A DNA stretch of 64,000 nt from Ferrimicrobium sp. (GTDB taxonomy: Bacteria > Actinomycetota > Acidimicrobiia > Acidimicrobiales > Acidimicrobiaceae), in assembly GCA_022690815.1 (NCBI GenBank), contig JALCZJ010000002.1, positions 62,001-126,000 on the forward strand. The letters run 5' to 3'. A program made the translations under genes and the position numbers. Numbering within the stretch: position 1 is the stretch's first letter; every line of letters begins with the position of its first letter. A model generated the notes under the pieces. That model made no database searches. It saw nothing but the letters and a program-made list of their open reading frames with translations, and was not told the DNA's origin. Positions 1 through 64,000 of the stretch are shown here, piece after piece.

Positions 1-1
1 T

Positions 2-64
2 GAGCTGGATGGGTTCACTGTCCAGATGTATAAAGAGATTCCCTCGCTGGTGCAATCACTTTGA
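2..64 (+). CDS. fliQ: FliQ C-terminal end (partial)
   Basis: The window opens inside a plus-strand reading frame that ends at TGA 62-64. The last 20 residues (ELDGFTVQMYKEIPSLVQSL) resemble the C-terminus of FliQ, a small two-helix subunit of the flagellar type III export gate. The identification rests mainly on position: fliR starts 30 bp downstream, and fliP-fliQ-fliR-flhB-flhA is the usual order. The start lies outside the window. Confidence 0.6.
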   Translation, partial: ELDGFTVQMYKEIPSLVQSL

Positions 65-94
65 GATGGCCACGATCAGATCAGGTACACGGGT

Positions 95-853
95 ATGCAG
101 GTAGCTTTTGATGCTCGCTGGTTGATCGGGTATCTCCTGGCCTTTAGCCGGTCGATGGGGTTTATCATGGTGGCGTTCCCGTTTGCCATGCCGGTTGTTC
201 CGATCACCGCAAGGGTAGCGATCGCGGTGGCTTTCGGGCTTGGCACCGAAGGTCCGTTGGTACATGCAATGGCCCTGCCCACCACTGCGGGCGGATTGAT
301 CGGCTCCAGTGCCGAACAGCTACTTATCGGAGCCGCTCTCGGCTTCTTCGCGATGCTCTTCATCTCGCTCGGGGAGTCTGCGGGTGGTTTAGTCGGACTG
401 TTCGGTGGCTTCTCAACGCCACCGGCGCTCGATCCGCTGTCACTTAACGAGACGCCGGTGACCGGCGAATTCTACAACCTGATGTGGATCGTGCTGTTTT
501 TTGTCTCCGGTGCCGATGTCGTGGTCATCCACGGGTATTTCGCAAGCTTCTTGACCCCGAACCTCTTTCATCTCTCCTTCACCCTCGGCATTCTCGTCAA
601 GTCGGTGACGATCCTGTTTGTCTCCTCCCTTGAGGTTGCATCACCTGTTCTCGCTGTCATGTTTTTCTCACAGATTGTGGTGGGAGTTCTGACCAAGGTC
701 GCCCCTCAACTCTATGCGCTCACCTTCATCTTTCCACTGCAGATTCTGTTGTCCTTCATTTTGATGTTGGTGGCACTGCCGCTGTTGCCTCACCTCTTTG
801 ACGCCTCGATCCGAGATCTACTCGCTGCCGAGCACGATCTCTTGGGGGGGTAG
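95..853 (+). CDS. fliR: Flagellar export gate protein FliR
   Basis: A 252-residue hydrophobic protein with about six predicted membrane segments, of typical FliR length. FliR is an integral part of the FliPQR export channel in the flagellar basal body and passes flagellar subunits across the membrane. The N-terminus (MQVAFDARWLIGYLLAFSR) and the mid-protein glycine/phenylalanine-rich stretch fit the family. An ATG at 66 is in another frame, so ATG 95 is the first usable start; no strong ribosome site is visible. The gene ends directly against flhB (stop 851-853, next ATG 854), so the two are probably translationally coupled. Confidence 0.9.
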   Translation: MQVAFDARWLIGYLLAFSRSMGFIMVAFPFAMPVVPITARVAIAVAFGLGTEGPLVHAMALPTTAGGLIGSSAEQLLIGAALGFFAMLFISLGESAGGLVGLFGGFSTPPALDPLSLNETPVTGEFYNLMWIVLFFVSGADVVVIHGYFASFLTPNLFHLSFTLGILVKSVTILFVSSLEVASPVLAVMFFSQIVVGVLTKVAPQLYALTFIFPLQILLSFILMLVALPLLPHLFDASIRDLLAAEHDLLGG

Positions 854-1984
854 ATGCCCAAGAACGAAGGTACCGAGCAGGCAACGGCGCACAAACTCGA
901 GAAGGCGCGCAAGGAGGGGACGGTCGCGCGCTCGGCGGAGCTCGCGACCTGGCTGGTGATCTTGGCCTTTTCGTTGGCGATGCCGTTGGTGTTCAGCTTG
1001 GTGGAGGGCAAGATCGTCGCCTTTGGTCACCTCTCCTTTGATGGCAACGCCGCCGTCACATCGGCGACAGCGTTGCGTCGCCTCGAGACTGGTCTCGAGA
1101 CGGTTGGTGAGCTCGCCATCATCGTCGCCACACCGATCGCGCTCTTTGTTGCCCTTATCAACGTGGCCCAGGTTGGGATCCGCTTCGTGCCAAAGAAGAT
1201 CAAACCCGACGTCACCCACTTTTCGCCAAAGAAGAATCTGTCGCGGATCTTCTCGACCACGCCCGCCATCGAGGCGCTCAAGTCGTTGGTAAAGCTTCTC
1301 ATTGTGGTTGTGGTCTCGGTGCTCCTGCTGCTTGGGGGGATCGATTCGCTGACGTCGGCTTCACTCTCGCCGATGGCCGTCGCCACGCAAGTCGCCTCGA
1401 TGAGCGTCGAATTGGTGCGACTTACCGGTGTGCTCGGGCTGGTCATCGCGCTCATCGACTACGGGCGTTCCCGCATCCAGGTTCGCAAGCAGCTGATGAT
1501 GACGCGTCAAGAGGTCAAGGACGAGATGAAGCAGTACGAAGGCGACCTCCAGACCAAAGGCCGCCGGCGCCGCGTTGCTCGTGAAATCTCGCGACGACGG
1601 ATGATCGCCAACGTTGCTCTCGCCGACGTCGTCGTGGCTAATCCGACGCATGTGGCGGTGGCACTCAAATACGAACCGCTTACCCATCGGGCTCCAATTG
1701 TGCTCGCCAAGGGGTCAGAATACATCGCGGCCACCATCCGTGAAAGGGCCCGAGCGGCCGGAGTTCCGATTGTCATCGACCCACCGCTCGCGCGAGCACT
1801 CAACATCGCGGTACCGGTCGGGGAATCAATCCCGGGTTCGCTCTTTTTGGTCGTGGCCCGTCTGTTGGCGTTCGTCTATCAGCTCTCGACGACCGCGCGC
1901 TACTACGAATCCTCTCATCAGAGCAATCTCGACGAGATCCCGGAAGATATCTTGGAGCGCGTCCTGAGTGAACTGGCCACCTAG
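854..1984 (+). CDS. flhB: Flagellar export switch protein FlhB
   Basis: A 376-residue protein with an N-terminal membrane part of about four helices (to roughly residue 210) and a cytoplasmic C-terminal domain. The autocleavage motif Asn-Pro-Thr-His is at residues 263-266 (VVVANPTHVAVALKYE). In the family, cleavage between Asn and Pro switches export from hook to filament substrates. Length and motif position match FlhB. It starts at the base after the fliR stop. The extreme N-terminus (MPKNEGTEQATAHKLEKARKEG) is the usual FlhB type. Confidence 0.95.
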   Translation: MPKNEGTEQATAHKLEKARKEGTVARSAELATWLVILAFSLAMPLVFSLVEGKIVAFGHLSFDGNAAVTSATALRRLETGLETVGELAIIVATPIALFVALINVAQVGIRFVPKKIKPDVTHFSPKKNLSRIFSTTPAIEALKSLVKLLIVVVVSVLLLLGGIDSLTSASLSPMAVATQVASMSVELVRLTGVLGLVIALIDYGRSRIQVRKQLMMTRQEVKDEMKQYEGDLQTKGRRRRVAREISRRRMIANVALADVVVANPTHVAVALKYEPLTHRAPIVLAKGSEYIAATIRERARAAGVPIVIDPPLARALNIAVPVGESIPGSLFLVVARLLAFVYQLSTTARYYESSHQSNLDEIPEDILERVLSELAT

Positions 1985-2103
1985 TTGACGTAGTTGGCAA
2001 TTGAATGATCTTTGAATTAAAGGTCAGAGATTTGGGTGACGAAGCGTTTCATACAGGGAAGAGCTCGGTTCTCACGGATGACCAAGGTTCTAAAGGGAGG
2101 ACC

Positions 2104-4146
2104 ATGGAGAGTGCCCGTATGCGCCGGCTGGCGTTAGCGGTACCCATCGGCATCGCCGTGATTGTGGTGATGTTGGTTGTCCCAATTCCTTCACAACTCC
2201 TCGACGTCTTGATTACGGCCAACATCACTTTTGCCTTGGTCGTTCTCGGCGTTTCCCTGCGGGTGACCGATCCACTTGAGTTTGCCGCCTTCCCGTCGGT
2301 GTTGCTGATTGCAACCATGTTCAGGCTGGCATTGAATGTGTCGGCAACCCGTTTGGTGCTCCTGCACGCCTACGCTGGATCGGTAATCGAGAGCTTTGGC
2401 CACTTTGTGGTAGGCGGTTCAGTGGTGGTCGGGCTGGTAGTTTTTGCCATCCTCTTCATCATCCAGTTCGTGGTCATCACCAGTGGCGCCGGACGCGTCG
2501 CGGAGGTTGGCGCTCGTTTCACTCTGGATGCGATGCCGGGCAAGCAAATGGCGATCGATGCCGACTTGAACGCTGGGCATATCGACGAGGCTGAGGCACG
2601 CCGTCGCCGGGAACGCATCTCCAAAGAGGCGGACTTCTACGGCGCCATGGACGGTGCATCCAAGTTCATCAAGGGCGATGCCATCGCCGCCGCGGTGATC
2701 ACTGTGATCAACCTGATCGGTGGGTTCATTGTCGGTGTCGTCCAGCACCACCTGTCCATCACGCAGTCGATCGACACCTACTCGCTGCTCTCCGTCGGTG
2801 ACGGGCTGGTCAGCCAGATCCCGGCGTTGTTGCTCTCGATCGCGACCGGTTTGGTCGTTACCCGAACCGCTAACGATGCCGACTTTGGCCTCGATCTGCT
2901 CCAACAGCTGCTCAAACAGTCGGTGGCTCTCCAGATCGCCGGGGGAATCATTGGAACCCTCGGTCTCTTGCCTGGTCTGCCGAAGCTTCCCTTCCTCCTG
3001 GTCGGCGGTGCGGTGTTCGTGATTGGATGGCGAGTATCAAAGTCGCCCGACAAGACTGAAGCAACCGAGACCCAGACGCTGACTCAAATAGCTGCGCCGG
3101 AGACAGCCCAAGATGTCGTCGGTGTCGAGATTCTCGAGCTCCAGCTCGGCTTTGAGCTCCTCGATGTGGTCGATCCCACGAAGGGCGGTGATCTCCTCGA
3201 GCGGGTCAAGGGGCTACGCCGCAAACTCGCAGGTGAACTTGGCTTTGTGCTGCCGCCGGTGAGGACCCACGATAACCTCGATATCGGCCCAACGGAGTAC
3301 GTGATTAGGATCGCGGAGACCGAGGTGAGCCGTGGCAAGGTCCCGCGAGATCGGGTGCTCGCTATCGGCGATAATCTGGATGCCCTCCCTGGCGAAGAGA
3401 CCGTCGATCCAGTCTTTGGCCTGCGGTCTCGGTGGATCCCACCGGACTACAAGGCCCAAGCACAGGTGCTCGGTGCAACGGTGGTCGATCGCTCATCGGT
3501 GATCGTGACACATCTTTCAGAGGTCGTTCGACACCACGCAGGGTCGTTGTTGACCCGTCAGCAGACCAAGGAGATGTTGGATGCGCTCAAGCGAGTCGCT
3601 CCGGTGGTTGTTGACGAACTCAACACCGCCCAGGTCGCCATGGGTGATATCCAACGAGTGTTGCGCGAACTCCTCGATGAGCAAGTTCCGGTACGCAACC
3701 TTCCCGCCATTGTCGAGGCCATTGTCGACCGCTACCGCAGCTCTAAGGAGCCTGATGCACTGTTAGATGCGGCCAGAGAGGCATTGGGTGGATCGATTTC
3801 ATCGAGTTTTGCTCAAGATGGCATGTTGGCGGTCCTCTATCTCTCGTCGCAATTAGAGATGCGTTTTGCCGAGAGCCTGGTGACCGTCGATGGACGAAGG
3901 GTGCTCGGGATCGGGATGGACGAGATCGTGCGCTTGCGTGAGGAGATCCGTGCAGCAAAATTGCGCGCCGAGATCGAGGGCCACGAACCCGTGTTGGTGT
4001 GTATGCCTGCCATCCGGCGCGCGTTGTTCCAGACCTTGCGTTCAGGAGATGCATCGATTCCGGTGCTGGCCGTGAGGGAGCTTGCTCCTTCACTGAAGTT
4101 GATACAGATAGGAGTAATTGGCGATGTCGAACCAGCTACGGTTTAG
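2104..4146 (+). CDS. flhA: Flagellar export apparatus protein FlhA
   Basis: A 680-residue protein with an N-terminal membrane half of about eight helices and a large C-terminal cytoplasmic domain from about residue 330. FlhA forms the nonameric ring that docks export chaperones. The conserved segment after the fourth helix (TSGAGRVAEVGARFTLDAMP, GKQMAIDADL) is clear. The open frame extends upstream to 2005, but ATG 2104 is preceded by a strong ribosome site (GGGAGG at about 2095-2100), and the extra 33 residues look unlike the family, so 2104 is chosen. It overlaps the next gene by 23 bases. Confidence 0.95.
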   Translation: MESARMRRLALAVPIGIAVIVVMLVVPIPSQLLDVLITANITFALVVLGVSLRVTDPLEFAAFPSVLLIATMFRLALNVSATRLVLLHAYAGSVIESFGHFVVGGSVVVGLVVFAILFIIQFVVITSGAGRVAEVGARFTLDAMPGKQMAIDADLNAGHIDEAEARRRRERISKEADFYGAMDGASKFIKGDAIAAAVITVINLIGGFIVGVVQHHLSITQSIDTYSLLSVGDGLVSQIPALLLSIATGLVVTRTANDADFGLDLLQQLLKQSVALQIAGGIIGTLGLLPGLPKLPFLLVGGAVFVIGWRVSKSPDKTEATETQTLTQIAAPETAQDVVGVEILELQLGFELLDVVDPTKGGDLLERVKGLRRKLAGELGFVLPPVRTHDNLDIGPTEYVIRIAETEVSRGKVPRDRVLAIGDNLDALPGEETVDPVFGLRSRWIPPDYKAQAQVLGATVVDRSSVIVTHLSEVVRHHAGSLLTRQQTKEMLDALKRVAPVVVDELNTAQVAMGDIQRVLRELLDEQVPVRNLPAIVEAIVDRYRSSKEPDALLDAAREALGGSISSSFAQDGMLAVLYLSSQLEMRFAESLVTVDGRRVLGIGMDEIVRLREEIRAAKLRAEIEGHEPVLVCMPAIRRALFQTLRSGDASIPVLAVRELAPSLKLIQIGVIGDVEPATV

Positions 4147-5449
4147 TGGAAAATCGATTGAGGAGGCACTGGCAAAGGCTCGTGCCACCCTCGGCGAGGG
4201 TGTACGTTTGGTGGCTGCCGAGCGTGTGAGTAAGCCTGGCTTTGTCGGGAAACGTGTGAGTTTCACCGTGGTGGTCGAACCACCGACGGCCCCGATCTCG
4301 GCCCCAGGTTTTGCGGCAGCGCTGCGTAACGCCTTGGTGTCCACTGGCCCGCGGTCCACGAGTGTCCTCGACGCTGATGAGTCAGATTATCGAAGCGTAC
4401 AAGACGAGTTAGCCAGGACATACGAGCGTACCTCGATCCCTGAACCACAGCCATCGTCAGTGACACAAGCACCGATTGTGGCGCCCAAAATTTTCCGACG
4501 AGATGGCAAGGTGACCAAACTCACCAACGTCGCATCTCCTTGGTGGTCGTCGGCCAGTGATGAGACGGCCCAAGCGAGCCCGCCGATGGGGTCTCGCGGG
4601 ATACAGACGATGACCCAAGGGTCCAGTGCGGGCAATGTCGATGAGATCATCGATCTCACCGGCACTGATGTCATGAGCGTTGAGTCGACTGACGATACGT
4701 CGAACAACCATGCGCCCGAAGATGTCGCACGGAATATGATCTCAGCGCCGATGTCGACATCGATGTCCCCGTCTTTCTCTCCTTCGCGAGATGAGGTACA
4801 GTTGTCTCGATCGTCGATCGATCAAGACCCTGCGACTGGCTTGAGCGAGGACGAGCTCGTCGAAGCGGCGCAGCGGGCGATGACAAACAGCCGTTCGGGG
4901 GCGGGAGATTTTCTCGTGGATCGAATCGACACCCTCGTGGTCGATCTCTCTAAGGAGTCACAGATCATCGATGTACGCCCACGCGAGTTCATGGCTGAAA
5001 CCGCGTGCCTTGCGCCGACCACGCACCTGGTTGCCGTCGTAGTACCTTCTGCGTTTGACCCGATTGAACGATTCCGAGAGATCTGTGAGACCCTCGACAT
5101 CTCGGCCGACGATCGCTTTGTGCTCGCTCGTCGTCGCCGAGAGATCCCGACGGCGATGCTTAGCTCAACCAACCTCGTTGCGCGCTCAGTGGTGCAGAGT
5201 GCAGACGCTGGTGGCTGCACCGGCGTCCTGGTCGACGCGGGGCAGCTTCGGTTGCTTCGAGGTTCGTTTCTTGATTCCATGATGGCCGTCGTCGTGGCGA
5301 TCGAAGGAACGGAGACGGTTGCTAGGTTGGAACGAGAGATGAGCCCATGTGGGCAGATCGATGCGCTCTGGTACCAGGGTGACGATCAGATTGCGGCAAC
5401 GCTTGGCATTGCCCGATTGCGGTCATCGATCGACGGAGATGATCGGTGA
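4124..5449 (+). CDS. FlhF-like protein lacking the GTPase domain
   Basis: The N-terminal 45 residues (LRFSGKSIEEALAKARATLG followed by EGVRLVAAERV) resemble the start of FlhF, the SRP-type GTPase that places flagella. The rest does not follow FlhF: residues about 90-240 are a low-complexity Ser/Thr/Asp-rich linker, and residues about 260-440 form a compact folded-looking domain with no P-loop (no GxxxxGK[ST]) and no other G-box motif. ATG 4124 is preferred over TTG 4118 because GGAG at 4111-4114 is 9 bases from the ATG. The gene sits in the flhA slot where flhF is expected and overlaps flhA. It could be an FlhF remnant adapted to a non-GTPase role or a distinct protein with an FlhF-like N-terminal domain. 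Confidence 0.65.
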   Translation: MSNQLRFSGKSIEEALAKARATLGEGVRLVAAERVSKPGFVGKRVSFTVVVEPPTAPISAPGFAAALRNALVSTGPRSTSVLDADESDYRSVQDELARTYERTSIPEPQPSSVTQAPIVAPKIFRRDGKVTKLTNVASPWWSSASDETAQASPPMGSRGIQTMTQGSSAGNVDEIIDLTGTDVMSVESTDDTSNNHAPEDVARNMISAPMSTSMSPSFSPSRDEVQLSRSSIDQDPATGLSEDELVEAAQRAMTNSRSGAGDFLVDRIDTLVVDLSKESQIIDVRPREFMAETACLAPTTHLVAVVVPSAFDPIERFREICETLDISADDRFVLARRRREIPTAMLSSTNLVARSVVQSADAGGCTGVLVDAGQLRLLRGSFLDSMMAVVVAIEGTETVARLEREMSPCGQIDALWYQGDDQIAATLGIARLRSSIDGDDR

Positions 5450-5676
5450 AGTTCCCCTGGCGAGTGAGATTGACCATCCTCGGAGCATTTCTCGCCACGT
5501 ATACGAGCCTCATGAATGTGCTCGATGGCTACAACGGTTGGGGTACCTACCTCGAACACCTCCTGATCGCGTTGTTGGTGGTCTATGTCGGTCTCTCCAT
5601 TATTGCCACGGTGACGGCCTGGTATAACCTGCAAAACTTGGCGGAGCGACGCCGTCGCCAAGATGAGTCGTCCTAA
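5446..5676 (+). CDS. Small two-helix membrane protein at end of flagellar cluster
   Basis: A 76-residue protein with two predicted membrane helices (residues about 8-25 and 35-58) and a charged C-terminal tail (AERRRRQDESS), suggesting that tail is cytoplasmic. GTG 5446 overlaps the TGA of the preceding gene (GTGA), so translation is probably coupled to the FlhF-like protein. Not recognised as a named family. A role near the flagellar base is inferred only from the operon position. Confidence 0.65.
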   Translation: MKFPWRVRLTILGAFLATYTSLMNVLDGYNGWGTYLEHLLIALLVVYVGLSIIATVTAWYNLQNLAERRRRQDESS

Positions 5677-5912
5677 AAGTCTGGCCACTCATCGAGCGTG
5701 TCCGGAAACAGATCCGTGGCGGCGGGGCCATCTCGGTCAGCATCGCCTTCCCCACGAGCGATTGCTGCTGGTAACTCGTTGATGAACGGGTTTTGTGCCA
5801 AGGCGGCGATCCTCTCTAGCCGCGCCCAAAAGGATTGCAAAAGCTTGCGCGGTGACAAGGGTTTGTCGTTTTTGCTCACATTGTCCACACCGATAGGATA
5901 GAGTGTTTCCAT
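5673..5912 (-). CDS. Hypothetical 79-residue acidic-tailed protein
   Basis: A short minus-strand frame, convergent with and overlapping the flagellar cluster by four bases. The product has a basic amphipathic middle (LSPRKLLQSFWARLERIAAL) and an acidic C-terminus ending DEWPDF. The composition is protein-like, but there is no recognised domain and no clear ribosome site. ATG 5912 (or the adjoining TTG 5915) would be the start. It could be a chance frame. Confidence 0.4.
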   Translation of the reverse strand: METLYPIGVDNVSKNDKPLSPRKLLQSFWARLERIAALAQNPFINELPAAIARGEGDADRDGPAATDLFPDTLDEWPDF

Positions 5913-5915
5913 CAA

Positions 5916-6375
5916 CGTTTGATGGCTTACGGGGTTTCATGGTTAGCAGGGACTGTGTGCGTGTTGACCGAGTGCTTGTCGCCATCGCCGTTAACGGTCA
6001 ATGACGTTGGCGGTGGGCACCATGACCGTGGGCTAGCGCTAACATTGGCCTGAATCGATGGGGTTGGCCTGAATCGATGGGGTCAGTGAGGATTCGTGGG
6101 CCGTGGCGTTCTTTGATGAGGCCGGGGCTTGCGATGAGGTCTGAGTTGACAAAGAGGACAGGGTCCATGGATGAGGTTCTGTTGAGTTAGTCGGTGACCA
6201 GGACGGCGGATTGATCGAGATCGGTCGTGGACCGGGGAAAAATCAGCTAGTGGATAACGATTAGGGGCAAAATTCGGATTGTCGGTGCAGTGGTCCGACC
6301 TGGAGAAGGTTGTGTTCGTTTGACCTCATAAAGGTCGATGGTAAATAGCAATGGTCCGCGACAAGGGGGTAAGAG
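5916..6375. other. Intergenic region without a convincing gene
   Basis: About 460 bp between the convergent end of the flagellar region and the enoyl-CoA hydratase gene. Short frames are present but none has protein-like composition. The only structure seen is a perfect 19-bp tandem duplication (listed separately). A purine-rich ribosome site (AAGGGGG, about 6363-6369) belongs to the downstream gene. Confidence 0.6.
6045..6082. repeat. 19-bp tandem duplication
   Basis: The unit TTGGCCTGAATCGATGGGG occurs twice in direct tandem (6045-6063 and 6064-6082) without mismatch. This looks like a recent slippage duplication in non-coding DNA. No protein-binding role is evident. Confidence 0.85.
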
Positions 6376-7167
6376 TTGGCTGAGGTCGAGGTTCAACAAC
6401 AGGGAGCGACGATGATCGTTACGATCAATCGTCCGGAGCAACTGAACTGTGTCAATGATAGGGTTGCCGAAGGTATCACCGAAGCTTTGCAGGATGCCGA
6501 GACCGATGCGTCGGTGCGGAGTGTGATCCTCACCGGAGCTGGGGACCGGGCCTTTTGCACCGGAATGGACCTTAAGTTCGCGTTGGCCCATGGGAGCCAT
6601 GGCGTGGTCATTCCCGGCCGAGGCTTTGCCGGAATCGGGGGGTACGACTTCCCGAAACCCCTGATTGCTGCCGTCAATGGCTACGCCGTCGCTGGCGGAT
6701 TCGAGATCGTGCTCAACTGTGATCTCGTGATCGCAAGCGAAGGCGCTCGCTTTGGGCTTCCGGAGGCAAAGCGTGGTCTCTTGGCGACTGGAGGCGGCCT
6801 GGTGCGTTTGAGTGAGCTTGTTGGCCGCAGTGTTGCCATGGAGATCGCGCTCACCAGTGAACCGATCGATGCCAGCCGTGCGCTGGCACTCGGGATGATC
6901 AATCGGGTGGTCCCGCGCGACCAGTTGCTGACTGAGGCGCTGACCATGGCCACCAAGATCGCCAAGTCTGGCCCGCAAGCGATTCTCAACTCGAAGCGGC
7001 TGCTTCGGGGTGCCTATGCACGGGCGACCGAGACGATTTGGCAGCTCAATTCGGAGCTTGCGGTGATCACCATGGACTCGAGTGAAGCCGCCGAGGGCAT
7101 GGCCGCATTTGTCGAGCGACGTGAGCCACGTTGGGTTGACGTGGAGGAGGAAGAGTCCGTCTCCTAA
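6376..7167 (+). CDS. Enoyl-CoA hydratase/isomerase (crotonase) family protein
   Basis: A 263-residue crotonase-fold protein. Both catalytic glutamates of true hydratases are present with the correct 20-residue spacing: Glu110 in AGGFEIVLNCDL and Glu130 in FGLPEAKRG. The oxyanion-hole segments AFCTGMDL (residues 59-66) and AVAGGF are also present. It should hydrate or isomerise an acyl-CoA in fatty-acid or amino-acid catabolism; the exact substrate cannot be read. TTG 6376 is chosen because of a GGGGG ribosome site about 8 bases upstream. The acidic C-terminal tail (VDVEEEESVS) is short and unremarkable. The gene stands alone. Confidence 0.9.
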   Translation: MAEVEVQQQGATMIVTINRPEQLNCVNDRVAEGITEALQDAETDASVRSVILTGAGDRAFCTGMDLKFALAHGSHGVVIPGRGFAGIGGYDFPKPLIAAVNGYAVAGGFEIVLNCDLVIASEGARFGLPEAKRGLLATGGGLVRLSELVGRSVAMEIALTSEPIDASRALALGMINRVVPRDQLLTEALTMATKIAKSGPQAILNSKRLLRGAYARATETIWQLNSELAVITMDSSEAAEGMAAFVERREPRWVDVEEEESVS

Positions 7168-7271
7168 CGACTCGCTCGGCTACGCAGATGATACGGCATC
7201 GCAGTCACTGGCCTTGGGCCAAGGACGCGTGCTTGCGACAAGACCTGACTGTATAGTCTCGCGCGAGTGTC

Positions 7272-7988
7272 TCAGAGGGCGCGTTGGGTAAACGCTTCTT
7301 GTGCAAGCTGATGAAAGTTGTTGACGGCGGCGAGCAGATGACCCCGGTGGGCGAGCAGAGCTGAGCCGGAGACGAGGATCTCGGCACCATTCATGACACA
7401 ACCGGCCAACGTCTCCTCCGAGACCCCCCCATCCACCTCGATCTTGACCAAGGGGTTGGTCGCTTCGCGCAGGGCAACGGCGGCGAGAATTTTGGCATCC
7501 ATCGCCTTGATGTAATGTTGGCCCCCAAATCCAGGGTTGACGGTCATAATCATCAGCACATCGAGTTCATCCATGACGTGCTCGACTGCACTGAGAGGCG
7601 TTGCCGGATTGAGGGCGACCCCGGCGCGTACTCCGAGGGATTTGATCAGTCCGAGCGTCCGATGCAGGTGTCGTGTTGCCTCAGCGTGTATGGTGATGAG
7701 CTCACATCCAGCATCCGCGAATTCTGCGACGTAGCGCTCAGGGTCAACGATCATAAGGTGTACCTCGTAGGGAAGCGCGCTATAGCGTCGGCAACTGGTG
7801 ATGACCGGTGCGCCGATGGTGATGTTTGGAACGAAGACCCCATCCATGACATCCCAATGGATTCGATCGACACCAGCCTCCTCAAGGGCTGCCAGCTCCT
7901 CGCCCAGGCGCCCAAAGTCGCAAGGCAAGATCGAGGGGGCGATTTCGATCACGCGCTCGCCATTGTGGTGATCGGTTGTCTTCGTCAA
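7272..7988 (-). CDS. rpe: Ribulose-phosphate 3-epimerase
   Basis: A 238-residue TIM-barrel enzyme that interconverts ribulose 5-phosphate and xylulose 5-phosphate in the pentose phosphate pathway. Diagnostic segments are in order: IAPSILPCDF at the N-terminus, IHWDVMDGVFVPNITIG (catalytic Asp and metal-binding residues), YEVHLMI, TVNPGFGGQ, and VDGGVSEET near the C-terminus. The length is slightly above the usual 215-225 because of about 15 extra N-terminal residues; a start nearer the conserved IEIAPS cannot be excluded. It lies downstream of rlmN on the same strand, separated by about 315 bp. Confidence 0.95.
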   Translation of the reverse strand: MTKTTDHHNGERVIEIAPSILPCDFGRLGEELAALEEAGVDRIHWDVMDGVFVPNITIGAPVITSCRRYSALPYEVHLMIVDPERYVAEFADAGCELITIHAEATRHLHRTLGLIKSLGVRAGVALNPATPLSAVEHVMDELDVLMIMTVNPGFGGQHYIKAMDAKILAAVALREATNPLVKIEVDGGVSEETLAGCVMNGAEILVSGSALLAHRGHLLAAVNNFHQLAQEAFTQRAL

Positions 7989-8303
7989 TGGTTGCTCCTT
8001 GTCTCATGGTAGTGACACCAACGTTGGGGTTGGCAGTGACTTTCGATTGTTTCGATGCGATGCGAGCCAGTTTGCTGTGCATGGCCGTTGACCAGTGGCG
8101 TGCTCAATGGCACCCAATCAGTTTCAGATTTATCTGTCTTAACGAAATTCTGACCGGATAGATCGGTCCTGGAGGTCGCAAGAGCACGGTGGCGTCGGGA
8201 TCGTCGTACATTGCGAATCTTGCCGTCGATGGTCGATACCAATGCATACCATTGTCGCACGGCATTGTTGTGCGAGGATGGATTGTTGTACGATGATGGC
8301 TGT
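7989..8303. other. Intergenic region, no gene recognised
   Basis: About 315 bp between rpe and rlmN, both on the minus strand. Small frames here have poor composition. No clear hairpin terminator or repeat was seen. It probably contains the promoter of rpe. Confidence 0.5.
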
Positions 8304-9386
8304 TCATCCACGCCGATCGATTGACATGCCAACGAGTTCGCTGGTTCCCTTGGGCCCAGGTCGTGACCTATGTCGTATCTGGGTGGCCGTATCGCGCATG
8401 GCCAGCTGTCCACAGGCGGCGTCAATGGATTGACCCCGGGTGGAGCGGATTGTCGTGCGGATGCCATTGGCCTGTAGCCCTCGTTGAAAGGCGATCACCC
8501 GGTCGCGGGTGCTTCCTCGAACGAGATACCCGGGCGTCGGATTCAAAGGGATGAGATTGACGTGAGCCCGTAATCGCAAAGCGATCTCGGTGAGCTCAGC
8601 GAGCGCCTTGGGCGTGTCGTTGAAGCCGTCGATCATCGCCCATTCAAGGCTGATGAGTCGCGACGTTGCCTTGGTCCAGCGTTCACAGCTGGTCACGATA
8701 CGCTCGATCGGGTAGCGCCGATTGAGAGGGATAATGGTCGACCGATCCTCGTCGTTGGCGGCGTGGAGTGAGACCGCAAGGGTGAGTGGCAGACCTTCCT
8801 TTGCGAGCCGTTCGATCCCGGGAACGACACCAACCGTGGAGACAGTGATCCGTCGGGGCGAGATCTTGAAGCGCTCAACGATGGCGTGGAGCGCAAGGGC
8901 CACCGAGCGATAGTTCGCAAGTGGTTCCCCCATGCCCATGAGGACGATGTTTGATAAGCGGCGTGGCAGCGCGGCCTGCTTTGCCCGATACACCTGTTCG
9001 ATGATCTCGGCGCTGGTGAGTTGGCGCCCAAAACCTCCTTGACCGGTGGCACAGAAGCTGCACGCCATGGCACAGCCTGCCTGGGTCGATATGCAAACGG
9101 TTGCCCGCTGCGGGTACTCCATGAGGACGGTTTCGATACGGTGACCTCCGTCGATGGCAAAAAGCCACTTACGGGTGCTCGCATCATCGCTGGTGGTGGC
9201 GGTGAGCTCATTGAGGCCCAAGGGATACTCACGTTCGAGTTCGTTTCTCAGGCGAACGGGAAGCGAGGTGATCTCGGCGACGGGTAATGCCTTGTCAAAG
9301 AGTCCCTCAAAGAGTTGGTCTGCCCGATATCGCGCCCCGAGTGCCGTCGCGGCACCATCGTGGTCAAGATCGAAAATCGAAGGCAT
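8304..9386 (-). CDS. rlmN: Dual-specificity RNA methyltransferase RlmN
   Basis: A 360-residue radical-SAM enzyme that methylates C2 of adenine in 23S rRNA (A2503) and some tRNAs. The 4Fe-4S motif CxxxCxxC is at Cys105, Cys109 and Cys112 (GCAMACSFCATG). The two methyl-transfer cysteines expected seven residues before the cluster and near the C-terminus are Cys98 (VCIST) and Cys325 (IDAACGQL). The GMGEPLANY motif is also present. About 30 residues beyond the usual end are basic and probably disordered. Gene order with rpe is known in Actinobacteria. Confidence 0.95.
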   Translation of the reverse strand: MPSIFDLDHDGAATALGARYRADQLFEGLFDKALPVAEITSLPVRLRNELEREYPLGLNELTATTSDDASTRKWLFAIDGGHRIETVLMEYPQRATVCISTQAGCAMACSFCATGQGGFGRQLTSAEIIEQVYRAKQAALPRRLSNIVLMGMGEPLANYRSVALALHAIVERFKISPRRITVSTVGVVPGIERLAKEGLPLTLAVSLHAANDEDRSTIIPLNRRYPIERIVTSCERWTKATSRLISLEWAMIDGFNDTPKALAELTEIALRLRAHVNLIPLNPTPGYLVRGSTRDRVIAFQRGLQANGIRTTIRSTRGQSIDAACGQLAMRDTATQIRHRSRPGPKGTSELVGMSIDRRG

Positions 9387-9465
9387 GGCCCTCAGGCTAG
9401 TCTCCGTCGACGGTCTTTGGGTGAGGTGTCACCCGTGAGCTGTTGAGCACAAGCCACGATGCTAC

Positions 9466-10494
9466 TTAGCTTGCTGGCACCCTATCGGCAAAACTTGTAT
9501 CAACGTAGGCGGAAGTGCTGAGCGCGTGGTGGTAGTCGACAAGGCCGTTCGCGATGTACACATTTTGCATGGCGGTTAGCGTCGAGACTGGAGGTGCCAG
9601 GTTGGGGGCGTAGATGCTCGGTGGTTCGGCCTTCAGGATGCTCGTGGACTCGCCAGTCGCCTTCGCGATGATCGCGAGGTTGGCCGCGCTCGTTTGGGCA
9701 GACCCTTGCAGATCCTTGGAGCCCTCGGCTAGTGCGTCAAAGAAGCGTTGCGCTGCCGGTGTCTTGGCAAATGCACCTCCGTAGATCACGCCGACGACGG
9801 CGGCATCTACTGGTGCTGGTTGGACCAACGTGCCATCCTTGGCAGCCAAGATTGCCGAAAGGAAGGGGGCTGAGGGGTAGGCGGCGACCACCGAACGATT
9901 GGCGAGTGCCGTCTGCATGTCAGGGAGGCCCAGGTTGACCACGTTCACATCTGCCAATGTGAGATGATACGGCTTGAGGGCTTCAGCGAGTAGGTAACCA
10001 CCGGCGGCACCAGCGCCACCGTCGATGCCGATCTTGGCGCCGCGAAGTTCGGAGGCGGTCAGCTTCTTACCGGCGGGGACGACGCCATTGGCCACCACGA
10101 GGCCATTGGCGGCCTGCCCAGGTGCCTCTGCCGCCATCGAGCCGACAACTTTAAAGTTCAACCCCTGCTTGATGGCATCGAACATGCCAGCGGAGAAGCC
10201 ACCGAGAACGACTTGGACTCGGTTCGTCGCTGCAAGTGTCGTTGCACTTTGTCCGGAGGAGACGACGGTGAGGTGCACATTGACATGCTCCTTGGCGAAG
10301 TAACCCTTTGCCATAGCGATATACAACGGATCGAAGAGAGGGATCGGCACATAGGCAACCGTGACGTTGGCTGTGGCGGTAGAGCTTGGCGAACTGGTTG
10401 AGCTCGAAGACGTCGTGGAGCTGGTACTCCCACAGGCGGCGAGGATGCCTGATGCTGCGAGAGCTAGGGCTGCGAAGCGCTTGCGTTGAGTCAT
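9466..10494 (-). CDS. ABC transporter substrate-binding lipoprotein (SsuA/TauA/NMT1-like)
   Basis: A 342-residue lipoprotein. The N-terminus MTQRKRF is followed by a hydrophobic signal and lipobox LAAC (Cys at about residue 20), then a Ser/Thr linker and a periplasmic-binding-protein-like domain of the sulfonate/taurine/nitrate/thiamine-precursor group. The open frame extends 21 codons upstream, but ATG 10494 has GGAG six bases away. It is the last gene of the ATPase-permease-binding protein order and lies about 140 bp after the permease. The substrate cannot be read from sequence; an organosulfonate is plausible but unproven. Confidence 0.85.
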   Translation of the reverse strand: MTQRKRFAALALAASGILAACGSTSSTTSSSSTSSPSSTATANVTVAYVPIPLFDPLYIAMAKGYFAKEHVNVHLTVVSSGQSATTLAATNRVQVVLGGFSAGMFDAIKQGLNFKVVGSMAAEAPGQAANGLVVANGVVPAGKKLTASELRGAKIGIDGGAGAAGGYLLAEALKPYHLTLADVNVVNLGLPDMQTALANRSVVAAYPSAPFLSAILAAKDGTLVQPAPVDAAVVGVIYGGAFAKTPAAQRFFDALAEGSKDLQGSAQTSAANLAIIAKATGESTSILKAEPPSIYAPNLAPPVSTLTAMQNVYIANGLVDYHHALSTSAYVDTSFADRVPAS

Positions 10495-10633
10495 GTCGAT
10501 CTCCTCAATAAATTCAGGTTGGTCATGTCTTGTGGTGAGACAGTCAGTCAACCTCATGAAACGAATGTTTCAGGCGATTATAGCAATAACAGCGTTCACT
10601 GACGCGCCCTTGACCATTTTCCTTGCCAAACAG

Positions 10634-11476
10634 TTAGTCCCGGGTGTTGCGGCCGGACCAGGGCATGATTCTGCGGCCAACGAGCTCGACGATGCCGGTG
10701 AGGACGACACCGACAAGGGCGATCGTGATCAGGCCGACATACATCTCGTTGGGTTCAAAGAGTTGCCAGGAGTTCCAGACCAGGTAACCAAGTCCGCTGT
10801 TGGCGGCGACGAACTCGGTGGCCGTGACGACCACCAGCGCGAGCGCTGCGGCGACGCGAAGCCCGGTAAAGATCGCTGGAAGGCTGCCTGGGACCAGCAC
10901 GTGCCAAAACAGGCGTCGCCCCTTCGCCCCATAGGCCCTCCCTGCCTCCAGCAGTTGGGGATCGATCGACCGGACACCGGCCATCGCGTTGATCTCGAGG
11001 ACGAAGAATGATACTGCCGCGACGGTCAGGATTTTGGGAGTCTCGCCGATGCCGAAGATGACGAGCAGGAGCGGCAGAACAGCGATCTGAGGCACGGCAT
11101 AGAGTGCGGCGAAGAGCGGAGAGAATGCGGCTCGCAGGGTACGAAAGATCCCCAAAAAGATCCCGACGACAATGCCAAGAGCACCACCGAGCACAAATCC
11201 CACGATCAGCCGTAAGGAGGTGATGGCCAGGTCGTGGGTGAGAACGCCGTTATGAATGAGGGTGATGGCGGTCGTAAAGATCGTGCTGGGTGGCGTGAAG
11301 ATCTTGGCGTCGATCAGGTTTGTTGAACTTGCAGCTTGCCAGCAGATGAGCAAAACGATGGGTGTCGCGATGCCTAGCAGCGCGTCGCGTCGGCGGAGGC
11401 GGCGGCTGTGGCTCGTGGAGCGTTCGAGTTCTTCGTTGATTGGACTCGTGGTGGATGGACTCTTGATCGAGGTCAT
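10634..11476 (-). CDS. ABC transporter permease (SsuC/TauC type)
   Basis: A 280-residue protein with six predicted membrane helices. The ATPase-contact (EAA) loop reads EAGRAYGAKGRRLFWHVLVP and is followed by GSLPAIFTGLR, as in the SsuC/TauC/NrtB class. The first 30 residues are a polar cytoplasmic tail. ATG overlaps the stop of the ATPase gene by four bases (ATGA), so the two are co-translated. Confidence 0.92.
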   Translation of the reverse strand: MTSIKSPSTTSPINEELERSTSHSRRLRRRDALLGIATPIVLLICWQAASSTNLIDAKIFTPPSTIFTTAITLIHNGVLTHDLAITSLRLIVGFVLGGALGIVVGIFLGIFRTLRAAFSPLFAALYAVPQIAVLPLLLVIFGIGETPKILTVAAVSFFVLEINAMAGVRSIDPQLLEAGRAYGAKGRRLFWHVLVPGSLPAIFTGLRVAAALALVVVTATEFVAANSGLGYLVWNSWQLFEPNEMYVGLITIALVGVVLTGIVELVGRRIMPWSGRNTRD

Positions 11477-12309
11477 CGAAACTCCATAGAGGCCATGACC
11501 TCGTCATGAAGGTCACCAATGATGGTGTCTTTAAGGGCTACAAAGCGGGGGTCGGCCATGGTGTGCAAACTGCGTGGTCGTTTGAGATCTACGTCAAGTA
11601 TTGCCTTGATTCTCCCGGGGCGTCGACTCATAATCGCGACACGATCGCCCAAGAGGATAGCCTCATCGATGGAGTGCGTGACCAGCAGGACGGTTTTACG
11701 GGTCTCCTCCCAGAGGCGGATGAGATCTTCCTGGATCAACATGCGGGTCTGCTCATCGAGCGCGCCCATCGGCTCGTCCATGAGCAAGATGTCGGGCTCG
11801 GTGACGAATGCACGGGCAATGGAGAGGCGCTGGCGCATGCCACCCGAGAGGGCATCGGGAAAGGCACGCTCAAAGCCAGCGAGACCGACCCGTTCGATCC
11901 ACAGTTGAGAACGGCGGTAGCGTTCCTTGGTCTCAACCCCCGACATCTTGAGGCCGAACGCCACATTGTCACGCACCGTGAGCCATGGAAAGAGCGCATG
12001 ATCCTGGAAGACGAAGGCAATCCGAGGCGACGCTTGTTGGGCTATCGACCCTTGGCTCGGTGTTTCGATTCCGCCGATGATGCGCAGCAGCGTTGACTTG
12101 CCACAGCCTGATGGGCCGATGAGCGACGTGAACGATCCTCGTTCGAGAACGAGGTCAACGGCTTCCAAGGCTAAAACACCCTGGCCATTCGTGGTGAATA
12201 CTTTGGTGATTTGGTTGGCACGAACGAGCCAGTCTTGATCTTCCCCCGTCACTGCGTCGGTCCTCTCAGCCAGATTGGGAAGCATCCTAGCAACCACGCC
12301 GACGATCAT
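11473..12309 (-). CDS. ABC transporter ATP-binding protein (SsuB/TauB type)
   Basis: Contains Walker A GPSGCGKST, Q-loop VFQDH, signature LSGGMRQR, Walker B ILLMDEP, D-loop GALD and the switch histidine VTHS. It is the ATPase of the importer whose permease and binding protein follow. The frame is open up to a TTG at 12474; none of the candidate starts (12474, 12387, 12309, 12285) has a good ribosome site. ATG 12309 is chosen because the family rarely has more than about 30 residues before the first conserved strand. The start is uncertain; the identity is not. Confidence 0.88.
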   Translation of the reverse strand: MIVGVVARMLPNLAERTDAVTGEDQDWLVRANQITKVFTTNGQGVLALEAVDLVLERGSFTSLIGPSGCGKSTLLRIIGGIETPSQGSIAQQASPRIAFVFQDHALFPWLTVRDNVAFGLKMSGVETKERYRRSQLWIERVGLAGFERAFPDALSGGMRQRLSIARAFVTEPDILLMDEPMGALDEQTRMLIQEDLIRLWEETRKTVLLVTHSIDEAILLGDRVAIMSRRPGRIKAILDVDLKRPRSLHTMADPRFVALKDTIIGDLHDEVMASMEFR

Positions 12310-12558
12310 GATCGTTTCAAGCGTTGGGATCTCTGGTGCGCTTTGGATCTCTGGACGAAGCGATCTTTGTATCGAGGGCGTGTCCATGGCGAAGTCGCCA
12401 CTGACGATCAGAAGGCAACTCCGACCCTGATTGAGAGCGATGGCAATGGCAATGTCTTTCGGGAGGTGGCTCAAGCGCTAGACTAAGCAAGCAACGTCGT
12501 ACAAGTCGACGCGGTGCCAAGGTCAACGTCGCGAAGGTTGGGGCGGGATGGTCCAAGT

Positions 12559-13023
12559 ATGTTAGTCACCCTCGAAAATCGACTGATCACCGTCGCCGAC
12601 CGACTGCCAAAGCTCCCCGAGCTAGTTGTCTCCCGCTTGGTAAAATGGGCCTGGTTTATTGACCTGGTGATCGCGGTACTGGTGTTGCTCGATGCCTTTG
12701 ATATCATCAGCGCAGCGACTGCCTTTGGAGGCTCGTGCTCCGGTGTCCTGCTCGGATGTGTTGGAGGGTCAGCGTTGTCGAGCTTTTACATCGCGGCAGG
12801 CCTCACGGCACTCTACGGTCTAATCTACCTTTTCGGTGTTCGGCCATTGCGCGAACTGCGGTATCGAGGATGGCAGATTGTTTTTCGGGGAACCATCCTC
12901 CAACTCGTGGTGGGCATGGTGTTGACCTTCTTCTTCGGACTCAATGGAATCTTGCTCGTGTTCGCAGAGGTGGCTTGCGGCTGGTATCTTCTGTTCTCCA
13001 TTCGACCGTCTTTCAACTATTGA
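12559..13023 (+). CDS. Hypothetical membrane protein, four helices
   Basis: A 154-residue protein with predicted membrane segments at about residues 28-55, 70-95, 110-135 and 135-150. Two cysteines (GGSCSGVLLGCVGG) lie in the loop after the first helix, presumably outside the membrane, and could form a disulfide. The frame is open from 12514, but the first 15 residues are Arg/Ser-rich and unlike a start, so ATG 12559 is preferred. It is divergent from the ABC importer. Family not recognised. Confidence 0.6.
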   Translation: MLVTLENRLITVADRLPKLPELVVSRLVKWAWFIDLVIAVLVLLDAFDIISAATAFGGSCSGVLLGCVGGSALSSFYIAAGLTALYGLIYLFGVRPLRELRYRGWQIVFRGTILQLVVGMVLTFFFGLNGILLVFAEVACGWYLLFSIRPSFNY

Positions 13024-13197
13024 TGCTCGTGAGCGCCTGCTAGGGCGGTGTTAACCGTTGGGCCGGTGGCTCTGGTTGTCAGTGCAGCTCATTTGTACAA
13101 CCGGCCACAGCGAGCCTAAGTAGCCGTGGCGCGCTGGGTGTGATGACGATCCTGGCGTTGACCATGCTGGAGCGCTGATCAAAGTAAACTTGCGACC

Positions 13198-13341
13198 ATG
13201 ATGGATGAGGTCGAACAGGATCGCACCGAAGATACCCTGGGCGAGGTGGAGCGCACCTTGGCGGAGTTGCGGTCGTCATTTGCGGCGATCAGTGCCGAGA
13301 TCGCTTCCTTGCTAGAACCCGAGAACACCGATGCTAGTTAG
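13198..13341 (+). CDS. 47-residue acidic helical protein co-translated with MoaD
   Basis: A short frame starting at tandem ATGs (13198 and 13201) that encodes an acidic, probably helical peptide (MMDEVEQDRTEDTLGEVERT...). Its stop overlaps the moaD start: moaD begins at 13331, inside the last four codons. That arrangement and the regular heptad-like Leu/Ala/Glu pattern suggest a real gene. No family recognised. Overlap with moaD suggests a link to molybdopterin or another sulfur-carrier system, which is inference. Confidence 0.55.
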   Translation: MMDEVEQDRTEDTLGEVERTLAELRSSFAAISAEIASLLEPENTDAS

Positions 13342-13576
13342 GTTTTTTGGTGCGGCCAAGGCGATTGCAGGTGCTGAGAGCGTTGAGATACCCGATGGCG
13401 CCAAGGATGTAGCCGAGTTCGCTTTCTTGCTTTCCAATGTGTGTGGTCCCGAACTTGCGGCCATGCTCCCGTACTGTCGTTTTGCCGTTGGTGCGAACGT
13501 GCTCGATGCGGCAAGTCGACTCCCATCCTCTGGCGAGGTTGTGGTCCTGCCGCCGGTATCAGGTGGGATGAGGTAG
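13331..13576 (+). CDS. MoaD/ThiS-family sulfur-carrier protein
   Basis: An 81-residue ubiquitin-like protein starting MLVRFFGAAK, the usual beginning of molybdopterin synthase small subunits. The end reads VVVLPPVSGGMR: the expected Gly-Gly is present but is followed by Met-Arg instead of the stop codon. In MoaD the C-terminal Gly carries the thiocarboxylate, so this protein would need trimming or works differently. It overlaps the upstream 47-residue frame by 11 bases. No moaE or other molybdopterin genes lie nearby, although a molybdenum hydroxylase subunit is encoded about 30 kb away. Confidence 0.8.
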   Translation: MLVRFFGAAKAIAGAESVEIPDGAKDVAEFAFLLSNVCGPELAAMLPYCRFAVGANVLDAASRLPSSGEVVVLPPVSGGMR

Positions 13577-13851
13577 CTCAAGCGACGGTAGTTGTCGCCC
13601 GGTGAGCAAGTCGACTTCAGCCCAGCCGAGAGTCCAAGCGCGGTCAGGATTGCGTCGTCGCTTCTTCGGTAGCGTGGCCACCTTCGGTGGGGGATAGAGC
13701 CCCAGGGGGCACCAAATACCCAGGCGCTCTTGCGTGAGATCTGCCGCATGCCGTAGCGCTCGGGATGATTACAACAAGGGGTAGAAATGGGGAGTTAAAC
13801 TGAAGGAGATCCATGACGGTGAGGTGCGCTTGCCTGTGAGCTGTTAGAGGG

Positions 13852-15021
13852 GTGACGATGCCAACGATGCATAACAACGTGTTGGTCTGGGGGTCGATTG
13901 AGGATGCGACGATCCAACAAGCAGCACGCCTCTCGCGGCTTCCGTTCGTTGTTGGTCATGTCGCCTTGATGCCCGATGCTCATGTTGGTTTGGGTTCGAC
14001 GATTGGAACCGTGTTTGCGACATCGGGAGCCATCATTCCCGCCGCGATCGGCGTTGATATTGGGTGCGGCATGGTCGCATAGCGGTTGGGAATTTGTGCC
14101 AACGATCTCCCTGATGGGCTGGAGCAACTGCATCATTTGATCCAGGAGTCGATCCCAGCCGGAGTTGGCCGTGGTCATCTAGATGGAGCTCGTGTCTCAG
14201 AGGCCGACGCGACGATTGATAGGCTCTTGGCAACGCGTCGCGATTGGGACGATCGAGACAGGACCAGGCCCTACAGCCAGTTTGCAAGCCTTGGTAGTGG
14301 CAATCACTTCATCGAACTTTCACTGGATGAGCACGACGATGTTTGGGCGGTGTTACATTCTGGGTCTCGAGGCATCGGGAATGCGCTCGCGACCAAACAC
14401 ATCGAGTGTGCCAAGGGGCTCATGCGGCGATATTTTATTGAACTTCACGATCAAGACCTCGCCTACCTAGTCGAGGGGACCGATGAGTTTCGGGCCTATA
14501 TCGATGACATGGAGTGGGCGCAGGCGTATGCTTTCGCTAATAGGGGCGCCATGATGGATGAAGTTGTCCGCCAAGTAGCTCACGTTCTTGGAAGAGAGCT
14601 TCACCCGGATCCGGCGATCAACTGTCATCACAACTACACCGTATAAGAGCATCATGGCAACCGTGACGTCTGGCTGACACGAAAGGGAGCGATTCGGGCA
14701 GGAAAGGGTGATCTTGGGGTGATTCCCGCTTCGATGGGCACGTCGACCTACATCGTCCGGGGACGAGGCAGTGTGTCGAGCTATATGAGTTCATCTGATG
14801 GTGCTGGCAGGAGGCTTTCACGTACTGAGGCACGACGAACGCTGACGGTGGAATCACTCAACGAACAGATGCAGGGTCTGGCATGGACCGCATCGGATGC
14901 TAAGTCGCTCTTAGACGAACACCCTGATGCTTACAAACCTATTGCCGACGTGATGGCGGTGCAGCAAGATCTTGTCGAAGTTGTTCACGAGCTGCGGCAG
15001 ATCTTGAACTACAAGGGCGTA
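13852..15021 (+). pseudogene. rtcB: RtcB-like RNA ligase, decayed
   Basis: One continuous reading frame, interrupted by two stops, encodes a recognisable RtcB RNA ligase. The parts are: VALMPDAHVGLGSTIGT and GVDIGCGMVA; TAG at 14080-14082; then ASLGSGNHFIEL, VLHSGSRGIGN and INCHHNYTV; TAA at 14644-14646; then EHHGNRDVWLTRKGAI, IPASMGTSTYIVRG and DGAGRRLSRTEA; ending near LNYKGV at about 15021. All segments are in the same frame, so the lesions are point nonsense changes. The family motif SHGAGR, whose His takes the GMP, reads SDGAGR (codon GAT at 14797-14799). The loss of the nucleophile and two different stop codons point to a pseudogene, not recoding. Confidence 0.88.
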
Positions 15022-15161
15022 GAGGCACCGCGAGTTCGAGAGAGGGGCAACACACGAGTGCAAGCTCCGCCGCAGTCGATGCGCCGAGCCCGATGCCACG
15101 TTGCATTGACCCATTGGTACCAGATTGCCATGTCGCTGACCAAAATTGCGAGAGATGACAA

Positions 15162-15190
15162 AGCCGCTCCTGGCAGGGCCAGGAGCGGCT
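15162..15190 (-). terminator. Hairpin downstream of glutamine synthetase
   Basis: Perfect 13-bp stem (AGCCGCTCCTGGC / GCCAGGAGCGGCT) with a 3-base loop, about 38 bp past the glnII stop on the minus strand. On that strand the stem is followed by a short T-rich stretch (TTTGTC), so it is probably the glnII terminator. Confidence 0.75.
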
Positions 15191-15227
15191 TCAAGAACTC
15201 AACCAACGCGTACGGCGTTAGGATTGC

Positions 15228-16271
15228 TTAGAGAGCATCGGCAAGGTCCGAGTGCTTGGCGGCTTCGGTCGAGGACTCAGCATCCGAGCAGACGGTGTCC
15301 ATGATGAGACGACAGACGACGTATGGATCCATGTTCGCATTTGGGCGACGATCCTCAAGCCATCCCTTGCCAGCCTTGGCGGCTGCCCACGGTATGCGGA
15401 CCGAGGCACCTCGGTTGGAGACCCCGTAGCTAAACTGGTCGTAGCGGGCGGTTTCATGTAGCCCGGTCAACCTGCGCTCAATCCCATGCCCGTAATTTGC
15501 AATGTGCTCCTCAACGTTGCGGCCGAGGGCCTCGCAGCCAGCGACGATGGCGTCAAAGTCGTTGCGCATTGCGAGGGTGGAGAAGTTCGTGTGTGCACCC
15601 GCACCATTCCAGTCACCCGCGATCGGCTTGGCGTCCCAGTTGACTTCGACCTCGAAGTCTTCGGCGATGCGCATCAGTAGCCACCGAGCAACCCAGAGTT
15701 CGTCGGCGATCTCCGGAGGAGCAAGCGTCCCTACCTGGAACTCCCACTGGGCCATCATGACTTCGGCGTTCGTGCCCTCAATGTGGAGTCCGGCCTCCAT
15801 GCAGGCGAGCGTATGTGCCTCAACGATGTCTCGACCAACGATTTTTTGACCGCCAACGCCGCAGTAGTAGGCACCTTGGGGCGCGGGGAAGCCGTTGACG
15901 GGCCAGCCAAGCGGACGCCCATCTTTGAAGAAGGTGTACTCCTGCTCGATCCCGAACATGGGCTCTTGGTCGGCAAAGCGTTCGGCCACACTGACACACG
16001 TCGCACGCGTGTTGGTTGGATGTGGTGTGAAGTCGGTCAGCAGGACTTCGCACAACACCAGCACATTGTCTCCGCCACGGATCGGATCCTGGCACTGGAA
16101 CACTGGCTGAAGCACGCAGTCGGAGTTATCTCCAGGGGCCTGATTGGTACTCGATCCGTCAAATCCCCAGATGTCAGGGGCTTTGCCGTCCTGGATGATG
16201 CGGGTTTTGTTACGCATCAAGGGGGTTGGTTTAGTTCCGTCGATCCAGATGTATTCCGCCTGATAGCTCAT
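15228..16271 (-). CDS. glnII: Glutamine synthetase type II
   Basis: A 347-residue eukaryote-like (GSII) glutamine synthetase. The N-terminus AEYIWIDGT is typical, followed by WGFDGSSTNQAPGDNSDC, FGIEQEYTFF (metal-binding Glu residues), AHTLACMEAGLHIEGTNAEV, GDWNGAGAHTNFST and the C-terminal RGASVRIP. It makes glutamine from glutamate, ammonia and ATP in the cytosol. GSII is about 100 residues shorter than the common GSI and occurs in some Actinobacteria and rhizobia, usually beside GSI. No GSI gene is in this window. A stable hairpin follows the stop. Confidence 0.95.
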   Translation of the reverse strand: MSYQAEYIWIDGTKPTPLMRNKTRIIQDGKAPDIWGFDGSSTNQAPGDNSDCVLQPVFQCQDPIRGGDNVLVLCEVLLTDFTPHPTNTRATCVSVAERFADQEPMFGIEQEYTFFKDGRPLGWPVNGFPAPQGAYYCGVGGQKIVGRDIVEAHTLACMEAGLHIEGTNAEVMMAQWEFQVGTLAPPEIADELWVARWLLMRIAEDFEVEVNWDAKPIAGDWNGAGAHTNFSTLAMRNDFDAIVAGCEALGRNVEEHIANYGHGIERRLTGLHETARYDQFSYGVSNRGASVRIPWAAAKAGKGWLEDRRPNANMDPYVVCRLIMDTVCSDAESSTEAAKHSDLADAL

Positions 16272-16729
16272 GGTTCATTCGCTTTCGGTTTCAGGTGCTG
16301 CCAATCCCATACCTGGTGGTCAGCTACACGCCAATTGCTACCCCTACAAGGCTACGGGAGGGTGAGGCAGCGCGCTAAGGGGTAATGTTAACTCCTTGTA
16401 ACGATGGGGGTGAGTCGGGGCGAGCGTTGCAGGCCCGCGCAGCGGATGGCGCTGGATCGATTCGACACGTTGGGCGATTCTGCGCTCTGGAGCGGCACCC
16501 CACCCGCTCCTGCGCCAGCGTAAGCGCCCGCGCCGTCTGCGATCAATTGGGCTTTGGCGTTGCGAAGCGGCAGTACCTCCCACCTCGTCGCGACTAGCTC
16601 TCGCACCAACCGTTGCTTCTCAAAGCACGGGGATGTTTGCCTCTCTGGAAGAATTGGAAGGCGAGTTTTGCACTGCGAGTGAATGCGTGGTGTATCCTGG
16701 TGGTGCTAAGCGATGGACAGGGGGTTCTC
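16272..16729. other. Divergent promoter region glnII / APC permease
   Basis: About 460 bp with no convincing gene. It must contain the promoters of glnII (minus) and of the amino-acid permease (plus). A GlnR-like dyad is listed separately. A GGGGG ribosome site at about 16720-16724 serves the permease. Confidence 0.55.
16387..16402. promoter_or_regulatory. Possible GlnR-type nitrogen control box
   Basis: GTTAA-CTCCTT-GTAAC lies about 115 bp upstream of glnII. It resembles the actinobacterial GlnR pattern (GTnAC-n6-GnAAC) with two deviations. A nitrogen regulator upstream of glnII and a permease would make sense, but the match is weak and could be chance. Confidence 0.25.
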
Positions 16730-18151
16730 ATGGCTAAGGATGTAACAACCACGTCGGGTTCGACGCGGCTGCGTCAGAACTCACTGACCACGGCGGACAT
16801 CCTCGGGGTGTCCCTCGCCGACACAGCACCGGCGATGAGCTTCTTCTTCTCGTTTGCTGCCATTGCTGCTGCCGCTGGGATCGCGAGCCCACTCGCGATC
16901 ATCGTTGCGGCTGTTGCGGTGCTGCTCAAGCTCAATAGCTTGACCGAATTTACCAAGGTGTCGCCGAGCTCGGGCTCATACATCTCATATATTGGTAAGG
17001 CGTTTGGCGCTATCCCCGGCGTGATGACGGCCTGGGCACTATCGGTTGGCTACATCATTGCGGTCGGCTACGTGATGGCCATCATGGGGGGTTGGACGTC
17101 GCTGATCCTCTCCAAGTACGCCCACATCTCGGTTCCATGGGAGCCGATCACGATCGTCTTTGTGGCCTTCGTGAGTTTCCTCGTATACCGGGGCGTCAAG
17201 GTGAGTGCTCGTTGGGCAACGGTTGCCTTTATCTTTGAGATCCTCCTGATCTTCGTGAGCATGATCGCCATCGTCGTGACGAACTCATCGCACCTCAACT
17301 TCGCGAGCTTTGAGCCAAGCTTGATCAGCCGTGGTATCTCCGGAATGGGCTTGGCCTTCCCGCTAGCGATCTTTCTCTTTATCGGCGTGGGCAACCCGGG
17401 AGCGATGGTGGAGGAGACCCGCAATGCACGTCGCTCGGTGCCGAGAGCGATCTACATCGCCACGATTACCGTGGCTATTGTCTACCTTCTGATGGCGTGG
17501 ACAACGTCGATCGCCTTCCACAACCACGCTGGTACCATTTCCAACCTGTCGGCACCCTTTGTTACAGCGGCCGACAAGGCTCTTGGCCCGGTGTCGATTC
17601 TGGTCTATCTGGCCGGTCTCACGAGTACGTTCTCGTCGTTGATCGGAGCGACGACCGCGCAGACGAGAATCATCTTTAGCGCCGGGCGAGAGAAGCTGCT
17701 CCCAAGCGTTTTGGGCAAGCTGAGTGATCGCTATGGGACCCCGATCATCTCGCTCATCGCCTATTCGCTCATCGCGCTCATCATCACGTTGCTCTGGGCG
17801 AGTCATGGCAATCCACTCGATATCGCTGGAGACATCGCCACGTTAGGGACAATTCCGATCATCCTGGTCTACCTTGCGCTCAATCTTGCCTTGCCTGTGT
17901 ACTTTCTTCGAGAGCATCGCGCACAGTTCTCGGTCCTGCGACATCTGATCATCCCAATTCTTGGCGTGGCCGCCCTCGTACTACCGTTATGGGGGTTGAT
18001 CAAGCCGGGGCAACCCTATCCCTTTGATATCTTCCCCTGGATCATCCTCGGTCTCTTGGTCGTCAGCTTCGTTTTTGCGGTGATCCGCAGCCGACAGATC
18101 CCAGACCTTGGTTCCAAGATTGGGAGTGTGCTTGCGGATGACTTTGAGTAA
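16730..18151 (+). CDS. APC-superfamily amino-acid permease
   Basis: A 473-residue protein with about twelve predicted membrane helices. The first helix region (ADILGVSLADTAPAMSFFFS) matches the substrate-binding unwound helix of the amino acid-polyamine-organocation superfamily. ATG 16730 is chosen over an upstream frame opening at 16613 because a GGGGG ribosome site precedes it and the extra 39 residues are unlike the family. Substrate unknown. It is divergent from glnII, so nitrogen-source uptake is a reasonable inference. Confidence 0.88.
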   Translation: MAKDVTTTSGSTRLRQNSLTTADILGVSLADTAPAMSFFFSFAAIAAAAGIASPLAIIVAAVAVLLKLNSLTEFTKVSPSSGSYISYIGKAFGAIPGVMTAWALSVGYIIAVGYVMAIMGGWTSLILSKYAHISVPWEPITIVFVAFVSFLVYRGVKVSARWATVAFIFEILLIFVSMIAIVVTNSSHLNFASFEPSLISRGISGMGLAFPLAIFLFIGVGNPGAMVEETRNARRSVPRAIYIATITVAIVYLLMAWTTSIAFHNHAGTISNLSAPFVTAADKALGPVSILVYLAGLTSTFSSLIGATTAQTRIIFSAGREKLLPSVLGKLSDRYGTPIISLIAYSLIALIITLLWASHGNPLDIAGDIATLGTIPIILVYLALNLALPVYFLREHRAQFSVLRHLIIPILGVAALVLPLWGLIKPGQPYPFDIFPWIILGLLVVSFVFAVIRSRQIPDLGSKIGSVLADDFE

Positions 18152-18533
18152 CGTCGGCTAGCGCTCTTGGTTGGCAGCTACCAACACCTGGAGCGAGGTT
18201 GTCGCCACCAGAGCGGTTGTTGGACCGGTCAAGTTCGCCAACTGTGCGCTTGATTCGGGCATGACACACTCCGATGTGTGCATCACTGGCCGTGTCATTT
18301 GGTTGACAGGGTGATATGTCGGCAATCGCCGGACGAGCCCGGGCGTGATTCCGCTGCGATGCGCATTGACGTCGGTGGTGACCATTGACGTCGGTGGTGA
18401 CCATGGCCACGTCGTGTCCTGGCGATCGGACTCTGCGGTAGATCGGTACTCCTCCTGTGCTAAGGACCCTGGTTGATGCACCTGATGGCTGTTGTGGCAT
18501 CGATGGTGATAGCGTCAATGGTGGAGGTAGTTG
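18152..18533. other. Intergenic region with tandem repeat
   Basis: About 380 bp between the permease and the MftD-like gene. No convincing gene. A weak hairpin (CACACTCCGATGTGTG, about 18265-18280) could terminate the permease transcript. It also contains a 19-bp duplication and the GGAGG ribosome site (about 18523-18527) of the next gene. Confidence 0.5.
18364..18401. repeat. 19-bp tandem duplication
   Basis: CATTGACGTCGGTGGTGAC is present twice in direct tandem (18364-18382 and 18383-18401). No role is evident. Confidence 0.85.
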
Positions 18534-19727
18534 ATGTCGAGTACACGAACATGGTTCGAGTCAGTCGCGGAGGCCGAGCGTCGTGCACGCCGGGCACTCC
18601 CACCGTCAGTATTTGAAGCGATTCGGGCGGGTTCAGAGGCAGGAGTGACCGCCTCTGAGAATGTTCAGGCATTTTCCCAGCTCAAGCTCCTCCCCTCGGT
18701 TGCGGGCCAACACTCGGAGCGGACGCTTGGGACGAGCATCATGGGGATTCCAGTGAGCTTGCCGGTCTTGCTGTCGCCGACCGGAGTGCAGGCGGTTCAC
18801 CCAGAAGGAGAGGTGGCCATCGGTCGTGCGGCGCGAGAGGCGGACACGCTCATGGGCGTGGCTGCCTTCGCATCGGTCCCGATTGAGGCGGTCGCCGCGG
18901 TCACGCCGAAGTTTCTGTTCCAGACCTATTGGTCTGGCCCGCGGTTGCTGATCGAGCACCGGCTTGACCGAGCCAAAGCTGCCGGAGCCCTGGGTCTTAT
19001 TGTCACGCTAGATTGGTGCTTTGACTTCCGTCGAGACTGGGGCAGTCCTTGGATCCCGCGACGCATGAATGCTGAGGCCATCGCTCGCTACTTGCCCGAG
19101 CTGATGAGACGCCCGAGGTACGTAAGGCGGTATTTGCAGGCAGGTGGCCCCCCTGATCTCGGAGTTCCGAACATGGCTGACCAACGCGGAGAGGCTCCAG
19201 GCTTCTTCGACGCCTTCGAGGAGTGGATGCGCACACCCCCTCCAACCTGGGATGACTTGGCGTGGCTCCGAAGTCGATGGGATGGTCCGTTCATGGTCAA
19301 GGGTGTCACTCGGGTGAGTGATGCGCTCAAAGCCCGAGATATTGGGGCGACGGCGATCTCGGTGTCAAACCATGGCGGCAACAACCTAGATTCCACACCA
19401 GCGACGATTCGCTGTTTGCCAGCGATCGCCGAAGCGGTTGGTAGAGACGTAGAAGTCCTCCTTGACGGCGGTGTCCGTCGTGGCTCTGACGTGGTGAAGG
19501 CCTTGGCACTTGGTGCGCGAGCGGTAATGATCGGACGCCCCTACCTTTGGGGCCTCGCTGCGGCGGGCGCGCTTGGCGTGACCAATGTGATCGAGATTCT
19601 TCGGGGAGGAATCTCCGAAACGCTCTACGCACTCCAGAAGGCATCCGTCACTGATTTGGGGCCAACGGATGTCCTTGTGCCGGATGGTTTTGTTGTTGAC
19701 CAAGACGTGGGCGACGGCGGCCGATGA
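18534..19727 (+). CDS. MftD-like FMN-dependent alpha-hydroxy-acid oxidase
   Basis: A 397-residue flavoprotein of the lactate oxidase/glycolate oxidase fold. Several segments match MftD, the enzyme of mycofactocin maturation: WFESVAEAERRARRALP, SPTGVQAVHPEGEVA, LDWCFDFRRDWGSPWIP and AISVSNHGGNNLDSTPATIR (catalytic-base His280). The FMN phosphate-binding segment is VLLDGGVRRGSDVVKALALG. ATG 18534 has GGAGG six bases upstream. In mycofactocin loci mftD sits with mftA-B-C-E-F, none of which is nearby. It could therefore be an orphan MftD paralogue acting on another substrate. Family assignment is firm; the pathway is not. Confidence 0.85.
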   Translation: MSSTRTWFESVAEAERRARRALPPSVFEAIRAGSEAGVTASENVQAFSQLKLLPSVAGQHSERTLGTSIMGIPVSLPVLLSPTGVQAVHPEGEVAIGRAAREADTLMGVAAFASVPIEAVAAVTPKFLFQTYWSGPRLLIEHRLDRAKAAGALGLIVTLDWCFDFRRDWGSPWIPRRMNAEAIARYLPELMRRPRYVRRYLQAGGPPDLGVPNMADQRGEAPGFFDAFEEWMRTPPPTWDDLAWLRSRWDGPFMVKGVTRVSDALKARDIGATAISVSNHGGNNLDSTPATIRCLPAIAEAVGRDVEVLLDGGVRRGSDVVKALALGARAVMIGRPYLWGLAAAGALGVTNVIEILRGGISETLYALQKASVTDLGPTDVLVPDGFVVDQDVGDGGR

Positions 19728-19763
19728 CGGTGGGGATCGCCATCACTGCGGACCCAGCAGTAG

Positions 19764-20675
19764 CTAATCAGGCGCCATCGAGATGGGGTCCTCTGGTGGT
19801 GTGGCGAGTGCCGGTCTTCGCTGGACGAGCCAGGCACCGATCAAAATGAGGATCGCCCCAAGCGCTTCGTACCAGATGAGGTGCTCACCGAGTACCACCG
19901 CCCCGGCCAGGGTGGAGAAAATGGGCATGACGAGTGGCGTGAGCGATGCACCGAGTGCGCCGGCTCGGTGAATCAAGGAATAATTCAGTATGTAGGCGAC
20001 GCCGGTACCGAATGCCCCGAGGAGGACAACTGCGATCACCGACCGGATGTTGATGGCATGTCGAGGGTGTGCAAGAACGGCCCAGATGATGAGCGCCTCA
20101 ATTGCGGCCATCGCTAGCTGTCCGCCAGCCAATCCAAGCCGACTAGTTTCGTCAATCACCATCGTCTTACGGATGTAGACATAGCCAACCCCGTAGAAGA
20201 TGGCGGCGAGCAGACAAGCGGCGCTGCCGACGAGCGATCCAGTCGCGATGTTGCCCCCAACGCCGAGGACCGCAATGACGCCAACGAACCCAACCATGAG
20301 CCCAAAAATTCGACGGGCAGAGGAGCGCTCGACTCCGGCCACAATCGCGACTGGGAACGTAACCAGTGGAGTCATGGCATTGAGTAGGCCGGCCAAGATG
20401 GCGCTGATATGGGTCTCGCCATATCCGAACAGCACGTAGGGGATCGTGTTCGATATCGCCGCGGCGACGGCAAGATGTCCCCAGACGCGTATCCCCCGAG
20501 GGAAGGCGAGATGTTTGATCCCAACGATCGTGAGGATGACCGCCGATCCGAGGAGGGTGCGGATGAGGGCGATCTCGATGGGAGAGAAGCTTTCGACGCC
20601 AACCTTGATGAAGATAAACGAGCAACCCCAAATGAGCGAGAGCACCAGGAGTGTTATCCCAGCCCTGCCGTTCAC
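19764..20675 (-). CDS. EamA/DMT-family transporter
   Basis: A 303-residue protein with ten predicted membrane helices arranged as two five-helix repeats, as in drug/metabolite (EamA) exporters. The first helix (LLVLSLIWGCSFIFIKVG) and the end of the second half (VVLGEHLIWYEALGAILILIG) are typical. The substrate is probably an amino acid or metabolite but cannot be read. The tail of about 20 residues is polar. It converges with the MftD-like gene, 36 bp away. Confidence 0.88.
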   Translation of the reverse strand: MNGRAGITLLVLSLIWGCSFIFIKVGVESFSPIEIALIRTLLGSAVILTIVGIKHLAFPRGIRVWGHLAVAAAISNTIPYVLFGYGETHISAILAGLLNAMTPLVTFPVAIVAGVERSSARRIFGLMVGFVGVIAVLGVGGNIATGSLVGSAACLLAAIFYGVGYVYIRKTMVIDETSRLGLAGGQLAMAAIEALIIWAVLAHPRHAINIRSVIAVVLLGAFGTGVAYILNYSLIHRAGALGASLTPLVMPIFSTLAGAVVLGEHLIWYEALGAILILIGAWLVQRRPALATPPEDPISMAPD

Positions 20676-20840
20676 TGGGCAACCCGCACGGTGTTGTCAA
20701 CCTACTTTCTTGGACCAAAACGCATGGTCAGCATAGTGTCTAGCAGCGTACAAGCCTCGATCACGTGACCCGAGTATGTCGGCGTGGCAGGCTTTGTCGC
20801 CGGGATCGGCATGTAGCCACGGTGTGGATTGGACCCATCA

Positions 20841-20878
20841 ACACACTAATCCCCCTCGAGGGAGGGGGATTAGTGTGT
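20841..20878 (-). terminator. Strong hairpin after DoxX-like gene
   Basis: A perfect 16-bp stem (ACACACTAATCCCCCT / AGGGGGATTAGTGTGT) with a six-base loop, 26 bp past the stop of the DoxX-like gene. No U-run follows, but the stem is the most stable seen in the window. It probably ends the DoxX-like transcript. Confidence 0.8.
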
Positions 20879-20903
20879 GCCTAGGGATGGGGTCTTGGTT
20901 ACA

Positions 20904-21536
20904 TCAGGTGTTGCTCGGGGTACCTGATTCGCTCGTTGTGTTGTTGTGAGTTCGCTGCCATGGGGTTCCAATCCGAGGGAGCAGGTAACGGTCGAGTCCG
21001 AGCCATCCAGCATTCCTCCAGGCCAGTACCAGGAGGATGCCGAGGATGATAAAGACCGGGTTCGTGCTGATGGCACCGGAGAAGACGTAGGTGAAGTTTA
21101 ACGCCAATCCAAAGAAGGCAGCGATGGCGGTAAAGGCTCCAAGGACAAGGGCGATCCCGATGATGAACTCGGCAAGGGCATCCACCCTGGCAACCAGGAG
21201 ATAATGAGGGAGTACCCCATGGCGAAGGATGGCTACCCACCAGCCATAGGAGACCTGGGCATGGGGTCCCTTGGACTCAGCGATGGCACCAAGGGCAAAC
21301 CCCTTGACCCCAAGGCCAGTCTTCCAAAAGCCCGCCGACTCACCTCCCCAGAGTTTGGAGGCGCCTGCGTTGATCCACTCATAGCCTAACCAGAGCCTCA
21401 CGATCAGCCAGATCCACGAGGCCGCCTTGGAGGCAAAGACATAGCGAGCAACCCGTGGCTCTTCGATGTTGGTAACATCGATGTTCTCGTGGGTATCTAC
21501 CGATTCGAGATGACGTCGACTCTTAAGATTTGTCAT
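20904..21536 (-). CDS. DoxX/DoxD-family membrane protein
   Basis: A 210-residue protein with a polar N-terminal tail of about 35 residues and four predicted helices. The first helix ends WLGYEWINAGASKLWG, a pattern found in DoxX/DoxD proteins, which include the small subunit of thiosulfate:quinone oxidoreductase. A region around residue 90-100 (SYGWWVAILRHGVLPHYLLV) and ARVDALAEFIIGIALVLG also fit. ATG 21536 is chosen: AAAGGA lies six bases upstream, and the open frame beyond it (to 21659) is not protein-like. Thiosulfate oxidation is possible given the nearby SQR genes, but DoxX proteins have other roles too. Confidence 0.75.
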   Translation of the reverse strand: MTNLKSRRHLESVDTHENIDVTNIEEPRVARYVFASKAASWIWLIVRLWLGYEWINAGASKLWGGESAGFWKTGLGVKGFALGAIAESKGPHAQVSYGWWVAILRHGVLPHYLLVARVDALAEFIIGIALVLGAFTAIAAFFGLALNFTYVFSGAISTNPVFIILGILLVLAWRNAGWLGLDRYLLPRIGTPWQRTHNNTTSESGTPSNT

Positions 21537-21670
21537 GATCATTCCTTTCCCATCAGATGCTTGCAATAAGGCACGTACACCCAGGCATTCATAATGCCTG
21601 GAGCAAGCGCTCATTGGAGAGCTACCTTTTGATCTAGGAAGACGAAGGCGATCGACCAAGTGGCAAAGGG

Positions 21671-21766
21671 AGGGAACACGGAGGGACCAAGGGCCCGGGG
21701 AGGGAACACGGAGGGACCAAGGGCCCGGGGAGGGAACACGGAGGGACCAAGGGCCCGGGGAGGGAA
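21671..21766. repeat. Triple 30-bp tandem repeat
   Basis: Three perfect copies of a 30-bp GC-rich unit beginning AGGGAACACGGAGGGACCAA and ending GGGCCCGGGG (21671-21700, 21701-21730, 21731-21760), plus the first six bases of a fourth. There are no spacers between copies. The array lies immediately beyond the 3' end of the minus-strand tRNA-Ser gene. Each copy contains the palindrome GGGCCC. Confidence 0.95.
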
Positions 21767-21776
21767 TTAGGAGTTG

Positions 21777-21868
21777 TGGCGGAGAGGGAGGGATTTGAAC
21801 CCTCGGACCCGCATTACCAGGTCAACTCATTAGCAGTGAGTCCCATTCGGCCTCTCTGGCACCTCTCC
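21777..21868 (-). tRNA. tRNA-Ser(GCU)
   Basis: Read on the minus strand, the 7-bp acceptor GGAGAGG / CCTCTCC is followed by discriminator G and an encoded CCA end. The anticodon stem CTCA/TGAG carries loop CTGCTAA (anticodon GCU, serine AGC/AGU). There is a long variable arm as expected for tRNA-Ser, and the T loop is GGTTCAAATCC. Length 92 including CCA. Confidence 0.95.
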
Positions 21869-22070
21869 GTAACCCACCATTGTACAGCGACGATGACAAG
21901 GTCCATGATCAGTTGGACGAATTTCGTCGCGCTTCCTCGGTTCCTCTCATCGCCATCACCCTTGGCACACCAAGAGCGCGCCTTCGGGTGCTGGGCCAAC
22001 CCTCGACGCCGACAGCCAGCCTCGGCCACCGGTAAACCCACACGATATCGGATTCACTAGCATGTAAAGG

Positions 22071-22982
22071 ATGCTGATCACCGTGCCCCAACGTTTCGCG
22101 CAACTTGTAGATCGCTTCCCTCAACTGCCGATTGCGGTGCAAGAGCCTGGGCAGGCATTCGACGAGCGTGTCGCTGAGACAACCTTCTATGTGCCTGGCT
22201 ACATGTCAGGGCCAGTTGGCGTGGCACACCTTGGTGCCATGCCCCGCCTTGAGGTAGTTCAGATCTTGAGTGCGGGCGTCGATGCCGTGCGGGCGGCGAT
22301 TCCCCCTGGAGTCACCCTCTGCAACGCCAAGGGCGTCCATGACGCCGCTACCGCTGAGATCGCCGTGACGCTCACGCTGGCATCGCTCCGTGGACTTGGA
22401 GCCTTCCGGGATCTCCAGCACGACGCAGTATGGGATAATCGCAGCTACGCATCACTCGCTGACCGCACGGTCCTACTGATCGGTTACGGCTCCATCGGCA
22501 CGGCAATTGAGCAGCGGCTCAACGGCTTCGAGGCTGAGATCATTCGTGTCGCGCGGACTCCCAAGCTCAACCCAGCGGTTTTCGGATACGACGAACTCGA
22601 CGAGCTTGTCCCCAAGGCCGACGTCATCATCATGATCGTCCCGCTCACCAGCACCACGAGGGGCATGGTCAACCGACACTTTCTAAAGCTGATGCGTGAT
22701 GGAGCGCTGCTGGTCAACGTCGCGCGAGGACCCATCGTCGATACAGACGCGCTTATCGAAGCCCTCTCGACCGGGCGCATTTCGGCTGCGCTTGACGTGA
22801 CCGACCCCGAGCCATTACCACCCGACTCGTCGCTCTGGCATATGGACAATTGCCTCATCACTCCACATATCGGTGGCGACACTGACGCGTTCTATCGACG
22901 TGCACTTGAGCTTCTCACCCGCAACATCGAACGCTATAGCAAGGGCCTTGGGCTTTTGAACGTCATCACCGGCGAATACTGA
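22071..22982 (+). CDS. D-isomer-specific 2-hydroxyacid dehydrogenase
   Basis: A 303-residue NAD(P)-dependent dehydrogenase. It carries the nucleotide-binding motif LLIGYGSIGTAIE, the substrate Arg in NVARGPIVDTDALIEAL, the Glu in VTDPEPLP and the catalytic His in ITPHIGGDT. The N-terminal substrate domain is shorter than in classical formate or phosphoglycerate dehydrogenases. The substrate cannot be deduced. ATG 22071 follows AAAGG immediately, an unusually short spacing, so the transcript may be leaderless or another start may be used. It stands alone between the tRNA gene and SQR. Confidence 0.9.
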   Translation: MLITVPQRFAQLVDRFPQLPIAVQEPGQAFDERVAETTFYVPGYMSGPVGVAHLGAMPRLEVVQILSAGVDAVRAAIPPGVTLCNAKGVHDAATAEIAVTLTLASLRGLGAFRDLQHDAVWDNRSYASLADRTVLLIGYGSIGTAIEQRLNGFEAEIIRVARTPKLNPAVFGYDELDELVPKADVIIMIVPLTSTTRGMVNRHFLKLMRDGALLVNVARGPIVDTDALIEALSTGRISAALDVTDPEPLPPDSSLWHMDNCLITPHIGGDTDAFYRRALELLTRNIERYSKGLGLLNVITGEY

Positions 22983-23405
22983 ACCCACCGGAACCATGGC
23001 CAGACCCCGGGGCCACTGGCTACCCTTGGCCCACTTCATCGTTTGATTATGGATCCATAACCCAACGAATAGTCACCAGTGATCCAATCACTGAGACCAT
23101 TTGAGCCCGCGTGAGCGCTGCTCTTTGCATCCTATCGACTCCCCAGGGCCCATCATTGCCGCTATGACACCTCACATCATCGCAGCTCAGTTAGACAATT
23201 AAAGGGCTACAATACGTCATTCACGCCGTCACCCCTACTTGGCCACCGCTCATCACGGCCCCAAATCCACGCCCGGTAGCGGCCATCACCGGATCTAAAT
23301 CAATTGAGTTCATGAGTTAAAGGACTGAAGTCATCCGAAAAATGGGACTAAAGTCCTCTTTGTGGGCTCTACTCACACCTATGTGCCAAGAAAGGGGGGA
23401 TTACA
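22983..23405. promoter_or_regulatory. SQR upstream region with dyads
   Basis: About 420 bp with no convincing gene. It contains a perfect 14-bp palindrome TTATGGATCCATAA (23047-23060) and two related dyads close to the gene, GGACTGAAGTC (23322-23332) and GGACTAAAGTCC (23345-23356). The gene's ribosome site AAAGGGGGG ends about 7 bases before ATG 23406. The two GGACT-n2-AGTC elements, 23 bp apart, are plausible operator half-turn repeats. Confidence 0.4.
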
Positions 23406-24605
23406 ATGCCTGATGGACTTCATCATAAGGTTGTAATCATCGGAGGGGGGACTGCCGGTATCACGGTAGCCGCCCGACTACGCAATGCAGGGGAGGCCGA
23501 TGTAGCGATCATCGAACCTTCCGAAGATCACTATTATCAGCCGCTTTGGACTATCGTCGGTGCAGGCCTCGCCAAGGCGTCGGAGACCTTGCATTCAGAA
23601 GCCTCCGTCATGCCCAAGGGGGTCAAGTGGATCCGCGACGCCGCCACCGAGATCGACCCTGACACCCAAACCGTAACCACTGCAGCTGGAGTCGTCGTCA
23701 ACTACGACTATCTCGTCGTGTGTCCAGGCATTCAGCTGGACTATGAAAAGGTGCCCGGGCTCACCGAGACACTGGGCAAGAACGGGGTTTCGAGCAACTA
23801 CCGGATCGATCTCGCCCCCAAGACGTACGAGATGTTCAAGGACATGACCTCAGGCACCGCCGTTTTTACCATGCCGTCCGGACCTATCAAGTGTGCCGGA
23901 GCTCCCCAAAAGATCGCCTATCTAGCCAGCGATCACTGGCAAAAGCGAGGAGTACTCAACAATATTCACGTGATCCTTGTGCTCCCGACTCCTGGCATGT
24001 TCGGAGTCCCTGAGTTCTCCAAGGTCCTTGATGAGGTGGTCAAGAAGTACAACATTGACGTTCGCTTCCAAAGCGAGATGATCGAGATCGATGGGGACAA
24101 ACGCGAGGTCGTCATCAAGGACAACAAGGATGATACGACCTCCACGATCAAATTTGACTTCCTCCATGCAGTCCCGCCCCAAAGTGCTCCTGATTGGATC
24201 AAGCGCTCTCCGATCAGTGACAAGACACCGAATGGCTATGTCGAGGTGGGGAAGCACTCACATCAACATCCGACCTATTCCAACATCTTCGCCCTCGGGG
24301 ACGCCGGGAACACCCCGAACTCAAAAACCGGCGCAGCCATTCGCAAGCAAGCTCCAGTCGTGGTGGCCAACCTGCTCGCCCAGATGCGCGGACAGTCGCT
24401 ACCTGCCGAATACGACGGCTATGCATCATGTCCGTTGGTGACTGCCCATAATCGCATGCTTCTCGCTGAGTTCGACTACACCATGAAGCCTCATCCAACG
24501 ATCCCGATTATCAACACCCAAAAAGAACGTTATGACATGTGGCTTCTCAAGCGCTACGGACTCCCGTTCATGTACTGGAATCTGATGTTAAAGGGGCGGG
24601 CCTAG
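23406..24605 (+). CDS. sqr: Sulfide:quinone oxidoreductase (type II-like)
   Basis: A 399-residue FAD protein that oxidises sulfide and passes electrons to quinone at the membrane. The FAD-binding motif is VIIGGGTAGITVAARL (residues 10-25). The redox cysteines are Cys163 (GPIKCAGAPQK) and Cys342 (YASCPLVT), the pair expected in the mitochondrial-like SQR class. A third cysteine, Cys106, lies in VVCPGIQLDY. The FAD ribityl motif is NIFALGDAGN. The C-terminal helices (LLKRYGLPFMYWNLM) are the membrane-contact region. It has its own long upstream region and a hairpin after the stop. Confidence 0.9.
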   Translation: MPDGLHHKVVIIGGGTAGITVAARLRNAGEADVAIIEPSEDHYYQPLWTIVGAGLAKASETLHSEASVMPKGVKWIRDAATEIDPDTQTVTTAAGVVVNYDYLVVCPGIQLDYEKVPGLTETLGKNGVSSNYRIDLAPKTYEMFKDMTSGTAVFTMPSGPIKCAGAPQKIAYLASDHWQKRGVLNNIHVILVLPTPGMFGVPEFSKVLDEVVKKYNIDVRFQSEMIEIDGDKREVVIKDNKDDTTSTIKFDFLHAVPPQSAPDWIKRSPISDKTPNGYVEVGKHSHQHPTYSNIFALGDAGNTPNSKTGAAIRKQAPVVVANLLAQMRGQSLPAEYDGYASCPLVTAHNRMLLAEFDYTMKPHPTIPIINTQKERYDMWLLKRYGLPFMYWNLMLKGRA

Positions 24606-24610
24606 CAGAT

Positions 24611-24636
24611 GAACTGGTGGCGGATGCCGCCAGTTC
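24611..24636 (+). terminator. Hairpin after SQR
   Basis: GAACTGGTGGC (24611-24621) pairs with GCCGCCAGTTC (24626-24636) with one G-T pair and a four-base loop, five bases past the SQR stop. There is no T-run, as is common in high-GC Actinobacteria. Confidence 0.6.
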
Positions 24637-24859
24637 AGGACGCGTAGTGATCCAGCGCCAAGGCAGACAACGCCTCACGGCACCCGTGAGTCTCGATTCG
24701 AAGCCATCCGAGCAGTAGCTTAGGCGATGGACGCCCCGGGATGCGTTATCGTGAGTTCTACTGCTCCTTGGACCGCCCAGCTGGCCGAATTCAGCGTTCC
24801 AAGGATCCCCCCGTTTGTCGTGATGGTGCGTGACGGAGTCCACCGGCTACAAGCGCCGG

Positions 24860-26233
24860 TCAGCTGCGTGGGTCCCAGGCCAAGGAGTCAAGAATCGCTC
24901 GAACGTCATCAAGGGTTGTGAGAGGGTTGACGAAGCAGAAACGCAACACCTTCTCGCCATGATGCTCGGTGGGTAGCACGAAGCCAACGCCGTCCCGGAG
25001 CGCCTGGGCCGACCATCGGTCGTAGGCCTCTGGCTCCCAGCCAAGCCTACGGAAGAGCACCACGGACAGCTCTGGTTCCATGACCATCTCGACATACTCA
25101 CGGCGTTGGATTTCGGCGACCGTTGCCCTTGAGAGATCGATAGAGGCCTGGATGTCCTCCTGGTACCGCCTCGTCCCATACGTTGCCAGCGAGAACCAAA
25201 ACGGAAGCCCTCGCACCCTTCTACTGAGGTGGTAGCCATAGCTCGACGGATTCCACTCCTCGGCCTTATTGATGTCATCCAGGTAGGCGGCTTCCTGGGT
25301 TAGCGCATGCTTGGCATATTTTGGCTCCCGGTAGAGAATAGCGGCGGCATCAAAGGGAGCAAACAACCACTTGTGTGGGTCGATCACCAAAGAATCGGCA
25401 TGCTCGATCCCCTCAAACCGCCAGCGCTCCTTAGAGGCGAGCGCCGCGCCGCCATAGGCTCCATCGATATGGAGCCATAGATCGTTTGCCTGAGCAAAGG
25501 TGCTCACCGATTGCAGATCATCAACCAGGCCAGCGTTTGTCGTCCCCGCGGTGGCGACCACCGCGACCACCGAGCTGCGGATCTCGTCGTCCAATTGCGC
25601 CCACACCTCGTTTAGGCCAATGCCGGTGAGTTTTCCATCGGATCCCGTGGGTACATAGATCACCTCCAGATCCATAAGGCTTGCCGCCGAGGCGATCGAG
25701 GAGTGAGCCTCGTGTGATGACATCACCCGCCAACGATCGGGACGTTGGAAGTCTCGCCTCTCCTTTGCACGCTGACGTGCCGCATGGAGACCCGACAGGT
25801 TCGCCAGCGAACCCCCAGACACGAAGGTACCCCCAGCGCCCTGGGGCATACCGGCAAGATCAGCAAGCCAACGCAGCGCCTCATTTTCACAATGGACCGC
25901 CCCGGCAGCCTCGAGCCACGACGTACCTGAGATGCACGAGGCGGAGACCACCATATCAAAAAGCACCGAGGCCTTCGTCGGAGCAACCGGAACGAAGGCG
26001 AGAAACCGGGGGTGGTCGCTCGATAGCGTTGCTGGCGCGTAACCCTCGATGAAGCGCCGGAGAGCCTCCTGTCCACCGATGCCTTCGTCGGTAACATTTG
26101 GGCCGTACAGCGCGCTCAATTCGGTCTCACTCCTTGGACCATCTAAAGGAGGTGGCTGGAGCGCTACCCGTTGCAGCGCGTACTGGACGATCGCCTTTTC
26201 CAGCTTGAGCGTCTCTTCGTCAAGACGATGCAC
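24860..26233 (-). CDS. PLP-dependent amino-acid decarboxylase (group II)
   Basis: A 457-residue enzyme of the aromatic-L-amino-acid/aspartate/glutamate decarboxylase fold. The PLP lysine is Lys288 in SLVIDPHKWLF, the ring-stacking Asp is Asp257 in LWLHIDGAYGG, and GGTFVSGGSLANLSGL is the cofactor phosphate region. GTG 26233 has GGAGGA five bases upstream. The substrate cannot be read; group II enzymes of this length act on aromatic residues, glutamate or aspartate. It is divergent from a MarR regulator 130 bp away, which is a likely regulator. Confidence 0.88.
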   Translation of the reverse strand: MHRLDEETLKLEKAIVQYALQRVALQPPPLDGPRSETELSALYGPNVTDEGIGGQEALRRFIEGYAPATLSSDHPRFLAFVPVAPTKASVLFDMVVSASCISGTSWLEAAGAVHCENEALRWLADLAGMPQGAGGTFVSGGSLANLSGLHAARQRAKERRDFQRPDRWRVMSSHEAHSSIASAASLMDLEVIYVPTGSDGKLTGIGLNEVWAQLDDEIRSSVVAVVATAGTTNAGLVDDLQSVSTFAQANDLWLHIDGAYGGAALASKERWRFEGIEHADSLVIDPHKWLFAPFDAAAILYREPKYAKHALTQEAAYLDDINKAEEWNPSSYGYHLSRRVRGLPFWFSLATYGTRRYQEDIQASIDLSRATVAEIQRREYVEMVMEPELSVVLFRRLGWEPEAYDRWSAQALRDGVGFVLPTEHHGEKVLRFCFVNPLTTLDDVRAILDSLAWDPRS

Positions 26234-26362
26234 GAATCCTCCTCAATGAACAGTGGCCAAGCCCTGAGTTTATACGAATCGTGGATAGGTTCCCCGTTCT
26301 TGCGCAACCCTGATACAATGACATACGGCCGTCCAGGTGAACCCGACAACCAAGGAGTTCTG

Positions 26363-26875
26363 ATGCCCACCGCTACTCCCACAACCACCCACACCCTCGA
26401 CGAGGTGTTGTTCACGCTCGGGCAGTCACTGCGTCGTCTGCGTATCTCCATTGGAGACGAGTCGGACTACGCCTATGCGATCGGCTCTGGCTTTTGGCAG
26501 CTGGTTCTGCTAGGCAACCGTGGCGAGGAACGAGTATCCGAGATTGCGTCAGCGCTCAACTTAGACATCTCTACCGTCTCGCGCCAGCTCAAGTTGTTGC
26601 AGTCACGTGGGCTCATCGAACGAGTCTCTGATAGATCCGATGGTCGCGTCTCGAAGGTGCGACTCACTGCACTCGGCAAAAACATTCTCGACCAGCTGGT
26701 CACGGCACGGCTCGCCGTCATAAACGATGCCCTGTCCACGTGGAAGGAAAGTGATATCGAGCAGTTGATCCTTTTGCTCGATCGGTTTTCACAAGACCTC
26801 GGCACCACACTGGCCGAACCCGTTAGCTGCTCAGCGCCCAAGCCCGACGAAGATCTCCCATTGGGCGGACACTAA
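26363..26875 (+). CDS. MarR-family transcriptional regulator
   Basis: A 170-residue winged-helix protein. The recognition helix region reads VSEIASALNLDISTVSRQLK, followed by LQSRGLIERVSDRSDGRVSK, the wing and the conserved Asp-Arg motif of MarR. ATG 26363 is chosen because AAGGAG lies six bases upstream and the upstream frame (from 26171) is antisense to the decarboxylase. The gene overlaps no other but is followed after four bases by a patatin-like gene and is divergent from a PLP decarboxylase; either may be its target. The ligand is unknown. Confidence 0.88.
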   Translation: MPTATPTTTHTLDEVLFTLGQSLRRLRISIGDESDYAYAIGSGFWQLVLLGNRGEERVSEIASALNLDISTVSRQLKLLQSRGLIERVSDRSDGRVSKVRLTALGKNILDQLVTARLAVINDALSTWKESDIEQLILLLDRFSQDLGTTLAEPVSCSAPKPDEDLPLGGH

Positions 26876-26879
26876 GACG

Positions 26880-27719
26880 TTGTCTCTTAGTCAGCCACTC
26901 GCATTTGTATTTGGTGGGGGTGGTGCTCGCGGAGCCTGTCAGGTTGGCATGTTGTTGGGGCTTTTGGAAGAGGGCTTCTTTCGGCAGGGGCTCAACCCCG
27001 ACCTCGTGCTTGGAGTCTCCGTTGGGGCACTCAACGGCGCCGTCTTTGCCGAAGAGCCTAACGAGGATGGCCTTGACCGATTGGTAAAACTTTGGTCAAC
27101 GGCACGGCTTCAATCCCTCTTCCCTCGCCGCCGGACCTTTGGCTACCTCGCCAACCGTCAGGCGGTCTATGCAGCTGAACCGCTGCGACAACTCATCCGC
27201 GATAACCTGAGGATCGAGGATCTCGCCAACACGAAGGTGCCACTCCACGTGTTGTTAACTGACACCGACACCGGCACCGAAGCCTGGTTCAACCAGGGAT
27301 CTGTTGTTGATCTACTCTATGGCTCCGCTGCCATCCCGGGCGTTTTACCTCCGCTTCGGTTCAACGATCACCATTACATCGATGGAGGCATGGTCGACCC
27401 CAACCCGATCCGTCGTGCCATCGAACTCGGCGCCCACAGGATCGTTCTGTTTCTCTGCGGATCGCTCACCCCGTTCTTTCACAGCAAGGGTCGACCGCTG
27501 ACCACGCTCTTAATGGGCTATAGTCTTACGCAACTCGCACTCACAAAGCGCGAACTTGCGCGAGGACGGTCAACGGTCGAGGTTGTGACGCTCGAGTGTG
27601 GTGCCGCCGACTCCGTTGATGCGCTCGACTTTCGACAGACCCAACGGCTGATTTCGGCGGGCAAACGGAGTGTGACCAATGCACGGGAACAGCTCATCGA
27701 GCTCATCGAAGGTCAATAA
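26880..27719 (+). CDS. Patatin-like phospholipase
   Basis: A 279-residue lipid hydrolase of the patatin/RssA group. It has the oxyanion loop FGGGGARGACQVG (residues 11-23), the nucleophile elbow GVSVG (Ser47) and the catalytic Asp168 in DGGMVDPNPI. Start TTG 26880 lies four bases after the MarR stop, so the two are one transcript. No signal peptide or membrane segment is seen, so the enzyme is probably cytoplasmic or peripheral. The substrate is unknown; the fold hydrolyses phospholipid acyl esters. Confidence 0.88.
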   Translation: MSLSQPLAFVFGGGGARGACQVGMLLGLLEEGFFRQGLNPDLVLGVSVGALNGAVFAEEPNEDGLDRLVKLWSTARLQSLFPRRRTFGYLANRQAVYAAEPLRQLIRDNLRIEDLANTKVPLHVLLTDTDTGTEAWFNQGSVVDLLYGSAAIPGVLPPLRFNDHHYIDGGMVDPNPIRRAIELGAHRIVLFLCGSLTPFFHSKGRPLTTLLMGYSLTQLALTKRELARGRSTVEVVTLECGAADSVDALDFRQTQRLISAGKRSVTNAREQLIELIEGQ

Positions 27720-27730
27720 CGACCCAGGCC

Positions 27731-28714
<984 letters not shown>

Positions 28715-28954
28715 GACCATCCTTTGCAGGTTGTAACACCATATCTCATGCACCACCCGATGACCTCGTACGATCGCGAGTGGACGCTCACGCCTCATTC
28801 TTGCCCAAGGCGAGGCCGTTACTAGGAAGCGACCCGGCGTGTGAGTAGCATAGATCCATGCTAGCAAGCCTGAACTTTACTGAAGATCCCCGGCATGGGA
28901 TGACCCACCATCACCGATTAGCTACGACTGAGCCAAGGTTCGTGGGCTAGGTCC

Positions 28955-30100
28955 ATGACAACGCTGCGCTTCGTGCTCGCGTTTGTCGGCGGAGCCATCT
29001 ATCTCATCGTGTCGCTCAATGTCGTGCGATCGTTGCTCGTTCCTCGAGTCGATCGCTCAAGCCTTCTCAGGTTCGTAATCCGGACCCTCACGGTTCCAGG
29101 CCAGATCGTGAGACACAAGATACGACACTACGAAACCCGCGACCGCATCCTCGCCTTTGAGGGACCGCTATCGCTGTTAGTGTTACTCGTGGTCTGGGTA
29201 CTCGGCTATCTTCTCGCCCTGGGTCTCCTATTACTCCCGAGCGTCCACAGTCCCGCTAAGGCCCTTGCCCAGGCCGGCTCCTCAATGGTAACACTCGGCA
29301 TTATCAGCTCTCCACGAGGATGGGCCCAAGGCATCGACATCCTGGCAGGTCTCACAGGCCTCTTTATCATCACCTTGCAAATCGCCTACCTGCCGACGAT
29401 CTACGGCGCATACAACCGGCGCGAAACCGAGGTTACCATGCTCGTTGCCCGTGCTGGTGAGCCGGTTTGGGGGCCAGAAATCCTTGCGCGAACACAACTG
29501 ATGTCATTGACAGAGGACCTGGCGGACTTTTATCGCCAATGGGAGCGCTGGGCAGCAGATGTCCAAGAGAGCCACGCAAGTTACCCGGCACTGATGCTCT
29601 TTCGCTCTCCGAGCGCCTACTCTTCATGGGTTATCGCCCTGTTGGGCATTTGCGATTCGGTGGCACTGTTACATTCGGTCGCACCAGACCAAACACCCAT
29701 TGAAGCCCGGCTGGCGCTTCGCATGGGCTACCTGTGCTTTCGTCGACTCAGTGCAGCGCTTGGCCACCCAGTCTCCGAAGATCCATCACCGACGGATCCC
29801 ATCTTGCTCGAGCGCGCAGAGTTCGACCGCGGTATCGATCGACTCATCGCTGCTGGCCTCCCGATGGAGCGGAGTCACGACGAAGCCTGGCCTCACTTTC
29901 GCGCATGGAGAGTCAACTACGAAGAAGCTGCCTACTTCCTTGCAAATCGGATCGATGCAGTTCCGGCACCCTGGAGTGGACAACGCCTTTCCGGTCAGCG
30001 CGAAATCCCGTTTCAACGCCTCAAGAACCGAACCCCAGAAGATCCAGAGGGCATCTCGCACACACCGTACTATCCCGATGACCCAGATGTCACCGTTTGA
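28955..30100 (+). CDS. Membrane protein with channel-like pore segment
   Basis: A 381-residue protein with predicted helices at about residues 5-25, 70-98 and 118-150, then a soluble C-terminal domain of about 230 residues. Between the second and third helices is AQAGSSMVTLGIISSPRGWA, which sits where a potassium-channel P-loop would be but lacks the GYG filter. The C-terminal domain is rich in Trp, Arg and Glu and has no recognised motif. The family is seen as hypothetical membrane proteins in Actinobacteria (from memory). An ion-conducting role is only a suggestion. Confidence 0.6.
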   Translation: MTTLRFVLAFVGGAIYLIVSLNVVRSLLVPRVDRSSLLRFVIRTLTVPGQIVRHKIRHYETRDRILAFEGPLSLLVLLVVWVLGYLLALGLLLLPSVHSPAKALAQAGSSMVTLGIISSPRGWAQGIDILAGLTGLFIITLQIAYLPTIYGAYNRRETEVTMLVARAGEPVWGPEILARTQLMSLTEDLADFYRQWERWAADVQESHASYPALMLFRSPSAYSSWVIALLGICDSVALLHSVAPDQTPIEARLALRMGYLCFRRLSAALGHPVSEDPSPTDPILLERAEFDRGIDRLIAAGLPMERSHDEAWPHFRAWRVNYEEAAYFLANRIDAVPAPWSGQRLSGQREIPFQRLKNRTPEDPEGISHTPYYPDDPDVTV

Positions 30101-30274
30101 TTGGGAGCGGATAAAACTGAAGCGCAACCACGCTTTCATGGTTCCCCATCGTGCCCTCCTCAGCTAGCGTGAGCATATGGCACAATTGATCGGTCACCGA
30201 TCTCTCCATGATGTAGACCCTCGATGTCTCCCGAGTTCGACGTGGGATCACAACCAAGCCGGTGTCACTGCTCG

Positions 30275-31402
30275 ATGACCGTTCATATGCAGGACCCTCC
30301 GCGCCGTGTGGGCACTCGACGTCGTTGCTTGGCGCCAAGCAAGCTTCTCATTTTCGGCGCTACGTTGCTCGGCGCTACGTTGCTCGCCGCCTGCGGTCAA
30401 ACGTCCACAGCTACCGTCACTCTGACGTCCGTGAATCGGAAACAGACGTCGCTTGCGGACATCGTGCAACAATACTCCACTGCAAACAACCATGCCAACG
30501 AGACACTGAGTATCGCCGATCAGAACCGCGATGAGCAGGGTACGGCGGCCGCAATCGACGACACCGACTTTGCGATCTCACGTGATGCTGGTTACCAAAC
30601 CGCCCAGGGCAATAGCTACAAACCCTTCTATGAGAAACTCGATAGTGGTGTCCGACTTGGATCGAGCAAAGGCTATCCAAAGTTGCTGGTCACCGTTGAT
30701 GCTCAGTACACGAGTGACCCGAGGACAGCCAATCGTTCCGCCTGCCGCTTCCTTGGGGTGTTTGCCAAGAACTCGTCATCGCAACCGTGGCGGGTGGTTG
30801 ACGAGCCCACCGTCACCTCAGCGCTCCTACCAAAAGTCAAGGTCACCAATGGCGACGCTGGGATCGTTCCAAAGGCCTCGACCGAGCTCTCTGTCCCACT
30901 TGCCCGACTTGCCAAGTACTATGCCTTGGCGTTGACAACTTACTACCAGCAAGGGGTCCTATCGCGAGGATTGAAGCAAGCCGACTTCGCCACGACGGCC
31001 CAGTGTTGGTCGCTTCCTTCCCTTTCAACGAACCCCTACGTCTCCACCAGCTCGTCCAAGCGTCTCGCAACCGCCGCAACCGTTACCGCGGGGCACCCTC
31101 ACATGATCGCTATGACCACCGCGAACGGTGGAGCGCTCGCTGTCCTTACGCTCCACGTCGACCTCATCAGCTCCAGTGCCCAGAATGCTGCGTTCACCTG
31201 GCGCCACAGTACGAGTGATCCTGATTCATACCTCTTACCGGCCGCATCTGGACTCCACAGTATTCAGATACCCCTCCTGTTTGACCTCGCCGTGTACGAT
31301 CCACCAGTCGCCGCCACCAAACTAGCACCACGGCTAGTCGGGTCCTATTGGGGTCCTCTGCTCGGTGGCAACGAGACTTTCCAAGCCCCGGTTAACGCGT
31401 GA
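30275..31402 (+). CDS. Hypothetical lipoprotein
   Basis: A protein of about 375 residues with an N-terminal signal and lipobox LLAACGQ. The signal contains a perfect repeat GATLLGATLL, encoded by a 15-bp tandem duplication (30356-30385). The mature part has no recognised domain; it contains two cysteines (ACRFLG and QCWSL) that could pair. ATG 30275 is one of several possible starts (30224, 30287 are alternatives) and no strong ribosome site decides. It probably sits on the outer face of the membrane. The gene is followed by a hairpin. Confidence 0.6.
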   Translation: MTVHMQDPPRRVGTRRRCLAPSKLLIFGATLLGATLLAACGQTSTATVTLTSVNRKQTSLADIVQQYSTANNHANETLSIADQNRDEQGTAAAIDDTDFAISRDAGYQTAQGNSYKPFYEKLDSGVRLGSSKGYPKLLVTVDAQYTSDPRTANRSACRFLGVFAKNSSSQPWRVVDEPTVTSALLPKVKVTNGDAGIVPKASTELSVPLARLAKYYALALTTYYQQGVLSRGLKQADFATTAQCWSLPSLSTNPYVSTSSSKRLATAATVTAGHPHMIAMTTANGGALAVLTLHVDLISSSAQNAAFTWRHSTSDPDSYLLPAASGLHSIQIPLLFDLAVYDPPVAATKLAPRLVGSYWGPLLGGNETFQAPVNA

Positions 31403-31404
31403 CT

Positions 31405-31422
31405 AGCCTCCACGTGGAGGCT
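31405..31422 (+). terminator. Perfect palindrome after lipoprotein gene
   Basis: AGCCTCCACGTGGAGGCT is an 18-bp perfect palindrome two bases after the stop codon. It folds as a short stem and could end transcription of the lipoprotein gene. Confidence 0.55.
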
Positions 31423-31487
31423 TGTCAGCGTTGATCACCTCATGTTAGATCACCACATCGACACCGATGGATGCTCCAATCACATCG

Positions 31488-32096
31488 CTAGTCTTGCGGG
31501 GTCGATGGATCCTCGGCGAGCATCTGGTACAGGTCACGGCGCAGCCGAGCAAGTAACCCTTGCGCGCGTTGACGTTGTTCCACGGTGCCAACCAAATCCA
31601 GTTGCCGTAGCGCCTGAAAGGTCGCCCGAATTTCACGACCCAGATCGATCTCTCGCCCCGAATTTTCCTCATCAGGCCCCAAGGTCATCGTCTCGGCTTC
31701 GGCTCTTCCTGCATCGGTAAGGGTGTAGACCTTTCGACCCTCTTCATCCTGACCTACAATCAGTCCAGCGTCCTCGAGCATCGACAGCGTCGGATAGATC
31801 GAACCCGGGCTCGGCTGCCACACGCCGCCATTGCGTTCGGCGATCAACTGCATCAGCTCGTAACCGTGTTTGGGCCCCTGGGTTAAGAGCACCAAAATTT
31901 CGCGACGAACGCGGCCTCGAGGAGACCGACGTCGGCGCATGCCTCCGCCGCCCTCGCAACCGCCGCCACCGCAACCCGGGCCGTGCATCCGCCCTCGGTG
32001 CATACCGTGTTCATTCATCATTCTTGGACCTCCTCCGTGTTGCTGGCCACAGTTACAGCCGTGTGCCTCGCCTTGGTGCATTCCGTGTTCCTTCAT
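31488..32096 (-). CDS. PadR-family regulator with His/Cys-rich N-terminal arm
   Basis: A 202-residue protein. The winged-helix part (EILVLLTQGPKHGYELMQLI, then WQPSPGSIYPTLSMLEDAGLI and KVYTLTDAGRAEAE) is a clear PadR domain at about residues 65-135, followed by a C-terminal dimerisation helix. The first 60 residues are unusual: two imperfect copies of an EHGMHxG unit, a CNC pair, HGPGCGGGGC and a Gly-rich stretch, then an Arg-rich linker. Such an arm could bind metal. ATG 32096 is preferred over GTG 32099 because GGAGG is five bases upstream. It lies downstream of the exporter operon on the same strand. Confidence 0.85.
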   Translation of the reverse strand: MKEHGMHQGEAHGCNCGQQHGGGPRMMNEHGMHRGRMHGPGCGGGGCEGGGGMRRRRSPRGRVRREILVLLTQGPKHGYELMQLIAERNGGVWQPSPGSIYPTLSMLEDAGLIVGQDEEGRKVYTLTDAGRAEAETMTLGPDEENSGREIDLGREIRATFQALRQLDLVGTVEQRQRAQGLLARLRRDLYQMLAEDPSTPQD

Positions 32097-32108
32097 CACT
32101 TCCTCCTC

Positions 32109-32124
32109 TAACGTTATATCGTTA
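32109..32124. promoter_or_regulatory. Candidate PadR operator upstream of padR
   Basis: TAACG-TTATAT-CGTTA is a dyad lying 10-15 bases upstream of the PadR start, overlapping the expected promoter. The core TATATC (32115-32120) recurs upstream of the exporter operon. Autoregulation by the PadR protein is inferred, not shown. Confidence 0.4.
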
Positions 32125-32269
32125 GATACAGTTTAATGACTGGTCCCGGACATGCTGCAGCGATCGTGATCGGACGCCGACCCTCTGGCGAACTCCACCA
32201 AAGAGCTGGGTTGCTAGCGCTTGCTCTCCCTTGATCATCGACCTCCCATTGGCGTCAATGAGTGAACTC

Positions 32270-33580
32270 CTATGGAATGCCACCAGCAAAACTTGAAGCC
32301 CCATCAATGAAGGCTCTACGTCCAGCCCTACCAGCGAATGCCCTTGCACCACCGAAGGCTCCAAACCCGCCAAACCCGCTCGTGGTTGTTGGCAAAGGTT
32401 CGTCTAGTCTTGCCAAAGCCACCTGCTCACCAAAGACCAAGCCCTTTGTCACCTGGGTATCGACGACGCCGACTACTCCAGTGGCTACGGTGGTTGGTCT
32501 CAGCTTGCCTCCCGTGACAAGATCGACAAACATCCGGCTCCCAATCCGTCGTATGGCGGACGTGGGCACCACGACTACATTGCGAGCCTGAGCGGTGTCA
32601 ATCGTCGTCGTCGCCGTCACGCCATCAAAGATGGTAAGTTTTGCATCTTTGAGTTGCACCGTCGCCTGCACGGTGGTCAACCCGGTGGTGGCGCTCGTGG
32701 TTGGCGTTGTGCCGATCGCCACGACCGTTCCACGGTATCGAACACGAGAATCTACCGGCTCCACCACAGCACCATCTCCAACGCGCAGCTCCGCAGCGTC
32801 GGTCAAACTCACAGGCACCGCATCGATGATCGCCCCAGGGCGAATAATGGTAATGGCCTCGGTGGAGCTATCCGGGGTTACCTGCTGATCTTGAGCAATC
32901 CCGACGCTCGCAACCGTACCGGTAATCGGTGCGATCAGACTCGCTACATTCGATGTTTGCAACGACGCAATCTGCGCTTGATCCGCCGCCACGACAGCCT
33001 GGTCATCAGCGACAGCCGTGGTGGAAACTGTTTGAGTCGGAGTCACCGCTGTGTCTCCCTTTCCTTGAGAGCTCAACGCAGCCTTCAAGGTTGAACACGC
33101 CTTCTGCTCTTGCGGGCTGGGCGTAGTACATAACGTCGCTAGGGCCTGAGCCGTATCAGCCTTTGACGTGGGGCCCGACGCATCCGGGGTGCTCGGCGTG
33201 TCCGATCCCTGCGATGCTGGATCTTCAGCTTCGGCCAGCGCTGTCTCCGCCTCAGCGAGCGCAGCCTCCTCCGTCTGTAAGGAGGCGGACGCATGTTGAG
33301 ATGGGTCTAGCGTTGCCAACGTCGCTCCCTGTGACACCGCTTCACCAACGTGTACATTCAACGCAGCTACCGTCCCGCTCACCGATGGCACGACCGACAC
33401 CTGCGACGCCGGGGCCAACACACCAACGCCGACCACCGTCGCTTCGACCGAACCGCGCGTCACCTCAGCAACCTGGTAGCTCCCTCCAGAGTGGCGAAGA
33501 CCGATAGCGACACCGACCGATGCCCCGACAACTAAGACCAGCACAGCCGCTGCCACGGCAGCCACCCGCCACCTAGGCAC
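32270..33580 (-). CDS. Efflux periplasmic adaptor (HlyD/MacA type), second copy
   Basis: A 436-residue adaptor protein: one N-terminal helix (VAAVAAAVLVLVVGASVGVAI), two lipoyl-type half motifs (VVPSVSGTVAALNVHVGEAV and APITGTVASVGIAQDQQV) flanking an Ala/Glu/Gln helical hairpin, then a beta-barrel. The C-terminus is Gly/Phe/Ala-rich (GFGGFGAFGGARAF). GTG 33580 is chosen because GGAGG lies five to six bases upstream inside the 3' end of the preceding gene; the frame farther upstream is antisense-like Ala/Val/Ser repetition. It probably works with the MacAB-like exporter as a second adaptor. Confidence 0.85.
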   Translation of the reverse strand: MPRWRVAAVAAAVLVLVVGASVGVAIGLRHSGGSYQVAEVTRGSVEATVVGVGVLAPASQVSVVPSVSGTVAALNVHVGEAVSQGATLATLDPSQHASASLQTEEAALAEAETALAEAEDPASQGSDTPSTPDASGPTSKADTAQALATLCTTPSPQEQKACSTLKAALSSQGKGDTAVTPTQTVSTTAVADDQAVVAADQAQIASLQTSNVASLIAPITGTVASVGIAQDQQVTPDSSTEAITIIRPGAIIDAVPVSLTDAAELRVGDGAVVEPVDSRVRYRGTVVAIGTTPTTSATTGLTTVQATVQLKDAKLTIFDGVTATTTIDTAQARNVVVVPTSAIRRIGSRMFVDLVTGGKLRPTTVATGVVGVVDTQVTKGLVFGEQVALARLDEPLPTTTSGFGGFGAFGGARAFAGRAGRRAFIDGASSFAGGIP

Positions 33581-34427
33581 TAGCGCCTCCACCGAAACCG
33601 CCACCACCACCGAAGCCGCCACCACCGAAGCCGCCGCCACCGAAGCCGCCGCCAAAGGCAGAGCAACTCCCATTCGTTGGGTCCGAGATGGCGATTGACT
33701 TTGCCGTGACTACCCCGATTGAGTTCGTCGTGCCCTGCACCGTCACACACTTTCCGACAGCGAGATCCGATGCCGTCGCCGACGAATGTTCAGTCACGGC
33801 CGTGGTACTCGAGACCGGAATCGTGACAACAGTCGATCCCTTCGTCTCGACAACCACCACCGCGTTCGTCTCCACGGTCTTGACCGTACCGACAATGGCC
33901 TTGAAACTACCGAAGTTAAACTTCCTGTTCCCAAAGGAACCTGACCCGAACGCTCGGCCTGGCCGATCACCACCCGTCGGAAATGTTGCAGCGGAACAAC
34001 CGTTGGTGGCAGGCAGAATCGTCAGAGCTCGCACCACTGCCGTCGATGAACCAGATGGGGTTACCTCCACAGCCGAAACACACTCACCAGCACGCAACGA
34101 ACTCGCCTTGGTTGTCACAGTCTGGGCAAAGGTGGTCGATGAACCCCACTTGACTGTCGACTCACCCGTCGAAGTTCCCTGAACCTGCATGCTTGCGCTC
34201 GGTGAGATGGCTTCAATCACTCCGGATGCGGCTGGTGGCGTAAAGTGACCCTTCCCAGGAAAGCGTGCAGGGAATTTTGATGTTCCTGGAACCTTCGAAC
34301 CCGACGTTGCTGGAGGCGTCGTCGCTGATGACGTCGCCTCGGTGCTTGCCGTCGACCCACAGGCCGCCAAGAGCAGTCCAGCCCCAAGCACGACCACCAC
34401 CGTACCAATCCACTTGGCCTCTTTCAT
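33573..34427 (-). CDS. Lipoprotein with Gly/Phe-rich tail (DUF5666-like)
   Basis: A 284-residue lipoprotein with lipobox LLAACGS. Two beta-rich domains follow, of the kind annotated DUF5666 (SGVIEAISPSASMQVQGTST and VGTVKTVETNAVVVVETKGS), each with conserved Cys in a GECV/GKCV context. The last 27 residues are almost only Gly and Phe (SAFGGGFGGGGFGGGG...). ATG 34427 has GGAGG five bases upstream and follows the permease stop by 10 bp. The 3' end encodes the ribosome site for the adaptor downstream. The role in export is unknown. Confidence 0.75.
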   Translation of the reverse strand: MKEAKWIGTVVVVLGAGLLLAACGSTASTEATSSATTPPATSGSKVPGTSKFPARFPGKGHFTPPAASGVIEAISPSASMQVQGTSTGESTVKWGSSTTFAQTVTTKASSLRAGECVSAVEVTPSGSSTAVVRALTILPATNGCSAATFPTGGDRPGRAFGSGSFGNRKFNFGSFKAIVGTVKTVETNAVVVVETKGSTVVTIPVSSTTAVTEHSSATASDLAVGKCVTVQGTTNSIGVVTAKSIAISDPTNGSCSAFGGGFGGGGFGGGGFGGGGGFGGGASA

Positions 34428-34436
34428 TACTCCTCC

Positions 34437-35660
34437 TTATTCGGTCCGCAACGCCTCGATCGGCGAAAGTCGTGCTGCTCGGGTCGCCGGGTAAACACCA
34501 AAGACGACGCTGATCACCATGGCGATAGCGATCGCTCCTGCCGTTACCCACGCCGGGATGCTGATCGGATCTGAGATCACCGATGGCAAGACGTGTTGAG
34601 CGACAAGGGCAATACCCGCGCCGATACCGCCACCCAAGATGCCGAGCATTAGTGCTTCCACCAGAAACTGTGCTCTGATATCTCGTGGTCGAGCTCCTAA
34701 GGCCTTGCGCAATCCGATCTCGCGCGTACGTTCGCTCACTGACACCAACATGATGTTCATCACACCGATACCGCCGACCAACAGTGAGACTCCAGCAATC
34801 CCGGCTAGGAGGGCTGTCAAGGTCGAACTCACCGATGTCGCTGTCGTCACCAGTGACTGTTCTGCCGTGATGGTGAAGTTTGCGTCAGCAGGGTTGGAGA
34901 TCTGGTGGAGCATCAGGAGTTCATTGTCAGCCTCCTGGTAGGCGGCCGACAACGTTGCTCCACTGGTTGCTTTCACCAAGATGGAGTCGACCGCGTCGTT
35001 AGAGGTCGTACCAAACAACGAATTGTCAGCGCTTGTCAATGGCACAATGGCCAGATCGTCCTGGTTCGACGTCGGCGAGGTGCCGGAACCGACTGAGTTC
35101 AGGACCCCGATGACCGTCATCGGGGTCGTTCCGACCGTCACCGTCTCTCCGACCGGATCGCGCCCTCCAAAGAGCTCGGAGGCCGCTTGCGAACCAAGCA
35201 CCACGACGTTAGCTCCCTCCGCCTCGTCGTTGGCGGTGAAGAACTCACCGGCCGCCACCGATCGAGACCGAACGGTCAACCAATTTGGTGTCGACCCGTA
35301 GACGATCATCGATGTGCTCGTCGTACCATAGGTGATGGTTTCATTGCCTTGCACCAACGGCGCAACGGCTTCGATCGCAGGGGCTACACGATGCGACGCG
35401 AGGGCCAGCACGTCTTGGCGGGTCAGTGTCTCGCCTGAGGCAGCCGTCGCCGCAGTCGACCCACCCGGCGAGATCGTCAACAGGTTTGACCCGAGGGCGG
35501 AGATCTCATTGGTCACCTTGGCCTGCGCACCTTCGCCAAGGCCAACCGTCACCATCACAGCGGCGATACCGATGACGATGCCCAAAATTGTCAGCAGCGA
35601 GCGCATCCGGTTCCACTGCACTGCCTCGAACCCAACGCGAAGCAACTCACCAAATCTCAT
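34437..35660 (-). CDS. MacB-like ABC exporter permease
   Basis: A 407-residue protein with one N-terminal membrane helix ([21 protein letters not shown]), a large extracytoplasmic MacB_PCD domain (about residues 45-270) and three C-terminal FtsX-type helices. Motifs include the cytoplasmic-loop [14 protein letters not shown] and the final [17 protein letters not shown], which are diagnostic of the MacB/LolE group. It overlaps the ATPase gene by four bases (ATGA). The exported substrate is unknown; macrolides, peptides and lipoproteins are all known for the family. Confidence 0.93.
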
Positions 35661-36337
35661 GCGGCGTCTCCAAGAATCCGTCCATCACGCAACGCCAACG
35701 ATTGCGAACCCCGAGCAGCCACCTGTTTATCGTGGGTGATCACGACGATCGTCCTACCACCAGCGTGAAGCTCATCGAAGATAGTCAGTATCTCCTCAGC
35801 ACTCACCGAGTCGAGGTTGCCTGTGGGTTCATCTGCCAGGATGAGATCCGGATCGCCAACGAGGGCGCGGGCGATAGCGACGCGCTGTTGCTGGCCACCA
35901 GAGAGCTCCATGGGCCGATGCCGCAAATGGTTGCCGAGGCCAATCCTATCGAGGAGCTCGCTGGCTCGCTCACGACGTTCAGCCTTCGGAACCCGAGCAT
36001 AGAGAAGGCCCAACTCGACGTTCGCCACCGCGTCCACCGACGCCAAAAGATTAAACTGCTGAAAGACAAATCCGATTCTGCGATTCCTCAAACGAGCGAG
36101 CTCAACCTCTCCCATCTGGTCCACTCGCTCACCCGAGATCAGTATCTGTCCGGCAGTTGGAACATCAAGACAGCCGAGAAGGTGCATGAGCGTCGACTTA
36201 CCGGACCCGGATGGTCCAGTAATCGTGAGAAACTGTCCCTCCTCGACCGTCATCGAGACTCCACGAAGGGCTTCAACCACCACCGAACCCAACAGGTAGC
36301 GCTTCGTAACGTCGCGAACGGAGATCACATCAGCCAC
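35657..36337 (-). CDS. MacB/LolD-like ABC exporter ATPase
   Basis: A 226-residue ATPase with Walker [11 protein letters not shown]-loop FVFQQFNLL, signature LSGGQQQR, Walker B LILADEP, D-loop GNLD and switch His in VITHD. GTG 36337 is preferred. The frame is open to 36451, but the extra residues ([17 protein letters not shown]) are the antisense-like reading of the Gly/Phe repeat of the preceding gene. The GTG overlaps the adaptor stop (GTGGCTGA) and is preceded by GGAGG in the adaptor tail. Confidence 0.93.
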
Positions 36338-37457
36338 CGAAGGCTCCTCCTCCACCGAAGGCTCCTCGCCGACCGAAGGCTCCTCGCCCAATAGACGTGG
36401 TGCCTGTTGCCCCAGCGAATGACGGAACATCTTCAACAATCTTGTCACCACTCGCGAGTCCCTTGGTCACAACCACCTCAGCGCCTGTGATGGAACCTAC
36501 CGAGATCGGAACCTTCCGTTGACCCGACCGAGTCGACTCAAGAACGTACGGCGACGAACTCAAAGAATGTACAGCGAGCGTTGGTATCTCGATGACGTCA
36601 GGCTCTACCTTGGTGACGATACTCACGGTGGCTGGCAACCCTGCGTAGAGACCTTTTGGGTCTCCAGTGACCGAGATTGTGACAGGAAATGTCGCTACGC
36701 CACTCGACGTCGTCGCCACGAGACCAACCGACGTTACGGTGCCATACACGTTGCTCGATGTCCCCTGTACACTCACGGTCGCCTGTTCGGAGTCCTGGAC
36801 CCCCGAGATGTTGGCATCGCTCACAGCGGCGTTGACGACCCAGGAACTCGACGACTCAATGGTGATACCGACCGTTTGCGCTTTGGTGGCGCTACCGCCG
36901 GACGAGGGCCCAACGCTTTGACCGGTAGCGAGATCGACAGCCGTCACGGTTCCGTCAAATGGAGCATACAACGATGCATCTGATAGATTCTGCTTAGCGG
37001 TATCCAGAGCTGTCGTATCAGCAGTGACCGTCGCCTGATCTGCTTGAATCGTTGCACTTGGAGCCGCGGCATCCTGATCGGCGGTGAGCTTCGTCTCGGC
37101 GGCAGTGAGCTGGGCCTGGGCCTGGGCCTGGGCCGCCTGCAGCGGAGCAGTATCAAGGCTCGCCAATAACGTTGAGGGCGTTACCGCCTCACCCACCGTC
37201 GCCTCGACCGAGGCAACCGTTCCTGAAGTCAGGAAATCAACCGTCTGGTCTTGGCTCGGCTCAACCGTGCCTGAGGCTGCAACTTGCTGAGAAGCGGATG
37301 TCTCCGAGACGGTTAGCGTCCGTGGAACCAATACAAAGCTCTTCGCGCTCGTCGCCGATGTGGTGAAACTTCTCAGACCATAACCGACGCCGACAAGCGC
37401 CAACCCAACGATGACTCCCGCCGCGACGCGTTGCCACCGTCTCCAATGCTGTGCCAT
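36330..37457 (-). CDS. Efflux periplasmic adaptor (MacA type), first copy
   Basis: A 375-residue adaptor: N-terminal helix (VAAGVIVGLALVGVGYGL), lipoyl halves VDFLTSGTVASVEATVGEAV and DASLYAPFDGTVTAVDLATG, a short helical hairpin with a Gln-Ala repeat (QAQAQAQ, from GGCCTG hexamers near 37115-37135), a beta-barrel and a C-terminal Gly/Phe-rich tail ([18 protein letters not shown]). The start ATG 37457 has no strong ribosome site. It is the first gene of the operon and runs into the ATPase gene with an eight-base overlap. Confidence 0.9.
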   Translation of the reverse strand: MAQHWRRWQRVAAGVIVGLALVGVGYGLRSFTTSATSAKSFVLVPRTLTVSETSASQQVAASGTVEPSQDQTVDFLTSGTVASVEATVGEAVTPSTLLASLDTAPLQAAQAQAQAQLTAAETKLTADQDAAAPSATIQADQATVTADTTALDTAKQNLSDASLYAPFDGTVTAVDLATGQSVGPSSGGSATKAQTVGITIESSSSWVVNAAVSDANISGVQDSEQATVSVQGTSSNVYGTVTSVGLVATTSSGVATFPVTISVTGDPKGLYAGLPATVSIVTKVEPDVIEIPTLAVHSLSSSPYVLESTRSGQRKVPISVGSITGAEVVVTKGLASGDKIVEDVPSFAGATGTTSIGRGAFGRRGAFGGGGAFGG

Positions 37458-37564
37458 GGAACCTAACTTTCAACACGATGAACGATATAGCTACGAGCGC
37501 GTAGCCTAGGGCGGTACCCCTGGGAGATAGCTAAAAACCACCAGAGCATCTGATACGAAAGTTA

Positions 37565-37593
37565 GTTAGTGACTGTCCTAATATATCACTAAC
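37565..37593. promoter_or_regulatory. Dyad upstream of exporter operon
   Basis: GTTAGTGA (37565-37572) and TCACTAAC (37586-37593) form a perfect 8-bp inverted repeat with a 13-base spacer, about 110 bp upstream of the first adaptor gene. The AT-rich TATATC inside it (37582-37587) matches the core of the dyad upstream of padR, so both may be PadR operators. Confidence 0.4.
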
Positions 37594-37702
37594 AATTCCC
37601 TCACAAACCCCTCATACATAGCCACCTGATGCCTCTGTTGCACAACCTTTGTCTCTGAGGAGAGGTGAACGTGGCGACAGCTGACCAAAGGTGAGCATCT
37701 CA

Positions 37703-39991
37703 CTACTGTTGGGCGAGAATGGCCTCTATCTCAGCGAGTGGATCACGTACTCGTGGCCCCATTGCCTCGATCACGGCACGCTCAATGGTTCCTGTGAACG
37801 CGAAAGGAGCCTCATAACCGTCGCCGACGGATGGCCCCCATTCATAACCACATGTCAACCCAGCACCTACCCCGTTCAACCCCGCAGGGGGAACCCGATC
37901 GAGGGCGATCGAGGTAGATTGATCCTCATCAACACTGAGTGTCGCTTGACCTCCATCGCGACCATCTTTACTGAAGACTAGTCTCACCAGGTGTCGACCG
38001 GTTCCAATGGCATCAGTGATCGCGATTGTGTGACGGGTTTTGCCGTAGAGGTTGTGGGTATAGTGAATACGCCCATCGAGCACATAGAGCGACCAGCCGC
38101 CCAGCGCAGATCCTTGTGCAATGAGTACACCCTTGGGCATCACGCCAGCGGGTACAGTGCACTCCACCTCAATGCGATAGGAACGATACTTGAGATCGAT
38201 CGCCACCACCTCAGGAACCTGGGAGACTCCAGGGAAGTAGCGCATGCGATCAGGATTGACGCGTTGATCCGGCTTTGGATGGACCAGGGCCCATAGAATC
38301 CGATTATCGAGTGGCAAAACCTGATTGCGCTCCGCCTCGAGCCACCACTGTTCGACAAGGTTGGCCAAGAGCTCGGGGTGTTGTTGTGCGAGATCTTCCA
38401 CCTCCGACAGGTCATTTGCTACGTGGTAAAGCTCCCAGACATCATCGTCGAAGTCGTCGTTCGGGTTTTTGTCGTCATAGAGCGGCGCAATGGGATGGAA
38501 GGCGACGGCTTTCCAGCCATCGCGGTAGATGGCTCGCGAGCCGAACATCTCGTAATACTGAGTCGTTCGCAACGCAGGAACATCCGCTGAGTCGGGCCGT
38601 AGTAATGAGGCAAAGCTAAGAGAATCCACTGGCGTCTGAGGTACGTAGTCGATCACTGCAGGCTCAGCAATGCCTAGGAGTTCGAGAATCGTGCCGCGCA
38701 CATCGATAGCGTGGCAATACTGATGTCGGATTCCTCCTTCATCGAGATGGCCATTGGGCCAAGACAAAATGCAAGGATCCGCGACACCCCCTTCATGCAC
38801 CTCACGTTTCCAACGCCGAAATGGCGTGTTCCCGGCCATCGTCCAACCCCAGGGGTAGTTGTTGTGGGTAAAGGGTCCACCAATCTCATCGATGCGGTCA
38901 AACATCTCCTGTGTCGTGGCTGGATCAAGGTTCGCCAACCGAATATCGTTGATGGAGCCTTCCGGCCCGCCCTCGGCGCTCGCTCCGTTATCCGACACGA
39001 GTACCACGATTGTGTTACCGAGCTCACCAAGATCATCGACAAAGTCAAGCAGGCGCCCAATTTGTTCGTCGGTGTGGGAAAGAAAACTGGCAAAGGCCTC
39101 CATGAAACGCGCGGCGACCGCGGCCTCGGTCTGGTCCAGCTCCTCAAAGGGACGCACCCAATCTGGGCGCATCGAGAGACGGGTACTCGAGGGAAGGATC
39201 CCACTTTCCAGCTGCCGAGCGAAGGTTGCCTCCCTCCAGCGGTCCCAACCTTCATCGAAGGCGCCTCGGTATCGGTCTGCCCATCGCTTGGGCGGTTGAT
39301 GGGGGGAGTGGCAAGCTCCAGGGCAAAAGTACAAGAAAAATGGACGTGACGCCTCAACAGCTCGAAGATCTGCGATGAACGCTGTTGCATGATCGACAAG
39401 ATCTTCTGTTAGATGGTAGCCATCGTTGTAGGAGCGTGGTGGACGCAGCGAATGGTTGTCGTGATAGAGCGCTGGGAAGAACTGGTGTGTCTCTCCCCCA
39501 TGGAATCCATACCACCGGTCGAAACCACGCCCAAGGGGCCATGACGCACGAGAGGCTGCCATGTGGGTCTCATCATCTGGGGTCAAGTGCCACTTACCGA
39601 TGGCATAGGTGGCATAACCTTGAGATCGCAGCACCTCAGACAGGAATCCATTTTCTTTGGGGGGTTTGCCATAGTAGCCAGGGAAGCCAATAGCCAGATC
39701 GGCCACACGACCCATCCCATTACGGTGATGGTTTCTGCCTGTCAACAGACAGGCTCTGGTCGGCGAACAAAGTGAGGTGGTATGGAAATTCGCCATCCGT
39801 ACACCTCTGGCTCCAAGTGCATCCATTCTCGGTGTTGCGATGTCAGATCCGTAACAACCAAGTTGGGCAAAACCAACATCGTCCAAGACTATCATTACCA
39901 CGTTTGGACTTGCCGCCTTCGGGCGAGGTTCCTTGGGCCACCAGGGTACTGAAGTACGCCAATCTCGACCAATTGTTCCATGGAAGTCCAC
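37703..39991 (-). CDS. Arylsulfatase (formylglycine-dependent)
   Basis: A 762-residue type I sulfatase. The modification motif Cys75-Ser-Pro-Thr-Arg (SLCSPTRACLLTGR) is intact, so a formylglycine-generating enzyme would be needed. Metal ligands are seen in VVMIVLDDVGFAQLG (Asp37, Asp38) and LVSDNGASAEGG, and the active-site Lys/His in AIGKWHL. The C-terminal 170 residues form a separate beta-rich region (YRIEVECTVPAGVMPKGVLI). No signal peptide is visible; the enzyme may be cytoplasmic or use an N-terminal start not resolved here (GTG 39991). It should release sulfate from organic sulfate esters. It stands alone. Confidence 0.9.
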   Translation of the reverse strand: MDFHGTIGRDWRTSVPWWPKEPRPKAASPNVVMIVLDDVGFAQLGCYGSDIATPRMDALGARGVRMANFHTTSLCSPTRACLLTGRNHHRNGMGRVADLAIGFPGYYGKPPKENGFLSEVLRSQGYATYAIGKWHLTPDDETHMAASRASWPLGRGFDRWYGFHGGETHQFFPALYHDNHSLRPPRSYNDGYHLTEDLVDHATAFIADLRAVEASRPFFLYFCPGACHSPHQPPKRWADRYRGAFDEGWDRWREATFARQLESGILPSSTRLSMRPDWVRPFEELDQTEAAVAARFMEAFASFLSHTDEQIGRLLDFVDDLGELGNTIVVLVSDNGASAEGGPEGSINDIRLANLDPATTQEMFDRIDEIGGPFTHNNYPWGWTMAGNTPFRRWKREVHEGGVADPCILSWPNGHLDEGGIRHQYCHAIDVRGTILELLGIAEPAVIDYVPQTPVDSLSFASLLRPDSADVPALRTTQYYEMFGSRAIYRDGWKAVAFHPIAPLYDDKNPNDDFDDDVWELYHVANDLSEVEDLAQQHPELLANLVEQWWLEAERNQVLPLDNRILWALVHPKPDQRVNPDRMRYFPGVSQVPEVVAIDLKYRSYRIEVECTVPAGVMPKGVLIAQGSALGGWSLYVLDGRIHYTHNLYGKTRHTIAITDAIGTGRHLVRLVFSKDGRDGGQATLSVDEDQSTSIALDRVPPAGLNGVGAGLTCGYEWGPSVGDGYEAPFAFTGTIERAVIEAMGPRVRDPLAEIEAILAQQ

Positions 39992-40161
39992 TAGATTCCT
40001 CTCTTTCTCTCACCCGGTCGCCAGCGAAGGCCCAGGAGCGCTAGAGCCCAGCTTCGCCTGGATGCAGTCCTCCTGACCCGGTATTCGGACGAGTGCTGCC
40101 GACGGTGAGTCCGCAGTATCCACGCCCTCTTAGATGCCAACACTACCACTACACTTAGGTA

Positions 40162-41193
40162 GTGCGCCTCCGGCATTTCTTTGCACGACCAACCGTTCGC
40201 ATGGTAATAGGAATCATCGTCGCCGGTGTTGTCTTCGTCATCCTGTTCCACTCCCGATCAGAGCTTGTCTTCGCACTCGACCGGCTCAGGACGCTTCGCT
40301 TTGGGTGGATGCTATTGGCTGGACTTGCGGAGTTCCTCTCTGTGGTGAGCTATGCCCTTCTCCAGCGCAAACTGCTCAACGTCACTGGTTTTCGCATCGG
40401 GTTGCGTTTCTTACTGGGTATTACGCTGGCCACCGACGCGATCGCCGATTCGCTTCCGGGCGAGCCGGTCTTTTCCAGCGCCTTTCGATTTGCCCAATAT
40501 CGCCGCCACGGAGTCGATGCAGCCAACGCGACCTGGGTCATGGTGACGGTCCTTGTCGCCCTTGCACTTGGATTATCCGCGTTAACACTGCTCGGCCTCC
40601 TCATCGCTTTGATCTTCGGCAGCAAGCGCGGGCCAGCGAGCCTAGGAGCGCTCGCCGTGATTGTGCTTACTGTAATGGTGACCGTGCTCACGCGGGTGTC
40701 GCTGTGGCGGCGAGTGCTTGACTGGAGTCTTCGAATCAGCCAACATCTCCCTCCCCGCCTTCGCAACCGATTACACCCAGCGCTCCAGCAATGGAACACG
40801 CTCCTCGACGACATCCATGTAGGCGTGCTCGACAGCTTCATCATTGGGCTCCTCGGCGTCTCCGAATGGGGGCTCGATCTCGGCTGTCTCATCCTCGTCT
40901 TCCCAGCTCTAGGATTTCCGATCCCGTGGACCAGTGTAATTCTTGGATACGCCGCGAGTCAGATCATCGGCGTCGTTCCCATCACTCCAGGTGGGCTGGG
41001 GATCATTGAGGGCAGTCTGAGTGCGGTACTCATCACCTTTGGGGCCCTAGCGCGTCATGCAATCACCGCCGTTCTGGTCTACCGCCTCATCTCCTATTGG
41101 CTGCTCATACCTATCGGCTGGATAGCCTTTACCATTATCAGGATCAAAACTCGTCGCGAACGCAACCAATCCAGTGAGACAGCTGACCGATAG
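40162..41193 (+). CDS. UPF0104/lysylphosphatidylglycerol synthase-type membrane protein
   Basis: A 343-residue protein with about eight predicted membrane helices. The conserved segment IIGVVPITPGGLGIIEGSLS near residues 273-292 defines the YbhN/AglD/MprF-type membrane domain. The soluble aminoacyltransferase part of MprF is absent, so it is likely to be a lipid flippase-like protein. Start GTG 40162. It is divergent from the sulfatase gene. Confidence 0.85.
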   Translation: MRLRHFFARPTVRMVIGIIVAGVVFVILFHSRSELVFALDRLRTLRFGWMLLAGLAEFLSVVSYALLQRKLLNVTGFRIGLRFLLGITLATDAIADSLPGEPVFSSAFRFAQYRRHGVDAANATWVMVTVLVALALGLSALTLLGLLIALIFGSKRGPASLGALAVIVLTVMVTVLTRVSLWRRVLDWSLRISQHLPPRLRNRLHPALQQWNTLLDDIHVGVLDSFIIGLLGVSEWGLDLGCLILVFPALGFPIPWTSVILGYAASQIIGVVPITPGGLGIIEGSLSAVLITFGALARHAITAVLVYRLISYWLLIPIGWIAFTIIRIKTRRERNQSSETADR

Positions 41194-41301
41194 TAGCATC
41201 ACACACAGGTCGTCCAGGTTCACTGCCTTACAACGTCTTCGGCCAGTTCGCGCGTTGGTCTTCGCCAGGGCTCTTGCACCCGCGCCCTTCCACCAGTCTG
41301 T

Positions 41302-42465
41302 CTAGACGGCCCCTGGCCATTCGATGCTGCGTATGGGGTCAGCCGCAGGCTTGGCAAAAACAAATCCTTGGATCAGCGTCACACCAAGGTCAACAACACA
41401 GGAGAGCTCGGCTACCGTCTCGACTCCCTCGGCAACCACCTCAATGCCCTCTCCCCTTGCGGCAGTGATGACCCCGGCGGCGATCGCCCGCTGGAAGCGT
41501 CGTTGATCGATGTCATGAATGAGGTCACGATCGAGCTTTATCACATCGGGTACCAGCTCAATCAGGGTGTTCAGTCCGGCATAGCCGCTGCCGACATCAT
41601 CAAGTGCTACCTGAAACCCATGGCTGCGATAGTACCGAAAGATAGTCTTGAGATGAGAAAAATCAACGATCTGTTCGCTTTCGCTGACCTCAAAAACAAT
41701 GCGGCTAGGGTCAAATCCACATGCATTCGCGATAGCTAGCGTCGTCTTGAGACATTGACGTGGGTCATAGATGGCGTTGGGGAGGAAATTTATGAATAGC
41801 CTTCCCTCAAGGTCCACCTTTGCCGCCGAGCGGATCGCCGTCTCTCGCGCGAGGCGGTCTAGGTAAAAGATCGAATCGGTTTGTTGAGCATAGCTGAACA
41901 GCTGGTACGGAGTGATGATCTCGCCACGAAGGTCACGTCCTCGACTCAACGCCTCGTAACCAACGATCTGGTGGGCCTGGACACCAACAATGGGTTGAAA
42001 ATGTGTCTCAATATCACCACGTTCAAGGCACGCGCCGACCTCAGGCATCTCTAGAGCTGTCACGAGCGCCCCAAGTGTTGTTGACATTCCCAACCAACCG
42101 AGTTCACGAGACGATGGATCGATGCGATAGATACGAATTCGATCTTGTTGGAATTCCGTTAGGCGATCACCATCGCCCAATAGCGCAACAACCCGGTCAA
42201 TCGCGACATCGCTCGGAATCAACACTGTGCCCTGCGTGGCACATTCGATACCCGCGCGCACCAGAAGTTGACGTACCCGCCGACGCAACTCATCATCGGC
42301 AACCACTAAGACTCCCGGATCTTCGGTCACTAGATCAGTCGACCGATAGGTTCCACAGGTCTCACAGTTCGCCACGATGCGCCCCTTGTCCGCTCTTGAT
42401 GCCTTGCTCAGAGTAACTATCGGCACCGAGAGCAACGACTGAACTATGTTGGGCACTCCGACCAC
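41302..42465 (-). CDS. EAL-domain c-di-GMP phosphodiesterase
   Basis: A 387-residue protein with a C-terminal EAL domain (about residues 140-385). Catalytic features are intact: Glu171 in GYEALSRG, Asn in LFINFLPNAIYD, FEVSESE, the Asp pair in ALDDVGSGYAGL, Lys in VIKLDRDLI and Glu in VVAEGVETV. The N-terminal 130 residues carry a Cys pair (NCETCGTY, Cys34 and Cys37) and a sensor-like alpha/beta region with no recognised domain. It should hydrolyse c-di-GMP and could influence motility, given the flagellar genes in the same window. Confidence 0.88.
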   Translation of the reverse strand: MVGVPNIVQSLLSVPIVTLSKASRADKGRIVANCETCGTYRSTDLVTEDPGVLVVADDELRRRVRQLLVRAGIECATQGTVLIPSDVAIDRVVALLGDGDRLTEFQQDRIRIYRIDPSSRELGWLGMSTTLGALVTALEMPEVGACLERGDIETHFQPIVGVQAHQIVGYEALSRGRDLRGEIITPYQLFSYAQQTDSIFYLDRLARETAIRSAAKVDLEGRLFINFLPNAIYDPRQCLKTTLAIANACGFDPSRIVFEVSESEQIVDFSHLKTIFRYYRSHGFQVALDDVGSGYAGLNTLIELVPDVIKLDRDLIHDIDQRRFQRAIAAGVITAARGEGIEVVAEGVETVAELSCVVDLGVTLIQGFVFAKPAADPIRSIEWPGAV

Positions 42466-42651
42466 ACGAGCCAGTGTTCGTGCGTTAGCGATTCAATATC
42501 TCAGTGGTGGCGCTCACAACAATCGACGAGGACGCCAGTGGCCAGCCTCGCAGACTGGCTGTCTTCGACACCACAGTAATCAGCTCTCCAGCAGACAGCG
42601 AAGGCTTCGTCGTGTCTGGCACCGGCCTACGTCGAGCCAGAACCACCCCGG

Positions 42652-43095
42652 CTACTTCAAGGCGACGACCGAGACACCAACGGTCGATGAGCTACCCTCA
42701 ACCAGTACCTCCCAATGGGTATCGTCCAAGCTGTAGAGAGCTGAAGGCGTGTTGGCATACGAGTCCTGCTTCTGGACAAAACCGAGGCCTTTGAGCGCCT
42801 TGACGTAGCGATTCATGAAGGCCGCTTGCGACGAGGGACTGGGGGCGTAGGTCAATTGAAACTGAGCCCGGTGTTTGGTGGAATCGTTAGCAACATTGAT
42901 GAGCGAGGCACCTTTGGGCAAAGGCACAACCCGAACCGGGAAGCTCTTGGGAAGCCTTGCCAAAATGGAGGTTGGCTCCGAGGACGTATCAACCGGGTGA
43001 GATGCCTGCGATTGCACCTTTGTGCTTCCGCAGGCGGCGAGCAGCACTGAGGCGACCGCAAAACCTGACACCAGGCGATGGAGTCGAACACGCAT
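42652..43095 (-). CDS. Small hypothetical lipoprotein
   Basis: A 147-residue protein with a signal peptide and lipobox LLAACGS (Cys at about residue 22). The remaining domain has an alpha/beta pattern (KSFPVRVVPLPKGASLINV, FMNRYVKALKGLGFVQKQDS) with no recognised family. It is probably surface-attached. It stands alone between the EAL gene and the molybdenum hydroxylase gene. Confidence 0.7.
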   Translation of the reverse strand: MRVRLHRLVSGFAVASVLLAACGSTKVQSQASHPVDTSSEPTSILARLPKSFPVRVVPLPKGASLINVANDSTKHRAQFQLTYAPSPSSQAAFMNRYVKALKGLGFVQKQDSYANTPSALYSLDDTHWEVLVEGSSSTVGVSVVALK

Positions 43096-43379
43096 ACGAC
43101 CACCCTAGCGCACCATCACCTTGGCCATGATGTTCACGACTCAGCCGATCAGCGCACGTGGCCGCGGCATCGTGAGTAATGCTATCCACGCCACCATGCA
43201 GAGGCTGAACAAGAACTCAACCTTAGAATCGTCTGAAGTCATCCGCGGACACCTGATGACATCCGGCCACTGGATCAGGCCAGCAGCTAGCCACAACAAA
43301 GACATCGAAGAGTCTGCGAGGCGTGGTTATCGTCGGCACGCTGTAACGCCGATGGCGTGCCGGTACGCTGGGCTCAGCC

Positions 43380-45755
43380 TCAAATATCGACATCCGCAGC
43401 GTCAGATGACGTGTCAGAACCTCGAATCGGCAGGGAACCAAAGATGTCGCCCGGCTCTGACCACGTGGACCTTTGACCCGTTTTGGTAGCGTCTGCGATC
43501 GCACGCCAAACCCTCTCAGGGGTACACGGCATGTCGATGTGGCGCACGCCTAGATGTGACAGAGCATCAACGACCGCATTGACTACCGCGGGTGTTGAGC
43601 CAATTGTGCCCGACTCGCCAATCCCTTTCGCTCCAAGTTCGTTATAGGGGGTGGGAGTCTCGGTGTTCAACGCTTCGAACGATGGAAGCTCGGCTGCCGA
43701 AGGGACAGCGTAGTCGGCAAACGTCGCCGAGAGGGGGTTCCCATCGCCGTCATAGATAGCCTCCTCCCACAGCGCTTGCGCCATTCCCTGGGCGATACCG
43801 CCATGTTGTTGGCCATGGACAATCAATGGATTGAGGATACGCCCGCAATCGTCAACGGCGACGTGGCGCAGCGGCCGTACTTTACCGGTTTGGGTATCCA
43901 CCTCTACGACACAGAGATGGGCTCCAAACGGGAATGTCGCACTCGCTTGGGTGAAATCGAAGATCTCACGTAATGGAGCGTCCTGTTGGGCGGCAAGCTC
44001 TGCTAACTGTGACCATGTTAGATGGGCACTTGGTACGCCAGCCACGCTCAGGCCACCTTCCGCTACGAGGATGTCATCCTCCGCCGCCTCAAGATGATTG
44101 GCCGCCAACCGCCGCGCACGATCAAGCACCAGGGTCGCAGCGCCAGCAACCGCAGACCCTCCTATCTGGAGCGACCGCGACCCTCCGGTGCCTCCTCCGC
44201 GGGGAATGATAGCGGTATCAGACTGGCGGAACTCGATCCGATCCAGCGGAATACCTAGACGATCGGACACAATCATTGCAAACGAGGTTGCGTGTCCTTG
44301 GCCATGTGCTGAGGTGCCAACGTCAATCGTGGCCGATCCATCAGGGTGAATCTCTACCGACGAGTATTCGTTTTGGCCTCCTCCCGCAGTGATTTCGACA
44401 TAGGTCGCCACGCCAATGCCGAGCTGCATCGGATCCCCTTGTTCTCGCCGGCGCGCCTGTTCTTGACGAAGCTGTTGGTAGTCGACGGCCTCCAACAGGC
44501 GATCCAAGGCCTTGCGGTAATCCCCACTGTCATAGGTGGTGCCAACCTGGGTTGTGACCGGGAACGCATCCGCGCTCAAGAGGTTGCGCCGGCGAATCTC
44601 AACCGGGTCAATCCCCAGCTCGTCTGCTGCCATATCGACGATTCGCTCTAAGAACGCAGCCGCTTCGGGTCGTCCTGCTCCTCGGAATGCGCCGACTGGG
44701 GTGGTATTCGTAAAGGCAGCGACGGCGCTATAGGCGATTTTCGGGATCTGATAGACCCCTTGTGCCATTGTTCGGGTCGGCCCCAATACCAGCCCGCCAC
44801 CAAAGCCACCATAGGCACCACCATCACCGATCATCCGGCAACGCAATCCCGTCATGACCCCCTCTCGCGTGAGTCCGAGTTCGACATACTGGACCTGGCC
44901 ACGGCCCTGGGGCATAGCAACCATGTTTTCGGATCGACTCTCCACCCACTTGACCGGCATCATAAGACGTCTTGCCAGTGCAAACGCTACCGCGTGCTCA
45001 GCGACGATGCCAGCCTTACCCCCAAAGGCGCCTCCAACATGAGGCGCGATCACCCGTATCAATGAGGCATCAACGTCAAAGACACCTGCTAAGAGATCGG
45101 CGACGGCATGTGGCATCTGGGTTGAGATATAGACCGTCCATGGGTGCTGTTCATCCTCGGGTGTCGGAACGACCAAGATGGCGTTACCCTCCATTGGTGC
45201 AACCGATACACGTTGATTGATGAAACGACCACGGACGATCACTTCGGCGTCGTCGAGGACATCGGCGTCGCCCGGGTCACGGTAGCCCGCGGCGATATTG
45301 TGCAAGGCTCCAGCGTAGAGCTGAGGAGCACCAGTGGCGAGGGCATGCTCCATGTCCACTACAGCCTCGAGGGGCGTATAGTCAATGGTCACCATGTCAG
45401 CGGCATCGAGGGCTTCGGCCCGAGTTCGCGCAACGACCGCCACCACTGGATCACCGACAAAGTACGCCGTCTCGCTAGCCAACGGCGGGCGTGGCACAGC
45501 TTTGTTGAGTGCAGCAAAACCGTGAAATGCCGGAAGGCCAAGTGTTCGGGCGCAAAAGACTCCAACCACCCCTTCGGCTTGTTCTGCCAAGCTCATATCG
45601 ATACGGTCAATGTGCGCATGCGCGAACGGAGAGCGTACAAAGACCAGATGTACCGCGCCCGTGATCGGAGTGTTGTCGACGAAGCTACCAGCCCCGGTAA
45701 GCAGGGCCGGGTCCTCAACGCGAACGACTGATGTTCCAAGTATTGATCCAGGCAT
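43380..45755 (-). CDS. Molybdenum hydroxylase large subunit (xanthine dehydrogenase/CoxL family)
   Basis: A 791-residue molybdopterin-binding subunit. Domain 1 begins LGTSVVRVEDPALLTGAGSF; domain 2 carries the cofactor-binding segments PHVGGAFGGKAG, TPVGAFRGAGRPEA and the catalytic Glu714 in GAKGIGESGTIGS. The Cys of type I CO dehydrogenase (AYRCSFR) is absent, so it is not CoxL type I; aldehyde or aromatic substrates are more likely. Small iron-sulfur and FAD subunits, normally adjacent, are missing within the window. The start is ATG 45755. Confidence 0.9.
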   Translation of the reverse strand: MPGSILGTSVVRVEDPALLTGAGSFVDNTPITGAVHLVFVRSPFAHAHIDRIDMSLAEQAEGVVGVFCARTLGLPAFHGFAALNKAVPRPPLASETAYFVGDPVVAVVARTRAEALDAADMVTIDYTPLEAVVDMEHALATGAPQLYAGALHNIAAGYRDPGDADVLDDAEVIVRGRFINQRVSVAPMEGNAILVVPTPEDEQHPWTVYISTQMPHAVADLLAGVFDVDASLIRVIAPHVGGAFGGKAGIVAEHAVAFALARRLMMPVKWVESRSENMVAMPQGRGQVQYVELGLTREGVMTGLRCRMIGDGGAYGGFGGGLVLGPTRTMAQGVYQIPKIAYSAVAAFTNTTPVGAFRGAGRPEAAAFLERIVDMAADELGIDPVEIRRRNLLSADAFPVTTQVGTTYDSGDYRKALDRLLEAVDYQQLRQEQARRREQGDPMQLGIGVATYVEITAGGGQNEYSSVEIHPDGSATIDVGTSAHGQGHATSFAMIVSDRLGIPLDRIEFRQSDTAIIPRGGGTGGSRSLQIGGSAVAGAATLVLDRARRLAANHLEAAEDDILVAEGGLSVAGVPSAHLTWSQLAELAAQQDAPLREIFDFTQASATFPFGAHLCVVEVDTQTGKVRPLRHVAVDDCGRILNPLIVHGQQHGGIAQGMAQALWEEAIYDGDGNPLSATFADYAVPSAAELPSFEALNTETPTPYNELGAKGIGESGTIGSTPAVVNAVVDALSHLGVRHIDMPCTPERVWRAIADATKTGQRSTWSEPGDIFGSLPIRGSDTSSDAADVDI

Positions 45756-45969
45756 AGCTTCAGGTTAACCCGGCGAGCAGCCTCCTACCGGCCCACACGA
45801 TCACAGGATGAGCGATTCAACACCAAAAGTCGACCGGGTGACCGCGTCATGGTTCATGTAGTGGTCAAAGCAGTTTGCGGCGACACGCAAGATGCCCGAA
45901 AAATGTTGGTCCGCAACAGACAGTTACTTGGTACAAGCAAATAAACTGTGGAGGCGTAAGGGAGGTTTT

Positions 45970-47685
45970 GTGACAACGTTAACGTCTCACGAAGACCGGT
46001 ACAAGTGGATTGCACTCAGCAACACAACGCTCGGCGTCTTACTCGTTGCAATCAACGAATCTATTCTCATTATCGCGTTGCCAGCGATCTTTCGTGGCAT
46101 CAAGTTGAATCCGCTGATCCCGGCGAACTCGTTTTACCTGCTGTGGATTCTGCTAGGCTTCATGCTCGTTACCGCTGTTCTCGTGGTGACGCTCGGGCGC
46201 ATCGGCGACATCTATGGTCGAGTTCGAATGTACAACCTAGGTTTCGCGATCTTTACCTTCTTTTCGATCCTACTCTCCGTCAACTGGCTCCACGGGCAAG
46301 CTGGTGGTGCCTTCATCGTCGGCATGCGCCTCGGTCAGGGGGTTGGTGGTGCCTTCCTTTTTGCAAATTCGTCTGCCATTTTGACCGATGCCTTCCCAAA
46401 CAACCAGCGTGGACTTGCCCTCGGTATCAACAACATCGCTGGTATCGCCGGGGCATTTATTGGACTGGTCGTTGGCGGTCTCCTGGCACCGATTGACTGG
46501 CGGCTCGTGTTCGTCGTCTCAGCTCCGATCGGGCTCGCTGGAACCATCTGGGCCTACCTCAAGCTCCGTGACAACGGAGTTCGCACACCAGCAAAGATCG
46601 ATTGGCTAGGCAACGTGCTCTTCGCCGTCGGACTCACCGTTCTCCTCGTCGGCATCACCTACGGTATCGAGCCCTACGGGAGTTCGGCGATGGGTTGGGG
46701 CAGTCCAAGGGTGTTAATCGAGCTTGCAATTGGTCTCGTTCTGTTGGTGGCGTTCGTCATTGCGGAAACCAAGGTCAAGTACCCGATGTTTCGAATCCAG
46801 CTGTTCAGAATTCGGGCATTCTCAGCCGGTAACTTCGCGTCACTACTTGCCGCCATCGGGCGCGGTGGGTTAATGTTCATCTTCGTCATGTGGCTCCAGG
46901 GCATCTGGTTGCCACTCCATGGTTACAACTTCTCGGTGACCCCACTTTGGGCGGGTATCTACATGCTTCCGCTCACCGCGGGATTCCTCATCGCCGGGCC
47001 CGTGTCTGGCATCCTCTCTGACAAGTATGGTGCTCGACCCTTTGCGACGACAGGAATGGCGCTCGCGGCACTGACCTTTGTTGGTTTTGACTTTCTCCCG
47101 ATCAACTTCTCGTATCTACCATTCGCGCTGCTCATGCTCGGTAACGGGCTCGCGATGGGCCTCTTTGCATCCCCGAACCGTGCAGCCGTCATGAACAGCC
47201 TCCCTCCCAATCAACGCGGCGCTGGAGCTGGTATGTCAGGTGTCTTTCAAAATGCCGCCATGGTCCTCTCGATGGGCATCTTCTTCACGCTGATGATCTC
47301 GGGAATCGCCTCGGATTTGCCTGCTGCACTCTACCACGGCTTGGTAGTCAACAACGTGCCAAGTGCAGTGGCGACCAAGGTCTCCCATCTGCCACCGATA
47401 TCGAGCCTCTTTGCCGCGCTGCTGGGCTACGATCCAATCAAGAGCATCCTCGGCGCGGCGTTCTTGAGCCACCTGCCTGCACATTCAGCTGCGATCTTGA
47501 GCGGACGCCGCTTCTTCCCAACATTGCTGAGCAAACCATTCTCAGACGGGTTGAACTTGGCATTCCTCTTTGGCGCCATCGCTTGCGTGCTGGCTGGTAT
47601 CGCCTCATTGCTACGCGGTAAGAAATACGTCCATGGAACCGAGACGACGGCCGAGCCATCACCGAACGAGGCAGTCGTCGACTAG
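45970..47685 (+). CDS. MFS transporter, DHA2 (14-TM) family
   Basis: A 571-residue protein with 14 predicted helices, of the EmrB/QacA drug:H+ antiporter type. Motif A is seen as VTLGRIGDIYGRVRMYNLG, and the motif C-like region is INNIAGIAGAFIGLVVGGLLAPI. A long extracytoplasmic loop of about 80 residues lies before the last helix (LPAALYHGL to SDGLNLAF). GTG 45970 is chosen because AGGGAGG lies four to five bases upstream; the frame open from 45892 adds 26 poor residues. The substrate is unknown. Confidence 0.9.
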   Translation: MTTLTSHEDRYKWIALSNTTLGVLLVAINESILIIALPAIFRGIKLNPLIPANSFYLLWILLGFMLVTAVLVVTLGRIGDIYGRVRMYNLGFAIFTFFSILLSVNWLHGQAGGAFIVGMRLGQGVGGAFLFANSSAILTDAFPNNQRGLALGINNIAGIAGAFIGLVVGGLLAPIDWRLVFVVSAPIGLAGTIWAYLKLRDNGVRTPAKIDWLGNVLFAVGLTVLLVGITYGIEPYGSSAMGWGSPRVLIELAIGLVLLVAFVIAETKVKYPMFRIQLFRIRAFSAGNFASLLAAIGRGGLMFIFVMWLQGIWLPLHGYNFSVTPLWAGIYMLPLTAGFLIAGPVSGILSDKYGARPFATTGMALAALTFVGFDFLPINFSYLPFALLMLGNGLAMGLFASPNRAAVMNSLPPNQRGAGAGMSGVFQNAAMVLSMGIFFTLMISGIASDLPAALYHGLVVNNVPSAVATKVSHLPPISSLFAALLGYDPIKSILGAAFLSHLPAHSAAILSGRRFFPTLLSKPFSDGLNLAFLFGAIACVLAGIASLLRGKKYVHGTETTAEPSPNEAVVD

Positions 47686-48234
47686 CAGGACCGCTAGCGA
47701 ATATCAAGGGGGCAGGCAGCCTTTGTCAGCAAGCATCAGCAATCTCCCGAAAGACATCCGCCGCCATAGCACCAGCTTGCTGGGCCTCGGTCGTACAAGC
47801 GGTGCGGTCGAGAACACAGCATCGCCCAACCCTTTCCCTGTTGACCCGAGTCCCGGTGGCGAATCAGCACCGTGGCTCTGGGTCAACAAGCGATCGATTC
47901 GTGCGAGCCGCTGGGTTGCGAGGGCCCGATCTCATAGTGCAAAGGGGCGGCCATAATCGGATCGAGGTCCAAACGATGGTGATCGAACGTTGAGGCCGGT
48001 GCTTGTGACGTCTCGGTGCCTGGACTTTTGGAATTGTGCTACGGCGCTGCGTGTGATCCAAACGTCATCGTCCTACGATGAACTGTGAAGAGAGACATCC
48101 AACCGATTCGGGCATCGTTGGCGCCGATGACAGGTTTGTAATCACTTGAACCAGACGACGTGTACTGACCGGTCTCACGCTTACGCGCTGGGTGTCGATC
48201 GACGAGATGCCGAGAAACGAAGGGGCACAGCGAC
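47686..48234. other. Intergenic region, no gene recognised
   Basis: About 550 bp between the MFS gene and the peptidase gene. Only short frames of poor composition were seen on either strand, with no repeats or strong hairpins. Confidence 0.5.
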
Positions 48235-50214
48235 ATGCGACCATTGCAAGCAGAAGATCTCATACGACTCCGAACCGTCGGCGACGTTCGAACCTCACCT
48301 ATCGAGCACAGAGTCGTGTTCGTTGAACAGTGGGTTGATCAAGAACACAACACCAACTGCCAACGCATCCGCACCATCGTCGCGGGGGCCAAGCCCATCG
48401 ACCTCACACAGGGAACCTCTGACACGCATCCACGCTTTCGTCCCGACGGCCGAGCGCTTGGCTTCTTGCGCCGGGTCGATACCGTCAATCAAGTTTGGGT
48501 ACTACCCCTCGATGGTGGTGAGCCCCGTTGTGTCTCCCACTTCCCTGGTGGCGTCGACGCATTCGATTGGTCGCCCGATGGGACACACCTGGTCGTTGTC
48601 GCCCGGGTCGCACAAGACAACAGCCTTGAGGCACCGGATCCATCGCATCTCACACCTCGGGAACGGCACACCACCCAGATCAAGGTCATCACTGAGTTGT
48701 TCCACAAGTACGATGGTGACGGTTACTTCGACCCATACCGTCCGTATCTGTTTACCATCGATCTTGCCAACGACGCATGCGAGCAGTACACCTACTACCC
48801 CTACCGGGTGAGCGAGGCTCACTACGGGCCGGACGAACATACCCTCATCTTTCGCTCCAGACGTGGTGAGGCCTACGATCGTGGGGCCGACGAGGGCATA
48901 TACTCCATCGATCTCACGACCCGCACCATCACCGAACTTGTCGCCCCGGGCGCTCAGGCTTTTCTCATGGGACCAGACGGAACACTCGTTTACACATGGC
49001 AGAACCCGACGTTGATCGGTTACGATCACGCACAGCTCTACCTCCTCCCCAGAGGAGCACACGATCCCCAGCTCGTCAACCCAACCTATGACTACCCAAT
49101 CAGCAACGAGGCGCTCAGCGACGTTCTGAGCCCGGCTGGTGACACTCTCGTCTGGGACAAGCCGGGCGAAAGTCTCTTTGGACTGATCTCTCAGCGAGGG
49201 TCCGTGGAGATCGCTCACATTTCGCTTGCTTCAGGCACGGTATCTAAGATCACCGCGGGCCAACACGTCATCTCGTCCTTTGCACGATCCTCGGTCGATG
49301 GCGGGCTGTATGCGGTCATCACCACGGCCAGCAAGCCCAGTGAGCTCTACCGCCTCATCGACGGCGAAAGCCTACCACTAACCGATGTGAACGCTGAACT
49401 CGCTGGCGAGGTCGCCTTCACTGAGCCTGACTACTTTCAAGCAGCCAGCAACGAGGGTCATGCCGTGGACACCTGGGTGTATCTACCACCCAAGACCTAT
49501 GTCGAACCCGTTCCCGCTGTGGTTGAGATACATGGTGGACCAATGGCGATGTACGCCCATGCCTTCTTCTTTGAGTTCCAACTACTCGCCAGCCAAGGAT
49601 TTGCCGTCATTGCCGGTAATCCACGTGGATCCACTGGCTATGGCAAGGAGTATTGTGCAGCCATCTTTGATCGTTGGGGCGAGCGAGACTGGGCCGATAT
49701 CGAAGCATCTGTCGATGCGGCCTGTGAGCGATCTCCGATGATCGACCGCAACAGGCTTGGCATCGGGGGTGGCTCCTATGGGGGCTACATGACCGCTTGG
49801 ATCATTGGGCACAGCGATCGGTATCGAGCAGCCGTCATCGGTCGCCCGGTCACCGACTGGGTCTCGATGGTCGGGTCCAGTGATGTCGGATGGGATGAAT
49901 CGCTTCGTGCTGGTGGCAAGCATCCGTGGGAGGATGACAGTTGGTACCGACAACAGAGCCCTCTCACCTATGTCGGCAACGTTCGCACCCCCGTTCTTAT
50001 CGAAGCACAGGAGGGGGACCTCCGTTGCCCGATCGAACAGGCCATGGAGTATTACACCGCACTGCGCTACCTCAATCAGGTGCCGGTTCGCTTTGTTCGC
50101 TATCCAGACGAGTTTCATGGCATGAGTCGCAGCGGCAAACCATGGAACCGCATCCACCGACTAGACGAGATTCTCAACTGGTATCGTCACTATCTGGCTG
50201 AGGGAGACGCCTGA
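48235..50214 (+). CDS. S9-family serine peptidase (acylaminoacyl-peptidase-like)
   Basis: A 659-residue peptidase. The N-terminal half has a beta-propeller pattern (FRPDGRALGFLRR, WSPDGTHLVVVAR) and the C-terminal alpha/beta-hydrolase domain starts at about residue 420. The catalytic triad is Ser514 (GGGSYGGYMT), Asp595 (EAQEGDLRCP) and His628 (DEFHGMSRSG). No signal peptide is seen, so it is probably cytoplasmic, cleaving short or acylated peptides. It stands alone. Confidence 0.9.
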   Translation: MRPLQAEDLIRLRTVGDVRTSPIEHRVVFVEQWVDQEHNTNCQRIRTIVAGAKPIDLTQGTSDTHPRFRPDGRALGFLRRVDTVNQVWVLPLDGGEPRCVSHFPGGVDAFDWSPDGTHLVVVARVAQDNSLEAPDPSHLTPRERHTTQIKVITELFHKYDGDGYFDPYRPYLFTIDLANDACEQYTYYPYRVSEAHYGPDEHTLIFRSRRGEAYDRGADEGIYSIDLTTRTITELVAPGAQAFLMGPDGTLVYTWQNPTLIGYDHAQLYLLPRGAHDPQLVNPTYDYPISNEALSDVLSPAGDTLVWDKPGESLFGLISQRGSVEIAHISLASGTVSKITAGQHVISSFARSSVDGGLYAVITTASKPSELYRLIDGESLPLTDVNAELAGEVAFTEPDYFQAASNEGHAVDTWVYLPPKTYVEPVPAVVEIHGGPMAMYAHAFFFEFQLLASQGFAVIAGNPRGSTGYGKEYCAAIFDRWGERDWADIEASVDAACERSPMIDRNRLGIGGGSYGGYMTAWIIGHSDRYRAAVIGRPVTDWVSMVGSSDVGWDESLRAGGKHPWEDDSWYRQQSPLTYVGNVRTPVLIEAQEGDLRCPIEQAMEYYTALRYLNQVPVRFVRYPDEFHGMSRSGKPWNRIHRLDEILNWYRHYLAEGDA

Positions 50215-51241
50215 GCATACAAGACCCAACCTCCGCCCCCCATTCCGGGGTCGCCAGTGCAACAGCCGTACTTGTGTCCGGGCATTGGCGGACCGGCGAA
50301 CTAGAAATCCCATGATCGAACCGACCAGTTGCGCGCCGATTCGTTGCACATCGCCAAACTCGAAGGACCAGCCAATGGCGCCGACAGGTACGGCCGACGT
50401 CGGTACTGAACCCGGGAGCCAGTCGTGTAATCGCGCGGGTCGATAAGAGACCCGCCACCGGCAGGGCCTGGCAACGCAGCATCGCTCAGATGACGACCTC
50501 GCAGTTCGCGGCCGTCAAATACATGGACGGACTCTCATCGTTTGGCATCCATAAGCGGACGATAAATCTTGATAGTCAGCACACAGCGAGCTCCAGCAAT
50601 CGCAAGGTCGAACACTTCGCGATCAAGGCCCTACCTACCAAAGATCGTGCACCAACCCAAGTAGCCACAGAATCGATCGAGCTAGAGTCCACGCATGAGG
50701 CTCCTATTCTGTCGCGTCTTCCATCCTCACTGCGTCGATGTATCCTGTGGACCCAGCGCGTTCGCCAGCTTCTTCTTGGCCGTGACGCAACAAGCCAAAC
50801 GCGGGCGTTCCCAGGACTGAGCGCGGGCGCTAGCCGGATGAATCGCAGCAAGCATCGATACCCACGGCATCGATGGTGTGGGGCCAATCGATTGACGCAC
50901 CAGTCCCGCAACACCTGTGGGCTCGACCCATCACTTCGGAGAAGGTCTGGGTAATCGCAAGGACCCACCATATCGCGGCCAGCACCGTAATCCGTGGACC
51001 TTTGATCGTTTCTGCAAGGCCGAAAGTCCTCTTCTTGATTCAGTCGATCGTGCTGCTACGCGAGTAAGTATACCCTTTAGGGTATGTGTAGCCGAGGAAT
51101 CGATCGATGACTATCGCGGTATGTGCCAAGAGGGAGTCCCGCTGGGTTCTCCGCATGGCTAGGGCAGAACGCGAGTTGAGCATACCTCAATCCATCAAAG
51201 ATCTTCGGTATCGCGAAGGAGAGAAGGAAAGGTAGATTGCC
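50215..51241. other. 1-kb region without a convincing gene
   Basis: About 1.03 kb between the peptidase and the second SQR-like gene. Open frames of 130-155 residues exist on both strands (for example 50490-50954 and 50576-50971) but are rich in Arg/Ser/His and lack ribosome sites. No homology to a known element could be read. The last 180 bp hold an operator-like dyad and the promoter of the SQR-like gene. Confidence 0.5.
51070..51085. promoter_or_regulatory. CsoR/CstR-like operator dyad
   Basis: ATACCCTTTAGGGTAT is a dyad with 7-base arms, about 157 bp upstream of the SQR-like gene. The ATACCC/GGGTAT arms resemble operators of the CsoR family, which includes the persulfide-sensing repressor CstR. 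A related site lies at the start of the CoA-disulfide-reductase/rhodanese gene. No csoR/cstR gene is in the window. Confidence 0.45.
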
Positions 51242-52699
51242 ATGGCAAGGATAGTTATTTTGGGGGCAGGGATCTCTGGTCACACTGCAGCGCTCCACCT
51301 TAAGCGAAAACTCAAGGATGAGCACGAAGTCGTCGTGGTATCACCCAATGCCGACTGGAACTGGATTCCATCAAACATCTGGGTTGGCGTAGGTAAAATG
51401 ACCACGTCACAAGTCACCTTCCCCCTCGCACCGATCTATCGCCGAAAGCGCATCGACTTCCGTCAGGCCAAGGCGGTCGCGATCTGGCCCCAGGGTAATG
51501 AGACCAACCCGCAGGGCGCCGTAGAGATTGTCTACACCGATGCAAAGCGACAGGGTCAAACCGAGCTTCTGCGTTACGACTTCTTGATCAACGCTACGGG
51601 CCCCAAGCTGAACTTCGAAGCCACACCTGGGCTTGGACCGGACCACAACTCATGGTCGGTCTGCACCGCAGACCACGCCGCAAAGACATCAGAGGCATTT
51701 GCAGAGATCGTATCCGCTCTTCGTCGCGGTGAAAAGAAGACACTCGTGGTCGGGATGGGTCACGGATCATGCACATGCGAAGGCGCCGCTTTTGAATATG
51801 CCTTCAATGTCGAACACGAGCTCAGGCAGGCCGGTGTTCGTGACAACGCTGAAGTCGTGTACCTATCCAACGAATACGAGCTCGGTGACTTCGGCGTCGA
51901 TGGCATGAAGTTCTCACAAAGCGGATATCTCACCAACTCTAAGATCTGGACTGAGTCACTGTTTCGCGAACGAGGCGTGAAGGCAATCCTTGGTGCCCAC
52001 GTGGAACGTGTCGACCCAGACACGGTGCATTATGAGCAACTCGACGGCACAAAGGGGTCGATCAACTACGACTTTGCGATGTTGCTCCCTCCCTTTCGCG
52101 GCGTCGATCTGAAAGCCTTCGACCGATCCGGACAAGATATCACCCAAGAGTTGTTTGCGCCCAATGGTTTTCTGCGCGTTGACGCCGACTACTCTGCCAA
52201 GCCCTACGAAGACTGGAGCGCCGCTGATTGGCCAAAGACCTACCAAAGCCCGTTGTATGACAATCTCTTTGGCATCGGTATCGCCTTCGCACCACCCCAT
52301 CCGATCTCTAGGCCACGCACCAGCGTGAATGGGACCGTGATCTCCCCCGCCCCACCGCGAACCGGGATGCCCTCTGGAGTCATGGGACGTGTGGTTGCAG
52401 AAAACATCGCCCAAAGGTTGCGGAGCGGCTCCACAGCGAGCCCCAAGACTGCCTCCATGGCTACGATGGGTGCCGCCTGTATCGCCTCAGCGGGGGCTAA
52501 CCTCCGCACTGGGTCCGCCGCGGCCATGACCATGTTCCCGATCGTTCCTGACTACCAGAAGTATCCGCTCACCGGTAGGGACACCAAGTCAACGACTGGG
52601 GAAATCGGACGCAGTGGACACTGGACGAAGCTCCTGCTTCACTACCTCTTCATCTACAAGGCTCGGGCCCTGCCTGGCTGGTATCTCATCCCGGAATGA
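51242..52699 (+). CDS. SQR-like FAD oxidoreductase
   Basis: A 485-residue FAD/NAD(P)-binding protein of the sulfide:quinone oxidoreductase family, different from the other copy. The dinucleotide motif is VILGAGISGHTAALHL (residues 6-20). Cysteines are Cys141 (SVCTADHA), Cys177 and Cys179 (GHGSCTCEGAAFEY) and Cys413 (MGAACIASAG). A Cys in the middle and one near the C-terminus could be the redox pair, and the extra CxC is unusual. The C-terminus (LLLHYLFIYKARALPGWYL) is amphipathic and probably membrane-associated. ATG 51242 has GGAAAGG upstream. It is followed by a 48-residue gene. Confidence 0.82.
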   Translation: MARIVILGAGISGHTAALHLKRKLKDEHEVVVVSPNADWNWIPSNIWVGVGKMTTSQVTFPLAPIYRRKRIDFRQAKAVAIWPQGNETNPQGAVEIVYTDAKRQGQTELLRYDFLINATGPKLNFEATPGLGPDHNSWSVCTADHAAKTSEAFAEIVSALRRGEKKTLVVGMGHGSCTCEGAAFEYAFNVEHELRQAGVRDNAEVVYLSNEYELGDFGVDGMKFSQSGYLTNSKIWTESLFRERGVKAILGAHVERVDPDTVHYEQLDGTKGSINYDFAMLLPPFRGVDLKAFDRSGQDITQELFAPNGFLRVDADYSAKPYEDWSAADWPKTYQSPLYDNLFGIGIAFAPPHPISRPRTSVNGTVISPAPPRTGMPSGVMGRVVAENIAQRLRSGSTASPKTASMATMGAACIASAGANLRTGSAAAMTMFPIVPDYQKYPLTGRDTKSTTGEIGRSGHWTKLLLHYLFIYKARALPGWYLIPE

Positions 52700-52753
52700 T
52701 GTTGAATCAACTCGTAGCTCTGCGCTCAAAAAGACACAACGGAGGACATAACT

Positions 52754-52900
52754 ATGGATAACGCCAACCAAGACATCGCCAACGCGCCACTGCCGACACG
52801 ACGAACCCTGCAAACCCGCCGGAGCCTAACGTATCAACTGCTTCGCTTCGCACTGTTCAACGTTCGCATGTTGAGAATGGTGGGCAAAGGGCACGAGTGA
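52754..52900 (+). CDS. 48-residue basic protein downstream of SQR-like gene
   Basis: A short frame starting at ATG 52754 with a strong ribosome site (GGAGGA, 52741-52746). The product is basic, with a Pro/Arg-rich first half (APLPTRRTLQTRRS) and an amphipathic helix in the second half (TYQLLRFALFNVRMLRMVG). It begins 55 bp after the SQR-like stop on the same strand, so it is probably co-transcribed. No family recognised. The helix could bind the membrane or the reductase. Confidence 0.6.
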   Translation: MDNANQDIANAPLPTRRTLQTRRSLTYQLLRFALFNVRMLRMVGKGHE

Positions 52901-52914
52901 ACAACCTCTCCCTG

Positions 52915-52928
52915 GAGGTATATACCTC
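52915..52928. promoter_or_regulatory. Perfect 14-bp palindrome
   Basis: GAGGTATATACCTC lies 15 bp after the stop of the 48-residue gene. It is too AT-rich at its centre for a good terminator and looks more like a binding site, although no gene starts nearby on the plus strand. Confidence 0.3.
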
Positions 52929-53149
52929 GCTGATTCATCACAACCAAATGGCAATCGCCCTGTGACCATGTCTGTTTGCCAACCTTAACGGCTCGTCAAT
53001 CAGCGGCGCCTTAGCAACGACCAACGGTCAATTCTCTGATTCGCACCCGCAGCAGGCATAATCCTTAGTTCCCGCGGATTGAATGAGCGGCAGGCCCTTC
53101 GGGAACGGCGCGGCTGACGATCAGCCTCTTGAGACCTAGGGCACCGCTC

Positions 53150-53407
53150 TCACGCTATCTGGTCGTTCTTGGCGACCGATTGGCAGACTTGGGCGAGTAA
53201 CGCCGCCAACGACAAGATGTCCTTGCGAGCTTGCGCAAGCGCTGCATCTCGGTCTGGTGTCTTCATCCGAGGCAGCGAGCGATTGGACGACCGCCACCAC
53301 TCATGGATCATCGTGCTGGGTCGAGGTGAGTCATCCCTACATTTAGGCGTCCAACCCAACATTTGGATACGTGCGATAGCGTCACCCTCGGATAGGAAGC
53401 CTTCCAC
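53150..53407 (-). CDS. Hypothetical 85-residue protein
   Basis: A minus-strand frame with plausible composition (MEGFLSEGDAIARIQMLGWT at the start; an Ala/Leu-rich C-terminal helix ending QVCQSVAKNDQIA). No recognised domain and no clear ribosome site; GTG 53407 would be the start. It may be a chance frame. The surrounding 52929-53470 shows nothing else convincing. Confidence 0.3.
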   Translation of the reverse strand: MEGFLSEGDAIARIQMLGWTPKCRDDSPRPSTMIHEWWRSSNRSLPRMKTPDRDAALAQARKDILSLAALLAQVCQSVAKNDQIA

Positions 53408-53474
53408 TTGGCGAGCTTGGCTGCCTTGTCCTTCCTGCTCGGATGGGTTGGATCAGGTCGAATCCAGAACCATT

Positions 53475-53880
53475 ATCGCGTCGTAGTGGTGATGTCAATG
53501 TGGCAGTTGATGCCAAGCATCAACGTCGGACGTTCACCGACGCCATACTCGTGACCTGTGAACAGTGCACGGTTACAACCTGTGAGGACTTTGGGATCAA
53601 CCCGATTCAGTTCAACGACAAGGATGATCCTGTCCACCTGACCATCGCAGAACCCCACCGATCGTCCTGCTCGCTCGCCTCACGAACTCATGCAACGGTG
53701 TGTCATCTCACATGTTGGGCCCGAGGCATCAGGCCCATGTACAAAGATATGTGCGGGGAGATCGCTGCTGGGCGCGTCCCGGCCAGGTCGGGACTGCTGG
53801 TGGAAGGCCTTCCGGGGTCATTGATTCCACGTCGAGAGCCAACAACGACCCTCGCATGTCAATGCGAACTGCACGAAGCG
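53475..53880 (+). pseudogene. tnpA: IS200-family transposase (tnpA) relic
   Basis: Two overlapping frames together read as a TnpA of the IS200/IS605 group. The first (to about 53680) gives AKHQRRTFTDAILVTCEQ and TTCEDFGINPIQFNDKDDPVH; the second, after a frameshift near 53670-53690, gives LTNSCNGVSSHMLG and WARPGQVGTAGGRPSGVI, matching the family's LVNSLKGVSS...LWSPSYFAGSCGGAP pattern. The HUH motif (HVHL) reads PVHL, so the first metal-binding His is lost. The relic is inactive. A short hairpin (AGGCGAG/CTCGCCT, 53898-53917) just downstream may be the remnant of the element end. No tnpB was seen. Confidence 0.75.
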
Positions 53881-54112
53881 ATTCACCTCCTGCCTGAAGG
53901 CGAGAGCAACCTCGCCTCAGACTTGGTAAATCCATGCCGACACTCACTTCGAAGGACACCAGCCGCCTCAAGGACACTCCCACGGCAACGAGGTCAGCGA
54001 TTCTATCGTTACGCCACACACGACATGGATCCAGATCCTTGCTAACGTAGGCGGGACGGACTTCACTGACGAACTCGTAACTGCGATACGAGAGGAGTTA
54101 GGGCAATATTCG

Positions 54113-56584
54113 GTGCCCGTCGATGTCCTCGCTGGTCGACTCCACGAGCGCGAGGATCTCGCCTCGTTGCGCAAGTTCACAACCGATGAGCTCGCAGATG
54201 TCATCCGAGGCGAACTGGTGCTGGCCAGTGATGACTTTTGGTTGACCGAGACCGATGCGGTGATAGCCATTGACATGATGCTCGATGGCATCCAGCTCAC
54301 CCACTGGGTGACGCCGTTCGAACTCGAACACGAGGTGCTAGAGGCCTTCCCTGACTTGGCCCTTCTAGATTGCGATGCGGTCGACGGCGTCTTACTCGCT
54401 GAAGGCGGGGAGCTCAAGCTACGAACTGACGAAGAGCTCGACCTCACCGCAGAAGCTGATGAACCGATATCCTTCTACCGCGGCGACCAGCATTGGTTAG
54501 GCAACGTCGACAAACCCTCACTGGTAATGTTGTCGCGTCATAATGGAGTGATCTCGGTTCATCCCGGGGAGCTCGATGCTGATGGCACTCGTGAGGCTGA
54601 GGCAATTCGACAAGTCTTCGATGAGCTCACGCTTGCTGGAAAACGGCTCGACATCCTCGAACTCCTACTTGAAGTTCTCGCACGTGACCCGAGCCTCTTT
54701 CGCTCTCCAGTACCACCCATCACCGAACTCTTTGAGCGTATCGAGCTTGTCGCTGACGGAGAAATCGTCCATCAAGTTGGGTTTGAGCCTGATGAAGAAG
54801 ATGAGATGAATTTCAACGATATCCGCCAACGATTCGACTTCGATCTGTGCTGCGACTTGGCCTTCGCCGAAGTCATGATATCTGTACTAAGCGCAACGGA
54901 AGACGCCGAGCTGGCCGACGACGCGACATCGACCGATGAGACACATTTTAGTCGTCAAATCCTAGATAATCTCGCCCATGACAACGTAGCCCCTGCGGTT
55001 GCCGATGCCATTTTGGATGCAAGTGATGAATCTAGTCCGGTTCTCGACGCGTTTTTGGGGCGACTCCAGTCTTATGGACTTGAGTCTGCTCAGACCCACT
55101 ATCTGCAAGCGCTCAACCTTGAGCGCAATGGCCAGGTATTGGCAGCGAAACAAGAGCTCGAGATAGCCGCCAGACTCGACCCGTGGTATCGTCCAGCGTT
55201 AGAGGAGTTGGCCTGGTATGTAAGCGATAGTGGGGATCTACGCAGAGCCGATGGACTCTACGCCAGGGCTCAAGTCGACGAGGATGATCCCCAACGCGCA
55301 TACCTCCAGGATCTCCTATCCCCACCACTTCAAGGGGTCGGCCGAAACGATCGTTGCCCCTGTGGGTCTGGGCGCAAATACAAACTCTGCTGCCTCAACA
55401 ACACGACTTGGCCGCTCGAGAAGCGGATTGGTCTTCTCAATCAAAAGATCCGAGCCTTTTCGATACGGCCACAAAACCTCCATCTTGCAGCGCCAATCTT
55501 CGCCTTTTTTGGGGACGAGTCCTCAGCCCTAGGCAACGATATCACCATGACCCTACTCCTAGATCTCGTCTCCTTGAGTGACGAGGTACTGGAACGCTTC
55601 GTTGACGCGCGAGGAGTGCTCTTGCCGGTTGACGAACGCCAGCTGGTGCAAGCGTGGATCGGCACTGGCCCATCGTGTTGGCAGATTCTCGAGGTTGACC
55701 CCGGTACTTCGATGACCATGCTCGACACCATGACGGGTGACTCTCGCGTGGTGGCCGAGAAGTCAATGTCAAGAGAGGTGCGTGTTGGTGACTATGCCTA
55801 TGCGCATGTGGTTCCAGATGGGACCGGTTTCCAAATCATCGGGATGGTGCTGCGGCTATCAGCAATCCAACGAGAAACTCTATCGAGCACGCTTCGCGCG
55901 GGAGGTGGGCCCAAGAGGCTCGCCGCTTGGGTCCAGACGTTGACGACCCCGGCCATGATGCGAACCTCTGACGGCGAAGAGATCGTGATCTGTCACAGTG
56001 TGCTGGTCCCTACAACCTCATCGTGGCACGAGATCGCGATGGTGCTCGACGATATGTTCGACCGTCACGAAGGTGAACGTTGGGCAGATGTCGATCACAA
56101 TACGATCGATGGAGTTATACGTGGGGCGTTGGAGCGACAAGACGACAGGTTAGTAGTGACCACAAACTCAGTCGAACGCGAGGAACGTATTCTCCGGATG
56201 CTGCGGAGTGCCTTCGGCGATTTGGAGCTCGTCGAAACCACACACACCGATCTCGAGGAGGCCCAGTATCGGCTCGAGGACGAAGAGAGTATCTCCTTAT
56301 CGTCTTTTGGACGACACACTGTGCCAGAGGACGAGATCGATTCAAGCGAGGTACAGGCCATTCTCGACAAATTTATCCGACAGAAGGAGATTGCCTGGGT
56401 TGACGAGTCGATACCGGCCTTGCATGGCTTGACCCCTCGACAGGCTGCTAGGGATCCAACGCGTCGAGAGGAGCTCGTCGCACTCCTCAACGAGTTCGAT
56501 GCCTACCCAGCGGTTGGATCGCAGGCGGTCTCATTCAACGTAGATCGACTACGCAGCCTCCTTGGGATGGAGCTGGACCACTAG
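54113..56584 (+). CDS. Large SEC-C motif protein
   Basis: An 823-residue acidic protein. A TPR-like segment (about residues 335-400, YLQALNLERNGQVLAAKQEL) precedes a zinc-binding SEC-C motif GRNDRCPCGSGRKYKLCC (about 409-427). The C-terminus contains ALHGLTPRQAARDPTRREEL, a pattern often found at the end of such proteins. No catalytic motif was seen. The protein-like reading frame continues upstream of GTG 54113 for about 40 residues (WIQILANVGGTDFTDELV), but no usable start codon was found before the IS200 relic, so the 5' end may have been lost or start at a rare codon. The function is unknown. Confidence 0.8.
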   Translation: MPVDVLAGRLHEREDLASLRKFTTDELADVIRGELVLASDDFWLTETDAVIAIDMMLDGIQLTHWVTPFELEHEVLEAFPDLALLDCDAVDGVLLAEGGELKLRTDEELDLTAEADEPISFYRGDQHWLGNVDKPSLVMLSRHNGVISVHPGELDADGTREAEAIRQVFDELTLAGKRLDILELLLEVLARDPSLFRSPVPPITELFERIELVADGEIVHQVGFEPDEEDEMNFNDIRQRFDFDLCCDLAFAEVMISVLSATEDAELADDATSTDETHFSRQILDNLAHDNVAPAVADAILDASDESSPVLDAFLGRLQSYGLESAQTHYLQALNLERNGQVLAAKQELEIAARLDPWYRPALEELAWYVSDSGDLRRADGLYARAQVDEDDPQRAYLQDLLSPPLQGVGRNDRCPCGSGRKYKLCCLNNTTWPLEKRIGLLNQKIRAFSIRPQNLHLAAPIFAFFGDESSALGNDITMTLLLDLVSLSDEVLERFVDARGVLLPVDERQLVQAWIGTGPSCWQILEVDPGTSMTMLDTMTGDSRVVAEKSMSREVRVGDYAYAHVVPDGTGFQIIGMVLRLSAIQRETLSSTLRAGGGPKRLAAWVQTLTTPAMMRTSDGEEIVICHSVLVPTTSSWHEIAMVLDDMFDRHEGERWADVDHNTIDGVIRGALERQDDRLVVTTNSVEREERILRMLRSAFGDLELVETTHTDLEEAQYRLEDEESISLSSFGRHTVPEDEIDSSEVQAILDKFIRQKEIAWVDESIPALHGLTPRQAARDPTRREELVALLNEFDAYPAVGSQAVSFNVDRLRSLLGMELDH

Positions 56585-56832
56585 GAACGCGACGATTGGC
56601 CCGTGTAGCCGCCCAAGCCCATCACGCTGCGCGCCCACAATGACTGACAGACCCACCAGTTGTGGAGATGATGAGCCTCCGGCGTCAGGCCATCAATCCG
56701 CGCTTGAATAGGCAATGCCAAAGGTATGTACGATAAGATCTCCAGGCTTGAGCCTCTCTTAGTCCGACCATAGACTGAAATCACATGCTTAGCGGCTGTT
56801 AACGAGTGGCACGGACCCTCCTCGATGAGCAC
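56581..56832 (-). CDS. Hypothetical 83-residue protein after CoADR-rhodanese
   Basis: A minus-strand frame that begins (GTG 56832) 12 bases past the stop of the CoADR-rhodanese gene and overlaps the end of the SEC-C gene by four bases. The product is moderately hydrophobic (LEILSYIPLALPIQARIDGL; HNWWVCQSLWARSVMG) and protein-like, but there is no clear ribosome site and no recognised family. Confidence 0.3.
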   Translation of the reverse strand: MLIEEGPCHSLTAAKHVISVYGRTKRGSSLEILSYIPLALPIQARIDGLTPEAHHLHNWWVCQSLWARSVMGLGGYTGQSSRS

Positions 56833-56843
56833 ATGTGACGCGT

Positions 56844-58556
56844 CTAAGTACTTGCGATCGGCTCCAGCATTTGTTTTGAACTCGCGCGTTGTGCAGCCAT
56901 TGTTGCCATATAGGTGCGATGCCCGCCGTTGAGATTTCTGGCCATGAGACCACTGCGTTTGAGCAAGGTTGTCGCGACATGACCACGCAAGCCAACTGCA
57001 CAGTACACCAGAAATGGACCGCCTCCAAGCTCTTTCATCCGGTCGCGGAGCTCATCGACCGGAGCGCAGATGCTGCCCGGTATCGCACCTTGGCGATATT
57101 CTGCCTCGGTCCTGACATCGAGCAAGGTCCAGCCGTTGGCGAGCAGCTCTTCAATCTCATCCGTCTCAACGACATCACACTCGCCAAATCTGATATTCTC
57201 CGCCATATAGCCGAGCATGTTCACCGGATCCTTCGCCGAGGAAAACGGTGGTGCATAGGCCAACTCGATGTTGGCCAGCTCCTCCACCGTTAGATGTCCC
57301 GTCATCGCGGTTGCCACAATATCGATGCGCTTATCGACACCAGCACCCCCCACAGCCTGCGCCCCAAGAATCGTGCCATCATGAGGGTCGAACAATAGCT
57401 TGATCGACATCGGCTCAGCCCCTGGGTAATAACTCGCGTGGTTCATCGGATGAGCACGCACAACCCGATACGGGCGGCCCAGGCCATGCAAGCGACGCTC
57501 GTTCCAACCTGTAATAGCAGCAGTGAGTGAGAACACCCTGACGACGGCGGTGCCGAGTGACGGAGCATGGCGCGAGGGTAGACCGCAGATATGGTCGGCA
57601 ACGCGCCTGCCCTGACGATTAGCGACATTTGCCAACGCGATCAGCGATGGCATGTCACTAATCGCATCGAGTTTCTCGACCGCATCACCGACGGCGTAAA
57701 TATCGGGGTCACTCGTCCTCATTGCCTCGTCAACCACGATTCCACCTCGTGGTCCGATCTCGAGATCAGCCGCTTGGGCCAGGCCGGTCTCGGGCCTGAC
57801 TCCCACCGAAGCGACCACCATCTCGCCCTCAACTTCACGACCGTCACTCAGTGTCACACCCCAGTCATGAACCGCGGTGACGGAGACACCTGTCATCACG
57901 GAAACTCCATTTTGGATAAGCTCCTCCTCCACGAGGATGGCAAGTTCGGGGTCGAGGGCCGGCAACACCTGAGGGGACGCCTCGATGACGGTCACGATGA
58001 TCCCATGACGGGTAAGATTTTCCGCGGTCTCAAGTCCGACGAAGCCCGCACCCACTACGACCGCGCTTCGCGGTGTCTTAGCAACGTCTCTTACGAGTCG
58101 CTCTGCGTCCTCAACCGTACGCAGCGGTCGCGTCCGTTCAAACCCAGGGATCTCCAGCCGCACCGGCGATGCCCCAGGACTGAGTATGAGCTTGTCGTAG
58201 TCGAGCGTCTCTACCACACCTCCATCGGTCGATCGAAACTCAACCCGATGCTGCGCTCGATCGATTCCGATCACCTCTGTCCTTACCCGGACATCCAAAC
58301 GGAAGCGAGCGTGGAGGCGCTCAGGCGTCTGCAGCAGCAGATCCTCCTGATCATCAATGACCGAGCCAACGTAGTATGGAAGACCACAGTTGGCGTAGGA
58401 GACGTGCCCCGAGCGCTCAAGCACTGTGATGATAGCGTCTTCATCGAGGCGCCGGAGCCTCGTGGCCGCCGACATTCCACCAGCGACTCCACCAACAATA
58501 ACGACTCGCCGCGGGCTCGTACGCTTCGCAACGGGGCTCACCAAAGAATTTTGCAT
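56844..58556 (-). CDS. CoA-disulfide/persulfide reductase fused to rhodanese
   Basis: A 570-residue fusion. The N-terminal flavoprotein part (to about 450) has the FAD motif VVIVGGVAGGMSAATRLRR, the active-site Cys57 in SYANCGLPYYVG (CoADR/NADH oxidase type), the NAD motif VVVGAGFVGLETAENL and IYAVGDAVE. The C-terminal rhodanese domain has LLDVRTEAEYRQGAIPGS and active-site Cys519 in VYCAVGLRG. Such fusions reduce CoA-disulfide or CoA-persulfide and polysulfide, linking sulfide oxidation to sulfane-sulfur pools. ATG 58556 is chosen over a frame open to 58697 because the added residues are unlike the family and a CsoR-like dyad overlaps the start. Confidence 0.9.
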   Translation of the reverse strand: MQNSLVSPVAKRTSPRRVVIVGGVAGGMSAATRLRRLDEDAIITVLERSGHVSYANCGLPYYVGSVIDDQEDLLLQTPERLHARFRLDVRVRTEVIGIDRAQHRVEFRSTDGGVVETLDYDKLILSPGASPVRLEIPGFERTRPLRTVEDAERLVRDVAKTPRSAVVVGAGFVGLETAENLTRHGIIVTVIEASPQVLPALDPELAILVEEELIQNGVSVMTGVSVTAVHDWGVTLSDGREVEGEMVVASVGVRPETGLAQAADLEIGPRGGIVVDEAMRTSDPDIYAVGDAVEKLDAISDMPSLIALANVANRQGRRVADHICGLPSRHAPSLGTAVVRVFSLTAAITGWNERRLHGLGRPYRVVRAHPMNHASYYPGAEPMSIKLLFDPHDGTILGAQAVGGAGVDKRIDIVATAMTGHLTVEELANIELAYAPPFSSAKDPVNMLGYMAENIRFGECDVVETDEIEELLANGWTLLDVRTEAEYRQGAIPGSICAPVDELRDRMKELGGGPFLVYCAVGLRGHVATTLLKRSGLMARNLNGGHRTYMATMAAQRASSKQMLEPIAST

Positions 58557-58570
58557 ACCCCCTAGCGTAT
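58555..58570. promoter_or_regulatory. CsoR/CstR-like dyad at CoADR-rhodanese start
   Basis: ATACCCCCTAGCGTAT overlaps the start codon of the CoADR-rhodanese gene. It shares ATACCC with the dyad upstream of the SQR-like gene; the second arm is degenerate (CGTAT). A repressor bound here would block transcription or translation initiation. Inference from pattern only. Confidence 0.35.
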
Positions 58571-58806
58571 CCTGGCCGACCTCATCCGGTAGGTAGTCAA
58601 GGCGATAATTGGGACTTTCGACCCTAGCGCCGTGGAAGCGTTTGGTTAGAACTACAAGCTGCCCGACGAGAGAACCGGCCGGGTGCACTTGACTCAACAG
58701 ATCGGGACACCTTGCTTGGTCAACAACCGAGGTTGCGCAACCATGGGTACACCTGCATCAAGATGCCTACGGTGCCAGGGAGATCTACACGAGCGCACCT
58801 GGTCTA

Positions 58807-59354
58807 TCAGCGTTCATCACTCCTCTCCTCCTCGGGGGCCAGCAGTGCGATCCACGAGAATATCCGCCGCTTGCGGCCCTCCTCGGGAAGGTTTGCGAGG
58901 CGCGGCCCCAACAATACACCAGGTCTCCGTAGAACTCTTGCAACTCCTGGTCGGTGAGCCAGAGTCCGCTCATTCGGTAACCGATTCTGTCACGGACCGG
59001 ATCAGAACCTTCACGTCCAAAGTACCGATCCGCCTCGCTTATTAGATTGGCAATAAATGCCAAGAAGGCGTGCTGTTGCTCATCGTGCCCCATAGCCTGT
59101 GCATCCGAAGCGCTCACCTGCGCGCGCGCCGGTCGCAACACATCGTCCTCTCAACAGCACCGCGTCGCCGACACTCCGCGACCACCTGCAGAACCCCGGC
59201 CTTCACGAGGATCGCGACATGACGATAGAGACTTCCCATCGGTATATCTGAGAGTTCCGACGCGATCTGTGCTGTGGTCAACGCACGGTCTCCAAGGAAC
59301 ATCTAGACAATACGTAGGCGCACTGGATGCAGCAAAAGAGAAGCGCTGTTCACA
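58807..59354 (-). pseudogene. Winged-helix (ArsR/HTH_20-like) regulator, decayed
   Basis: Read on the minus strand from GTG 59354: LLLHPVRLRIV, then TAG (59303-59305), then MFLGDRALTTAQIASEL, IPMGSLYRHVAILVKAGVLQ, GAVERT; a frameshift near 59140; VLRPARAQVSASDAQAMGHDE, AFIANLISEADRYFG, LTDQELQEFYGDLV; a second frameshift near 58910; GPRLANLPEEGRKRRIFSWI and EEESDER before TGA. The pieces form one helix-turn-helix regulator of a type common in Actinobacteria. One nonsense change and two frameshifts make it a pseudogene. Confidence 0.75.
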
Positions 59355-59448
59355 ACTGCATCCTAACCGTCAGAGCGCGCGAGCTTAGGTGTATCATTCT
59401 CAGTATTAATAGCGATACTGTTGCTTACCCTTGAGGAAGGACTCAAGA

Positions 59449-59805
59449 GTGGTGGAGATCGTTCGAGAAGGGCAGTCGTTGCATCTACGATTGAGTCTCT
59501 GAGAGAAGGCCGCCTCCGTCCATGGTGACGTCACCATTCCAGCAGCCAACGTGATCGCCATCGAGCCCGTGCACAACATCTCCGGACAAGTCCATGGAAT
59601 GGAGCTTATCGGTGCTCGTTTACCAGGTGAGTTTGCCGTTGGGACTTTTGCATCGAAGGGCATCAAGGTCTTTGCGGCCATCCACCACCAACATCGCGAT
59701 GGAATCCGCATCCGTCTCGACAGGACAGAACGATTTTCGGAAATCTTGCTCAGTTGTGACGATCCTACATCTGTCATCGGACGTCTCGCGGGCCACTACA
59801 AATGA
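59449..59805 (+). pseudogene. Small conserved actinobacterial protein with internal TGA
   Basis: GTG 59449 (ribosome site GAGGAAGG upstream) begins VVEIVREGQSLHLRLSL, interrupted by TGA at 59500-59502, then continues in the same frame: EKAASVHGDVTIPAANVIAI, SGQVHGMELIGARLPGEFAV and GTFASKGIKVFAAIHHQHRD. The continuous pattern on both sides resembles a hypothetical family of about 110-120 residues known in Actinobacteria (from memory). A single in-frame TGA would truncate it; a downstream GTG 59551 could allow a shorter product. Its stop overlaps the next ATG. Confidence 0.6.
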
Positions 59806-60113
59806 CGGGGGAGCGCCATGTCACCGGCATCGCTCTCGGTCTCTTCGCCATCATCGCAGAGGCGATCGTGCTGTGGCGACGACGTGACTCGATTTTTACG
59901 CTTGACACAGTGGTGCGTTGCACCCACGACCACGTCTTTACAACGTGGTGGATCCCAGGTGTCTCGATCAAGGCGTTCCGATTCCTCTGGTGGCGACTGC
60001 AATACTGCCCAGTCGGCCAACATCTGGCTTTGGTCACACCCGTTGACATGAGCACACTCACCGATCAGGAGATCACGGCCGCCACAACCAAGCATGACCT
60101 TCATATTCACTAA
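59802..60113 (+). CDS. Small membrane-anchored protein
   Basis: A 103-residue protein: one N-terminal helix (VTGIALGLFAIIAEAIVLW) and a soluble domain (DTVVRCTHDHVFTTWWIPGV, RLQYCPVGQHLALVTPVDMS) with two cysteines (VRC and QYC) that, with nearby His residues, could bind metal. The pattern is familiar from small actinobacterial membrane proteins. ATG 59802 overlaps the TGA of the preceding gene (ATGA). Function unknown. Confidence 0.7.
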   Translation: MTGERHVTGIALGLFAIIAEAIVLWRRRDSIFTLDTVVRCTHDHVFTTWWIPGVSIKAFRFLWWRLQYCPVGQHLALVTPVDMSTLTDQEITAATTKHDLHIH

Positions 60114-60537
60114 CGACGATGTCGGTTGCAGTAACGCGAAGAATCCTGCGGGCCGACGTGGGTCCAAAGGTGTGTTCAAATCGAGAACGACTGGTCATCA
60201 CAGACCAACACCATTTGCCACTTCACAGGTCGGGGGTGTGGACCCAGGAACGCGACGGGTCTGAGTCACAACAGTGCTGATGGTCGGTTTCGGCTCCTAA
60301 AGACTTGAACATTCTTCACCACTCCCGTCCCTTGCACCCCTGAGCCGTCGAGTCCCCAATGGCAGGAAGCATTGAGACAAGCTCGCTCATCAAGTTATGA
60401 TGTCCGAGGAACCACGATGTCTGAGGAACCACAACGCAAAACTCTCGCCATCTCAAGCTTGCCGCCATGGTTGGCGGCTGGTCTCTCAGGCTAGCGTGAA
60501 CCTAAGAACCCTGCATTCGAACTAGGCGAGGTGGTCA
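60114..60537. other. Intergenic region with imperfect repeat
   Basis: About 420 bp, no convincing gene. It contains a tandem pair of 17-bp units differing by one base (GATGTCCGAGGAACCAC at 60399-60415 and GATGTCTGAGGAACCAC at 60416-60432), about 105 bp upstream of the nuclease gene. Confidence 0.6.
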
Positions 60538-60990
60538 ATGGAAGCCAAAAAGCGGTCGCGTGCCTCAGCAAAGGCAGCTGGTCGGTCGCTCGAGATGGAC
60601 CTCATTAAGGCACTCAATCTCCGCAACCTCCAAGCCATCCGACTCGGGCTCCAGGGAACAAACGACAAGGGTGATGTCACCGCAGCGCGCGTACCAGACC
60701 ACGTCTTTGAGGCAAAGAATTGTCGAACGCTGGCACTTTCAGCCTGGTGGCGGGAGACTACGCGCGAGCGAGCCAACGCCAACGCGCGCTACGGCTGGAT
60801 AATCCACAAGCGCCATGGCGTGGGAGATCCATCCGAACAGTGGGCCACGACCACAACGGGACAACTGGCCGACCTTCTTCTCGAGCTTGCCACCTTACGC
60901 GAAGCCGTCGCTCAGCTACAACCACCGTTAGATTGCGAAAACGACGTCTCAATGAGCCTCGACATCGTTGTCGGTTCAGACCGTGAGTAA
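60538..60990 (+). CDS. PD-(D/E)XK-type nuclease, phage-like
   Basis: A 150-residue protein with a Lys/Arg-rich start, a helix (GRSLEMDLIKALNL, Glu19) and the core GTNDKGDVTAARVPDHVFEAKN. Asp46 and Glu58-Ala-Lys60 fit the GD...ExK pattern of Holliday-junction-resolvase-like and other PD-(D/E)XK nucleases; a third element, RYGWIIHKRHGVGDPSEQW, matches small nucleases seen in actinophages. It is alone here, without other phage genes, so it may be a remnant of mobile DNA or a domesticated nuclease. Confidence 0.7.
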   Translation: MEAKKRSRASAKAAGRSLEMDLIKALNLRNLQAIRLGLQGTNDKGDVTAARVPDHVFEAKNCRTLALSAWWRETTRERANANARYGWIIHKRHGVGDPSEQWATTTTGQLADLLLELATLREAVAQLQPPLDCENDVSMSLDIVVGSDRE

Positions 60991-62116
60991 GGGCAACTGA
61001 CCCAACGGCGTTACCACACGACTCGCTGAAACCTACGCCAGGGCGTGGGCGACCGGCATACCACAACCAGCCCAGCACGCCTGTTTCCGTCAGTTTTGTA
61101 CGAAGCTTTGATTAACCAAGGAGTTCCTCACGCTTTGAGCGCACAAGGTGGCCAATCTAACGCCAAGCCCCTCGGCGTTTTCAGCGTTCTTGGGCTAGAG
61201 TCCGATTCAGAGTCGGCTGGGAGCAAACGGCGTGCTGGTGAAGTTACCACACGCACGGGCGGCCATGGCAAGCCGCTCATTCTGCCCACGCCTTATCGCT
61301 GCTTCCTCTCGCCATGGACTCCACGAAGCGGTAAATTTTGCAGCGGCGGCTTGCGTCAAAGCGTCTGGGGGTCAGCATCGACGGGACGTTACTCTATCAA
61401 CCAGGCCCCGATAGATACCGCTGTTGTGGATGACCTCTCAGCGTCGCCTTCGGAAGTAAAACCAACGTCGACGATCCCTATCAATTGGGAGAGTACAGGC
61501 CCACGAGGGCCTTCGCGGCGACCATAGCTGGGCAAGCCATGTCCAAGGACCGTCCAACTGTAGACCGATCGTCATCGGCTCAGCCTTCGCGTCATGAGAT
61601 CAGCCATCCACAGCCGAGGCGTTGTTGCACAATGCAGTGCCAGCTGCGGCATTTGTAAGACTTCACCCCACCGCGCCGCTCCACGTTCCCAGGGCAGCAC
61701 CCCATTGTGAACCACCTATGGACCGGACCAGGAAGAATAGCCCGACAGGTCCGTCTTCGCTTCTCACTTTGTCGGTTGATTGACTCCCGCTATGGGCCAG
61801 GTGCACCCGAGACACGGGTGTCAAAGGTTAGCTGCCACTAGTCTCGTCGATTCGGATGTGCTAGTGATGTGGTTGACGAAGGGGGCGATCGTGGCCCCTC
61901 TCCACGTGGTTCCCTTACACCGATCTCGATGTTGTGGTTATCGATCGCCCCATGGTTCGACAATCGGGCGATAGACTTGTGCCAACATCAAGGCCAAGCC
62001 TTGAGTCGCCGCCGATACGACCGTGTCGGCTCGACGCCAGGTTCGGCCCAACTGACATCGTCATGCCGGCGACAACAGCCAGCGCAAAACCCGGTGTTTC
62101 GATAGGAAGGCAGCAT
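60991..62116. other. 1.1-kb region without a convincing gene
   Basis: No open frame with good composition or ribosome site was recognised. The longest plus-strand frame (61045-61527) is rich in Ser, Pro and Arg and has no motif. The region may hold decayed DNA. The ribosome site AGGAAGG (62104-62110) at its end belongs to the next gene. Confidence 0.5.
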
Positions 62117-63199
62117 ATGCAGAGCTGGTCAATCCCCGACGATATCGCCACACCGAGTCTGCTTGTCAATCTGGAGGCCGTTGATGCTAACGCAAAGAGG
62201 ATGGCCCAGCAGTTGTCCTCAAAGCACATCACCCTACGACCGCACACCAAGACTCACAAGTCAGTGGATCTTGCCCGTCTCCAATATTCCTTCGGCGCCA
62301 ATGGCATCAGCGTCGCGACCATCGGCGAGGCAGAGGTCTTTGCCGCGGCAGGATTTGATGATATCTTTGTGGCGCTCCCTGTTTGGTGCACAGCCAAGAT
62401 AGCGTCAAAGCTCAACCAACTCGCGACGATGGCCAAACTACGCATCGGCGTAGACTCAATTGCGGGGGCGCAAGCGCTTGCAACGCAAATCGATCGATCG
62501 GACCAGATCGAGGTCATGATCGAAGTCGACAGTGGACAACATCGGACGGGAGTGCGACCCAATCAGGCCGGGCAACTCGCACATGGATGTCAGTCGCGCG
62601 GCCTATCCGTTAGAGGCGTCTTCACCCACGGTGGCCATAGCTACCAGGGGCGAGATGCTGTCGAACGGGCTGCGGCCGACGAGATCTCAGCTCTGACGAT
62701 AGCGTCCGAGAGCTTCTCCGATCAGGGCCTCACTCCGACGGTGGTCAGCGCCGGATCGTCGCCGACCGCTCTTCATCTTGGGGGCGTCGTCACTGAAGCT
62801 CGCCCCGGAACCTACCTGTTCAACGATCGCCAACAAGTAGCCCTCGGTGCCGCCCTACCTGATCAGGTGGCGGCGGTTGTCGCCACAAGGGTGATCAGCA
62901 CCGCCGTCCCCGGACAGTTTGTGATCGACGCAGGCAGTAAGGCACTGGTTGGTGAGTCGTCAACCCTGGTTGCAGGGTATGGCGAGATACGCGACCTCGA
63001 AGGCGCCATCGTCACACGGTTGTCCGAGCATCACGGTATCGTCTCCTTTGATGGAACACCTCCCCCTGTGGGCACCCTCCTACAGGTCGTACCCAACCAC
63101 ATCTGCACCGTTATCAACCTCTTTGACCAGTATCTGACGCTCCGAGGATCAAGCCTCGCCGAACCCATCCGAATCGACGCTCGCGGCCACCTCACCTGA
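62117..63199 (+). CDS. D-serine dehydratase/D-threonine aldolase-like PLP enzyme
   Basis: A 360-residue fold-type III PLP protein with an alanine-racemase-like barrel. The PLP lysine is Lys45 in LRPHTKTHKS, and the zinc-site pair His328 and Cys330 is seen in VVPNHICTVINL, as in eukaryotic-type D-serine dehydratase. GVFTHGGHSY and DAGSKALVGE are also conserved. ATG 62117 has AGGAAGG seven bases upstream; the frame open from 61934 is not protein-like. It should deaminate or cleave a D-amino acid such as D-serine or D-threonine. Confidence 0.88.
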   Translation: MQSWSIPDDIATPSLLVNLEAVDANAKRMAQQLSSKHITLRPHTKTHKSVDLARLQYSFGANGISVATIGEAEVFAAAGFDDIFVALPVWCTAKIASKLNQLATMAKLRIGVDSIAGAQALATQIDRSDQIEVMIEVDSGQHRTGVRPNQAGQLAHGCQSRGLSVRGVFTHGGHSYQGRDAVERAAADEISALTIASESFSDQGLTPTVVSAGSSPTALHLGGVVTEARPGTYLFNDRQQVALGAALPDQVAAVVATRVISTAVPGQFVIDAGSKALVGESSTLVAGYGEIRDLEGAIVTRLSEHHGIVSFDGTPPPVGTLLQVVPNHICTVINLFDQYLTLRGSSLAEPIRIDARGHLT

Positions 63200-63288
63200 G
63201 GTTGGGAGCTCGCCACCAAACGACCTCGACTCAATAGGTATGAGGTGTCAGGGAGACTCGACCGGGCTGTTCACAACACACCGTTCGA

Positions 63289-63486
63289 TCAGGGATGCTG
63301 ACAGAACAAATGCCAGCCCACCTCGGCCCATCCAACGAGAAGTATCGAACGACCTAACCAAGAATCGAGAAAGCCACGGGCAATCGCAAAGAGCGTAGGC
63401 AACCGATCGGAGAAACGCTGCGTCACGGTTATCCAGACAAGCAGCATCGCCGCGAGGACGACCCAAACGAGTTGACCGAGATTCAT
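63289..63486 (-). CDS. Small membrane protein, 65 residues
   Basis: Two predicted helices (LVWVVLAAMLLVWITVT and SILLVGWAEVGWHLF) separated by a basic loop. The C-terminal half resembles that of the upstream neighbour (LPTLFAIARG...GRSILLVGW compared with LPTLSYLIGR...GRSILVATW), so the two are likely duplicates of an actinobacterial DUF6186-like family. ATG 63486 overlaps the upstream stop (ATGA), so it is co-translated with it. Confidence 0.7.
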   Translation of the reverse strand: MNLGQLVWVVLAAMLLVWITVTQRFSDRLPTLFAIARGFLDSWLGRSILLVGWAEVGWHLFCQHP

Positions 63487-64000
63487 GACAGCCTGCCCCC
63501 ACCAACTGGCGGCCCCGGTCGTCGAGGGCCGCAATCGTCTGATCTGTTTGCGACGTCACGCTTGGACCGATGACCAACCGCGAAGAAGACTCCAAGCGCC
63601 AACCACGTGGCCACCAAGATGGACCGGCCAACGACAAAACGGCTCACCCGCCCTATCAGGTAGCTGAGCGTCGGCAGTGAAGGCACCTCTCGCAAAAAGC
63701 TGTGAAAGTCCCAACCAGCTATTGCGAGAGCAAGGACGATCCAAACGACGGAACCAGCAAAAAAGAGCGGCGAACGCTTGGTTGGATTGCGTAAGCCAGC
63801 ACCAACTCGATGGAGCCAAGAGCGCGATGAAAGTGATTGGCATCCCCGACCGACAAGCACTGCCAACGCGACCACAACAATAATCGCGCTCACAATGCTG
63901 ATGTGAGCTGCCAGGCTTGGCCAGGGATGGTAGCCCTCCCACCAGGCAAACCCAAGGCCAACAAGTACGCCAACCCATCCAACGCGTCGACGGAACGTTT
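63483..64000 (-). CDS. Membrane protein with repeated helices (partial)
   Basis: The frame runs off the window end at 64000, so the N-terminus is missing. The visible 171 residues contain four predicted helices in two similar blocks, with motifs GWVGVLVGLGFAWWEG and VVWIVLALAIAGWDFHSF, and end in a polar tail. An internal ATG-like codon at 63893 is not the start because the protein-like frame continues upstream. Related to the small gene it overlaps. Function unknown. Confidence 0.65.
   Translation of the reverse strand, partial: TFRRRVGWVGVLVGLGFAWWEGYHPWPSLAAHISIVSAIIVVVALAVLVGRGCQSLSSRSWLHRVGAGLRNPTKRSPLFFAGSVVWIVLALAIAGWDFHSFLREVPSLPTLSYLIGRVSRFVVGRSILVATWLALGVFFAVGHRSKRDVANRSDDCGPRRPGPPVGGGRLS

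Follow-up and report, generated by a model that had tools for sequence, protein, structure and literature searches.

Organization of the operon

In the window, i.e., the 64,000-nucleotide stretch of Ferrimicrobium sp. DNA analyzed here, five consecutive genes on the minus strand encode adaptor 1, an ATPase, a permease, a lipoprotein, and adaptor 2, and a gene encoding a PadR regulator follows (Table 1). Start codons are candidates read from the sequence. The start-stop spacings at the four junctions of the operon are, in gene order, −8, −4, +9, and −8 nucleotides (nt); three of these junctions are overlapping, by 4 nt between the ATPase and permease genes. All four spacings fall within the −8 to +10 nt range that serves as the criterion for short-overlap coupling. 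According to PMC10666635, subunits of heteromeric complexes are overrepresented among gene pairs in this range, and PMC12548453 also names the −8 spacing as enriched.

Table 1. Features of the operon and of the adjacent padR gene in window coordinates
Feature	Coordinates	Strand	Basis
PadR regulator, His/Met/Cys-rich N terminus	31488..32096	-	Pfam PadR 2e-22
Imperfect palindrome TCTAACGTTATATCGTTAGA, candidate operator directly upstream of padR	32107..32126	.	10-nt arms, 90% complementary
Adaptor 2 (MacA fold, 436 aa)	32270..33580, GTG at 33580	-	Pfam HlyD_3, NCBIfam RND_mfp, model, tree
Adaptor 2 tail, Gly/Ala/Phe-rich, predicted disordered	32273..32404	-	Sequence, model
Adaptor 2 long hairpin region (123 residues), Cys 151 and Cys 162	32939..33307	-	Hairpin alignment, sequence
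8-nt overlap GTGCCTAG, lipoprotein stop and adaptor 2 GTG start	33573..33580	-	Sequence, relatives
Lipoprotein (284 aa)	33573..34427	-	Sequence, Pfam DUF5666 (subthreshold), structure model
Lipoprotein tail, Gly/Phe-rich, predicted disordered	33576..33656	-	Sequence, repeats, model
Lipoprotein domain 2 (OB-fold-like)	33660..33914	-	Model, fold comparison
Lipoprotein domain 1 (OB-fold-like)	33978..34244	-	Model, fold comparison
Permease, MacB type (407 aa)	34437..35660	-	Pfam MacB_PCD and FtsX, PDB MacB
ATPase, MacB/LolD type (226 aa)	35657..36337, GTG at 36337	-	Pfam ABC_tran, NCBIfam
8-nt overlap GTGGCTGA, adaptor 1 stop and ATPase GTG start	36330..36337	-	Sequence; kept in L063, L064
Adaptor 1 (HlyD/MacA type, 375 aa)	36330..37457	-	Pfam HlyD_3, NCBIfam RND_mfp, PDB MacA match; hairpin of 61 residues, no Cys
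Adaptor 1 tail, Gly/Phe-rich, C-terminal	36333..36410	-	Sequence, repeats, Gly ranking

Adaptor 1 matched Pfam HlyD_3 (6e-8, above the score of that family), NCBIfam RND_mfp (105.4 bits, exceeding the cutoff of 94.9), and, in a PDB sequence search, MacA (3e-12). Adaptor 2 also matched HlyD_3 (1.7e-9, above the family score) and fell slightly under the RND_mfp cutoff of 94.9 (92.5 bits), and its structure model resembles MacA (Z = 18.1; 308 residues aligned; rmsd, 8.6). The ATPase matched ABC_tran (8e-33), its top NCBIfam matches being MacB and LolD, both under the cutoff. The permease exceeded the gathering scores of both MacB_PCD (1e-48) and FtsX (8e-22) and matched MacB in the PDB search (4e-54). 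These matches bear out the proposal of a reading made from the sequence alone (the sequence-only reading) that this is an exporter operon, and they assign it to the MacAB type, with a MacB-type permease, a dedicated ATPase, and MacA-type adaptors of lipoyl, barrel, and hairpin parts. The NCBIfam cutoffs for the E. coli-type macrolide equivalogs were not reached, either for MacB (966; permease, 220.7 bits; ATPase, 234.8 bits) or for MacA (342; adaptor 2, 61.7 bits; adaptor 1, 52.4 bits). No TolC-type match was detected among the eight proteins of the operon and its flanks that were scanned with Pfam.

The combination of a MacB-type permease and a MacA-type adaptor is that of MacAB-TolC from Escherichia coli, YknWXYZ from Bacillus, and Spr0693-0695 from Streptococcus pneumoniae. 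PMC5985334 describes YknW as an additional, accessory membrane protein; the ATPase of YknXYZ is encoded by a separate gene, as in the present operon. Unlike these MacAB-like pumps, the operon additionally encodes two differing adaptors, a two-domain lipoprotein, and Gly-rich tails.

Adaptors and lipoprotein in related operons

Alignment-based measurement of the hairpins separated the adaptors according to their position in the operon. Those in the position of adaptor 1 have hairpins of 57 to 65 residues devoid of Cys (29/29 measurable partners), whereas those in the position of adaptor 2 have hairpins of 108 to 471 residues containing exactly two Cys (31/31). The seven outgroup adaptors all lack Cys, and the hairpin spans 93 residues in the four diderm MacB-linked ones, compared to 61 residues in adaptor 1. 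In the adaptor tree, all 31 position-2 adaptors lie on one side of a single branch (support, 100/99; 100% of 200 bootstrap trees). The position-1 adaptor of L108, which is cut by a contig end, was excluded from the tree and from the hairpin counts. As judged from these sequences, adaptor 1 and adaptor 2 have stayed distinct, and the two distinct adaptors are encoded in one operon with one transporter.

The wider set of loci consisted of the best 80 of 590 candidates. Three loci of unknown phylum were kept separate in the phylum counts, which also leave out the loci with no detected adaptor (2/26 in Actinomycetota, 4/32 in diderms, 1/10 in Chloroflexota, and 1/6 in Patescibacteria). Among these best 80 candidates, 15 of the 24 adaptor-bearing Actinomycetota loci encode two adaptors and 9 encode one, several of the latter being cut by contig ends. 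The full five-gene order is present in 8/26 Actinomycetota loci, a ninth (L103) ending at a contig edge, and seven two-adaptor loci have no lipoprotein gene between the permease and adaptor 2 genes. A lipoprotein gene followed by adaptor 2 was found in the window and in 14 of the 30 stretches fetched from relatives, all of the same genus or family. The rows set aside were those of L092 (no hits), L065 (adaptor 1 interrupted by an in-frame TGA), L073 and L074 (both partial), and L077 (broken frames). A single MacAB pair flanked by two adaptors is thus a recurrent arrangement in Actinomycetota, and the view that two adaptors plus a lipoprotein are unusual does not hold within that phylum. We found no description of the five-gene cassette or of the tails in the open-license literature searched, which is weak evidence of absence.

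The strong difference between the hairpins could also mean that the adaptors form two separate homomeric pumps that share the ATPase and permease and handle differing substrates or operate under differing conditions. Separate homomeric adaptor rings are also compatible with the sequences, and single-adaptor relatives exist, including two (L107 and L123) with a position-2-like hairpin. However, both adaptor genes share one operon across distant Actinomycetota, which favors joint use and makes separate pumps unlikely in our estimation. We consider an asymmetric two-adaptor MacAB-like exporter, comprising two MacA-type adaptors, the lipoprotein, and a separate ATPase and permease, to be the somewhat more probable product of this set of genes.

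The lipoprotein contains a lipobox (LAAC, residues 20 to 23) and two tandem β domains, each with one Cys pair (116/144 and 227/255) that is invariant in 12 aligned sequences. It is only DUF5666-like, since the score against Pfam DUF5666 (PF18914; 19.6 bits) missed the gathering score of 27. Its structure model (mean pLDDT, 70.6) gave a best Z score of 8.5 in the fold comparison, with many OB folds tied, a match to a common arrangement only. Foldseek returned nothing at E under 0.001 with this model, and no credible match emerged when the aligned lipoproteins were searched against PDB sequences (best E, 0.049). The C-terminal domain of SilB, to which PMC4446572 attributes a metal-chaperone role, is OB-fold-like and linked to an efflux adaptor; it ranked 40th against the lipoprotein model (Z = 6.3), a resemblance reflecting the common arrangement only. 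In contrast to SilB, the invariant and near-invariant columns of the lipoprotein are devoid of His and, apart from the start, of Met. A metal-chaperone role was left aside because of this weak fold resemblance and the absence of conserved His and internal Met.

Gly-rich tails and gene junctions

The C-terminal tails were ranked in a genome sample of 264 kb (the window and L093 to L102), in which a simple script called 165 proteins. Only the lipoprotein (0.63) and adaptor 1 (0.40) have at least 40% Gly over their last 30 residues, and adaptor 2 ranks third (0.27). The sequence-only reading had assigned such tails to three secreted components; the tails are indeed unusual, that of adaptor 2 being less Gly-rich. 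Tandem DNA repeats with unit lengths that are multiples of three underlie two of the three tails, in the lipoprotein (15 bp × 3.7, positions 33600 to 33654) and in adaptor 1 (18 bp × 3.2, positions 36334 to 36390). Since the periods of the two arrays differ, the periods give no sign of a single copied unit, in disagreement with the proposal that the tails are repeated modules.

In related operons, at least 9 Gly among the last 30 residues were found in 21/22 adaptors 1, 13/23 lipoproteins, and 11/23 adaptors 2, about half of the operons falling under this threshold for the latter two proteins; neither the ATPase nor the permease reached it (0/23 each). The tails therefore mark the secreted subunits and not the ATPase or permease. 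Among the best 80 of 590 candidates, Gly-rich adaptor tails were present in 21/24 Actinomycetota loci versus 1/28 diderm loci (Fisher, 2e-10, for rows that share ancestry). By these counts, Gly-rich tails are common in actinobacterial adaptors and rare in diderm ones. High GC content as the source of the tails is unsupported, because GC content is above 58% in 20 of the 28 diderm loci, only one of which reaches 30% Gly.

The tandem repeats within the tails, and the variation in tail length and composition between close relatives, would be expected if the tails were neutral, functionless low-complexity expansions at protein ends in GC-rich genomes. This explanation is rather doubtful, since it does not account for the absence of tails from the ATPase and permease, for the operon holding the top three of the 165 sampled proteins for C-terminal Gly, or for the difference between Actinomycetota and diderms of high GC content. 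The tails were predicted to be disordered in both proteins that were modeled (the lipoprotein and adaptor 2), and this prediction, together with variable length and make-up, is better matched by flexible tethers than by fixed binding modules.

At both 8-nt overlaps, the tail codons contain a Shine-Dalgarno match, as the sequence-only reading had noticed: AGGAGG at a distance of 8 nt for the ATPase GTG and GGAGG at a distance of 5 nt for the adaptor 2 GTG. The tail of adaptor 2 holds no gene start, the next gene, padR, starting about 170 nt further. In comparison to known short-overlap coupling, the end of the upstream protein is here a repeat tail that supplies the Shine-Dalgarno site. The suggestion that the overlaps are suited to translational coupling is compatible with the −8 spacing at both junctions. 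In E. coli, the short overlaps −4 and −1 come before −8 according to PMC10666635, which also reports that −8 couples less efficiently than shorter overlaps. The 8-nt overlap is a recognized common spacing class; −8 was the best start in 6/62 tandem pairs of the genome sample, two of the six being these junctions.

The possibility that the tail DNA is kept for double duty, the protein tail and the next ribosome site having evolved as one device, was evaluated against a chance model drawing synonymous codons from the tail amino acids according to the codon use of this genome. A Shine-Dalgarno match of at least 5 arose in 34% of the tail draws versus 3% for an average tail, indicating that Gly codons make such sites about ten times likelier under this codon model. 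A −8 start arose in 27%, 10%, and 7% of the draws for the adaptor 1, lipoprotein, and average tails, and both features together in 9.4%, 3.5%, and 0.25%, respectively. The joint chance for the two window junctions is thus about 0.3% (9.4% × 3.5%) under the codon model, for junctions that were picked after being seen. In L063, of the same genus, both junctions likewise combine a tail-encoded Shine-Dalgarno match and a GTG at −8. In L064, whose adaptor 1 is 77% identical to that of the window, both junctions keep the GTG at −8, yet neither has a Shine-Dalgarno match there.

The comparison of orthologous operons, which the sequence-only reading had called for, gave different answers for the two junctions. 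Between lipoprotein and adaptor 2, 19 of 24 related operons (the window included) have a −8 start, and 7 of these 19 starts have no 4-base Shine-Dalgarno match. Seven operons have this start despite a weak tail (L066, L067, and L069 to L073; 20 to 35% Gly in the last 20 residues and no Phe in the last 40), the lipoprotein tail being Ser/Thr-rich in L066 and L069 to L073. At the adaptor 1-ATPase junction, the spacing drifts: L063 and L064 retain the 8-nt overlap, many further relatives do not, and the nearest start lies at −11 in L069, −1 in L079, +3 in L083, and +73 in L088. Several operons have competing start candidates, including ATG at +1 (L063), GTG at −17 (L064), and ATG at +16 (L067). 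Persistence of the −8 start at the lipoprotein-adaptor 2 junction without a Gly/Phe tail indicates that, as far as these sequences tell, the tail can be replaced while the start is maintained; conservation of −8 may be inherited rather than selected. A conserved dual-coding device was therefore rejected as the main reading, since the −8 start occurs without the tail and L064 lacks the Shine-Dalgarno match, and evolution of tail and coupling as one device appears quite improbable. The tails and the gene overlaps are real but separate, mostly ordinary features, and a repeat-encoded tail can mimic a dual-purpose device even though only the start is kept.

Proposed exporter

In the asymmetric two-adaptor exporter, ATP-driven movements of the permease would push the substrate through a ring composed of adaptor 1 and adaptor 2 together, by analogy with TriA and TriB. 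The long hairpins of adaptor 2, probably stapled by a disulfide, would extend in the direction of the wall. The lipoprotein would work with adaptor 2, its regular overlap partner. The Gly-rich tails would be flexible extensions on the secreted subunits, their codons happening to supply a ribosome site at the start of the next gene, where the start rather than the tail would be kept. More tentatively, the operon could represent an unnamed, Actinomycetota-wide class in which short- and long-hairpin (disulfide-stapled) adaptors alternate in the ring, with the long arms passing through or anchored in the wall, the cotranslated two-domain lipoprotein docking on the long-arm adaptor, and the disordered Gly tails of the secreted parts acting as a flexible gasket on the membrane side.

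TriABC-OpmH from Pseudomonas aeruginosa also combines two nonidentical adaptors, which have different roles, with one transporter, according to PMC13328181. Two distinct adaptors per transporter are the shared trait, known here from the genes. TriABC-OpmH has an RND motor and an outer membrane channel in a diderm, whereas the present operon encodes an ABC motor in an actinobacterium. For settling adaptor stoichiometry, the two-adaptor pump offers a naturally occurring ABC system to set beside TriAB. PMC5985334 raises the open question of why MacA-type adaptors are retained in Gram-positive bacteria, which have no outer membrane, and a recurring pump with sharply unequal hairpins makes this question testable, one arm length at a time.

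Based on its position, the PadR regulator is inferred to control the operon.

Composition and spread of the two-adaptor operon

None of the operon proteins reached the NCBIfam equivalog cut-offs of E. coli MacA and MacB, and the exporter is therefore named MacAB-like rather than macrolide pump. By sequence, the nearest solved structures were those of MacA for adaptor 1 and of MacB for the permease. The predicted structure of the lipoprotein contained two six-strand domains in tandem, each with one Cys pair invariant across a 12-sequence alignment. These domains resembled OB folds most (best Z of 8.5, a score usual for a common arrangement).

Features of the exporter operon and its surroundings
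Feature	Coordinates	Strand	Assignment or location
Lipoprotein, weakly SCO2278-family-like	30224-31402	plus	45.9 bits (cut-off 210); opposite strand past padR
PadR regulator	32096-31488	minus	after gap, 3' of adaptor 2
Imperfect palindrome, candidate operator	32107-32126		directly 5' of padR
Adaptor 2	GTG 33580-32270	minus	Pfam HlyD_3
Lipoprotein	34427-33573	minus	Pfam DUF5666, below gathering score
MacB-type permease	35660-34437	minus	Pfam MacB_PCD + FtsX
ATPase	GTG 36337-35657	minus	Pfam ABC_tran
Adaptor 1	37457-36330	minus	Pfam HlyD_3
Inverted repeat GTTAGTGA-13-TCACTAAC, candidate operator	37565-37593		5' of adaptor 1
Sulfatase-family enzyme	37703-39991	minus	Pfam Sulfatase, 6e-59; immediately upstream of operon

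Comparisons across phyla were based on the best 80 of 590 MacB-type loci (the named set), with phyla assigned from record titles. Among named loci with an adaptor, two adaptors were present in 15 of 24 from Actinomycetota and a second adaptor in 0 of 28 from diderms. The full order adaptor-ATPase-permease-lipoprotein-adaptor was found in eight named Actinomycetota loci (Frankia, Amycolatopsis, Aeromicrobium, Herbiconiux, Cellulomonas, two Demequina, and Miniimonas). Two named Chloroflexota loci (L131 and L148) carried two neighbouring adaptor genes 5' of the ATPase gene. The pump is more interesting than the sequence-only reading could tell.

Divergence of the two adaptors

A maximum-likelihood tree of 73 adaptors, in which the root is for drawing only and 29 rows are of unusual composition, placed all 31 proteins encoded at the adaptor 2 place (position 2) on one side of a single branch, with support of 100/99 and recovery in 200 of 200 bootstrap trees. 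Position-1 adaptors surrounded this group, two changes being required. The simplest reading of the tree would be that one old adaptor split and that both products were then retained together.

The hairpin, measured as the stretch between the lipoyl halves, comprised 57 to 65 residues and no Cys in the 29 measurable position-1 partners (29/29), and 108 to 471 residues with exactly two Cys in the position-2 proteins (31/31). Its length was 93 residues in four diderm outgroup adaptors. Among single-adaptor loci, Cys-less hairpins were found in L104 (62 residues) and in three Solirubrobacterales (133 to 218 residues). L107 and L123, two Acidimicrobiaceae MacB loci in which one adaptor was found, encoded a position-2-like long hairpin with two Cys, in agreement with the branching of these adaptors next to the position-2 clade. 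In adaptor 2 of the window, Cys 151 and Cys 162 lie mid-hairpin, between two short helices predicted with modest confidence; owing to their extracellular location, they probably form a disulphide.

Glycine-rich tails

The tails themselves are real. The sequence-only reading had attributed Gly/Phe-rich tails to three secreted components, and C-terminal Gly was indeed highest in the lipoprotein, then in adaptor 1, then in adaptor 2, among 165 proteins obtained by simple gene calling from a 264-kb genome sample (the window plus ten 20-kb stretches). Two of the three tails are made up of tandem DNA repeats. In 23 five-gene operons, one of them truncated by its contig end and without adaptor 1, the last 30 residues included 9 or more Gly in adaptor 1 (21/22), the lipoprotein (13/23), and adaptor 2 (11/23), and in neither the ATPase nor the permease (0/23 each).

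Among named loci with a detected adaptor, a level of 30% Gly over the last 40 residues was reached by one or more adaptors in 21 of 24 from Actinomycetota, 5 of 9 from Chloroflexota, 2 of 3 from Bacillota, 0 of 5 from Patescibacteria, 1 of 28 from diderms, and 0 of 1 of unassigned phylum. The difference between Actinomycetota and diderms (Fisher, 2e-10) overstates independence, as the loci are related. High GC was rejected as the cause of the tails: 20 diderm loci of this set exceeded 58% GC, for the single tailed locus in 28.

The tails of the lipoprotein (residues 259 to 284) and of adaptor 2 (residues 393 to 436) were predicted to be disordered (pLDDT <50). Since most of the adaptor membrane-proximal domain is formed by the C-terminal part (PMC4446572), the tails would be expected to lie close to the permease rather than at the distal end.

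In L131 and L148, the Gly-rich tail was on the second adaptor only. Two genomes of the same genus as the window, G001 (stretches L063 and L070) and G003 (L064 and L072), each carried two paralogous operon copies; in the second copy, the Gly/Phe tails were replaced by ends rich in Lys/Gly or Ser/Thr.

Gene junctions, proposed mechanism, and regulation

Both 8-nt overlaps (spacing of -8 from upstream stop to downstream start) were present as previously claimed, with Shine-Dalgarno matches (AGGAGG+8 for adaptor 1-ATPase; GGAGG+5 for lipoprotein-adaptor 2). The junction type itself is ordinary. The best start of 62 tandem pairs in the 264-kb sample was at -4 in 9, -8 in 6, and -1 in 3. In published E. 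coli counts, -4 and -1 rank ahead of -8, which is the shortest overlap that its frame allows (PMC10666635), and -8 is listed among enriched spacings (PMC12548453). Redrawing codons by genome usage with tail amino acids held fixed gave Shine-Dalgarno matches of at least 5 in 34% of draws for Gly tails versus 3% for average tails, and a match combined with a -8 start in 9.4% for adaptor 1, 3.5% for the lipoprotein, and 0.25% for an average tail. Gly tails thus make such junctions easy to get, although two in one operon are still uncommon.

Searching 60 related genomes matched adaptor 1 in 35 and the lipoprotein in 22, and 30 stretches from relatives were taken for junction comparison. The lipoprotein-adaptor 2 junction was readable in 15 local cases, including the window, and 9 named Actinomycetota; a -8 start was present in 14 and 5 of these, respectively (19/24; Frankia accounting for two of the five), and the remainder had a spacing of -4 or -1 (four) or 0 (one). 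Spacing was constant while the start codon varied (GTG, ATG, or TTG). In 7 of the 19 cases, the last 40 lipoprotein residues lacked Phe and the last 20 contained 20 to 35% Gly; a 4-base Shine-Dalgarno match was absent from 7 of the 19. Tail and overlap are therefore separable, and the start is the conserved part of this junction. The proposal that the tail DNA may be kept for coupling is not supported as the main reading, as the -8 start persists where the Gly/Phe tail is absent. At the adaptor 1-ATPase junction, 8 of the 28 local rows had a -8 candidate, as did 3 of the 22 named rows, and other spacings were common; neither tail nor overlap is strictly conserved there.

We infer ring composition, translational coupling, and tail function. 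The most likely mechanism would be a MacAB-like exporter with a mixed ring of both adaptors, by analogy with the two adaptors TriA and TriB (PMC13328181), in which the lipoprotein would pair with adaptor 2 and coupled translation would lead to subunits being produced together. The enrichment of complex subunits among closely spaced or overlapping genes (PMC10666635) supports this mechanism without proving it.

The inverted repeat 5' of adaptor 1 and the palindrome 5' of padR have GTTAG in common and could possibly represent a common operator; the palindrome search pattern was derived from the padR site itself, where the self-match carries no weight. His, Met, Cys, and Gly are abundant in the N-terminal ~60 residues of PadR, a composition suggesting a metal- or redox-responsive extension.
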